A stretch of DNA of 36,886 bases from Gammaproteobacteria bacterium (lineage in GTDB: Bacteria; Pseudomonadota; Gammaproteobacteria; Pseudomonadales; Pseudohongiellaceae): the NCBI GenBank assembly GCA_024644515.1, contig JAHEHN010000016.1, positions 1 through 36,886 on the forward strand, given 5' to 3'. This document shows positions 1 through 36,886 of the stretch, piece after piece. Both the position numbers and the translations under genes were made by a program. Each line of letters opens with the position of its first letter. Within the stretch, counting starts at the first letter, position 1. Below the pieces are notes generated by a model. It was not told the origin of the DNA and did not search any database. It worked only from the letters and a program-made list of their open reading frames with translations.

Positions 1-410
1 GTCAGCTCGGGCCTGTCCGGCACTGCCATCCACGCCATCTCCATGTTCTGCATGCCTGGCATGTTGCTGCCGAAAAACGCCTGAGAAATCGAAAGGGGGT
101 CCAGGCGGCCTATAAGTCTTTGAGTACCATGCTCAGGGATATGCGCAAGGTGGAAAAAGCGCATCTTGATGTACTGGCTACAGAATATACCATTGACAGT
201 ACTGATACCCATTTAATCAAGGGCGAACCCGAGAACGTTATTCCGCGTTTTGTGAAAAGTAAGCGTATTGACCTTGTTGTGATGGGTACTGTGGGACGTT
301 CCGGTATTAAGGGTTTCTTCATGGGTAACACTGCTGAAAAAATTCTTAATAATATCAACTGTTCAGTACTGGCAATCAAACCATCAGGATGGAAAACGCC
401 AGTTAAATAA
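1..410 (+). CDS. uspE: Universal stress protein, UspE-like (5' end outside window)
   Basis: The reading frame is open from the window edge, so this is the C-terminal part of a larger protein; the first internal ATG at 120 is not the real start. The upstream residues include LHVLHAW, typical of a Usp beta-strand. The C-terminal half carries the Usp nucleotide-binding signature G-x2-G-x9-G-(S/T), seen as GTVGRSGIKGFFMGNT, followed by AEKIL. The tail (CSVLAIKP...KTPVK) resembles the end of E. coli UspE more than UspA. UspE-type proteins are cytoplasmic tandem-Usp proteins linked to stress survival and motility/adhesion. Whether a first Usp domain is present cannot be seen here. The gene converges on htpX and ends at a shared terminator. 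Confidence 0.85.
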   Translation, partial: QLGPVRHCHPRHLHVLHAWHVAAEKRLRNRKGVQAAYKSLSTMLRDMRKVEKAHLDVLATEYTIDSTDTHLIKGEPENVIPRFVKSKRIDLVVMGTVGRSGIKGFFMGNTAEKILNNINCSVLAIKPSGWKTPVK

Positions 411-438
411 GCTGTTTTCCAACAACCATGGTTTTGCA

Positions 439-469
439 AAAAGGCGCATCAGGGATGCGCCTTTTTTTA
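439..469. terminator. Bidirectional Rho-independent terminator between uspE and htpX
   Basis: A perfect 9-bp stem (AGGCGCATC at 442-450, GATGCGCCT at 454-462) with an AGG loop is followed by a run of T and preceded by a run of A. It can therefore end transcripts from both converging genes. Confidence 0.9.
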
Positions 470-490
470 TTCTGCGAATGATCAGTTTTT

Positions 491-1363
491 TTAGAGATTA
501 TTCTGTAGCGCCTGAATACGCTTTTCCAGTGGTGGGTGACTGGAAAACATAGCCTGTACTTTGCCGGTATTGATGCCAAAAGCAGCAAGCTCATCAGGCA
601 TTTTGGCTTCCTGTGAATTTTGCAGACGCTTCAACGCGGAGATCATAGCCTGACGTCCAGCCAGGTTGGCACCGCCCGCATCAGCACGATATTCGCGCCA
701 GCGTGAAAACCACATGACGATCATGGAGGCGAGAATACCGAGGATGACCTGGGCGAGGATCGAGACAATAAAGAACGCCGGGCCATGCCCTCGTTGTACC
801 TTGAACACCACGCGATCCACCACATGACCAATCACCCTCGACAGAAAGATGACAAAGGTGTTCACCACGCCCTGAATAAGTGTCATGGTGACCATATCGC
901 CATTGGCAACATGACTGACTTCATGGGCGAGCACCGCTTCGATTTCATCGCGCTGCATGGCCTCGCAGAGGCCGGTGCTAACGGCTACCAGTGCATTGTT
1001 CTTGTTCCAGCCGGTGGCGAATGCATTGGGCGCGGCCTGATTGAAAATTCCAACTTCAGGCATGCCAATGCCACTTCGCTGTGCTTGTTTCCCGACGGTT
1101 TGCAGGAGCCAGCTCTCAAATTCGGTCCGTGGCTGCTGGATCAATTGCACACCCATTCCACGCTTGGCCATGGTTTTGGACAACAGCAGTGAAATAATCG
1201 AACCGGCGAATCCTATTAGTGCAGAAAACACCAGCAGTGCCTGCAGATTCAGGTCTACTCCGTTTGCGGCCAGCAGGCCCTGAAATCCAAAAATCTGAAA
1301 AACCAGTGAAATAAGCACCATGATGGCGATATTGGTGCCAAGAAAAAGCGCGATGCGCAGCAT
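491..1363 (-). CDS. htpX: Inner-membrane zinc metalloprotease HtpX (M48)
   Basis: A 290-residue membrane endopeptidase that takes part in quality control of inner-membrane proteins, alongside FtsH. Hydrophobic segments lie near residues 4-25, 42-62, 160-182 and 196-219. The zinc-binding HEVSH motif is at residues 147-151 and the third ligand lies in SRWREYRAD (E224). Length and order match E. coli HtpX (293 aa). The start is ATG, with AGGAG about 8 bases upstream. In E. coli the gene is under CpxR/heat-shock control; no such site was identified here. It is transcribed away from rpe and toward uspE. Confidence 0.97.
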   Translation of the reverse strand: MLRIALFLGTNIAIMVLISLVFQIFGFQGLLAANGVDLNLQALLVFSALIGFAGSIISLLLSKTMAKRGMGVQLIQQPRTEFESWLLQTVGKQAQRSGIGMPEVGIFNQAAPNAFATGWNKNNALVAVSTGLCEAMQRDEIEAVLAHEVSHVANGDMVTMTLIQGVVNTFVIFLSRVIGHVVDRVVFKVQRGHGPAFFIVSILAQVILGILASMIVMWFSRWREYRADAGGANLAGRQAMISALKRLQNSQEAKMPDELAAFGINTGKVQAMFSSHPPLEKRIQALQNNL

Positions 1364-1484
1364 AGTTGTATCTCCTGTTACTAGCCGGAAGGGCAGACGA
1401 GTGTGAGGTAAATTCCTTTCTCCGGCAACAAAAGATATGGTGTCTATTTTCGTAATTGCAATATCAGCAAAGGCTGTAATTTCA

Positions 1485-1513
1485 AGGACATGCCCTTTTA
1501 AAATCGGTACAAT
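1485..1513 (+). promoter_or_regulatory. Candidate sigma-70 promoter for rpe-trpEGC-dgkA
   Basis: AGGACA (1485-1490), a 17-base spacer and TACAAT (1508-1513) lie about 120 bases before rpe. The match is fair: 4 of 6 and 5 of 6 against consensus. No trp leader peptide or attenuator was recognised between here and rpe, or in the 30 bases between rpe and trpE. Confidence 0.4.
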
Positions 1514-1633
1514 GCGGGCCTCGGTTGGATAAACCAGTGCATAAATCGCTGCACAAAAGTTTGTTCAGACTGTTTTAGTAAGCCTGAAAGGGATACTGAA
1601 AAGAAATATTGGCAAGTAACTTTGGTGAGTAAA

Positions 1634-2329
1634 ATGGCTGAGAATGATTTCCTCATTGCACCCTCTATCCTGTCCGCGGATTTTGCCCGACTGGGAGAGG
1701 AGGTTTCGCAAGTTCTGGCTGCTGGTGCTGATGTTGTCCATTTTGATGTCATGGATAATCACTATGTACCCAATCTGACTATTGGCCCCGGTGTGTGTAA
1801 ATCACTTTTTGCCTATATGCAGCGCAATGGTTTAAATGCGCCCATTGATGTTCATCTGATGGTGTCTCCAGTGGACAGTCTTATTGTGGAATTTGCCAAC
1901 GCAGGAGCTTCCTATATAACCTTCCATCCGGAAGCGACCAATCATATAGACCGTTCCCTGCAACTTGTCAGGGATCAGGGCTGTAAGTCCGGCCTGGTGT
2001 TAAATCCGGCGACGCCACTGGGTTGTCTGGAATACGTGATGGACAAAGTGGATATTATTTTGCTGATGTCGGTGAATCCGGGCTTTGGTGGGCAGGCATT
2101 TATTCCTTCAACATTGAATAAATTGAAAGCAGTGCGCAAGCTTATTGATGACAGTGGTCATGATATCCGCCTCGAGGTTGATGGTGGTGTAGGCATCAAT
2201 AACATTGCTGAAATTGCTGCAGCTGGCGCAGACATGTTTGTGGCAGGCTCAGCTATCTTTGGTACCGATGACTATGCTGAGACTATTGCCGCAATGCGCA
2301 AGGAACTTGGTTCCCAGTCAGGTAATTAG
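1634..2329 (+). CDS. rpe: Ribulose-phosphate 3-epimerase
   Basis: Interconverts ribulose 5-phosphate and xylulose 5-phosphate in the pentose phosphate pathway (cytoplasmic TIM barrel). Family landmarks are [16 protein letters not shown] at the N-terminus, the metal-binding [28 protein letters not shown] and the catalytic LEVDGGV. The ATG at 1634 was chosen because GGTGAG lies 5 bases before it and the resulting 231-residue protein begins like E. coli Rpe. GTG at 1625 and TTG at 1622 are possible earlier starts. It heads the trp run; in Pseudomonas rpe is commonly followed by gph and then trpE, but no gph is present here. Confidence 0.95.
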
Positions 2330-2359
2330 AATCAAGGGCAACGAGTAAGGTATTAGAAA

Positions 2360-3829
2360 ATGAGTCCCGAGCAGTTCGATGCATTTGCCCAACAGGGATA
2401 CAACCGTATTCCGGTTTACCGGGAAATTCTTGCTGACCTGGAAACGCCGCTGAGCACTTACCTCAAACTGGCACGTGGTCCTTACAGCTATTTTCTTGAA
2501 TCTGTTCAGGGCGGTGAAAAGTGGGGGCGCTATTCCATTATCGGCTTGCCTTGCAGAACGCTGTTAAAGGTCGATGGCAGTCAGCTGGCAGTAGAAACCG
2601 ACGGCCAGGTTACAGAGTCCCTGGAAACTGCAGATCCCTTCGTTTTTATTGAGCAATACCAGCAGCGCTTCAAGGTTCCTGAACTGGAAGAACTACCGCG
2701 TTTTAATGGCGGACTGGTAGGTTATTTTGCCTATGACAGCGTACGCTATGTGGAAAAAAAGGTAGCTCATTCCGCACCCGAAGATACTGTTAATACACCG
2801 GATATTATTCTCATGCTGTCCGAAGAGGTGGTAGTACTGGATAACCTGCGCGGTAAGCTGATGCTGATGGTTTATCAGGACCCGTCCGTGGAAAATGCCT
2901 ATGGGCATGCCCTGGCAAGACTTGATGAGTTGGCGCAAAAACTCGATCAGCAACTAAGCGTAAAGAGTGTCGCCAGTGATCGGGAAGTGGGCGAAGCTGA
3001 TTTTGTCTCCAGCTTTGGACAGCAGGCATTTGAAACTGCGGTTGAGAGAATCAAGGACTATATTGTAGCTGGCGATGTGATGCAGGTAGTGCTGTCCCAG
3101 CGTATGAGCCTTCCCTATGACGGGGAAGCCATCAACGTCTACCGTGCCTTGCGTCAGCTTAATCCGTCGCCCTACATGGTGTTCATGGATATGGGAGATT
3201 TTCATATCGTCAGTGCCTCCCCGGAAATTCTGGCTCGCGTGGAAGATGGAAAAATTACTGTCAGGCCCCTTGCCGGGACCCGCAAGCGTGGCAAAACGGA
3301 AGAGGAAGATCTGGCCCTTGAGCAGGAACTGCTGGCCGATGAAAAAGAAATAGCAGAGCATCTTATGCTGATCGACCTGAGTCGTAATGATGCCGGGCGC
3401 GTATCCAAAATCGGTTCGGTGGAAGTGACCGGACAGATGTTTGTAGAGCGTTATTCCCATGTCATGCATATTGCCTCGAATGTTGAAAGTGAGCTTGCCG
3501 ACGACAAGACGGCGCTGGATGTTCTCAAGGCAACACTTCCGGTAGGGACCCTAAGCGGTGCACCCAAGGTTCGGGCGATGGAAATCATAGATGAATTTGA
3601 GCCGGTAAAACGCGGCGTGTACGGTGGCGCTATGGGCTATCTGTCCTGGAATGGCAACATGGATATGGCTATAGCCATACGTACTGCAGTGATCAAGGAC
3701 AAGACACTTTATATCCAGGCCGGGGCCGGTATCGTTGCTGATTCTGTTCCGGAAATGGAGTGGAAAGAAACCATGAACAAGGCCAGGGCGATGTTTCACG
3801 CCGTGAAGCTGGCAGAAGAAGGGCTATAG
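2360..3829 (+). CDS. trpE: Anthranilate synthase component I
   Basis: Large subunit of anthranilate synthase; with TrpG it converts chorismate and glutamine to anthranilate, the first step of tryptophan synthesis. The protein has 489 residues. The N-terminal part contains the tryptophan-feedback element ([16 protein letters not shown], the LLES-type motif). The C-terminal chorismate-binding domain has [30 protein letters not shown] and the terminal segment with [11 protein letters not shown]. It starts 30 bases after rpe and ends 4 bases before trpG, so the genes are probably translationally coupled. Pabase-type PabB is less likely given the length and the adjoining trpG and trpC. Confidence 0.96.
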
Positions 3830-3833
3830 CGCC

Positions 3834-4412
3834 ATGTTATTGATGATCGACAATTATGATTCCTTCACTTACAACCTGGTGCAGTACTTTGGTGAGTTGG
3901 GGACAGATATCCGGGTATTCAGAAATGATGAGATCAGCCTGGAGGAAATCGAGGCCATGGCGCCAGAGAAAATTATTATTTCTCCGGGCCCCTGTACGCC
4001 TCATGAGGCTGGTATATCCGTACCGGTGATAAAAAATTTTGCCGGAAGTGTTCCGATTCTCGGTGTGTGCCTGGGGCACCAGAGTATAGGTGAAGCATTT
4101 GGTGGCAAGATCATTCGAGCCAAACGCGTCATGCATGGTAAGATTTCCGCGATTCACCATGAGGGAAAAGGGGTATTCAAGGATATCGAGAATCCTTTCA
4201 ATGCGACCCGTTATCACTCTCTGGTTATTGAATATGAAAGTTTGCCTGATTGCCTGGAATTAACTTCATGGACTGAAAATGAGGATGGCAGCCTGGAAGA
4301 AATAATGGGCGTTCGTCACAAGACACTTGCCGTGGAGGGTGTCCAGTTTCATCCGGAATCAATTCTTAGTGAACATGGTCACCAGATGCTGAAAAATTTC
4401 CTGGACGTTTGA
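3834..4412 (+). CDS. trpG: Anthranilate synthase component II (glutamine amidotransferase)
   Basis: A 192-residue class I glutamine amidotransferase that supplies ammonia to TrpE. It begins with [18 protein letters not shown]. The oxyanion region SPGPCTP, the nucleophile elbow [15 protein letters not shown] (catalytic Cys) and the C-terminal VQFHPES (catalytic His and Glu) are all intact. Such subunits often serve both TrpE and PabB. The gene lies 4 bases after trpE. In related bacteria trpD normally follows; here trpC follows after only 22 bases. Confidence 0.96.
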
Positions 4413-4434
4413 GTCCTTAACCAATGAAACTTAT

Positions 4435-5235
4435 ATGAACCAGGCCACTATCCTAAAAAAAATACTTGAGCGTAAAGCTGAAGAGGTCAGTCAGAGGAAA
4501 GCGCTATCCTCCCTGGCAGATCTCGAATCACAGATTCGCGACGCGCAACCATGCCGCGGCTTTACCAGTGCCCTGATGGAGCGGATTCGACATAAACGAC
4601 CCGCAGTGATAGCCGAGATAAAAAAAGCCTCTCCCAGCAAGGGTCTGATCAGGGCGGATTTCGACCCGGCAGCGATAGCTTCAAGCTACGCTGAGAATGG
4701 AGCCGCTTGTCTTTCCGTGCTTACTGACAAGGATTTTTTCCAGGGTGACGAGAGCTACCTGGAGCAGGCCAGGCAGGCCTGCAAGTTACCGGTGATACGC
4801 AAGGATTTTATGGTAGATAGCTGGCAAATTGCCGAGTCTCGTGCGATTGGTGCGGATTGTATTCTGCTAATTGTTGCAGCCCTGACGCCGGATCAGTTAA
4901 CTGAGTTGGCAGAAAGTGCCAGGCATTATGGCCTGGACTTTTTAGTCGAGGTGCATAACCGCGAAGAACTGGAACTGGCTCTGGCGCTGGATGCTGAACT
5001 CATCGGCATCAATAACCGGGATCTGCATACCTTTAAAACCAGCCTTGGTGTCACCTATGAATTACTCCCTCATATTCCGGAAGACGTTGCAGTGATTACA
5101 GAAAGTGGCATCCATATTCGCGAAGATGTTGAAGAAATGCTGAGTCACGGCGTTTACGGATTTCTGGTGGGTGAATCGTTTATGCGTGCTGCAGAACCTG
5201 GTGAAAAGCTCAAGGAAATGTTCTTCAATGGCTAA
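4435..5235 (+). CDS. trpC: Indole-3-glycerol phosphate synthase
   Basis: Cyclises carboxyphenylamino-deoxyribulose phosphate to indole-3-glycerol phosphate. The protein has 266 residues and is monofunctional, with no fused TrpF domain. Landmarks are [13 protein letters not shown] at the N-terminus, [15 protein letters not shown] (catalytic Glu and Lys), [39 protein letters not shown] and ITESGI. The start is ATG; no strong ribosome-binding site is visible. Its last 8 bases overlap the start of dgkA. The preceding pathway enzyme, anthranilate phosphoribosyltransferase (TrpD), is not encoded in the window. Confidence 0.96.
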
Positions 5236-5590
5236 GCCTGGAGAAACAGGACTGACGCGGATAATTTCCGCAAGCCATAATTCTTTCAAGGGACTCAGCG
5301 CCTGCTGGCGTAATGAAGCGGCATTTAGGCAGGAAGTGCTGCTATGCCTGATTCTGGTTCCCTTGGGCCTTTATCTGGGCAATGGTGGGGTGGAAAAATC
5401 ACTTCTGGTAGGCGTATGTTTTCTGGTGTTGATTGTGGAGATACTGAATTCGGGGATTGAGGCGGCGATCGACAGGATCGGCCATGAACACCACGAACTC
5501 TCCGGGTTGGCTAAGGATCTTGGGAGTGCAGCGGTCTTTATTAGTTTGGTTCTCGTTGCTCTGGTCTGGCTCCTTGTTCTTGTTGGTTAA
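5228..5590 (+). CDS. dgkA: Diacylglycerol kinase, small prokaryotic DgkA type
   Basis: A 120-residue integral membrane enzyme that phosphorylates diacylglycerol to phosphatidic acid, recycling lipid released during envelope glycan synthesis. It matches E. coli DgkA along its length: [14 protein letters not shown] amphipathic helix, NEAAFRQE, then three membrane helices, with the signature [15 protein letters not shown] and [16 protein letters not shown] carrying the catalytic and ATP/metal residues. The ATG at 5228 lies inside the end of trpC (8-base overlap) and gives the usual family length. An in-frame ATG at 5171 would add 19 unrelated residues. It appears to be the last gene of the operon. 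Confidence 0.96.
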
Positions 5591-5831
5591 AACCATACTT
5601 CAGCAGTAGCTGCTGCGCTTAGCTACTCTTCGTTAAGAAAGTGCTCAGTCAGTCATGTACCACCGTACACTCCTTCCCTGCGCGCATTCTTGCCTCGATT
5701 AGCTGGCGCTCGCGACGCTACCAAAATTTTGATTTTGTTGGGACGATCAAAAAGCAATCGTCCTGGCTGTCGCCGATGAAGTTTTCCATTTCCTGTTGTT
5801 CCATGGTTCTGTAGGTTGGATAGTCCTGTAG

Positions 5832-5861
5832 GTCGGATAAGGCCGCAGGCCGCCATTCGAC
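5832..5861 (+). repeat. REP-like palindrome, copy 1
   Basis: The sequence begins GTCGGATAAG and ends CATTCGAC, with a perfect inner hairpin GCC-GCA-GGC. It is preceded by TGTAG as in the other copies. The right outer arm has diverged slightly from ATCCGAC. It is the same family as the palindromes at 8106-8141, 23965-23995, 24112-24146 and 30699-30734. Confidence 0.7.
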
Positions 5862-5982
5862 GTGATCCGGATTTTTATTCGGGTCCGGGAATAAAAAATT
5901 CAGCTTGAAAAATGGGTGGGGTAAGCAGAACGCTGGTAAAGCTCAAATTTTGGTAGCGTCATGAGCGAAGGCAAATCGAGGC

Positions 5983-6043
5983 AAAATTATTTTTGGGGCC
6001 AGGCGCATAGAACTCCTATGTAACCGGATCCAAAAATAATTTT
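5983..6043. repeat. 14-bp perfect inverted repeat with nested hairpin
   Basis: AAAATTATTTTTGG at 5983-5996 is matched by its exact reverse complement at 6030-6043. A second 5-bp stem (CATAG/CTATG, 6006-6010 and 6016-6020) is nested inside. It lies 57 bases beyond the crp stop codon, so it could help end crp transcripts, although it is A/T-rich and lacks a GC-rich terminator stem. Confidence 0.6.
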
Positions 6044-6099
6044 AACGATGAGTTGGCGAGTGTAATAGCTACTACTTACTTGCAGGACCCCTAAAATTA

Positions 6100-6735
6100 C
6101 TAGCGGGTTCCGTAAACTACTATGGTTTTACCGTGGACTTCTATGAGTCCCTGCTCTTCGAGATCCTTGAGTACCCGTCCGGCCATTTCTCTGGAGCAGT
6201 TTACTATACGTCCCAGTTCCTGGCGCGTGATCTTGATCTGCATACCCTGAGGATGGGTCATGGCATCAGGTTCCTTGCTCAGTTCCAGCAGAGTGCTGGC
6301 GATTCTTCCGGTGACGTCGAGGAAACTCAGGTCGGCTACTTTTTTGGTGGTACTGCGCAGTCGATGAGCCATCTGCTCACCGATGGTGTAGAGAATTTCT
6401 GGATGACTTCGCGTGTAATCGCTGAAATTGCTATAGGAAATTTCTGCCAGTTCACATTCAGTTTTGGTGCGAACGCAGGCACTACGGGCTTCTTTATTTT
6501 CAAACAGGCCCATTTCTCCAAAAAAGTCGCCAGGATTCAGATAGGCAATAATAGCTTCCTTGCCTTCCTCATCTTCGAGGACTACAGACACAGAACCAGA
6601 AACTATGTAATACAGGGTTTCACACTTATCACCCTCATGGATGATAGTAGTCTTGTTTGGATACTTGCGCCGATGGGAGTGGCTTAAAAAGTTTTCAAGA
6701 TCCCGAATATGAGGCGTGATTGCCATTAAAACCAT
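6100..6735 (-). CDS. crp: cAMP receptor protein, Crp/Vfr type
   Basis: Global cAMP-responsive transcription regulator. The N-terminal cyclic-nucleotide domain ([27 protein letters not shown]) contains the phosphate-binding cassette [17 protein letters not shown] with the conserved Glu, Arg and Ser. The C-terminal winged helix has [28 protein letters not shown] and the recognition helix [11 protein letters not shown], keeping the Arg, Glu and Arg that read TGTGA half-sites in E. coli CRP. The C-terminus ([10 protein letters not shown]) is diagnostic. The ATG at 6735 (211 aa, MVLMAITP...) has GAGG 9 bases upstream; a TTG 15 bases earlier is within that site and is unlikely. It is divergent from the yhfA-type gene, as in E. 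coli. Confidence 0.95.
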
Positions 6736-6805
6736 CCGTTTTACCCTCAATATTAACCAGTAATATCAATTGTATATAACACTTTGTCAGGGTGTTCTAT
6801 TTTTT

Positions 6806-6834
6806 AAAATATATTAGCATTTCTGGCGGGTCAA
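6806..6834 (-). promoter_or_regulatory. Candidate crp promoter
   Basis: On the minus strand, TTGACC (6829-6834), 17 bases, then TATTTT (6806-6811), about 70 bases before the crp start. A second, weaker pair (CTGACA and GATATT) lies closer to the gene. No convincing CRP self-binding site was seen. Confidence 0.4.
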
Positions 6835-6930
6835 GTTTGCTCAGGATAAGAGTTTTTGCCTCAAGACCCGGTGCAATGAGTATGGGATAATACTTGGCGT
6901 TTGGCGCGTTTACTGAAATTGAGGATTATT

Positions 6931-7350
6931 ATGAAAGCAACAATCACCTGGCAGGAAGAGGTCACGTTTGAAGGCGAATCTGGTAGTGGTCACAAGGTCA
7001 TCATGGATGGTCCGGAGGACGCCGGCGGCAGAAATCTGGGTGCACGCCCAATGGAAATGATACTGCTCGGGGTTGGCACCTGCTCGGCTTTTGATGTGGT
7101 GGCAATTTTGAAAAAATCACGCCAGGAAATTACTGATTGTGTGATAGAAGTGGAAGCTCAAAGGGCGGATTCAATTCCCGCCGTGTTTGAGAAAATTCAT
7201 ATGACATTCAGGGTGAAGGGTAAAAATCTTGATCCGGATAAGGTAAAACGTGCGGTTGATTTGTCAGCGGAAAAATATTGCTCGGCATCCATTATGCTGC
7301 AGCGCGGTGGCGTTCAAATTACCCATGATTTTATTATTGAGGAAGATTGA
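6931..7350 (+). CDS. yhfA: OsmC-family protein, YhfA type
   Basis: A 139-residue OsmC-fold protein. It aligns well with E. coli YhfA: W-x-E-x-(V/L)TFEGES-SGH, PMEMILLGVGTCSAFDVV with the first conserved cysteine at residue 51, and VDLSAEKYCSASIML with the second at 117. In OsmC/Ohr proteins this cysteine pair reduces organic peroxides; the physiological role of the YhfA branch is not established. The ATG at 6931 follows GAGG by 6 bases; an upstream in-frame start at 6901 would add ten unsupported residues. It is divergent from crp, an arrangement shared with enterobacteria, so the shared upstream region may respond to Crp. Confidence 0.9.
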   Translation: MKATITWQEEVTFEGESGSGHKVIMDGPEDAGGRNLGARPMEMILLGVGTCSAFDVVAILKKSRQEITDCVIEVEAQRADSIPAVFEKIHMTFRVKGKNLDPDKVKRAVDLSAEKYCSASIMLQRGGVQITHDFIIEED

Positions 7351-7401
7351 AACCTGGCCGGGATTCGGCGCTGCTAAATTTCTGTTCTGGTTTTTGAAAA
7401 G

Positions 7402-8040
7402 TTAAATTCGATAAGTCGTTTGTTTCATCACCGAGGCCATTACCTGCATCGCAGATTTAACTGGTGAAGGTAATTGCGCCGCGCCGGCAGCTTCGGCATT
7501 GTCTGCATGTTTTGCTTCATCCTCGAGCATCTGCGTGAGGATGGCTTCACTTTTATTATCTTCAGGTGAAAGTTTTTCCAGGTGTTCCTGTAAATGCGCA
7601 CAAACCTGTTTTTCAGTTTCCGCTACAAATCCCAGGCTCCAGCGATCTCCGGCAATTCCTGCAGCTGCTCCAATACTGAATGAGAGCCCGTAAAATAGCG
7701 GATTGAGCAGGCTGGGACGGGAGTCAAGTTCTTTCAGGCGCTGCTCGCACCAGCTTAAATGATCAATCTCTTCAGCGGCTGCTGCATTCATGCTTTCGCC
7801 TACTTCCGGTAGGCGCGCAGTCAGGGCCTGGCCCTGATACAAGGCCTGTGCACACACTTCGCCAGTATGATTAATGCGCATCAATCCGGCAGTGTGTTTT
7901 CTCACATCATCAGACAGCTCGGTATCGTGCATTACTTGCGCCGGATTTTCCCGTTGCGCATGCACACTGCCAGGCACCAGGGTTTTCAGGGCAAGGTCGA
8001 AATTTGTAATTAGTTTGTCTGCGATATTCATGACGGGCAT
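7402..8040 (-). CDS. coq7: 2-polyprenyl-3-methyl-6-methoxy-1,4-benzoquinol monooxygenase (Coq7)
   Basis: A di-iron hydroxylase of ubiquinone synthesis, the O2-dependent C6 step done by UbiF in E. coli. The ferritin-like four-helix fold shows the expected ligands: Glu in [17 protein letters not shown]-x-x-H in [12 protein letters not shown], Glu in HLQEHLEKL and E-x-x-H in [12 protein letters not shown]. The start is uncertain. ATG at 8040 (212 aa) and ATG at 8031 both fit; neither has a good ribosome-binding site, and an apparent longer frame runs into the upstream heptad repeats and is rejected. It converges on yhfA. Confidence 0.93.
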
Positions 8041-8042
8041 TT

Positions 8043-8192
8043 TAGCAGGTTGAAAGTGACAAGTCTCAAGATACAAGTCTCAAGCAGGCGACCACAGGTC
8101 GCCATGTCGGATGCGTCGCTGCGCTCCTTATCCGACCTACAGAAAACCATTGAAGCTAAAAAGAATGGTTGCTTGCCTCTTGTAACTTGAGA
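8043..8192 (-). repeat. Composite heptad/REP element, apparently complete copy
   Basis: Six 7-base units in register on the plus strand (8043-8084; for example TGACAAG, TCTCAAG, ATACAAG) are followed by a 7-bp hairpin GGCGACC/GGTCGCC (8087-8103), a REP-like palindrome (8106-8141, minus-strand orientation, inner stem GC-GCA-GC) and a spacer. Three mirror-image units (CTTGCCT, CTTGTAA, CTTGAGA; 8172-8192) close the element. Read on the minus strand, its blocks match those at 23909-23975 and 24112-24199 without gaps. It fills the whole gap between purD and coq7, starting 2 bases from the chosen coq7 start. Confidence 0.75.
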
Positions 8193-8208
8193 CTGGCGCG
8201 CTTACGCG

Positions 8209-9501
8209 TTAACGCGCCTTTTCGCGGGCGATTGCCCGATGACCGATATCCTTGCGGTAATACACATCTTCCCAGTCGATCTGGCTGGCCAGTTGATAGG
8301 CACGAGCCTGTGCCTGGGTGACGTCATCACCGAGGGCAGTGGCGCACAGTACCCTGCCGCCATTGGTGACAACATCCTGATTTTGCAACGACGTGCCGGC
8401 ATGAAAGATCTTGCTGTGGGCTGAGCCACTGTCTGACTCAAGCCCGCTGATTTTCTTGCCCTTGGCATAGGTATTCGGATAGCCACCGGCAGCCAGAACC
8501 ACGCCCAGAGCAGCTTTTTCATCAAATTCTATGCTGGTCTGATCCAGGGTTTTATTTAACGCAGCCTGACACAGGGCTACCAGGTCGGACTTCAGGCGCA
8601 TCATGATTGGTTGTGCTTCCGGGTCGCCAAAACGACAGTTAAATTCCACGACCTTTGGCGTGCCATCAGGCATTATCATCAGCCCTGCATAAAGAAAACC
8701 GGTATAGGTATTGCCTTCCTCTGCCATGCCTTTCACCGTGGGAAGAATAACCTCCGCCATGGCCCGGTCATGGATTTCGGGGGTAACAACGGGAGCGGGG
8801 GAGTAGGCTCCCATACCGCCGGTATTGGGACCAACATCGCCATCATCTCTGGCTTTGTGGTCCTGGGAAGTGGCAAAGGGCAGGGCATGGGTGCCATCTA
8901 CCAGGGCAATAAAACTTGCTTCTTCACCTTGCATAAACTCTTCAATGACCACCCGGTGTCCGGCCTCACCAAAACTGTTTCCCGATAGCATATCGCGGAT
9001 AGTGTTTTCAGCTTCTTCCTGAGTCTGGGCGATGATAACGCCCTTGCCGGCGGCCAGGCCATCTGCCTTGATGACTATCGGTGTCCCCTGTTCTTTCACA
9101 TAGGCAATGGCAGGCTCTACCTTGGTAAAATTTTGATAGGCGGCAGTAGGAATCTGATGGCGGGCGAGAAAGTCCTTGGTGAATACCTTGGAGCCTTCAA
9201 GCTGGGCTGCGCCTTTGCTGGGACCAAAACATTCCAGCCCCTGGCGTTGAAAATAATCAACAATGCCATCCACCAGCGGTGCTTCAGGACCAATAATGGT
9301 CAGGCCAACATTATTGCCTTTGGCATAGCGGGTCAGGCTTTCAAAATCTGTGATGTCCAGTGCCACATTTTTAATACCTGGCTCACCGGCGGTCCCTGCA
9401 TTACCCGGGACAACAAAAACAGTGTCTACTTGATTGGATTGCGAACATTTCCACGCCAATGCATGTTCACGTCCACCCGAGCCGATAATCATTACGTTCA
9501 T
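8209..9501 (-). CDS. purD: Phosphoribosylamine-glycine ligase (GARS)
   Basis: ATP-grasp enzyme that joins glycine to 5-phosphoribosylamine in purine synthesis. The 430-residue protein starts MNVMIIGSGGREHALAWK, and shows NAGTAGEPG, IGPEAPLVDGIVD, the ATP-grasp segments KADGLAAGKGVIIA and EEFMQGEEASFIALVDG, then GPNTGGMGAYSPAP and EFNCRFGDPEAQ with the metal ligands. It lies 42 bases after purH on the same strand, forming the usual purHD unit. Its last codons contain the 12-bp palindrome CGCGTTAACGCG, with no T-run after it. Confidence 0.97.
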   Translation of the reverse strand: MNVMIIGSGGREHALAWKCSQSNQVDTVFVVPGNAGTAGEPGIKNVALDITDFESLTRYAKGNNVGLTIIGPEAPLVDGIVDYFQRQGLECFGPSKGAAQLEGSKVFTKDFLARHQIPTAAYQNFTKVEPAIAYVKEQGTPIVIKADGLAAGKGVIIAQTQEEAENTIRDMLSGNSFGEAGHRVVIEEFMQGEEASFIALVDGTHALPFATSQDHKARDDGDVGPNTGGMGAYSPAPVVTPEIHDRAMAEVILPTVKGMAEEGNTYTGFLYAGLMIMPDGTPKVVEFNCRFGDPEAQPIMMRLKSDLVALCQAALNKTLDQTSIEFDEKAALGVVLAAGGYPNTYAKGKKISGLESDSGSAHSKIFHAGTSLQNQDVVTNGGRVLCATALGDDVTQAQARAYQLASQIDWEDVYYRKDIGHRAIAREKAR

Positions 9502-9543
9502 AATTAACCTTTAATTAAAGTGTTTATCCTGCATGCAGTTATA

Positions 9544-11124
9544 TTAATGCCTGAAATGACGCATGCCGGTAAACACCATGGCCATTCCCGCTTCATCTGC
9601 GGCGGCTATTACATTGCCATCGCGCATGGCGCCGCCGGGCTGAATTACAGCAGTAATGCCGGCCTTGGCAGCGGCTTCAATGCCATCCGGGAAGGGGAAG
9701 AAGGCATCCGAGGCCATTACTGAACCGGGGACCTCCAGCCCTTCATCAGCGGCTTTGATGCTGGCAATTCTGGCACTGTAGACACGGCTCATCTGGCCGG
9801 CACCGATGCCGATGGTCTGATTATTTTTGACATAAACAATGGCATTGGATTTAACAAATTTAACTACTTTCCAGGCGAACAGCAGGTCACATATTTCATC
9901 TTCAGTGGGCTGACGTTTGCTGACTATCTTCAGGTCTGATTCGGTAATAACCCCCATGTCGGTGTTTTGTACCAGCAAGCCGCCATTTACCCGTTTCAGG
10001 TCCAGTGAGGCTTGGGGAATACTCGACCATTGGCCGCATACGAGCAGGCGCAGGTTTTCCTTGCTTGCCAGTACCTTTGCTGATGTCTCAGTAGCGCCGG
10101 GGGCAATGACAACTTCGGCAAACTGTCGATCAACAATGGCTTTGGCCGTGTCAGCATCAAGCTCGCGGTTAAAGGCAATGATGCCGCCAAATGCCGAAGT
10201 AGGATCTGTCTGGTATGCCTTCTCATAGGCTTCCAGAATTGTGCTGCCACTGGCGACACCACAGGGGTTGGCATGTTTTACAATCACGCAGGCAGGATCT
10301 GTAAAGCCTTTTACACATTCCAGTGCAGCGTCGGTATCATTAATATTATTGAAGGATAATTCTTTTCCTTGCAGCTGACTGGCCGTAGAGATTGAATTTT
10401 CCCGGTCTCCGGATTCCACATAAAACGCGGCTTGCTGATGGGGGTTTTCCCCGTAACGCATGGCCTGTTTCTTTATAAACTGCATATTGTAGGTGCGCGG
10501 AAATTCCTCACTCTCGCCTGTAATTGTGCGGCTGCCGAGATAGTTGGCTATAGCGCCATCGTACTGGGCGGTATGCTCAAAAGTAGCTACAGCAAGATCA
10601 AACCGGGTGTCAGCACTTATGCAGCTTTCATTATTCTTCATTTCGTCGATGACACGCGCATAGTCTCCGGGATTTACGACGACGGTAACCCAGGCATGGT
10701 TTTTGGCTGCTGCCCTGAGCATGGTGGGACCGCCAATGTCGATATTCTCGATTGCTGTTGGTAGATCACAATCCGGATTGGCGACGGTTGCCTGAAAAGG
10801 ATAAAGGTTGACCACCACCATATCGATGGGGGGGATATCATGCGCCGCCATAACAGCATCATCCTGGCCGCGTCGGGCAAGAATGCCGCCATGTACTTTC
10901 GGATGCAGTGTTTTTACCCGGCCGTCCATCATTTCGGGAAAACCGGTGTATTCAGAAATTTCGGTGACGGGAATGCCTTCACCGCTAAGCAACTTGTAGG
11001 TGCCGCCAGTAGAGAGCAGTTCTACACCAAGGCCATGAAGGGCACGGGCAAATTCAGCTATGCCGGATTTATCAGAAACACTGATGAGCGCTCGGCTCAC
11101 GGGAGAGGGGGGTTGCGCATTCAT
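9544..11124 (-). CDS. purH: Bifunctional AICAR formyltransferase / IMP cyclohydrolase
   Basis: Catalyses the last two steps to IMP. The 526-residue protein has the normal two domains. The N-terminal MGS-like cyclohydrolase begins [19 protein letters not shown] and contains STGGTYKLL and [17 protein letters not shown]. The C-terminal transformylase has the catalytic KHANPCGVA and [22 protein letters not shown], ending [10 protein letters not shown]...GMRHFRH. It sits 111 bases downstream of fis and 42 upstream of purD. No PurR-type operator was recognised. Confidence 0.97.
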
Positions 11125-11235
11125 TGCAGTTGAGTCTTCTTTATTTATTGAGGGACAGGAATGTTAAGGTTGATTTCTTTTCAGGTTACAGCTTACAGGC
11201 GTGCCTACGGTTTCTAATTGACGCTAAATCCGGTG

Positions 11236-11565
11236 TTAATTCAGCATGCCATACTTTTTTAATTTCTTGCGTAATGTACCACGATTCAGACCCAGCATGG
11301 CAGACGCCTTGCTCTGATTACTGCGTGTATATTGCATAACGCTTTCCAGCAGGGGTGCTTCTACTTCCGATAGCACCAGTTCATATAATTCGCTGATATG
11401 TTCGCTGTCAACTTTGGTAAGGTAGTCATTGAGGGAAGATGTAACACATTCTCTCAGGGTCTGTCCCTGTCTTGGCATGCTGCCTTCATCGGCAGTGGCA
11501 AGAGGCTCTGCTTTTTTACTGCTGCCAGAATTAAATTCTTCTTCCTCGTCAAAGAAATTACTCAT
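11236..11565 (-). CDS. fis: DNA-binding protein Fis
   Basis: A 109-residue nucleoid-associated protein that bends DNA and activates rRNA and other promoters. The C-terminal helix-turn-helix ([25 protein letters not shown]) is nearly the family consensus. Ahead of it lie the dimer helices (LNDYL...[22 protein letters not shown]). The N-terminal 35 residues are acidic and longer than in E. coli Fis (98 aa). The start overlaps the dusB stop by 4 bases, reproducing the dusB-fis operon and implying translational coupling. Confidence 0.97.
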
Positions 11566-12626
11566 GCTGCCAGTTCCTTGAATTGTCGATTTTTTACTTG
11601 TTGTTTTGTTTCAGAACTTTTCAGGAATTCAAATATCATATCCAGAGTGTGAAGTTGGGCGCTACAGTCTTGAAGACTGTTAAATTCTTTTCTGAAAGAA
11701 AGTACCAGACTATCAAGTTCTTTTCCGCCAATTTCCAGATCATGGGCTTCTTCCAGATTCCCAAGGTACCAGGCGGTATGTTTGCGGGCGAAAAAGACAC
11801 CTTTTACCGGCCCATAAAACTCATGCAGACTTTGTATATGAGCGCTCATGATGGCATGGATTTCCTGAAGAGTCTTTGTTCTTTTCAGCGTGCCGTGTTC
11901 CAGGTAGTGGTTTATGGCATCGAAAATCCAGGGCCTACCCTGGGCGCCTCTACCTATCATTAATCCATCTGCCCGGGTTTGTTTGAGTACTTGCGCGGCC
12001 TGATAGGGTGACTCAATATCACCATTGGCGAAGACAGGAATGGAGATAGCATTCTTGATTGCAGCGATGGTGTCATATTCGACAGCCCCCTTGAAAGCAC
12101 AGGCACGAGTTCTGCCATGAACCGCCAGAGACTGAATGCCGCAATCTTCGGCTAATCTGGCAATTGCCACGCCATTGCGATTTTCCGGATTCCAGCCGGT
12201 TCGGATTTTAAGCGTAACAGGGACGTCTACGGCCGCAACAACCGCTTTCAGGATGGCTTCCACCTGGTCAGGATATTGCAGGAGTGCTGAACCGGCCGAG
12301 CGTTTCAGGACTTTCTTGGCTGGACATCCCATGTTGATGTCGATGATCTGGGCACCCTTTTCAGCATTAAGACGTGCTGCCTCAGCCATCATCAAGGGAT
12401 CTGCGCCGGCTATCTGGACTACGCGGGGTTCTTCCTCGCCATCATGGCATCGGCGCAAACGTGACTTTTCCTGTCCCCAGAGTTTGATATTGGAGGTAAG
12501 CATTTCCGAAGGCGTCAAGGCTGCACCATGGCGCCGGCAGAGACGACGAAAGGGTTGATCCGTCACTCCCGCCATTGGTGCAAGCACAACACAAGAAGCC
12601 AATGAAAAATTTCCGATTTTTATCAC
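11562..12626 (-). CDS. dusB: tRNA-dihydrouridine synthase B
   Basis: An FMN-dependent enzyme that reduces a uridine in the tRNA D-loop to dihydrouridine. The TIM-barrel landmarks are [23 protein letters not shown], the catalytic cysteine in [35 protein letters not shown] and [13 protein letters not shown], followed by the C-terminal tRNA-binding helices. The protein has 354 residues. Its start is a GTG with only a weak upstream purine stretch. It is co-transcribed with fis, as in many gammaproteobacteria. Upstream is a 13-base palindrome (GGATAAATTATCC, 12699-12711) of unknown role. Confidence 0.96.
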
Positions 12627-12742
12627 TACAAAGACTCTACGGGTTCTTTCAGAGGCAGTTAGTCTACTAGATTTGGGGGTAGATTCGAACTAAACGCGGG
12701 ATAAATTATCCAGCTCAGCGCGCTTGCCTTCAATGATATTGA

Positions 12743-14563
12743 TCAGGGGTTACGGAACACCAGTGAATAGCCCGTTGCATCATCCCCAGGATCAACCAGT
12801 TCCAGTGAAACCTGAATAGAGGAATGGGCTGGCATATGGGTAAACAGGTGCATCTCCTCTGGCAGGTACTCCAGGGGAGTAAATACCCGGTTTGCCACGA
12901 TAGTGCCGTTATTGTTGGTAAAATTAAGCTCTACCAGCGGGAATGGCTGTTCTCTGGCCGCATCATTACGGAAAATAAAATTAACCAGAAGGGCATCAGC
13001 CAGCGCAGGATGGGAGCGAATCATCAGTTCTTCGGTAATCAGGGCAGAAAGATCTATTGCGCTGGTGTCGGGGCATTCAATTAAATTGCACAGACGGGCA
13101 GTTGCCGGGTCGAAACGTTCATCCTCAATTAGCGACTCGAGGTTATACCAGGCAAATTGTCCGGCAAGAGTAAAAATCAGTAAAACGCTAAGCAAGGACA
13201 GGGCAATGGTTTTGGTTTTCTTCAGGGGATCATAAAAACTGGCAAGTTCCACCGGCTCTTCATTAATTGCTTCCAGGTTTTCCGGCGGTAGTGGCAGGAG
13301 TGAATCACTATCTCTTAATGTGGAGAGATTGTTGTGGATGAAGGCTTTTTCATCATCTGTTTGTAGCGGAAGTTTTTCAACCAGCGTAGTACCTTGCTCG
13401 GGAAGCGGTGCCTGTTTAAGTACAGGGGACCAGGCAAAGGCGCTTTGCTGGAGACTTACCGGAATATTTTCACTGGCAACAAAGTCGGGCGCCAGTATCG
13501 GAATGGCGCTTTCTTCCAGATCCCCTTCAACCTGTGCTGCAGTGAGTCCCATACTTGAGGCGCTTGCTGCGAGCTTCTCAATGGCCTGCTTGCCCTCCTC
13601 CCTGGATATTTCCCCAGCTGTTTCTGCAAGAGTCGTGTCTGGCTTTGATGCATCTTCATGAACCTGAACAAGCGCATCCTCCTGCGCGAAATTTTGGTCG
13701 CTGGTATCCGCATGTGGCGACTCATCACTGGCTATGATAGCGCCGCTATTATCTTCCGGGGTCAGATCGAAACTGAAATCGATGACTTTAACTTGATATG
13801 CCGCAGGATCAAGAAAGGCGTTGAACCCGACAGGACTTTTCTGGTTTGTATCATCTGAAGTTTCTTGGTCAACGTGCTGGTTGACCTGGTTTTCGAGGTT
13901 CTCCAGGCTGTCTTCGGTATATTCTGGTGATGCCTGCTCTGCTATCGCTTCATGATCATTATCAGTTTCATCACTTTCATCATCGCCTTGCTCGAGGTTT
14001 TCTCTATCATCATCTGCCGAAAATATTTGTTCCTCAAAAAACACAGCGGTTTCTTCTGTGGATTGTTCGGGCAGGGAGTCTGTCGGTTTATTGTCCCCGG
14101 GTTCTGTCGCGTCATCTTCCGCACCGTCAAAGGTTTTCCATGAAATAAAAGGGGTGTTTTCTTCTTCTAACGCGCTTGCTTCTGTAATCCCGGAATGGTT
14201 TTCAGCAGTATCTTCTGCATTAAATTGTGTTTCAGCTGATTCCGGATTGTTTTTCGCATAAATCTCGTCAACGTCCGGTTCTATCGTGAATAATGGAATA
14301 TCTTCTTGTTCTGGCGCAGGTGTTGAAGCGAGTGGGGAATCGGGTTTTTCAGTATGCGTTGATGGTTCGTCGGAGGGAGATTTTTCCCTGTTATAACTTT
14401 GCGTACTCTCTTTATTTTGCCTGGGCGTTATTTTGTTCTGGGCAGCCAGAAACACTTCCATGCATGAGCAACACCTGACAACACCATTGGCAGCTTGCAT
14501 ATGTGCATCGGTGACCTTGAAAGAGGTCTGGCAGTATGGGCATTGAGTGAGGAAGTTGGCCAT
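12743..14563 (-). CDS. Zinc-ribbon and DUF3426 domain membrane protein
   Basis: The product has 606 residues. Residues 1-42 form an MJ0042-type zinc ribbon (two CxxC pairs, in QCPYCQTS and CCSCMEV). Residues 45-440 are a long, very acidic, low-complexity linker. A single membrane helix lies near 451-473 (IALSLLSVLLIFTLAGQFAW), and the C-terminal 130 residues match the DUF3426 type. The expected topology is cytoplasmic ribbon and linker with a periplasmic C-terminal domain. The function is unknown. The gene occupies the same place between prmA and dusB in Pseudomonas-type genomes, but this linker seems unusually long. A TATAAT lies at 14626-14631 upstream, without a good -35. Confidence 0.85.
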   Translation of the reverse strand: MANFLTQCPYCQTSFKVTDAHMQAANGVVRCCSCMEVFLAAQNKITPRQNKESTQSYNREKSPSDEPSTHTEKPDSPLASTPAPEQEDIPLFTIEPDVDEIYAKNNPESAETQFNAEDTAENHSGITEASALEEENTPFISWKTFDGAEDDATEPGDNKPTDSLPEQSTEETAVFFEEQIFSADDDRENLEQGDDESDETDNDHEAIAEQASPEYTEDSLENLENQVNQHVDQETSDDTNQKSPVGFNAFLDPAAYQVKVIDFSFDLTPEDNSGAIIASDESPHADTSDQNFAQEDALVQVHEDASKPDTTLAETAGEISREEGKQAIEKLAASASSMGLTAAQVEGDLEESAIPILAPDFVASENIPVSLQQSAFAWSPVLKQAPLPEQGTTLVEKLPLQTDDEKAFIHNNLSTLRDSDSLLPLPPENLEAINEEPVELASFYDPLKKTKTIALSLLSVLLIFTLAGQFAWYNLESLIEDERFDPATARLCNLIECPDTSAIDLSALITEELMIRSHPALADALLVNFIFRNDAAREQPFPLVELNFTNNNGTIVANRVFTPLEYLPEEMHLFTHMPAHSSIQVSLELVDPGDDATGYSLVFRNP

Positions 14564-14668
14564 TGAAAATCTGGGTTAGGGTTTTCTGTAATTCTAACCT
14601 GTCTATAAATGTTTTAGTGACCTGAATTATAGGAGTCTGTGATCGATCTTGCTTTCCAGATTTAGCCG

Positions 14669-15574
14669 TCAGTTTTTACGTATTCCGTCCAGTCTAACCC
14701 AATCTGCCTGATAAAGAGGGGGTGAAAAACTGATCCATTTTTCGTAGGCTGACATGACTTCCTCAGCCTGTTCCCGCAGGATGCCGGATAGCAGTATGAT
14801 GCCTCCCGGTTTTATCATGGCGGTCAGGTATTCGGCCAGATTTATCAGCGGGCCAGCAAGAATATTGGCCAGCACAATATCCACCTGCTGCAATTCTTCA
14901 TGGCGCAGGGCATTGGCAAAATCACCCGGTAAATAAAGCATAAAGCGTGACTGGGAAAGAGAATTCTTTTTGCAGTTATCGCTTGTGGCCTGCAGCGCCT
15001 GCGGATCATTGTCTACCCCGTAAACCCTGTCAGCTCCCAATAGCAGAGCGGCAATGCCGAGTATCCCGGAACCACACCCATAGTCAATAAGGTCTTTGTT
15101 GCTGACATCATTTGCGGCCAGCCATTCCAGACACATGGCGGTGGTTGGGTGCGTTCCCGTACCAAATGCCAGGCCCGGGTCCAGTTCCATAACGACCGCA
15201 TTTTCAGTGTCGGGTTTGATGCCTGTAGGGCAGACCCAAAAGTGATTGGCAAAACACATGGGTTGAAAATCGTCGAGCCAGGCACGCTCCCAATCCTGAT
15301 CTTCGAGGTGCGTCAGGGGACAAGAATCGAGTGAGAGAGAGGCAAGGGCTTCATCAAGGGTAACTTGCAAGGCGCGCTGGTCGAGCTCTGAGGAAAATAG
15401 TCCCACCACGGTAACCAGGTCCCAGATAGGCGTTTCACCCGGGCCGGGTTCGAAAATTGGCTGGTCTTGTGAATCGGTGAGGGTGACCGACAGGGCGCCG
15501 GCATCCAACAATACCTGCTCAACCGTGTCAGCTTGAGTTGCCTGTACCGGAATCTGTATTTGCAGCCAGGAGAT
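14669..15574 (-). CDS. prmA: Ribosomal protein L11 methyltransferase, probable ATC start
   Basis: SAM-dependent trimethylation of ribosomal protein L11. The methyltransferase core is clear: DPGLAFGTGTHPTT, DYGCGSGILGIAAL (SAM loop), VDNDPQAL, NILAGPL and GGIILLSGIL. The first conventional start is a TTG at 15511 (280 aa), but this cuts off conserved sequence. In the same frame upstream lies SWLQIQIPVQ...VEQVL, which aligns with the normal PrmA beginning (MPWLQVRL...). The residue in the Met position is an ATC codon (15572-15574) with AAAGGGG about 9 bases upstream. That start gives 301 residues, against 293 in E. coli. The frame continues open up to the accC stop codon. Confidence 0.85.
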   Translation of the reverse strand: MSWLQIQIPVQATQADTVEQVLLDAGALSVTLTDSQDQPIFEPGPGETPIWDLVTVVGLFSSELDQRALQVTLDEALASLSLDSCPLTHLEDQDWERAWLDDFQPMCFANHFWVCPTGIKPDTENAVVMELDPGLAFGTGTHPTTAMCLEWLAANDVSNKDLIDYGCGSGILGIAALLLGADRVYGVDNDPQALQATSDNCKKNSLSQSRFMLYLPGDFANALRHEELQQVDIVLANILAGPLINLAEYLTAMIKPGGIILLSGILREQAEEVMSAYEKWISFSPPLYQADWVRLDGIRKN

Positions 15575-15661
15575 AGTCTGGGACCCCTTTCCAATATGGG
15601 TTATGAATCGACCTGATGCGCTTGCGCACCAGGCAGGAATTTTCTTTGTCGATCCGGCGCT

Positions 15662-17005
15662 CTAGCGATCTTTGAGCTTTTCTTCCAGATAGTGGATATT
15701 GGCACCGCCTTTCCTGAAGCCTTCATCTTTCATGATGTCGACCTGAAGCGGAATATTGGTCTTTATTCCGTCTACCAGCATTTCACCCAGTGCATTCTGC
15801 ATTCTGCCAATGGCCACGTCGCGGGTTGGGCCAAAGGCAATAAGCTTGGCGATCAGCGAGTCATAATAGGGTGGGACGGTATAGCCGCTATAAATATGCG
15901 AGTCTACCCTGATGCCATTTCCCCCGGGAGAATGGAAAAGCTTGACGGTGCCGGGGCTAGGCATAAATGTATTCGGGTCTTCAGCATTGATGCGGCATTC
16001 AATGGCATGTCCAATAATACTGATGTCTTCCTGCTTCACAGACAGCTCCAGACCCGCCGCGATGCGTAATTGTTCCCTGACTATGTCAATGCCGGTAACG
16101 CGCTCAGTAACGGGATGCTCGACCTGCACACGGGTATTCATTTCAATAAAATAAAATTGGCCGTCTTCATAGAGAAATTCCAGAGTGCCGGCACCACGGT
16201 ATTTTATTTTTTCACAGGCCTTTATGCAGGTATCCATGATGCCTGCCCGGGTTTTCTCGTCAATGCCCGGGGCTGGTGCTTCTTCAACAACTTTTTGATG
16301 ACGACGTTGCATGGAGCAGTCGCGATCACCGAGACAAATGGCATTACCTCTGCCGTCGCCGATGACCTGAATTTCAACATGGCGGGGATTGCCCAGAAAT
16401 TTTTCCAGGTACACCACATCGCTGCCGAAATAGGATTTGGCTTCGCTCTTGGTAACCTGAATTGACTTGATCAGGTCTTCAGCCTTTTCAACAACGCGCA
16501 TGCCACGACCACCGCCGCCGGCCGCAGCCTTGATCATCACTGGAAAGCCAATTTTTTCTGCAAGGGCGAGGATTTCCTTTTCATCCTCTCCCAGGGGACC
16601 GTTAGAACCAGGGACAGTTGGAACGCCGGCTTTTTTCATGACGTCAATGGCGCTGACCTTGTCGCCCATGGAGCGAATGGTTTCGGCAGTGGGGCCAATA
16701 AAAATAAATCCACACTGTTCCACCTGTTCGGCAAAATCCGCATTTTCGGAAAGAAAGCCATAACCAGGATGTACAGCATCGGCATTGGTAAGTTCCATGG
16801 CACTGATCAGGGCCGGAACGTTCAGGTAACTGTCGGTAGAAGAGGCGGGGCCAATACAGACTGATTCATCAGACAACATGACATGCATCAGGTCTCTGTC
16901 AGCAGTTGAATGTACCGCGACAGTTTTAATGCCCATTTCCTTGCAGGCTCGAAGGACTCGCAGGGCGATTTCACCGCGGTTTGCAATTAATACTTTTTTC
17001 AACAT
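15662..17005 (-). CDS. accC: Biotin carboxylase subunit of acetyl-CoA carboxylase
   Basis: Carboxylates biotin on AccB using ATP and bicarbonate, at the start of fatty-acid synthesis. The 447-residue protein begins [20 protein letters not shown] and contains the ATP-grasp lid [45 protein letters not shown] and ECRINAEDP. The start at 17005 matches E. coli AccC (449 aa); an upstream in-frame extension to 17083 would overlap accB and is not conserved. It ends in TAG, after which the frame stays open into prmA. Confidence 0.97.
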
Positions 17006-17054
17006 GAGTAGATAATTCCTGGATGTTTGTGAGTCATACTTAACCAGCGCTTCC

Positions 17055-17522
17055 CTAGACGATTGTGACAAGGGGCTGATCAAACTCGACGGGTTCCCCG
17101 TCTTCCACCAGGATTGCTTCTATGGTGCCAGCCTTGTTGGCTTCAATCTGGTTCATCATTTTCATGGCTTCGATAATACAAATGACATCACCGGCCTGTA
17201 CCTGCTTGCCCACTTCGATAAAAGCAGGGGAAGTAGGAGAGGGTGAGCGATAGAAGGTGCCCACCATGGGAGACTTAACGGCCGCACCTTTGTGCTCACT
17301 GGCACTGCTTTTTACTTCTGCAGAGTCACTGGCAGGAGCTGGCGCTGCGGCGGCAGGAGCAGGAGCTGGCGCTGCAGGAGCTTGAACATACTGGGGGGCA
17401 GGCGCGGAATAGGGGGAGTTGCGGCTGATGCGAACCGCTTCTTCGCCTTCCTTGATTTCTATTTCTGCCACGTCAGATGATTCAAGTAATTCGATAAGTT
17501 TTTTTACTTTTCTGATATCCAT
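17055..17522 (-). CDS. accB: Biotin carboxyl carrier protein of acetyl-CoA carboxylase
   Basis: Carries the biotin group between biotin carboxylase and carboxyltransferase. The 155-residue protein has a short N-terminal domain ([18 protein letters not shown]), an Ala/Pro-rich flexible linker (about residues 38-65) and a C-terminal biotinyl domain with the biotinylated lysine in [11 protein letters not shown]. It starts at ATG and lies 49 bases upstream of accC, the usual accBC operon. Confidence 0.97.
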
Positions 17523-17691
17523 TGTTATCTCTTTATTTGCCTGTGTTTGTGTGATAAAAAATATTGTAAATAGATTACCGGGTTTTTTTGCTGCCTGGCT
17601 ATATTAGCTAACCAGCTTTTATACATGTCTGTACACTTACTATTTCTGCTATATCGGGTATGTCGATACTGTTTTGTCAGGTTAATGGTAA

Positions 17692-18129
17692 TTATTCAAT
17701 TCTTGCCAGTGCCGCCTGCAAGGCCAGTTCGTAGCCAATCGGCCCGAGGCCGACTACGCTACCGATAGCAATGTCGCTTAAAAAGGAATGTTTTCGAAAT
17801 TCCTCCCTAGCATGAACATTAGAGAGGTGGACCTCAATGAATGGAATTTCTACCCCTAGCAGGGCATCCCTGAGAGCGATACTGGTATGGGTAAAAGCTG
17901 CCGGGTTTATAATAATAAAGTCTATGCCTGTTGTTTTTGCCTGGTGAACGCGTTCAATGATTTCAGCTTCAGCATTGCTTTGCAGAAACTCAATCCGGTG
18001 ACCGCTTTCCTCGCAAAGCTCCGTTAATTTTACGTTGATATCATCAAGGGTATCGGAGCCATATATTTCCGGTTCCCTGCTACCAAGCAAATTCAGGTTT
18101 GGACCATTAATTACCAGTAAGGCTGCCAT
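17692..18129 (-). CDS. aroQ: Type II 3-dehydroquinate dehydratase
   Basis: Third step of the shikimate pathway. The 145-residue dodecameric flavodoxin-like fold shows the lid motif [17 protein letters not shown] with catalytic Arg and Tyr, the [13 protein letters not shown] segment, [29 protein letters not shown] (catalytic His) and [11 protein letters not shown]. The ATG at 18129 is used because it gives [11 protein letters not shown], the family N-terminus, with GGTG nearby. A longer frame to 18159 adds ten unrelated residues. It is followed by accB after 169 bases, an arrangement also found in Pseudomonas. Confidence 0.96.
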
Positions 18130-18378
18130 TGTGTCACCGTTTGTATACGAGACCACCATATTTGCAGATTTCTTATGCTGATGGCGGTAAAAAAGTGAAG
18201 ATTAGCATTTTTAACCGACGATGCCCACAAGATCGGAACATTTTTCGTCAAATATTAATAAATCAGTAAAGTGAGGAGTTATAGTTGGTTTAATAGGTAA
18301 TAGTAGTTTTTATTGGATATTTGTCTTCATTATTGTGAATTTTAGCTACTTTTACCGTTATTTATCAGCAAGACTGTC

Positions 18379-19833
18379 ATGTACATCTCACTTCGCTTTT
18401 TTGTTTTTCTCTGCCTGTCCATCCTGACGGTCAGTTCAGTCTCTGGACAGACCAGTGAACTGGCAAAAATTCGTATTGAGGGCGTAAATGAGGAATTAGC
18501 GGCCAATATTCGTAATCATATGGCTATCAGCGCTGAATCCTGTGATACCCCACTGTCCCGTCTAAATCGCCTGGCGCCCCAGGTCAGAACCAATATCCGT
18601 AATGCTGCCAATGCGCTTGGCTATTACCACAGTACTTTTGAATTGATCTTCAGCGAGCCTGAAGAATGCTGGTTGTTGAGCATAGACATGGTTCCGGGAG
18701 ATCAGATTCTGGTAGAAAATGTAAGTGTTCACATTGCTTTCAGCAAAGAAGATCAGTTGCTATTTCAGGAAATTATCGATGAATTGCCGAATATGGAGAA
18801 AACACCCCTACATCATGGGGAATATGAGAATATCAAGAACACATTAAGTGCCCGGGCCATTGAGAACGGCTACTTTTCTGCGCGTTTTCAGCGTGCGGAA
18901 CTACGGGTGGATATGAGTGACTATCTGGCAGAAATATTCATTGATTTTGAACCTGGTCCACGGTTCTCATTTGGTGAAATCAATATCGAACCGGTACCGG
19001 GTTTTTCTCAGGCTTTTATAGAGAGCCTGGTAATTCTGGAGGCAGGAGAACCCTACAGCAGCGATCGTCTGCTGGAACAGCGAACCAACTTTGATGAAAG
19101 TCGTTATTTCAACATCATAAACGTGTCGCCCCAGTTGTCGCGCGTGAATCAGGGGGCGGTGCCAATTAATATCTCTCTTGTTCCCAGGGCCAGGAATGCA
19201 TGGTCAACCGGCGTCGGTTTTACAACCGATACCGGACCGCGATTCAGGGCAACCTATGAAAACCGTTATATCAATACCCGCGGGCATCACATCGACAGTG
19301 ATTTAGGCTTATCGCCGGTCAGATCCCAGGTCAATATGGCTTACATCATTCCTCTTAATGATCCGGTTCGTGAAACGCTCAGTTTTGGTACAGGCTTTGT
19401 CACAGAGAATGCCGAGACCTATGACAGTGATCGCTTTAAGCTGGAAGTTGCCTACAGGCGTCAATCTGCCTCTGGCTGGCTGGAGACTTATTCCATTGAT
19501 TATCTGCAGGATAACTACACGGTAGACCTTCAGCAGGATAATGTGACCCTTACCATGCCTGGTTACAGTCTTTCCAAAACCGTGGCCGATGATCTGATTT
19601 TTCCATCCCGTGGCTGGAAGTTGTTCGGGCATATTCGTGGCGCCAGTGATGCCATGATTTCCGACACTACCTTTGTTCAGGTATATGGCAGTGGCAAGGG
19701 TATTATCAGTTTTGGCCCCGGTCGTTTTATCAGCAAATTTGAAATCGGCTCAACCTGGATTGATGTGGTGGAAGATCTGCCCGCTTCGGTCCGCTTTTTT
19801 ACCGGTGGAGACCAAAAGTTGAGAGGCTATTAA
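18379..19833 (+). CDS. tamA: TamA outer-membrane assembly protein, truncated by in-frame TAA
   Basis: Omp85-family subunit of the TamAB complex, which helps insert outer-membrane proteins and move phospholipid. Residues 1-23 are a signal peptide, followed by POTRA domains (LGYYHSTFEL and ENGYFSARF motifs) and the barrel from about residue 290. Translation stops at TAA 19831-19833, directly after the conserved RGY motif of loop 6 (482-484). The same frame continues as YNSLGP...GSLEYDF... to 20118. Read through, the product would be 579 residues plus the stop position, the normal TamA length (E. coli 577), where E. coli has RGYKYKSIAP. One base change (for example AAA or GAA to TAA) explains it. 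Confidence 0.9.
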   Translation: MYISLRFFVFLCLSILTVSSVSGQTSELAKIRIEGVNEELAANIRNHMAISAESCDTPLSRLNRLAPQVRTNIRNAANALGYYHSTFELIFSEPEECWLLSIDMVPGDQILVENVSVHIAFSKEDQLLFQEIIDELPNMEKTPLHHGEYENIKNTLSARAIENGYFSARFQRAELRVDMSDYLAEIFIDFEPGPRFSFGEINIEPVPGFSQAFIESLVILEAGEPYSSDRLLEQRTNFDESRYFNIINVSPQLSRVNQGAVPINISLVPRARNAWSTGVGFTTDTGPRFRATYENRYINTRGHHIDSDLGLSPVRSQVNMAYIIPLNDPVRETLSFGTGFVTENAETYDSDRFKLEVAYRRQSASGWLETYSIDYLQDNYTVDLQQDNVTLTMPGYSLSKTVADDLIFPSRGWKLFGHIRGASDAMISDTTFVQVYGSGKGIISFGPGRFISKFEIGSTWIDVVEDLPASVRFFTGGDQKLRGY

Positions 19834-20118
19834 TACAACTCCCTGGGACCATTGAATGTAAACAATGAAGTCGTTGGCGGCACGCATTTGCTGACCGGGA
19901 GTCTGGAATATGATTTCCCCATTAAAAATAACTGGCGCAGCGCGTTTTTTGTCGATGGCGGCAACGCATTTTCTGACAGCGAGTTTGACTGGAAGCAAAG
20001 TGTCGGCGTGGGTTTGCGCTGGCTTTCCCCTATAGGTCCTATCAGGCTCGATCTTGCTCATGCCATGAGTGATGAGGGTGGTTTTCGTTTTCATATCACC
20101 ATGGGGCCGGACCTGTGA
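19834..20118 (+). pseudogene. tamA: C-terminal barrel strands of tamA, separated by the stop codon
   Basis: Continues tamA in the same frame after TAA 19831-19833. It encodes the last barrel strands: GGTHLLTGSLEYDF, AFFVDGGNAFSD, VGVGLRWLSPIGPIRLDLA and FHITMGPDL, all typical of the Omp85 C-terminus. A TTG at 19852 could in principle start an 88-residue fragment, but it would lack a signal peptide and could not reach the outer membrane. The frame is otherwise undamaged, so the stop is either recent, suppressed, or an error. Its TGA overlaps the tamB start by 3 bases. Confidence 0.85.
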
Positions 20119-23100
20119 AGCCTGAGCTAATGATAAGGGCACTAAAAACCACCGGGAAAAGTCTGGTCTTTTTGCTGGCACTGGTGATTTTCATGTTACT
20201 CATAGCCGTGGGTACCGAAGCCGGTTCTGCCTGGACAGTCAAGCGAGCCTTGCAGTGGGTTTCGGGCTCCAGTAGTTATGAACTGTCTTTCGAGGAAATG
20301 AGCGGCTTATTGCTGGACGAACTGAGTTTTACCAATCTGAACCTCCGTGACAGCGAAACGGGTATGTCAATGGCGGCCGGGAATATCTCTGTGGCATGGC
20401 GTCCTGTTGCCCTTTTTGATCATGCCCTTCATATAAGAAATTTCCAGGCCAGCCAGGTAGTAATTGATCTGCCAGAAGTTATTGAAGAGCAGAATGATGC
20501 AGCAGAAAAAGATATTGCTGCTATTTTGCAGGAGATTTTTTCCCTACCAGTCACAATTCAGCTTGATCAGGCGATGATAGCCAATATAAGTATCAGGAAT
20601 GGTGAGATGCAGCGTATCGCCAGAGTTTCACTGGCGGCCAGGGTTGATTCACAAAGCCTTGGGCTTCAGGCTACTCTGGAAAGGGATGCTGCCAGCTCAA
20701 TTTCCACAGACCTGGTGTTGTCCTCAACTTCCTATGCCCTGGAAGGCACGCTTGGCTGGCGTACAGTGTTTTCGGAAATGGCCTTTGATGGCAGTTTAAG
20801 CCTTGGCGGAAACCTGGATGAATTACTAGTTGAGCATACCCTGCTTGCCCCTGTCAGTTTGACCTCCAGTGGTCGTATTACAACAGGGCTGCTGGACGGC
20901 AGTTTACCCGCCATAGCCTTGCAGCACGAAATTCGCGATTTTGTGGGAGCAGGTTTTGCCCTGCCGGGACTGGATCAGATAGAAAGCCTGACTGGTCGCA
21001 TGACGACTGCAGGCACCATAGAACAACTGGATTTACAGGGCGAACTGGATGCACGCCTGCAGGATTTCGGTGAGCTCTCAGGCAGCTTCGATGTCAGCTA
21101 CCAGCCTGATGCTATACGTTTGAATCAGGTTTCCCTGGACAGTCAGAGGCTGATGCTTTCTGCTTTAGGGGAGTATGAGCTGTCGGCTGAAAATTCACTG
21201 TCTCTGGACTGGACCCTTGAAAATTTTACCGATGGTGATTTGCTGAAAGGCCTGGAGCTGGTTTCTGTAGAGGGCAGTGGCAGTATCAATATTGATTTCG
21301 CTAATGGTCAGCGCAAAACCCTTGTCAGTATTGCTGAGCTGGCTGGTGAGATAAACAGCTTTCCACTTTCCGCTGAGGGGAAGCTTGCTCTGCTGGATAA
21401 CAGTATTGAGGAAATAAATGTAAATCTGGCGGCAGGAGGAAATTCCCTGGCGCTGAGTGGAATAATTACACCGGCTATGGACCTGCAATGGAATTTGCAG
21501 GCGCCGGCGCTGAACCGCATTTTATCTCTGGTGCAAGGGCAGGCAAATGGAGAGGGAAGGTTAAGAAGAACGCCCGCGTCCCCTCAACTTAATGGAATAT
21601 TTAATGGAACCGGTATTCGTTACGCCGATGACAGTGTGCAATTACAGTTGGATCGTCTTCAGGCGGAAGCGCGTTATGATGGTTCGGATAATCGCGTGGA
21701 GCTGGATTTCGTCAACCTGATTTGGGGGGCCGGAGAACAAAGTGTGGTTTTTCCAAGGGGAGAATTATTGGCTTCCGGCACCCTGCCTGCCCATCAAGTC
21801 GAGCTGGATACCACTTCATCGCTGGGAACGTTTCAACTTGAGGCCGCTGGTGGATACCTTCAGCAAAGCTGGGATGGTGAAATTTCAGCAGCGGAGATCC
21901 AATCCATCTATGGCGATTGGCAATTGGCCCAGCCTTTGTTTATTTCTGCTTCGGAAGACCGGGCCACTTTATCCGAGCACTGCTGGGCCATGACCTCCTT
22001 CAGCGCATGCGCACAGGGAAGTTGGATGGCCAGCGCCGGGGCCAGCGGGGAAATCATTCTCGATGATTTTCCTCTTTCTTATCTGAATAATCGCCAACTC
22101 ATCGAAGACGCTGGAATGAATGATATTCTGGATGTGCTTGATGGCAGGCCAAAAGGTCTTGAAGACCTGTTGGGTGAGTATGCCATCTCGCTACCCCAAA
22201 ACAGTTTTATTGATGGCAGAGTGGATGTGGAGTCATCTTTTTCCGGGCTTGGCGCTGACTGGCAGGAAACCGCTCTTAATGTTGTCCTGTCTCCTCGGGA
22301 CCTGCTGTTGGGAGTCGTCATGGAAGCGACCGAGGATTCAGCAAGCCCGGCTCGGGTAGAAAGTTATGGTCTGGATGAAGTGCAGCTGGATCTCAATCGC
22401 GAGTCTGCCCTGTGGACATTAAATGCCGGTTTTCAGGTTTATGTACCGGAAGCAGATGGTCTAGATTTTCAGGGGGCTTTTAAGGGGCAGGCCACTCTGG
22501 ATGATAAGGAATCGCTGGCGGGGGATTTTGAACTAGGGTTCAATAATATTGCCTGGCTGGAAGCTATTGTTCCTAATTTGCTTGATCCTCGAGTCGAACT
22601 TAAGGCAAGTGGACAAATAAGCGGTAACCTGACGCGGCCCTTGCTGGTTTTTGATGCAAATCTTGCTGCTGCCAGTTTTGAGCTCCCTGAATATGGATTA
22701 TTGCTAAGTGGTATTGAGCTTGCCCTGCACAGTGAACAGGATAATGAAATCACAATTACCGGACAGGCAGGTTCCGGGACGGGGCAGGTAAGCTTTAACA
22801 GCCAGATAACTACACCATTTATGAGCAGCAGAACAATACAGTTTGAAGTTACTGGTGAGGATTTTCAGATCATTAATATTCCGGGAACACAGGTGAGAGT
22901 GAATCCTGATCTTGTGCTGAAATATGACAACAATACTCTGGATATCAGTGGCTCATTATTGATGCCCCAATTTGATCCCGATATCAGCAGTAATATGGCA
23001 CTGGTGGGCAATGGGTCTGTCAGTGTTTCCAGAGATGTCGTCGTAGTTAACTTGCCACCGGAACTGCAAGGTTCTGTCAATGCGCCTGATGATGGTTTGT

Positions 23101-23813
23101 TGGGGCTTGTTCCGGTCACCGCGAATGTCATCCTTGGATTGGGCGATGAAGTAAGATTTCGTGGCTTTGGCCTTGATCTGCAGCTTAACGGTGAACTGAT
23201 GCTTGAACAAAGTATCGACAGACCAATGCTGGCCCATGGCGAGCTGGCTATTCCGAATGGCAGCTATAGTCTTTACGGACAACGACTTAGCATCGAGAAC
23301 GGGAAGTTATTATTCCTCGGTAATCCTTTGAACCCTGCAGTGGATATCAGGGCGGTAAGGCAGACCTCGAACGCCTTGGTGGGTTTGCAATTGAATGGCA
23401 CCATTCGGAATTTGCAGGGGCAGTTATTTTCTGTTCCCGGCCTGCCTGAAAGTGAAATCCTTTCCTTACTGGTGACGGGTCGTTCTTTCCAGAATGCCGG
23501 TAACCAGGAGGGCGCAAACATGCTCAATGCGATTGCCCTGTTAAGTCTGGAAAAAGGCAATGGATTGACCAACAGTGTCAGAAAAGGACTGGGGCTGGAT
23601 ATGGTGGATATCAGTACCAGTAACGACTACCGTGATAGTGCTCTTGGTCTGGGCAAGTATCTGCGTCCCAACCTGTTCATGCGTTATGACATCGGCCTGT
23701 TTGACCGCGAAAACACCCTGACCCTGGAATATATCCTTACTGAGCGAGTAAAACTTGAGGTGCAAACCGGTGTAAGCCAGAGTGTGGATTTGACGTATAC
23801 GGTGGAGAAGTAA
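20115..23813 (+). CDS. tamB: TamB, translocation and assembly module inner-membrane subunit
   Basis: A 1232-residue AsmA-like protein that spans the periplasm from an N-terminal inner-membrane anchor (hydrophobic segment near residues 15-35) and partners TamA. The long middle is repetitive beta-strand with no catalytic motif, as expected for a bridge-like lipid-transfer groove. The C-terminal region is the DUF490/TamB type (GLVPVTANVILGLGDEVRFRG, MLAHGELAIPNGSYSLYGQ, LPESEILSLLVTGR, YILTERVKLEVQTG). E. coli TamB has 1259 residues. The start is GTG at 20115, overlapping the tamA stop (GTGA), so translation is coupled. The intact tamB frame argues against long-standing loss of tamA. Confidence 0.94.
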   Translation: MKPELMIRALKTTGKSLVFLLALVIFMLLIAVGTEAGSAWTVKRALQWVSGSSSYELSFEEMSGLLLDELSFTNLNLRDSETGMSMAAGNISVAWRPVALFDHALHIRNFQASQVVIDLPEVIEEQNDAAEKDIAAILQEIFSLPVTIQLDQAMIANISIRNGEMQRIARVSLAARVDSQSLGLQATLERDAASSISTDLVLSSTSYALEGTLGWRTVFSEMAFDGSLSLGGNLDELLVEHTLLAPVSLTSSGRITTGLLDGSLPAIALQHEIRDFVGAGFALPGLDQIESLTGRMTTAGTIEQLDLQGELDARLQDFGELSGSFDVSYQPDAIRLNQVSLDSQRLMLSALGEYELSAENSLSLDWTLENFTDGDLLKGLELVSVEGSGSINIDFANGQRKTLVSIAELAGEINSFPLSAEGKLALLDNSIEEINVNLAAGGNSLALSGIITPAMDLQWNLQAPALNRILSLVQGQANGEGRLRRTPASPQLNGIFNGTGIRYADDSVQLQLDRLQAEARYDGSDNRVELDFVNLIWGAGEQSVVFPRGELLASGTLPAHQVELDTTSSLGTFQLEAAGGYLQQSWDGEISAAEIQSIYGDWQLAQPLFISASEDRATLSEHCWAMTSFSACAQGSWMASAGASGEIILDDFPLSYLNNRQLIEDAGMNDILDVLDGRPKGLEDLLGEYAISLPQNSFIDGRVDVESSFSGLGADWQETALNVVLSPRDLLLGVVMEATEDSASPARVESYGLDEVQLDLNRESALWTLNAGFQVYVPEADGLDFQGAFKGQATLDDKESLAGDFELGFNNIAWLEAIVPNLLDPRVELKASGQISGNLTRPLLVFDANLAAASFELPEYGLLLSGIELALHSEQDNEITITGQAGSGTGQVSFNSQITTPFMSSRTIQFEVTGEDFQIINIPGTQVRVNPDLVLKYDNNTLDISGSLLMPQFDPDISSNMALVGNGSVSVSRDVVVVNLPPELQGSVNAPDDGLLGLVPVTANVILGLGDEVRFRGFGLDLQLNGELMLEQSIDRPMLAHGELAIPNGSYSLYGQRLSIENGKLLFLGNPLNPAVDIRAVRQTSNALVGLQLNGTIRNLQGQLFSVPGLPESEILSLLVTGRSFQNAGNQEGANMLNAIALLSLEKGNGLTNSVRKGLGLDMVDISTSNDYRDSALGLGKYLRPNLFMRYDIGLFDRENTLTLEYILTERVKLEVQTGVSQSVDLTYTVEK

Positions 23814-23818
23814 GATAG

Positions 23819-24199
23819 TCGCAAGTCTCAAGTCACAAGAAAAAAGATAAAGGAAAAAAGATAAAGGAAAAAGGAAAAAGGTGGGCGAGGCAGGTAGGCG
23901 GCAGAAAAAAATAAGAGACAAGAGGCAAGCAACCACTCTCTCAGGCTTCAATGGTTTGCTGGTGGTCGGATAAGGACCGCAGGGACGCATCCGGCAGGGC
24001 GAATTTAAATAGGATGCAGGAGACAGAATGCATGAGGAGGGCTCGTGGTTTGTTTGTGGGGTTGGGATTGAGATGGAATTTGGAGCCAGGTGGTGTGGGG
24101 ACAGTTTTTTTGTAGGTCGGATAAGGACCGCAGGGACGCATCCGACGTGGCGACCTTTGGTCGCCTGCTTGAGACTTGAGACTTGAGACTTGAGACTTG
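23819..24199. repeat. Expanded heptad/REP composite element
   Basis: This fills the gap between tamB and the dsbD-like gene. Nine 7-base units in perfect register cover 23819-23881 (TCGCAAG, TCTCAAG and TCACAAG, changing to AAAAAAG, ATAAAGG and AAAAAGG). Three more units lie at 23909-23929, then a REP-like palindrome (23965-23995), about 115 bases with no recognised content, a second palindrome (24112-24146), the hairpin GGCGACC-TTT-GGTCGCC (24149-24165) and four and a half CTTGAGA units (24168-24199). Left units read NNNCAAG and right units CTTGNNN, so the ends mirror each other, as at 8043-8192. No gene was found inside. Confidence 0.8.
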
Positions 24200-24207
24200 T
24201 AACTTTT

Positions 24208-24702
24208 TTATTCCGGCACTGTCAGTGTTATCGGTGTCGTCTGTAAGGGATAGCAATACAGGTCTTTTGCGCAGCCCTGGTGCTGCAGGGTGAAATTTGC
24301 GGTATTGTTTTCTACTGCCAGGGTCGTTAAAGGAAAACGAATCAACAGGCGCTCAAAGTAGACTTCCACTTCACCAAAAAATTCATCTTCTATTACTTTT
24401 CCTGCTGGTAATTCGGGCAGTGAATAAATATGGCCATTGCTGTCAACAACGCTAATACTTTTCTGGTAAAGGTAATAGCCTTCTTTTATTTCCCATAACA
24501 GTACTACGGTGTCAGGGGCCTCAATAAAAGTGCTCAAAGCAAAGGCTTCCTCTGCAGGGAGGATGCTGCTGCGAACTACGGGAAAACTGCTGGAACGGGA
24601 ATTGAGCAGGGAATCCTGCTGAGCCAGAGTACTAACAGGAAAGCCCATGCAGGCTGCTGCAAGCAGGAATGATTGGCAGGCAGTAATAAAAAAATGTTTC
24701 AT
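24208..24702 (-). CDS. Stand-alone DsbD N-terminal (alpha) domain protein
   Basis: The product has 164 residues: a signal peptide (about 1-28) and one domain like the periplasmic alpha domain of DsbD. Shared features are LPAEEAFALS, LLWEIKEGYYLYQKSI, VIEDEFFGEVEVY and the redox pair QGCAKDLYCYP (C144 and C150, spacing C-x5-C as in DsbD). The membrane (beta) and thioredoxin (gamma) domains of full DsbD are absent, and the frame ends cleanly. It may accept electrons from another membrane reductant or act as a thiol chaperone; this is inference. It lies 26 bases downstream of fabB on the same strand and probably shares its transcript. Confidence 0.8.
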   Translation of the reverse strand: MKHFFITACQSFLLAAACMGFPVSTLAQQDSLLNSRSSSFPVVRSSILPAEEAFALSTFIEAPDTVVLLWEIKEGYYLYQKSISVVDSNGHIYSLPELPAGKVIEDEFFGEVEVYFERLLIRFPLTTLAVENNTANFTLQHQGCAKDLYCYPLQTTPITLTVPE

Positions 24703-24728
24703 TTTCTGCTGCTCCAGCAGGAGGAAAC

Positions 24729-25946
24729 TTATTTCTCGAAACGCTCAAATACCAGCGTGGCATTGGTGCCGCCAAAGCCAAAGCTGTTGGACATGATGCT
24801 ATTGAGCGTAACATCGTCCTGTCGAGACCTGACTACTGGGACGCCCTCTACGGCTTCATCGAGGTTATCAATATTTGCCGATTCACAAATAAAATTGTTT
24901 TCCATCATGATCAGGCTGTAGATAGCTTCCTGCACACCGGCAGCGCCCAGTGAGTGGCCGGAGAGTGACTTGGTGGAATTAATGGCCGGAATATTATCGC
25001 CAAACATTTGTTTTACCGCACCGATTTCGGTGACATCGCCCACAGGTGTGCTGGTACCGTGCGCATTGATGTAATCCACGGGCTTATTGGCGGTAGCCAT
25101 GGCCATCTGCATGCAGCGAACTGCGCCTTCACCAGAAGGAGCAACCATGTCATAACCGTCAGAGGTTGCACCATAACCGGTAATTTCAGCGTAAATTTTC
25201 GCACCTCGGGCCTTGGCGTGTTCCAGCTCTTCTATCACAAGCACTCCGCCACCGCCGGCAATGACAAAACCGTCACGCTCAGCATCATAGGCGCGGGAGG
25301 CTTTTTCAGGGGTATCATTATACTTGGTAGAGAGAGCTCCCATTGCGTCAAACATACAACTTAGCGTCCAGTGTTCTGCTTCTGCGCCACCGGCAAAAAT
25401 AACGTCCTGCTTCCCCAGCTGGATCAGTTCTACCGCATTACCAATACAGTGTGCACTGGTAGAGCAGGCAGATGAGATGGAATAGTTCACGCCCTTGATT
25501 TTGAATGGGGTGGCCAGGCAGGCAGATGCGGTACTTCCCATGGTGCGTGTGACGCGGTAGGGGCCGACTCTTTTCAGACCTTTTTCCCGCAGTATGTCTG
25601 CAGTTTCTACAATATCTTCTGTGGAGGAGCCGCCAGCACCGATGATGATGCCGGTGCGAAAATTTGAAACGTCGGCTTCTTCAAGTCCGGAATCCTGAAT
25701 AGCCTGGTCCATGGCAATATAGCCAAAACCCGCGGCATCACCCATGAAACGAAGTGTCTTGCGGTCAATATGCTCAGACAAATCAATATCCACGGCACCG
25801 GCGACATGACTGCGCATCCCCATTTCCTCATAAACGGGCCGATGAACAATTCCGCTGCGCGCCTGCTGCAGTGATTCCAGTACAGTTTGTTTGTCCAGTC
25901 CCAGGCAGGAGACGATACCCATACCTGTTACGACAGCTCGCCGCAT
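24729..25946 (-). CDS. fabB: Beta-ketoacyl-ACP synthase I
   Basis: Elongates acyl-ACP and is needed for unsaturated fatty acids together with FabA. The 405-residue thiolase-fold protein has the nucleophile in [13 protein letters not shown] (C161), the two histidines in [12 protein letters not shown] and [12 protein letters not shown], and the C-terminal [15 protein letters not shown]. The ATG at 25946 gives [16 protein letters not shown], the family start; the frame extends 17 codons further without homology. It follows fabA by 98 bases, the usual fabAB pair. Confidence 0.97.
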
Positions 25947-26044
25947 AATCTTGCCCCTAAAATTGCATGCTGCAAACGTTTTCAGGTTTGTCAGCATGTC
26001 TGGTTTGATAATCGATCAAGAAGAATAGTACCGGTTTTAACAGG

Positions 26045-26581
26045 TTATGCACCCAGCTTTTCATCCGGCTTGAACAGGCCCACTTTAAGCCCTTTTGCAG
26101 TATAAATGACCTTGCCATCAACTGAAACCTTGCCGTCGGCTATACCCATAATGAGCTTGCGTTCAATAAGGCGTTTGATATCGAGTTCATAAACCACTTT
26201 CTTGTTATGCGGCAGAATTTCACCGGTAAATTTCACATCACCGCAACCCAGGGCACGACCTTTGCCAGGGTTTCCGCGCCAGCCAAGGTAAAAGCCAACA
26301 AGCTGCCACATGGCATCCAGACCGAGGCAACCGGGCATGACCGGATCGCCCTTGAAGTGGCAGTCAAAAAACCACAGATCGGCATTGATATCGAGTTCGG
26401 CAATGATATGCCCCTTGCCCTCACTGCCACCGTCAGACGAGATTTCCAGAATCCGGTCAAACATCAACATGTTGTCAGTAGGCAGCTTCGCATTGCCCGG
26501 GCCAAACATATCGCCATGACCACAGGCGATTAAGTCATCTTTTTCATAACTGCTTTTAGGTGTGAATATAGCTGAAGACAT
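26045..26581 (-). CDS. fabA: 3-hydroxydecanoyl-ACP dehydratase/isomerase
   Basis: Dehydrates beta-hydroxyacyl-ACP and isomerises trans-2- to cis-3-decenoyl-ACP, which commits carbon to unsaturated fatty acids. The 178-residue hot-dog protein has the active-site His in [15 protein letters not shown] (H75) and Asp in [16 protein letters not shown] (D89), plus [13 protein letters not shown] and the terminal [11 protein letters not shown]. It is first gene of the fabA-fabB-dsbD-like run. Confidence 0.97.
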
Positions 26582-26624
26582 ACAATAGTTCCGGCTGTGA
26601 CCGGGTTCCCTGCAAAAACACGCT

Positions 26625-26641
26625 ATTATAGAGATATCTCT
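26625..26641 (-). promoter_or_regulatory. fabA -10 element abutting a 12-bp palindrome
   Basis: On the minus strand a perfect TATAAT (26625-26630) lies about 45 bases before fabA. Immediately upstream, in the spacer, is the perfect palindrome AGAGATATCTCT (26630-26641). The -35 is poor, which would suit an activated or regulated promoter. The palindrome does not resemble the E. coli FabR or FadR sites I know. Confidence 0.4.
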
Positions 26642-26818
26642 TTTGAAACCCTAGGGGCTATTGAGCTTATTTGATTTTCGTTTTTTATAGCCTAATCCGG
26701 GCATAGTTCCTGATTATTTGCCTCATTGCCTTTATAATTGCGTGTTTGCTCAAGCGAAATACGAAATTATCAGTAACGGGTTTTGCGAAAAGCCGCTGAC
26801 TTTTGAAAAGGATAAGAA

Positions 26819-28267
26819 ATGGTAAGACCGGTCATTATGGCGGGTGGCGTTGGCTCAAGGTTATGGCCAGTCTCGCGCAAGTTGTATCCCAAGCAGTTTG
26901 TCTCTTTTCAACCGGGCTCCCCTTCGCTTTTTCAGCAAAGTCTTATGCGTCTGCAAGGGCTTGATAATATTGGTCCCGCCATTGTTGTTTGCAACCATGA
27001 ACATCGCTTTCTGGTGGCGGAACAGCTATTCAGTCTTGCTCTCGATTACGAGGCAGCAGATGTCACTATCATCCTCGAGCCGGAAGGTAAAAATACTGCC
27101 CCCGCAGTTGCCCTTGCGGCTCTGGCAGCAGCGGCAGAGGCAGCAGAGAAAGGTGAGGACGCCGATGATGTGGCTTTACTGGTGCTGGCGGCAGATCATG
27201 TCATGGGTGATATCCCTGCCTTTCATAAAGCCATTGGCCAGGGAGCCGGGCAGGCCGCCGCCGGTGCTCTCGTTACCTTTGGTATTGTGCCGGAGAAGCC
27301 GGAAACCGGATATGGCTATATTCGTCGAGGCGCGGTGGCAGGTGATGGTTTCAGCATTGAACGTTTTGTGGAAAAACCGGATCTGGAGACTGCAAAGGCT
27401 TACCTTGAAAGTGGCGAGTATTACTGGAACAGCGGCATGTTCATGTTTAGCGCCAGTACCTACCTGAGCGCACTTGAGAGTCACGCTGGCGAAATCCTTC
27501 AGATTTGTGAAGAGGCGTGGCAGCAGTGCACGGATGATCTTGATTTCAAGCGTATTCCAAAGGAGATTTTTCAGCGTTGTCCGGCGGATTCCATCGATTA
27601 CGCGGTGATGGAACATACTCGAAAAGGGGTAATGATTCCGCTGGATGCGGGCTGGAATGATCTGGGCGCATGGTCCGCGCTCTGGGATCATGGTGAAGGA
27701 GATGAACAAGGGAATGTCAGCCAGGGCGTCGTTATTCTGAAAGATGTCAGTGACTCCTATATTCATGCTGAATCCCGGTTGGTGTCGGTGATTGGCATGG
27801 AAGATGCTGTAGTAATAGAAACCCCGGATGTTGTGCTGGTATCGGCTAAAGACAGGGTCCAGGAAGTTAAAGATATTGTTGATATCATCAAACAGGCCGG
27901 CAGGCCGGAAACTGACAGTCATGTCAGGGTCTACCGCCCCTGGGGGTCCTATGAGTGGCTGGCAGATGGCAGCAGCTTTCAGGTCAAGCGTTTACGGGTG
28001 AACCCGGGTGAGGCGCTGTCGCTACAATTGCACCATAAGCGTGCAGAGCATTGGGTTGTAGTAGAGGGCACGGCTCTGGTGACCGTGGGCGAAGAAGAGG
28101 TCGTGCTGCAACAGAACCAGTCTACGTATATTCCGATAGGCACTAAACATCGCCTGGAAAACCGTGAATCTCATGAACTGATACTGATTGAAGTACAGTG
28201 CGGAGATTATCTTGGTGAAGATGATATTGTAAGGTTTGATGATGTCTACGGGCGCGTGCAGACTTAA
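26819..28267 (+). CDS. manC: Mannose-1-phosphate guanylyltransferase / mannose-6-phosphate isomerase
   Basis: A bifunctional enzyme (AlgA/ManC class, type II isomerase) of 482 residues. The N-terminal nucleotidyltransferase has MAGGVGSRLWPVSRKLYPKQF, FVEKPDLETA and YYWNSGMFMF. The C-terminal cupin isomerase (from about residue 365) has VYRPWGSYEWL, LHHKRAEHWVVVEGTA and IPIGTKHRLEN. Together they make GDP-mannose from fructose 6-phosphate via ManB (phosphomannomutase), encoded 1 kb downstream. The start is ATG with AAAAGGA 7 bases before it. The gene is divergent from fabA. Confidence 0.95.
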   Translation: MVRPVIMAGGVGSRLWPVSRKLYPKQFVSFQPGSPSLFQQSLMRLQGLDNIGPAIVVCNHEHRFLVAEQLFSLALDYEAADVTIILEPEGKNTAPAVALAALAAAAEAAEKGEDADDVALLVLAADHVMGDIPAFHKAIGQGAGQAAAGALVTFGIVPEKPETGYGYIRRGAVAGDGFSIERFVEKPDLETAKAYLESGEYYWNSGMFMFSASTYLSALESHAGEILQICEEAWQQCTDDLDFKRIPKEIFQRCPADSIDYAVMEHTRKGVMIPLDAGWNDLGAWSALWDHGEGDEQGNVSQGVVILKDVSDSYIHAESRLVSVIGMEDAVVIETPDVVLVSAKDRVQEVKDIVDIIKQAGRPETDSHVRVYRPWGSYEWLADGSSFQVKRLRVNPGEALSLQLHHKRAEHWVVVEGTALVTVGEEEVVLQQNQSTYIPIGTKHRLENRESHELILIEVQCGDYLGEDDIVRFDDVYGRVQT

Positions 28268-28273
28268 AAGCAG

Positions 28274-28361
28274 ATAAAGGATAAAAGTAAAAGGATAAAG
28301 GCAAGCAGGTTCAGGTAAATTCGTAAGTTTACCCCTTTATCTTTTTTCCTTTTTCCTTTTA
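28274..28361. repeat. Purine/pyrimidine heptad element with mirrored arms; possible terminator
   Basis: Four 7-base units (ATAAAGG, ATAAAAG, TAAAAGG, ATAAAGG; 28274-28301) are mirrored by four pyrimidine units (CCTTTAT, CTTTTTT, CCTTTTT, CCTTTTA; 28334-28361). Between them is a 32-base core with a GTAAA/TTTAC stem. The two arms can pair and end in T-rich sequence just after manC, so the element may act as a terminator. It is the same 7-base system as at 23819-24199 but without a REP palindrome. Confidence 0.7.
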
Positions 28362-28392
28362 GAGAAGAAACAGATTAGAGAAGAAACAGAAA
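28361..28392 (+). repeat. Two tandem 16-base direct repeats
   Basis: AGAGAAGAAACAGATT (28361-28376) is followed directly by AGAGAAGAAACAGAAA (28377-28392), with 14 of 16 bases alike. The reverse complement of its start, TTTCTTCTCTAA, also appears just after the palindrome at 30734, so it may be another module of the same repeat family. Confidence 0.6.
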
Positions 28393-28425
28393 CGTAAATT
28401 TTTAAATAAACTGGAAAAGGAAAAC

Positions 28426-29262
28426 ATGTCTGATTCTCCGATAAAAAAATGTTTATTCCCGGCAGCGGGTTATGGCACGCGTTTTTTGCCGACAACGAAA
28501 TCCATGCCAAAGGAAATGATGCCTGTCGTCAACAAACCTCTGATTCAGTATGGGGTGGAAGAAGCCATGGAGGCAGGAATGAATGGCATGGCGATCATTA
28601 CCGGTCGTGGCAAACGCGCACTGGCGGATCATTTCGATATTAATTATGAACTGGAACATCAGATCGCAGGCACAGACAAGGAAGAGTTGCTTGAGCAGAT
28701 CCGGCATGTCATCGATAACTGCACCTTTTCCTATACCCGCCAAATCGAGATGAAAGGTCTGGGGCATGCCATTCTCACGGGTGAAACCCTGATTGGTGAT
28801 CAGCCATTTGCCGTCGTGCTGGCGGATGATCTGTGTTATTCCCCGGATCAGGGCGTGCTGTCGCAGATGGTCGAGCTGTACAAAAAACATAGTTGCAGTA
28901 TTGTTGCCATCGAGGAAGTGCCAAAAGATGAAACCCATAAGTATGGAGTCATTGCCGGCGATGAAATAGAACCCGGCCTGATTAAAATCACCGATATGGT
29001 GGAAAAACCTGATTCTGCCGATGCGCCCAGCAACCTGGCTATCATTGGACGTTATATTCTGACTCCGGATATTTTTGACATTATCCGTGACACTCCACCT
29101 GGCAGAAATAACGAAGTACAGATTACCGATGCATTGCTGACCCAGGCCACCCAGGGTGCCGGTGTATTGGGGTATAAATTCAAGGGCCGGCGTTTTGACT
29201 GCGGTTCGGTCCCGGGTTTCATGGATGCCAGCAAGTTCTATTTTGAAAACGATCTGTATTAA
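28426..29262 (+). CDS. galU: UTP-glucose-1-phosphate uridylyltransferase
   Basis: Makes UDP-glucose for polysaccharide, LPS core and trehalose pathways. The 278-residue protein has the nucleotide-binding start CLFPAAGYGTRFLPTTKSMPKEM, the segment KPLIQYGVEEA, VVLADDLCY, VEKPDSADAPSNLAIIGRYIL and KGRRFDCGSVPGF. The start is ATG with AAAGGA at a normal distance. It lies between manC and manB, each gap holding repeats or little else, so co-transcription is uncertain. Confidence 0.96.
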   Translation: MSDSPIKKCLFPAAGYGTRFLPTTKSMPKEMMPVVNKPLIQYGVEEAMEAGMNGMAIITGRGKRALADHFDINYELEHQIAGTDKEELLEQIRHVIDNCTFSYTRQIEMKGLGHAILTGETLIGDQPFAVVLADDLCYSPDQGVLSQMVELYKKHSCSIVAIEEVPKDETHKYGVIAGDEIEPGLIKITDMVEKPDSADAPSNLAIIGRYILTPDIFDIIRDTPPGRNNEVQITDALLTQATQGAGVLGYKFKGRRFDCGSVPGFMDASKFYFENDLY

Positions 29263-29311
29263 AAAAATCGCCAGACAATAATCTGTTGTAAGTTAAAGGG
29301 AGCAGTAAACC

Positions 29312-30658
29312 TTGCAAACCAATACCTGTTTTAAAGCCTATGATGTGCGTGGGCGAATACCGGATCAGTTGAATGAGGAAGTTGCCTACCGGATTGGTCA
29401 GGCCTATGCGACTTTTATCAAACCCAAGGAAGTGGTGGTAGGTTATGACATACGCCTGAGCAGTCAGGCTTTATGTGCCGCGTTGACTCGTGGACTTACC
29501 GATTCCGGCGTCGATGTTTCCAATATAGGGCAGTGTGGTACCGAAGAAATCTACTTCGCTACGAGTTTTCTTGGTGTGGATGGCGGCATTGTTGTCACTG
29601 CCAGTCATAATCCGAAGGATTACAACGGCATTAAGTTTGTTCGCGAGAATTCCAAACCCATTAGCGCCGATACCGGGCTTGAAGATATTCGTAAACTGGC
29701 TGAGATGAATAAATTTGACATGGCTCCGGTGAAGGGCACGAACTCCCAGGTAGATGTTAAGAAGGATTACATCAAGCATCTGCTTTCCTATATTGATGTG
29801 AAAAAACTAAAGCCACTAAAAGTGCTGTGTAATGCCGGCAATGGTGGCGCCGGGCCGGTAATTGATTTGCTTGAGCCGCATCTGCCTTTTGAATTCATCA
29901 AGATGTATCACGACCCTGATGGTCATTTTCCCAATGGCATTCCCAATCCGCTGTTACAGGAAAACCGTCAGCCTACTACCGACAAATTATTGGAAGAAGG
30001 GGCCGATGTGGCAATCGCCTGGGACGGGGACTTTGATCGCTGTTTCTTTTTTGATGAAAAGGGCGGTTTTATAGAGGGCTACTATATCGTTGGTTTGCTG
30101 GCTGAAGCCTTCCTGAAGAAACAGCCGGGTAGCAAGATCATTCATGATCCGCGCCTGGTATGGAATACCCAGGCGGTTGTGGAAGCCAATGGAGGAGAAG
30201 CTGTTCAGTGCAAGTCTGGCCACGCCTTCATAAAAGAGAAAATGCGAGAAGTGGATGCTGCCTATGGCGGTGAAATGAGCGCCCATCATTATTTCCGCGA
30301 TTTTTATTACTGCGATAGCGGCATGGTGCCCTGGTTACTGGTACTGGAAATAATGAGCGAGTCTGGCAAGCCGCTCTCGCAACTGGTAGAGAAATGTATC
30401 GAACGCTTTCCAGCCAGTGGCGAAATCAATCGTGAAGTGAGCGATGCCAAGGCCGTGATAGATAAGGTTTTTGCCCACTATAAAGACGATGCAGACGAAA
30501 TCGATTATACCGATGGCGTCAGCGTCAGTTTTGCACAATGGCGTTTTAATCTGCGCATGTCCAACACTGAGCCGGTGGTGCGCCTCAACGTTGAATCCCG
30601 CGGGGATATTGCCTTGATGGAAGCGAAGACGAAAGAAATTCTCGACCTGATGGCTTAG
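29312..30658 (+). CDS. manB: Phosphomannomutase (ManB/CpsG type)
   Basis: Interconverts mannose 6-phosphate and mannose 1-phosphate, supplying ManC. The 448-residue protein aligns with E. coli CpsG over its length: CFKAYDVRG, the phosphoserine loop [15 protein letters not shown], the metal loop [41 protein letters not shown] and the phosphate-binding [17 protein letters not shown]. The start is TTG at 29312 with AAAGGGAG upstream; no nearby ATG would preserve [10 protein letters not shown]. Dual use with glucose phosphates, as in AlgC, is possible but the CpsG match is closer. Confidence 0.94.
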
Positions 30659-30664
30659 AAACAG

Positions 30665-30734
30665 TCGCAAGTCACAAGTTTCAAGCTTGAATGTTTTTGT
30701 AGGTCGGACAAGGCTTGCAAAGCCGTCATCCGAC
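30665..30734 (+). repeat. Heptad units plus REP-like palindrome after manB
   Basis: TCGCAAG, TCACAAG and TTTCAAG stand in register at 30665-30685, followed by CTTGAAT. The palindrome (30699-30734) has outer arms GTCGGA/TCCGAC and an inner hairpin GGCTT-GCA-AAGCC, which differs in base pairs from the other copies but stays fully complementary. It starts 6 bases after the manB stop and may also help end transcripts. Confidence 0.7.
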
Positions 30735-30766
30735 ATTATTTCTTCTCTAAGGGCTAAAACGTCTTT

Positions 30767-31681
30767 CTAGTCTTTCGGGGTGAGCTTATATACATTCTTG
30801 CGGGATGCCCCGGAGGTATAAATCGTGCCGTCAGAATCTACGGCTAAGCCATGGGCACGCGGTGCGTAGGCGGTATCAAGCAATTCGCCGTTCCTGACGA
30901 TGCTTACCCTGCCTTCATTAACATCGCTGATGTATACCACGTCATTCTCCCGCACTTCGATGCCACCTCTTGATGGATAGGGCCAGGTCTCCAGGTAATT
31001 ACCCTGAGCATCGAAAATGTTTACCCGAAAATTCTCACTGTCATTGATCAGAATATTACCTTTTGAGTCCAGTGCTACGCCGTGTACTGCCTGAAACTCA
31101 CCAGGGCCACTGCCTTTGACGCCGCCGATGCTGCGAATGAATTCCCCCGCCGGATTGAAATGCACGACACGGGAATTCACATAGCCATCGGATATATAGA
31201 TATCCCCGTTGTCAGCGATATATACGTGATTGGGCTGATTGAATTTGTCCCGGGAGCTGTTGTCGCCAGGTTGATCCGCGATTCCCAGGGTCATCAGCAG
31301 ATCACCGTCTGTGTTGTACTTGCGAATGACATGGCGGGCGGAATCGCTGATCCAGGCATTATCTTCCTTATCAATGGTGATGCTGTGCGCGCTGCCGAGT
31401 TCGTCGGAGCCACTCCATGAACGCAGAAATGTGCCTTCACGATCGAAGATGCGCACGTAGGGCTTTATCCTTACCAGCACATAGACAAGACCTTTGCCAT
31501 CTACCGTAATCCAGGAGGTAGAGCCGTCCCAGGGGCCGGCGGATGACTGTCCCCATTGATTATCCTGGCTATAGTTCTGTTCCGGATTCTGATTTGGGCT
31601 GTCCTCAGGCTGGGCCATGACGCCATTGGTACACAGGCCAAGTAACAGGGTGCTGACAAGTTTAATCTGACGGTAGTTCAT
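30767..31681 (-). CDS. Exported NHL-repeat beta-propeller protein
   Basis: The 304-residue product has a signal peptide (MNYRQIKLVSTLLLGLCTNGVMA), a short polar linker, then six repeats of about 45 residues with NHL-type blades such as GSAHSITIDKEDNAWISDS, NQPNHVYIADNGDIYISDG, AVHGVALDSKGNILINDSE and RAHGLAVDSDGTIYTSG. The fold resembles the lyase domain of peptidylglycine amidating enzymes, but catalytic residues cannot be assigned by eye. It probably acts in the periplasm as a binding or lyase-like propeller. It is divergent from the sulfatase gene, 150 bases away. Confidence 0.8.
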   Translation of the reverse strand: MNYRQIKLVSTLLLGLCTNGVMAQPEDSPNQNPEQNYSQDNQWGQSSAGPWDGSTSWITVDGKGLVYVLVRIKPYVRIFDREGTFLRSWSGSDELGSAHSITIDKEDNAWISDSARHVIRKYNTDGDLLMTLGIADQPGDNSSRDKFNQPNHVYIADNGDIYISDGYVNSRVVHFNPAGEFIRSIGGVKGSGPGEFQAVHGVALDSKGNILINDSENFRVNIFDAQGNYLETWPYPSRGGIEVRENDVVYISDVNEGRVSIVRNGELLDTAYAPRAHGLAVDSDGTIYTSGASRKNVYKLTPKD

Positions 31682-31831
31682 ATGGCATTCCTCTTAATGG
31701 AAACTTCACTGGATGAAAGTATAGATTTTGTCGTCGGCCCTGTATATGTATCACGCAGGCTGGATAATGCCTTGCGGGCTTCTTATACTGGATTGTATTG
31801 CAGGCATAATAATTAAAGGGGGAGAGCTACC

Positions 31832-33457
31832 ATGAATGGACGTTTCATTGCAGTGTTGCCGATACTGCTGTCGCTGCTAGCCTGTTCCGAACCTGATCAG
31901 GTAGCACGTGATGTACATGCGGAAAAATTCAGTCCTTCTGCCCCCAATATACTGCTTATTATTTCCGATGATATCGGCATGGATGTGACTACCGGCATGT
32001 CCCCCGGAATGGTCGATAACCTGATGCAAAAGTATGGGCCGAACGGACTCAACCATCCGGCCTACCAGTCCATTGCCGGTAGCCCGGCCTCTACCCCGGT
32101 ACTAGACAGTTTTGCGCAGGAAGGCATGCTGTTTGCCAATGTCTGGGCGCATCCGTTCTGTTCGCCTACGCGGGCCTCAATGCTTACCGGTCTCTACTCG
32201 GCAACCCATGTATTTACCTACGCCGATCCATTGTCGCAGCACCATACCTCTTTTGTGAAAATGCTGAGGGAAGAGGGGGGTTACAGCACCGCAGCTTTTG
32301 GCAAATGGCACATGGCGGGTTTGCCGGGTCAGGAAGTGAATTACCCGGGCATGAAACCGAAGCAGGCCGGCTTTGATTTATTCAAGGGCAATATGCATGC
32401 CGCACTGAATACCTTCTGGGATTACGATTATGAAATTCAGGACGACACTACCACAGATGATCAATGGCGCGCCGAAACCCCGCCGCAACGATCCCTGCCC
32501 GGGATTGCCCCGACTACTTTCGCACCGGTGGTAAAGATAGCCGATACCATCGACTGGATCAGCGCCAATGAGACAACCGATCCGGACAAGCCCTGGTTTG
32601 CCTGGGTTGCTTTTAATCTTTCCCATGCCAGCCGTAGTAGTCAGCCTGCACAGATGGCGGTGCCGGATCGAGATACCCTTGATGCGCTGACCCTGGCAGA
32701 AATGGAAGCCTGCGGTGGCGAATTCGGTACCCAGAATACCGGGACCTGCAGTGGTGAAGCCCAGATGCGTGCCATGACCAATGCCCTGGATACGGTTGTC
32801 GGTAAATTGTTTGAGGCCGTGGAAGAGATCGATCCCAATACCTATATTATTTATATTGGCGACAACGGCACGCCCATGTATGGCCGGCCCAATCTGGATT
32901 TCATCGACAATATGTATCTCACCCGAAGTGGACGCGGTAAAGGTACTGCCTATGAAAGCGGAGTGCGGGTGCCGATGATAGTCAAAGGCCCGGGCATTAC
33001 GCCGGGCAGCAGCCAGGAATACGCCAGCGCGGCGGATGTATTTCCCACCTTACTTTCTCTGGCAGGTCTCGCTCCGCCTGTTGAAGTTTCCAACAGTGAG
33101 GGTAGCGGCATGTTGCCACTGGATTCGGTTTCACTGACGCCGATACTGCAGGGACAGGCCGATCATGTACGTGATCCCGATGCCGGCTACCTGTTGACGG
33201 AAACTTCTAACCTGATGACCGGAGGTACTCTGCATCTGGGGGCGCGTAATGCCAGTCACAAGATTGTCTGTGTTGGCGGGGTTAATTCCGAGGCCTGTGA
33301 GTTTTATGATCTTGATGCTGATCCACTGGAAGAGTTTCCATTGCTAATACCGCAATCTTGTGAGGCTTATAAAAACGGCACCTGGACACCGGCGGATGAA
33401 GCCTGGCACTACTGCCGCTTGACGGAAGTAGTGGCCACACACTCATTTATGCAATAA
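31832..33457 (+). CDS. Sulfatase-family lipoprotein (formylglycine-dependent, Cys type)
   Basis: The 541-residue product has a lipoprotein signal with lipobox LLAC (Cys18). The alkaline-phosphatase-like sulfatase fold follows: the N-terminal metal site NILLIISDDIGMD, the maturation motif CSPTR (110-114) in PFCSPTRASMLTGLYS where the cysteine would become formylglycine, FGKWHMAG, the metal-binding IIYIGDNGTPMYGRP, and SGRGKGTAYESGVRVPMIVKGPG. The natural sulfate ester substrate cannot be told from the sequence. An aerobic formylglycine-generating enzyme is required and is not encoded in the window. It is followed by the NIPSNAP gene after 25 bases. Confidence 0.9.
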   Translation: MNGRFIAVLPILLSLLACSEPDQVARDVHAEKFSPSAPNILLIISDDIGMDVTTGMSPGMVDNLMQKYGPNGLNHPAYQSIAGSPASTPVLDSFAQEGMLFANVWAHPFCSPTRASMLTGLYSATHVFTYADPLSQHHTSFVKMLREEGGYSTAAFGKWHMAGLPGQEVNYPGMKPKQAGFDLFKGNMHAALNTFWDYDYEIQDDTTTDDQWRAETPPQRSLPGIAPTTFAPVVKIADTIDWISANETTDPDKPWFAWVAFNLSHASRSSQPAQMAVPDRDTLDALTLAEMEACGGEFGTQNTGTCSGEAQMRAMTNALDTVVGKLFEAVEEIDPNTYIIYIGDNGTPMYGRPNLDFIDNMYLTRSGRGKGTAYESGVRVPMIVKGPGITPGSSQEYASAADVFPTLLSLAGLAPPVEVSNSEGSGMLPLDSVSLTPILQGQADHVRDPDAGYLLTETSNLMTGGTLHLGARNASHKIVCVGGVNSEACEFYDLDADPLEEFPLLIPQSCEAYKNGTWTPADEAWHYCRLTEVVATHSFMQ

Positions 33458-33482
33458 CTATTTCAATTTTCGGAGAATGAAG

Positions 33483-34001
33483 ATGAACAAAAAAATGCTG
33501 GCAGGCGCAGGCTCTCTCTGCGCTATAGTTATGCTTGTTGTTATGAATAGCGCAATACAGCCGATTAAAACCATGGCGGCACAAAATGACACTCCGCTGT
33601 CTGCGTGTGGTCCCCGCGGTCAGTTGCCGGCCGAAGTGACCAGCAATGTGGATGTTAATGCCCGTTGCTTTGAACTGCGCATGTATACCGTTGACACCGA
33701 CCGTGTCGGCACTGGTGATTTCAATGGCGGTATCGATGCCTTGCATCAACGCTTCCGTGAAGAGGAAGTGGCTATCTTCGAAAGAAATGGAGCTGAAATT
33801 ATCGGTGCCTGGCAGGATGTGGAAAGTCCCAATACGCTGGTTTATATGCTGGCCTATCGCGACCGTGCCCATCGCGAGGAAGTGTGGCAGGGCTTTGCTG
33901 CCGATCCCGCGTGGCAGTCCCTGCGTCTGAAATACAACGTTCCCCTGCAACGCCCGCAGGTGTTTATGCTGAGCAACACGGATTATTCAGCCTTGAAGTA
34001 A
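33483..34001 (+). CDS. Exported NIPSNAP-family protein
   Basis: The 172-residue product has a hydrophobic N-terminal segment (signal peptide or anchor, about residues 5-22) and a NIPSNAP-type ferredoxin-like domain: CFELRMYTV, IDALHQRFREEEVAIFERNGAEIIGAW, NTLVYMLAYRDRAHREEVW and FAADPAWQSL. The biochemical role of the family is not settled. The ATG at 33483 is preferred because GGAG lies 8 bases before it; the ATG at 33477 has only 2 bases of spacing. It probably forms an operon with the sulfatase and the hydrolase. Confidence 0.85.
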   Translation: MNKKMLAGAGSLCAIVMLVVMNSAIQPIKTMAAQNDTPLSACGPRGQLPAEVTSNVDVNARCFELRMYTVDTDRVGTGDFNGGIDALHQRFREEEVAIFERNGAEIIGAWQDVESPNTLVYMLAYRDRAHREEVWQGFAADPAWQSLRLKYNVPLQRPQVFMLSNTDYSALK

Positions 34002-34050
34002 TTTCGAAAGTGCAGTTTTGGTAGTAAACATTTTCTACAGGAGAGACATA

Positions 34051-34977
34051 ATGTCAGCTAAAGATTCAGGTAAGGAAAGACGTACGGTACCCCGCGAAGC
34101 CGTTCAGCTTTATGACCAATTTATTCACGGTGAGATCAACCGTCGCAGTTTTCTCAATGGTGTAAAAAAGTTTGCCGTGGCCGGTTTGAGCGCCGGAGCC
34201 ATCGTTGATGCACTCATGCCGGACTATGCCATGGGCCAGCAGATCGCTCGCGATGACGAACGTATCCGTGCCGATTACGTGACGCTGCAATCCCCAGAAG
34301 GTCATGGCTTTATTCGTGGCTATCTGGTGCGGCCCTATAGCGCCGACAGTCGCTCTGCGGAACCGGCAAAATTACCGGGAATCGTGGTAGTGCATGAAAA
34401 TCGTGGTCTTAATCCCCATACCGAAGATATAGCACGGCGCCTTGCGCTAGCGAACTTCATGGCCTTTGCTCCTGATGTTCTTACTTCCGTTGGCGGTTAT
34501 CCCGGTGACGATTACCAGGGCGGACAACTGTTCAGTGGCCTGGATCCTAACAAGCGTTTCGAGGACATTGTGGCTTCCGCGCTGTGGCTGAAAAATCGTG
34601 ATGACTGTACTGGCAAGATTGGTATTACCGGTTTCTGCTATGGCGGCAGTGTCTCCAATCAAATGGCGGTTCGTCTGGGTGCCGATCTGGCAGCAGCAGT
34701 CCCTTTTTATGGCGGTGGTGCACCACTGGATCAGGTAGCAAACATCAAGGCAGCCATTCAGGTACAACATGGCGCGCTGGACGCACGTCTGGTTGGTGCC
34801 TGGCCAGCCTATCAGCAAGCCCTTGCCGATGCCGGTGTGACCCATGAAGGTCATATCCACGAAAACTCGGTGCATGGTTTCTTTAATGACGCCACGCCGG
34901 AGCGCTATAAAGAAGCGGCAGCGACCCTGGCATGGCAACAAATGCTGGGTTGGTTTAATACTTACGTCAGAACCTAG
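34051..34977 (+). CDS. Dienelactone hydrolase family protein with Tat-type signal
   Basis: The 308-residue alpha/beta hydrolase contains a twin-arginine sequence (NRRSFLNGVKKFAVAGL, residues 30-46), which suggests folded export to the periplasm; the region before it is longer than usual. The catalytic set resembles dienelactone hydrolase: Glu in VVVHENRGLN, the cysteine nucleophile in ITGFCYGGS, Asp in HGALDARL and His in ENSVHGFFND. The ATG at 34051 follows AGGAG by a normal distance; a frame from 34018 adds eleven unsupported residues. It probably hydrolyses an ester or lactone; the substrate is unknown. Confidence 0.88.
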   Translation: MSAKDSGKERRTVPREAVQLYDQFIHGEINRRSFLNGVKKFAVAGLSAGAIVDALMPDYAMGQQIARDDERIRADYVTLQSPEGHGFIRGYLVRPYSADSRSAEPAKLPGIVVVHENRGLNPHTEDIARRLALANFMAFAPDVLTSVGGYPGDDYQGGQLFSGLDPNKRFEDIVASALWLKNRDDCTGKIGITGFCYGGSVSNQMAVRLGADLAAAVPFYGGGAPLDQVANIKAAIQVQHGALDARLVGAWPAYQQALADAGVTHEGHIHENSVHGFFNDATPERYKEAAATLAWQQMLGWFNTYVRT

Positions 34978-35047
34978 TCAGACAGGTCGGGCAAGTCCGC
35001 TTTGAAAGAGCAGGCTTTCTGCAGCCTTTGCATTATTGGAGTAACAG

Positions 35048-35530
35048 GTGAATATCGATAAAGACAGCGTAGTCAGATTCCACTACACCCTGAAAGATGA
35101 CCGTGGCGAGGTGCTTGATAGTGCCGATAAGTCCAGTCCCATGACCTACCTGCATGGTCATGGTGGGCTGATGGCCGGGCTGGAAAATGCCCTGGCTGGC
35201 AAATCCAGCGGGGATCAGGTGGAAGTCAGGCTGAGTGCCGCAGAAGCATTTGGAGAGCGTGAAGACAATGCCGAACAGCGTGTACCTCTAAAACACCTGG
35301 GTGGAGCCCGTAAATGGAAACCGGGGATGACGGCCACTGTGCATACCGAGCAAGGTCAGCGTCAGGTAACTGTACTCAAGGTAGGTCATACCATGGCGAC
35401 TGTAGATACCAACCATCCACTGGCAGGTAAAGCGTTAAACTTCAGTGTGGAAATCGTCGAGGTACGCCCGGCCAGCGCAGAAGAACTCAACCATGGCCAC
35501 GCCCATGGCCCGGGTGGTCATCAACACTGA
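35048..35530 (+). CDS. slyD: FKBP-type peptidyl-prolyl isomerase, SlyD type
   Basis: A 160-residue cytoplasmic prolyl isomerase and chaperone. The split FKBP domain (VVRFHYTLKDDRGEVLDSA, YLHGHGGLMAGLENALAG) encloses an insert-in-flap domain (AEAFGEREDNAEQRVPL...VDTNHPLAGKALNF). The short histidine-rich tail (HGHAHGPGGHQH) could bind nickel, as in SlyD. The start is GTG at 35048 with GGAG upstream. The neighbouring export genes need not be functional partners. Confidence 0.92.
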   Translation: MNIDKDSVVRFHYTLKDDRGEVLDSADKSSPMTYLHGHGGLMAGLENALAGKSSGDQVEVRLSAAEAFGEREDNAEQRVPLKHLGGARKWKPGMTATVHTEQGQRQVTVLKVGHTMATVDTNHPLAGKALNFSVEIVEVRPASAEELNHGHAHGPGGHQH

Positions 35531-35563
35531 CATTCAAGGGTTCTGGTTTTGCCGACAGTGGTA

Positions 35564-36166
35564 TCAGTTATTTGGTCGGTACCAGAATTCAGCATGACAA
35601 CCCTGACAGGCATTGTTGATGGCGGCACTGGTTTCCATCAGGCCCAGTAAATCTTTTTCTTCAATAGTCTCCAGGGTAGTCCTGGTGAAAAACTGCATCT
35701 GCTTGATATAAGTGCGCCAACTCTCTGCGTCTGACTCCACCAGTGCCTGGATTTCCTCAGGTCGGTACTGGTAGTCGGGATAATCCGGATCAAGAGGCGC
35801 ATTGTCCATTACTCGTCCGGGAATCAGCAAGGCATTGCCGGCTTCTATCAGGCTGATGGCACTGGCCTGCAAGCGAAACCAGTCCTCATCGGTCTGCGGA
35901 CGAATATCCTCCTCAACGCCCTCTGCTGTAACCACATAACGTACTGCCTGCCACAGCTCCAGTGCACTGGGCTGAATGATGGCATTCATCAGGGCCAGGA
36001 CAGAGGTATCGGTATCGAAATATTCATCTGGATTGCTGTTTGCACCAGCAGTTTGTTGAAGGGCTTCGCCAGTATCGGACGCCGCTGCAAATGGTGGCTC
36101 GGAATCCTGTTCGGCTGAGCAGGAGGTGAGTAAGGCCAGGGCGAAAATTGGAATGATGCTTTTCAT
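35564..36166 (-). CDS. Lipoprotein with C-terminal c-type haem motif (cytochrome c'-like)
   Basis: The 200-residue product has a lipoprotein signal with lipobox LTSC (Cys16) and an acidic linker. The rest is mostly helical, ending with a single haem-attachment motif CQGCH (187-191) close to the C-terminus (ACQGCHAEFWYRPNN). A CxxCH at the end of a four-helix domain is the layout of cytochrome c'-type proteins. It probably sits on the periplasmic face of a membrane. Its redox partner is unknown. It converges on slyD, 33 bases away. Confidence 0.8.
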   Translation of the reverse strand: MKSIIPIFALALLTSCSAEQDSEPPFAAASDTGEALQQTAGANSNPDEYFDTDTSVLALMNAIIQPSALELWQAVRYVVTAEGVEEDIRPQTDEDWFRLQASAISLIEAGNALLIPGRVMDNAPLDPDYPDYQYRPEEIQALVESDAESWRTYIKQMQFFTRTTLETIEEKDLLGLMETSAAINNACQGCHAEFWYRPNN

Positions 36167-36199
36167 GTTTCGAAGAAACTCTTGAATCCAGAATAATCA

Positions 36200-36241
36200 A
36201 TCAAAGACAAAGGATAAAAGATAAAAGATAAAGGAAAAAAG
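36200..36241 (+). repeat. Six purine heptad units
   Basis: ATCAAAG, ACAAAGG, two ATAAAAG, ATAAAGG and AAAAAAG stand in perfect 7-base register. They are the same unit type as at 23840-23881 and 28274-28301. No REP palindrome accompanies them. Confidence 0.7.
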
Positions 36242-36284
36242 TGACAGCTTCCTGATTTTTTCGAAGATCATGCTTCGGCTGTCA
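36235..36284 (-). terminator. Probable terminator of the NYN gene, using a heptad as its T-run
   Basis: TGACAGC (36242-36248) pairs with GCTGTCA (36278-36284), with an inner CGAAG/CTTCG stem (36262-36266 and 36273-36277). On the minus strand the hairpin is followed directly by CTTTTTT, which is the reverse of the heptad AAAAAAG. It lies just after the NYN gene stop. Confidence 0.6.
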
Positions 36285-36295
36285 TTGAAGATTTG

Positions 36296-36772
36296 TCAAA
36301 GCAGCAAGGCTTGAGTAATAGGATGGAACGCTGAGGCAGATTGCTGTAATGAGGTGGCCGTCAGAGAAGGCACGCCATAAACCTCGGCGCTGACATTGCA
36401 ATCCTTGATGATTTTATCCAGTAACTGATCGAAATCGCCATCGCCTGAAAGCAAGACAACGGTGTCGACTTCATTTGCAGCATCCATTACATCAATGGTA
36501 ATGCCCACATCCCAGTCACCTTTTGCAGAGCCATCACTGCGCTGGATATAGGGTTTGAGTCTTAGTGTAAAGCCGATATGTTTCAGTGCGCTTTGAAATT
36601 TGAGTTGGCCTTCATCACCGCGATGGGTGGCATAGGCCTTGGCGACGACGATCTCTCCTTGTTTGCTCAGCTGCTGCCAGAAAGCCCGATAATTGAATTG
36701 GCGACCATAGGCTTCGCGGGTGGTGTAGTAGATGTTTTGCACATCGACAAAGACGGCAATTTTATTCGCGAT
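36296..36772 (-). CDS. NYN (PIN-like) domain protein, LabA/DUF88 type, probable ATC start
   Basis: The PIN-like fold carries the acidic residues VFVDVQN, DWDVGITIDVMDA and LLSGDGDFDQLL, typical of NYN domains, which are predicted or shown RNases in some members. The first conventional start is a GTG at 36742, which would begin inside the first conserved strand (the V of FVDVQN). The same frame upstream reads ANKIAVFVD, as in family members, and the codon in the Met position is ATC (36770-36772), 7 bases after AAGGGAG. An in-frame TAA lies 4 codons further up, so the start must be within this short stretch. The product would be 158 residues. Confidence 0.8.
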   Translation of the reverse strand: MANKIAVFVDVQNIYYTTREAYGRQFNYRAFWQQLSKQGEIVVAKAYATHRGDEGQLKFQSALKHIGFTLRLKPYIQRSDGSAKGDWDVGITIDVMDAANEVDTVVLLSGDGDFDQLLDKIIKDCNVSAEVYGVPSLTATSLQQSASAFHPITQALLL

Positions 36773-36812
36773 AGGATATCTCCCTTAAGATCGTCGGTTT
36801 TTCTGGCAAGTG

Positions 36813-36886
36813 TTAATCAAGGTTCAGTGAATATTCTATTTTGAACCTGTAATCCTCTTCGGCAATAGTATCGGCCAGGGTCGGGT
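36813..36886 (-). CDS. C-terminal end of an unidentified gene (runs off window)
   Basis: On the minus strand one frame is open from the window edge to a TAA at 36813-36815 and encodes a plausible protein tail ending EDYRFKIEYSLNLD. It is 40 bases upstream of the NYN gene on the same strand. It is too short to identify, and could be chance. Confidence 0.35.
   Translation of the reverse strand, partial: PTLADTIAEEDYRFKIEYSLNLD

Follow-up and report, generated by a model that had tools for sequence, protein, structure and literature searches.

What are the runs of 7-base units that recur between the genes of this gammaproteobacterial DNA, and why do they lie where they do? A sequence-only reading of the 36,886-nucleotide stretch analysed here (the window) had described heptads, tandem 7-base units, in five intergenic gaps and taken them for one dispersed repeat system. 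Tandem Repeats Finder detected period-7 repeats at 23817-23839, 23839-23881, 24168-24199, 28273-28301, 28334-28360 and 36203-36241, together with an unrelated short period-7 case at 15791-15807; the arrays at 8060-8084, 8172-8189 and 30668-30685 were found by direct reading. All five gaps therefore contain heptads. Positions 23819-23881 consist of nine exact 7-mers (TCGCAAG, TCTCAAG, TCACAAG, AAAAAAG, ATAAAGG, AAAAAAG, ATAAAGG, AAAAAGG and AAAAAGG), so the unbroken change from CAAG-type to purine-only units noted there is exact.

We designated the orientation NNNCAAG/NNNAAGG as R and its reverse complement as Y. The features of the window are collected in Table 1. Ten proteins encoded in the window were scanned; most are products of ordinary genes, such as purH, galU, phosphomannomutase and beta-ketoacyl-ACP synthase. 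The lone array at 36203-36241 is located 36 nt from the 5' end of one ORF and 54 nt from the 3' end of the other, and is an exception to the 3'-end rule described below. Two other repeats were observed: a perfect 16-bp tandem duplication (TTAGAGAAGAAACAGA) at 28359-28390, directly after a Y arm and present as one copy in the corresponding gap of a sister species (G002), and a 21-bp tandem repeat of 2.5 copies at 17331-17382, within an ORF region.

Table 1. Heptad arrays and associated palindromes in the window
Feature	Position	Strand	Context or evidence
R-type heptad arm (CAAGTCTCAAGATACAAGTCTCAAG)	8060-8084	+	Direct reading; predicted RNA fold pairs it with the right arm
Element core: GGCGACC-type palindrome (8087-8103), REP-like palindrome (8106-8141), CCATTGAAGC..GGTTG	8085-8171	-	Opposite orientation to the G002 ortholog
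Y-type heptad arm (CTTGCCTCTTGTAACTTG)	8172-8189	+	Near 3' end of minus-strand gene 8209-9501
R-type array, nine heptads, CAAG-type to AAGG-type in register	23819-23881	+	5 nt behind stop codon ending at 23813
Inner R-type heptads (CAAGAGGCAAG)	23919-23929	+	Sequence reading
First REP-like palindrome (GTCGGATAAGG..GCATCCGGC)	23965-23995	+	Sequence reading
Second REP-like palindrome (GTCGGATAAGG..GCATCCGAC)	24116-24146	+	Sequence reading, RNA fold
Palindrome GGCGACCTTTGGTCGCC	24149-24165	+	Sequence reading, RNA fold
Y-type array (CTTGAGA)n	24168-24205	+	Ends just before 3' end of minus-strand gene 24208-24702
R-type hairpin arm (GATAAAGG units)	28273-28301	+	After gene 26819-28267; Tandem Repeats Finder
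Y-type arm (CCTTTWT units), partner of 28273-28301	28334-28361	+	Upstream of galU; Tandem Repeats Finder, fold
R-type array (CAAGTCACAAGTTTCAAG)	30668-30685	+	After gene 29312-30658; direct reading
REP-like palindrome (GTCGGACAAGG..CATCCGAC)	30703-30734	+	Sequence reading
Lone R-type array (AAAGATA units), no Y partner	36203-36241	+	Between two minus-strand ORFs

A period of seven dominates the intergenic repeats

The window is one contig of a 2.71-Mb assembly of 159 contigs (hereafter G000; 98% complete). We scanned 61 loci, which together cover 953,092 bp (35% of the assembly) and contain 615 gaps (106,647 bp) and about 847 kb of called coding sequence. Genes were called throughout by a crude longest-ORF procedure, which is less reliable in GC-rich loci, and the runs in gaps were compared with 10 dinucleotide shuffles. 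The gaps contained 72 period-7 runs, against a shuffled mean of 0.3 and a maximum of 2. Periods 4 and 5 were around chance (42 and 34 runs vs. 33.7 and 38.4 shuffled), periods 6 and 8 were at or near chance (9 and 2 vs. 4.6 and 0.1), and periods 9, 10, 11 and 12 showed a small excess (4, 1, 3 and 3 vs. 0.0). Since 39 of the 61 loci were stretches on contigs already known to carry heptad matches, the 20 contigs taken by number (213 kb) carry particular weight; they yielded 8 period-7 runs vs. 0.15 shuffled, and 1, 0 and 1 runs of periods 6, 8 and 9 vs. 1.2, 0.0 and 0.05. We also counted sites with at least three C[CT]T[GT] cores, or their reverse complements, at fixed spacing. Spacing 7 gave 91 sites vs. 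3.0 shuffled, and its harmonic, spacing 14, gave 48; spacings 5, 6, 8, 9 and 10 gave 3, 3, 7, 4 and 4 vs. 2.7, 2.6, 1.3, 1.5 and 2.4. The dispersed 7-base system is thus real in the scanned part of the genome, far above both the shuffled control and the neighbouring 6- and 8-base phases.

The bias towards intergenic DNA was strong: the 107 kb of gaps contained 72 runs, the 847 kb called as coding contained 15. The earlier statement that the units lie only between genes holds in this weaker form; several of the 15 coding runs fall in spurious-looking ORFs, for example L198:17172-17447, which overlies an element. Read on the Y strand, the commonest units were CCTGCAT, CCTTTAT, CTTGTAA, CTTGAGA, CCTTTTT and CTTGTGA. 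Near-perfect CCTGCAT/GATGCAG arrays of about 16-17 units were observed on two contigs, at L205:9673-9791 and at L213:1-123 and 875-1000; they exceed the other arrays listed and are probably recent expansions.

The unit classes had been regarded as one system by virtue of a shared register, which is correct for 23819-23881 and not general. Among joins of at most 12 nt between CAAG, AARG and CAGG arrays, 3 of 8 were in register in G000 (p=0.09) and 3 of 5 in the sister genomes (p=0.02); the out-of-register joins in both were shifted by 1-4 nt. A single continuous register for all classes was therefore rejected, and the three classes seem to be distinct modules that fall into phase at some joins.

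Arrays follow a fixed order and polarity

In G000, R preceded Y in all 18 gaps that contained both orientations at three or more cores. When two-core partners were allowed, R-to-Y adjacency was found in 35 gaps and Y-to-R in 3; 42 of the 64 heptad gaps held a single array at three or more cores. The main order count took neighbouring tandem arrays within 300 nt, with duplicates removed. The ratio of R-Y to Y-R was 19:0 in G000, 17:0 in sister species, 17:0 in three other gammaproteobacterial genera (G161, G093 and G373) and, among the matches listed, 24:2 across phyla, where the pair was present in 22 of 107 loci. Desulfonema magnum (NZ_CP061800; L073, L126 and L173) had the opposite order, Y then R (0:2 among the matches listed). 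An earlier cross-phylum count gave 20 R-Y vs. 4 Y-R among the matches listed; 2 of the 20 came from G002 and all 4 from Desulfonema. The rule is strand-symmetric and describes an inverted repeat of fixed polarity. As a similar layout occurs with different units in other bacteria, the layout may be more important than the unit sequence.

These comparisons have defined scopes. The cross-phylum set comprised at least 116 stretches chosen for CTTG[AT][AG]A units, which makes the spread a lower bound; 3 of 116 loci, from the same species as G002, were left out of all its counts except the 20-vs-4 order count. Six Desulfonema loci were kept apart in the order and gene-end counts with duplicates removed and were inside the set for the 20-vs-4 order count, gap context and arm matching, and the polarity of CTTGNRA-class arrays was counted both with and without them. 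Loci of the sister species were selected by homology to the window or by a core or heptad match, except for 140 kb of G005, and the G161, G093 and G373 stretches were partly placed on heptad matches.

Position relative to genes was also polarised. Read outward, arrays within 40 nt of a gene 3' end in G000 were R in 50 cases and Y in 2, and those within 40 nt of a 5' end were R in 7 and Y in 7. Within 30 nt of 3' ends, with duplicates removed, the outward R:Y ratio was 43:2 in G000, 28:2 in sister species and 17:3 in other genera; among the matches listed it was 32:14 across phyla and 1:3 in Desulfonema. Within 30 nt of 5' ends it was 5:4, 1:4 and 4:4, respectively, and, among the matches listed, 27:10 across phyla and 1:0 in Desulfonema. 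Among the matches listed, the cross-phylum 3'-end polarity was therefore weaker than in G000, and 5' ends were polarised too. The sense-R arrays of G000 lay at a median of 10 nt behind the gene 3' end, 44 of 60 within 20 nt. Counting only gaps that reached 60 bp, we found heptads in 20 of 69 between convergent genes, 30 of 268 between tandem genes and 5 of 104 between divergent genes (convergent vs. divergent, p=1.4e-5). No convergent excess was found among the cross-phylum matches listed (9 convergent, 10 divergent and 44 tandem arrays, on a background of 73, 91 and 291 such gaps).

A reading-frame filter was considered as the cause of the 3'-end polarity. The common CAAG units CAAGTCT, CAAGTTA, CAAGTCA, CAAGTCG and CAAGTTT are free of stop codons in all frames when read as R, and the Y units CTTGAGA, CTTGTGA, CTTGTAA and CTTGAAA contain one; where CTTGNRA-class arrays fall within called ORFs, the sense strand reads R in 3 of 3 cases in G000 and in 27 of 27 across phyla among the matches listed. 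Such a filter would favour Y behind the stop codon, contrary to the data, and therefore leaves the polarity unexplained.

Polymerase slippage alone would be a simpler account: 7-nt steps would be the easiest to slip, arrays would survive wherever they are harmless, and no structure would be involved. It agrees with a common period of seven in very different units, with the turnover from species to species described below, with the scarcity of heptads in coding DNA and divergent gaps, and with the weak matching between arms. Neither the R-then-Y order (19:0, 17:0, 17:0, and 24:2 among the matches listed) nor the outward polarity of 43:2 at gene 3' ends is predicted by it, and period 7 does not everywhere stand alone: G093 had 14 period-7 runs beside 4 of period 6 and 3 of period 9, and G373 had 3 beside 5 of period 6. 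We regard slippage without structure as rather unlikely.

The same rules bear on G-quadruplexes, which the available part of Rehm et al. (2015, PMC4692102) proposes for the GGGAATC repeats of Xanthomonas and Nostoc. The AAGGATA and CAGGATG units do carry GG, which would allow two-tier quadruplexes at most. The common units CTTGAGA, CTTGTAA, CTTGTGA and CTTGAAA lack GG on either strand, so for these a quadruplex is excluded by sequence; CTTGNRA-class arrays nevertheless obey the same rules (R 27 and Y 2 at 3' ends), and units containing GGG are rare in G000 (CTTGGGA, for example, was counted 3 times). Because GG-less units share the order, the polarity and the position behind stop codons, the quadruplex explanation is not general, and as an account of these arrays it is highly improbable. 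The common factor is the layout and not the capacity to form quadruplexes, which is the main new point of this analysis.

The two arms match less strictly than they are ordered. The outermost arms belonged to the same class in 21 of 35 cases in G000 (expected 16.9, p=0.08), the cross-phylum comparison gave p=0.11 among the matches listed, and adjacent arms gave p=0.24 in G000 (31 pairs) and p=0.04 when 58 pairs were pooled. In strength, this complementarity falls far short of the order and polarity rules, and tight arm-to-arm co-variation was rejected as a general rule on these values. Individual loci do match exactly, for example L292 near 12886.

Some arms enclose REP-like cores

A module order recurred among the 64 heptad gaps of G000 and was complete in a minority of them (three gaps touching a contig start were left blank): (CAAGNNN)n, (AAGGAWA)n, a G-rich linker, (CAAGAGG)n, CAACC..GGCTTCAATGG.., the REP-like palindrome GTCGGATAAGG..GCATCCGAC, often GGCGACC..GGTCGCC, and (CTTGAGA)n. 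We found 42 REP-like palindromes in the 953 kb, occurring in 29 of the 490 gaps of at least 60 bp. Heptads occurred in 60 of these gaps, 19 of which they shared with REP-like palindromes, vs. 3.6 expected (p=2e-12). Cross-phylum pairs among the matches listed were mostly simpler, with a short loop between the arms, and several lay directly after an apparent stop codon. One locus from another assembly, L133 (JABIPQ010000027.1, Gammaproteobacteria bacterium SI072_bin121), contained R heptads, a GGCGATC-type palindrome, a REP-like palindrome and Y heptads.

These composites could be read as a mobile non-autonomous element, MITE- or REP/BIME-like, in which heptad arrays serve by chance as terminal inverted repeats. 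The shared core and recurring module order fit this reading, as do the co-occurrence with REP-like palindromes (19 gaps vs. 3.6), the alike cores at loci without shown orthology and the gaps of G001 that lack the element. A search for the Y1 (RAYT) transposase PF01797 gave 0 matches in G000 at 98% completeness, with a positive E. coli control, and also 0 in G001 and G003, against 1-10 in six other genomes (G002, G004, G005 and three other genera). We examined 14 of the 20 listed Y1_Tnp matches, one of which gave no ORF; around the other 13 ORFs, no period-7 run was found in the 200 nt upstream or the 250 nt downstream. Mobilisation of the heptads by RAYT was therefore rejected. Many arrays, moreover, have no core, and other genera keep the order rule with other units, so that a mobile element is an unlikely source of the arrays. 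Strings like GGGGTCAGA or GGGACAGTGACTTTTTC flank the Y1 (RAYT-like) genes at L308, L309, L311 and L313 in sister and other genomes; they look like another repeat family.

Orthologous gaps change between species

The flanking DNA of G002 is about 80-87% identical to that of G000, and the elements lie in corresponding gaps but differ in copy number and modules. G002 gave 13 core matches, of which 6 had an orthologous G000 core, 3 had an orthologous flank and no recognised core, and for 4 no orthologous flank was found in the G000 DNA examined. Among the six orthologous pairs in which a core was recognised on both sides, orientation was the same in five and inverted in one, the core at 8085-8171. 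The best match of this core among the compared G002 cores was its ortholog, on the opposite strand (0.938, next 0.875); it is a single case of inversion in place between species. Another core, on contig C88, was closer to a neighbouring G002 element (0.99) than to its own ortholog (0.938), suggesting that elements exchange sequence.

The gap at 9502-9543 carries no array in G000 or in G001, where the gap is about 11 bp. It carries CAGG..CCTGCAT arms in G002 and G005 and GTACAAG..CTTGTAC arms in G004, around a similar inner segment, so that both arms differ in class together between species. The G001 gap matching 30659-30766 is about 12 bp long and without an array. G001 also lacks the hairpin at 28268-28361, which G000, G002, G004 and G005 all have.

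The comparison between species bears on two further explanations. Heptads might be spaced binding sites for proteins, either of the cold-shock type, with one heptamer per molecule, or of the CsrA type at AAGGAUA/CAGGAUG units, which we take to resemble the CsrA motif. In favour of this reading, the R units would fall in mRNA just after the stop codon. The available part of MacGregor (2015, PMC4679880) cites binding of heptamer direct repeats by CspB. Units differ between species even at one gap (9502-9543), and we consider binding sites improbable. An artefact of metagenome assembly might be suspected from the presence of heptads at 5 of 69 contig ends, vs. 1.9% of random 160-nt windows; the same loci carry elements in the separately assembled G002, and heptads occur in the single-contig G161 and in named complete chromosomes, making an artefact next to impossible.

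Distribution was patchy. Among 37 relatives, CTTGARA runs were found in 4 genomes, all of the same genus as G000, with none in G001 and G003 and one in G005. G005 had other unit classes (10 period-7 runs in 172 kb), G003 had AGAGGAA arrays, and no period-7 arrays were found in the 26 kb of G001 examined. A scan of the class gave heptad matches in 12 of 369 genomes and 9 of 272 genera. G373 and G161, from other gammaproteobacterial families, had 116 and 55 CTTGNRA matches, respectively, with mixed units like those of G000. Loss of the hairpin nuclease SbcCD was considered as a cause. Fifteen genomes were examined for SbcD. None of the 12 that belong to the same genus or bear arrays had a match reaching the cut-off (G003 and G004 had weak matches below it); G007, of the same family, had a real match. 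This absence is uninformative because SbcD passed the cut-off in just 43 of the 369 class genomes sampled, and the idea was rejected.

Predicted folding at gene ends

RNA folding predicted strong structures for 8052-8196 (z -6.57), where the heptad arms form the outer stem, for 28268-28365 (z -3.95) and for 24116-24205 (z -3.45); that of the lone array (36200-36290) was weak (z -1.15). Across G000, G002, G004 and G005, the 28268 hairpin showed changes on both sides in 3 of 30 predicted pairs, and its covariation term was slightly unfavourable (+0.69). The median fold z of 3' regions was -2.13 with both arms (8 of 15 below -2), -1.7 with one array (18 of 42) and -0.67 without heptads (19 of 70 sampled). 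At convergent 3' ends, terminator-like sites occurred in 11 of 30 regions with heptads vs. 9 of 60 without (p=0.03), the heptad regions being longer (median 174 vs. 98 nt). At tandem 3' ends they were not commoner (3 of 30 with heptads vs. 19 of 237 without). Rfam gave 0 matches at the gathering score within the window.

Discussion

We tentatively favour, with confidence just short of even, the reading that slippage-prone heptads are arms, or remnants, of intergenic inverted repeats kept as hairpins at gene ends, perhaps as bidirectional 3' ends. A stop codon would be followed closely by an R-type array (NNNCAAG/NNNAAGG) and, at a greater distance, by a Y-type array with the opposite polarity; the two arrays would be separated by a short loop, by a small hairpin or by a REP-like palindrome. 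Copy number would shift in 7-nt steps, most simply through replication slippage, and exchange or template switching between arms, with copying from arm to arm, may sometimes swap unit classes and flip the core. The element would be retained wherever a strong hairpin behind a gene does no harm or is of use, and would be rare between divergent genes; its most likely use would be as a terminator-like or 3'-end hairpin, possibly bidirectional. The dispersed period-7 system of the sequence-only reading stands in this account; that reading had missed the R-then-Y order, the position at 3' ends and the REP-like cores.

A wider rule, independent of unit sequence, is conceivable and, in our judgement, doubtful. 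Bacterial heptamers in general might be arms of gene-edge hairpins, R then Y, with R reading away from the gene; one conserved process in 7-nt steps, slippage plus template switching from arm to arm, might make and homogenise the arms and occasionally flip the DNA between them. STRR, GGGAATC, TAACTGA and the units described here would then be local spellings. The available parts of PMC4679880 and PMC4692102 give no settled reason for the abundance of heptamers, and polymerase slippage alone predicts no polarity. Given rules of order, polarity and position in units that lack GG, "why seven, and why there" becomes a testable question.

Comparison with known systems

REP/BIME palindromes of the E. 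coli type are multi-copy and extragenic, as is the core GTCGGATAAGG..GCATCCGAC; unlike them, the elements here have heptad arms and no RAYT match in G000, and heptads also occur without a palindrome. Intrinsic terminators have the order A-rich segment, stem, T-rich segment. The R-to-Y order resembles this, and strong folds behind genes are predicted here too, as for (bidirectional) terminators; the 7-nt tandem arms differ, and terminator-like sites are commoner with heptads in convergent gaps only. At the level of titles and the openings of abstracts, in a mostly open literature, no heptad-armed hairpins with REP-like cores were described.

The suggestion that gammaproteobacteria have no such mixed family is contradicted by print, since heptamers have been reported in Xanthomonas (PMC4692102) and Beggiatoaceae (PMC4679880), as far as the available text of each goes. 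In those texts, Mrazek (2007) is cited for heptanucleotides outnumbering every other class of longer tandem repeat in the majority of the bacterial genomes then examined (PMC4679880) and for polymerase contact length as a suggested cause of period 7 (PMC4679880, PMC4692102), and heptamers are called "over-represented in many" genomes (PMC4692102). The cyanobacterial STRR heptamers (Calothrix; cited in PMC4692102) are tandem and intergenic, as here.

The TAACTGA direct repeats reported for Beggiatoaceae, Cyanobacteria and Bacteroidetes (MacGregor, 2015, PMC4679880, in the part available) are, like the heptads here, gammaproteobacterial, patchy and intergenic, and TAACTGA has 5 of 7 bases in common with the Y-type unit TAACTTG. 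That system relies on one unit that hardly varies and usually lies immediately ahead of start codons, with a proposed role in translation, and a single inverted repeat is reported in the main genome. Its repeats before starts have a Y-like polarity, and one Bacteroidetes set after a stop codon is reversed. Here, in contrast, arrays near gene ends lie mostly at 3' ends. No TAACTGA arrays were found among the period-7 runs of the 61 loci (the core-based unit list is blind to TAACTGA).

The closest likeness is to the GGGAATC/GGGANTN heptamers of Xanthomonas and the GGGGA(C/T)T-type heptamers of Nostoc. In the available part of Rehm et al. (2015, PMC4692102), these are read as quadruplex formers: oligonucleotides formed quadruplexes, and no regulatory role was found. 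As described there, they share with the arrays studied here the inverted pairs, the fixed polarity and, on the coding strand, a placement shortly after stop codons. The differences are that the main CTTGNRA units lack GG on either strand, that one genome holds several unit classes, that the arms may bracket REP-like palindromes, and that an in-place core inversion and, at one locus, a difference in the class of both arms are seen. The mixed-unit heptads of this genome are best read as the polarised arms of inverted repeats at gene edges, some of which carry REP-like cores.
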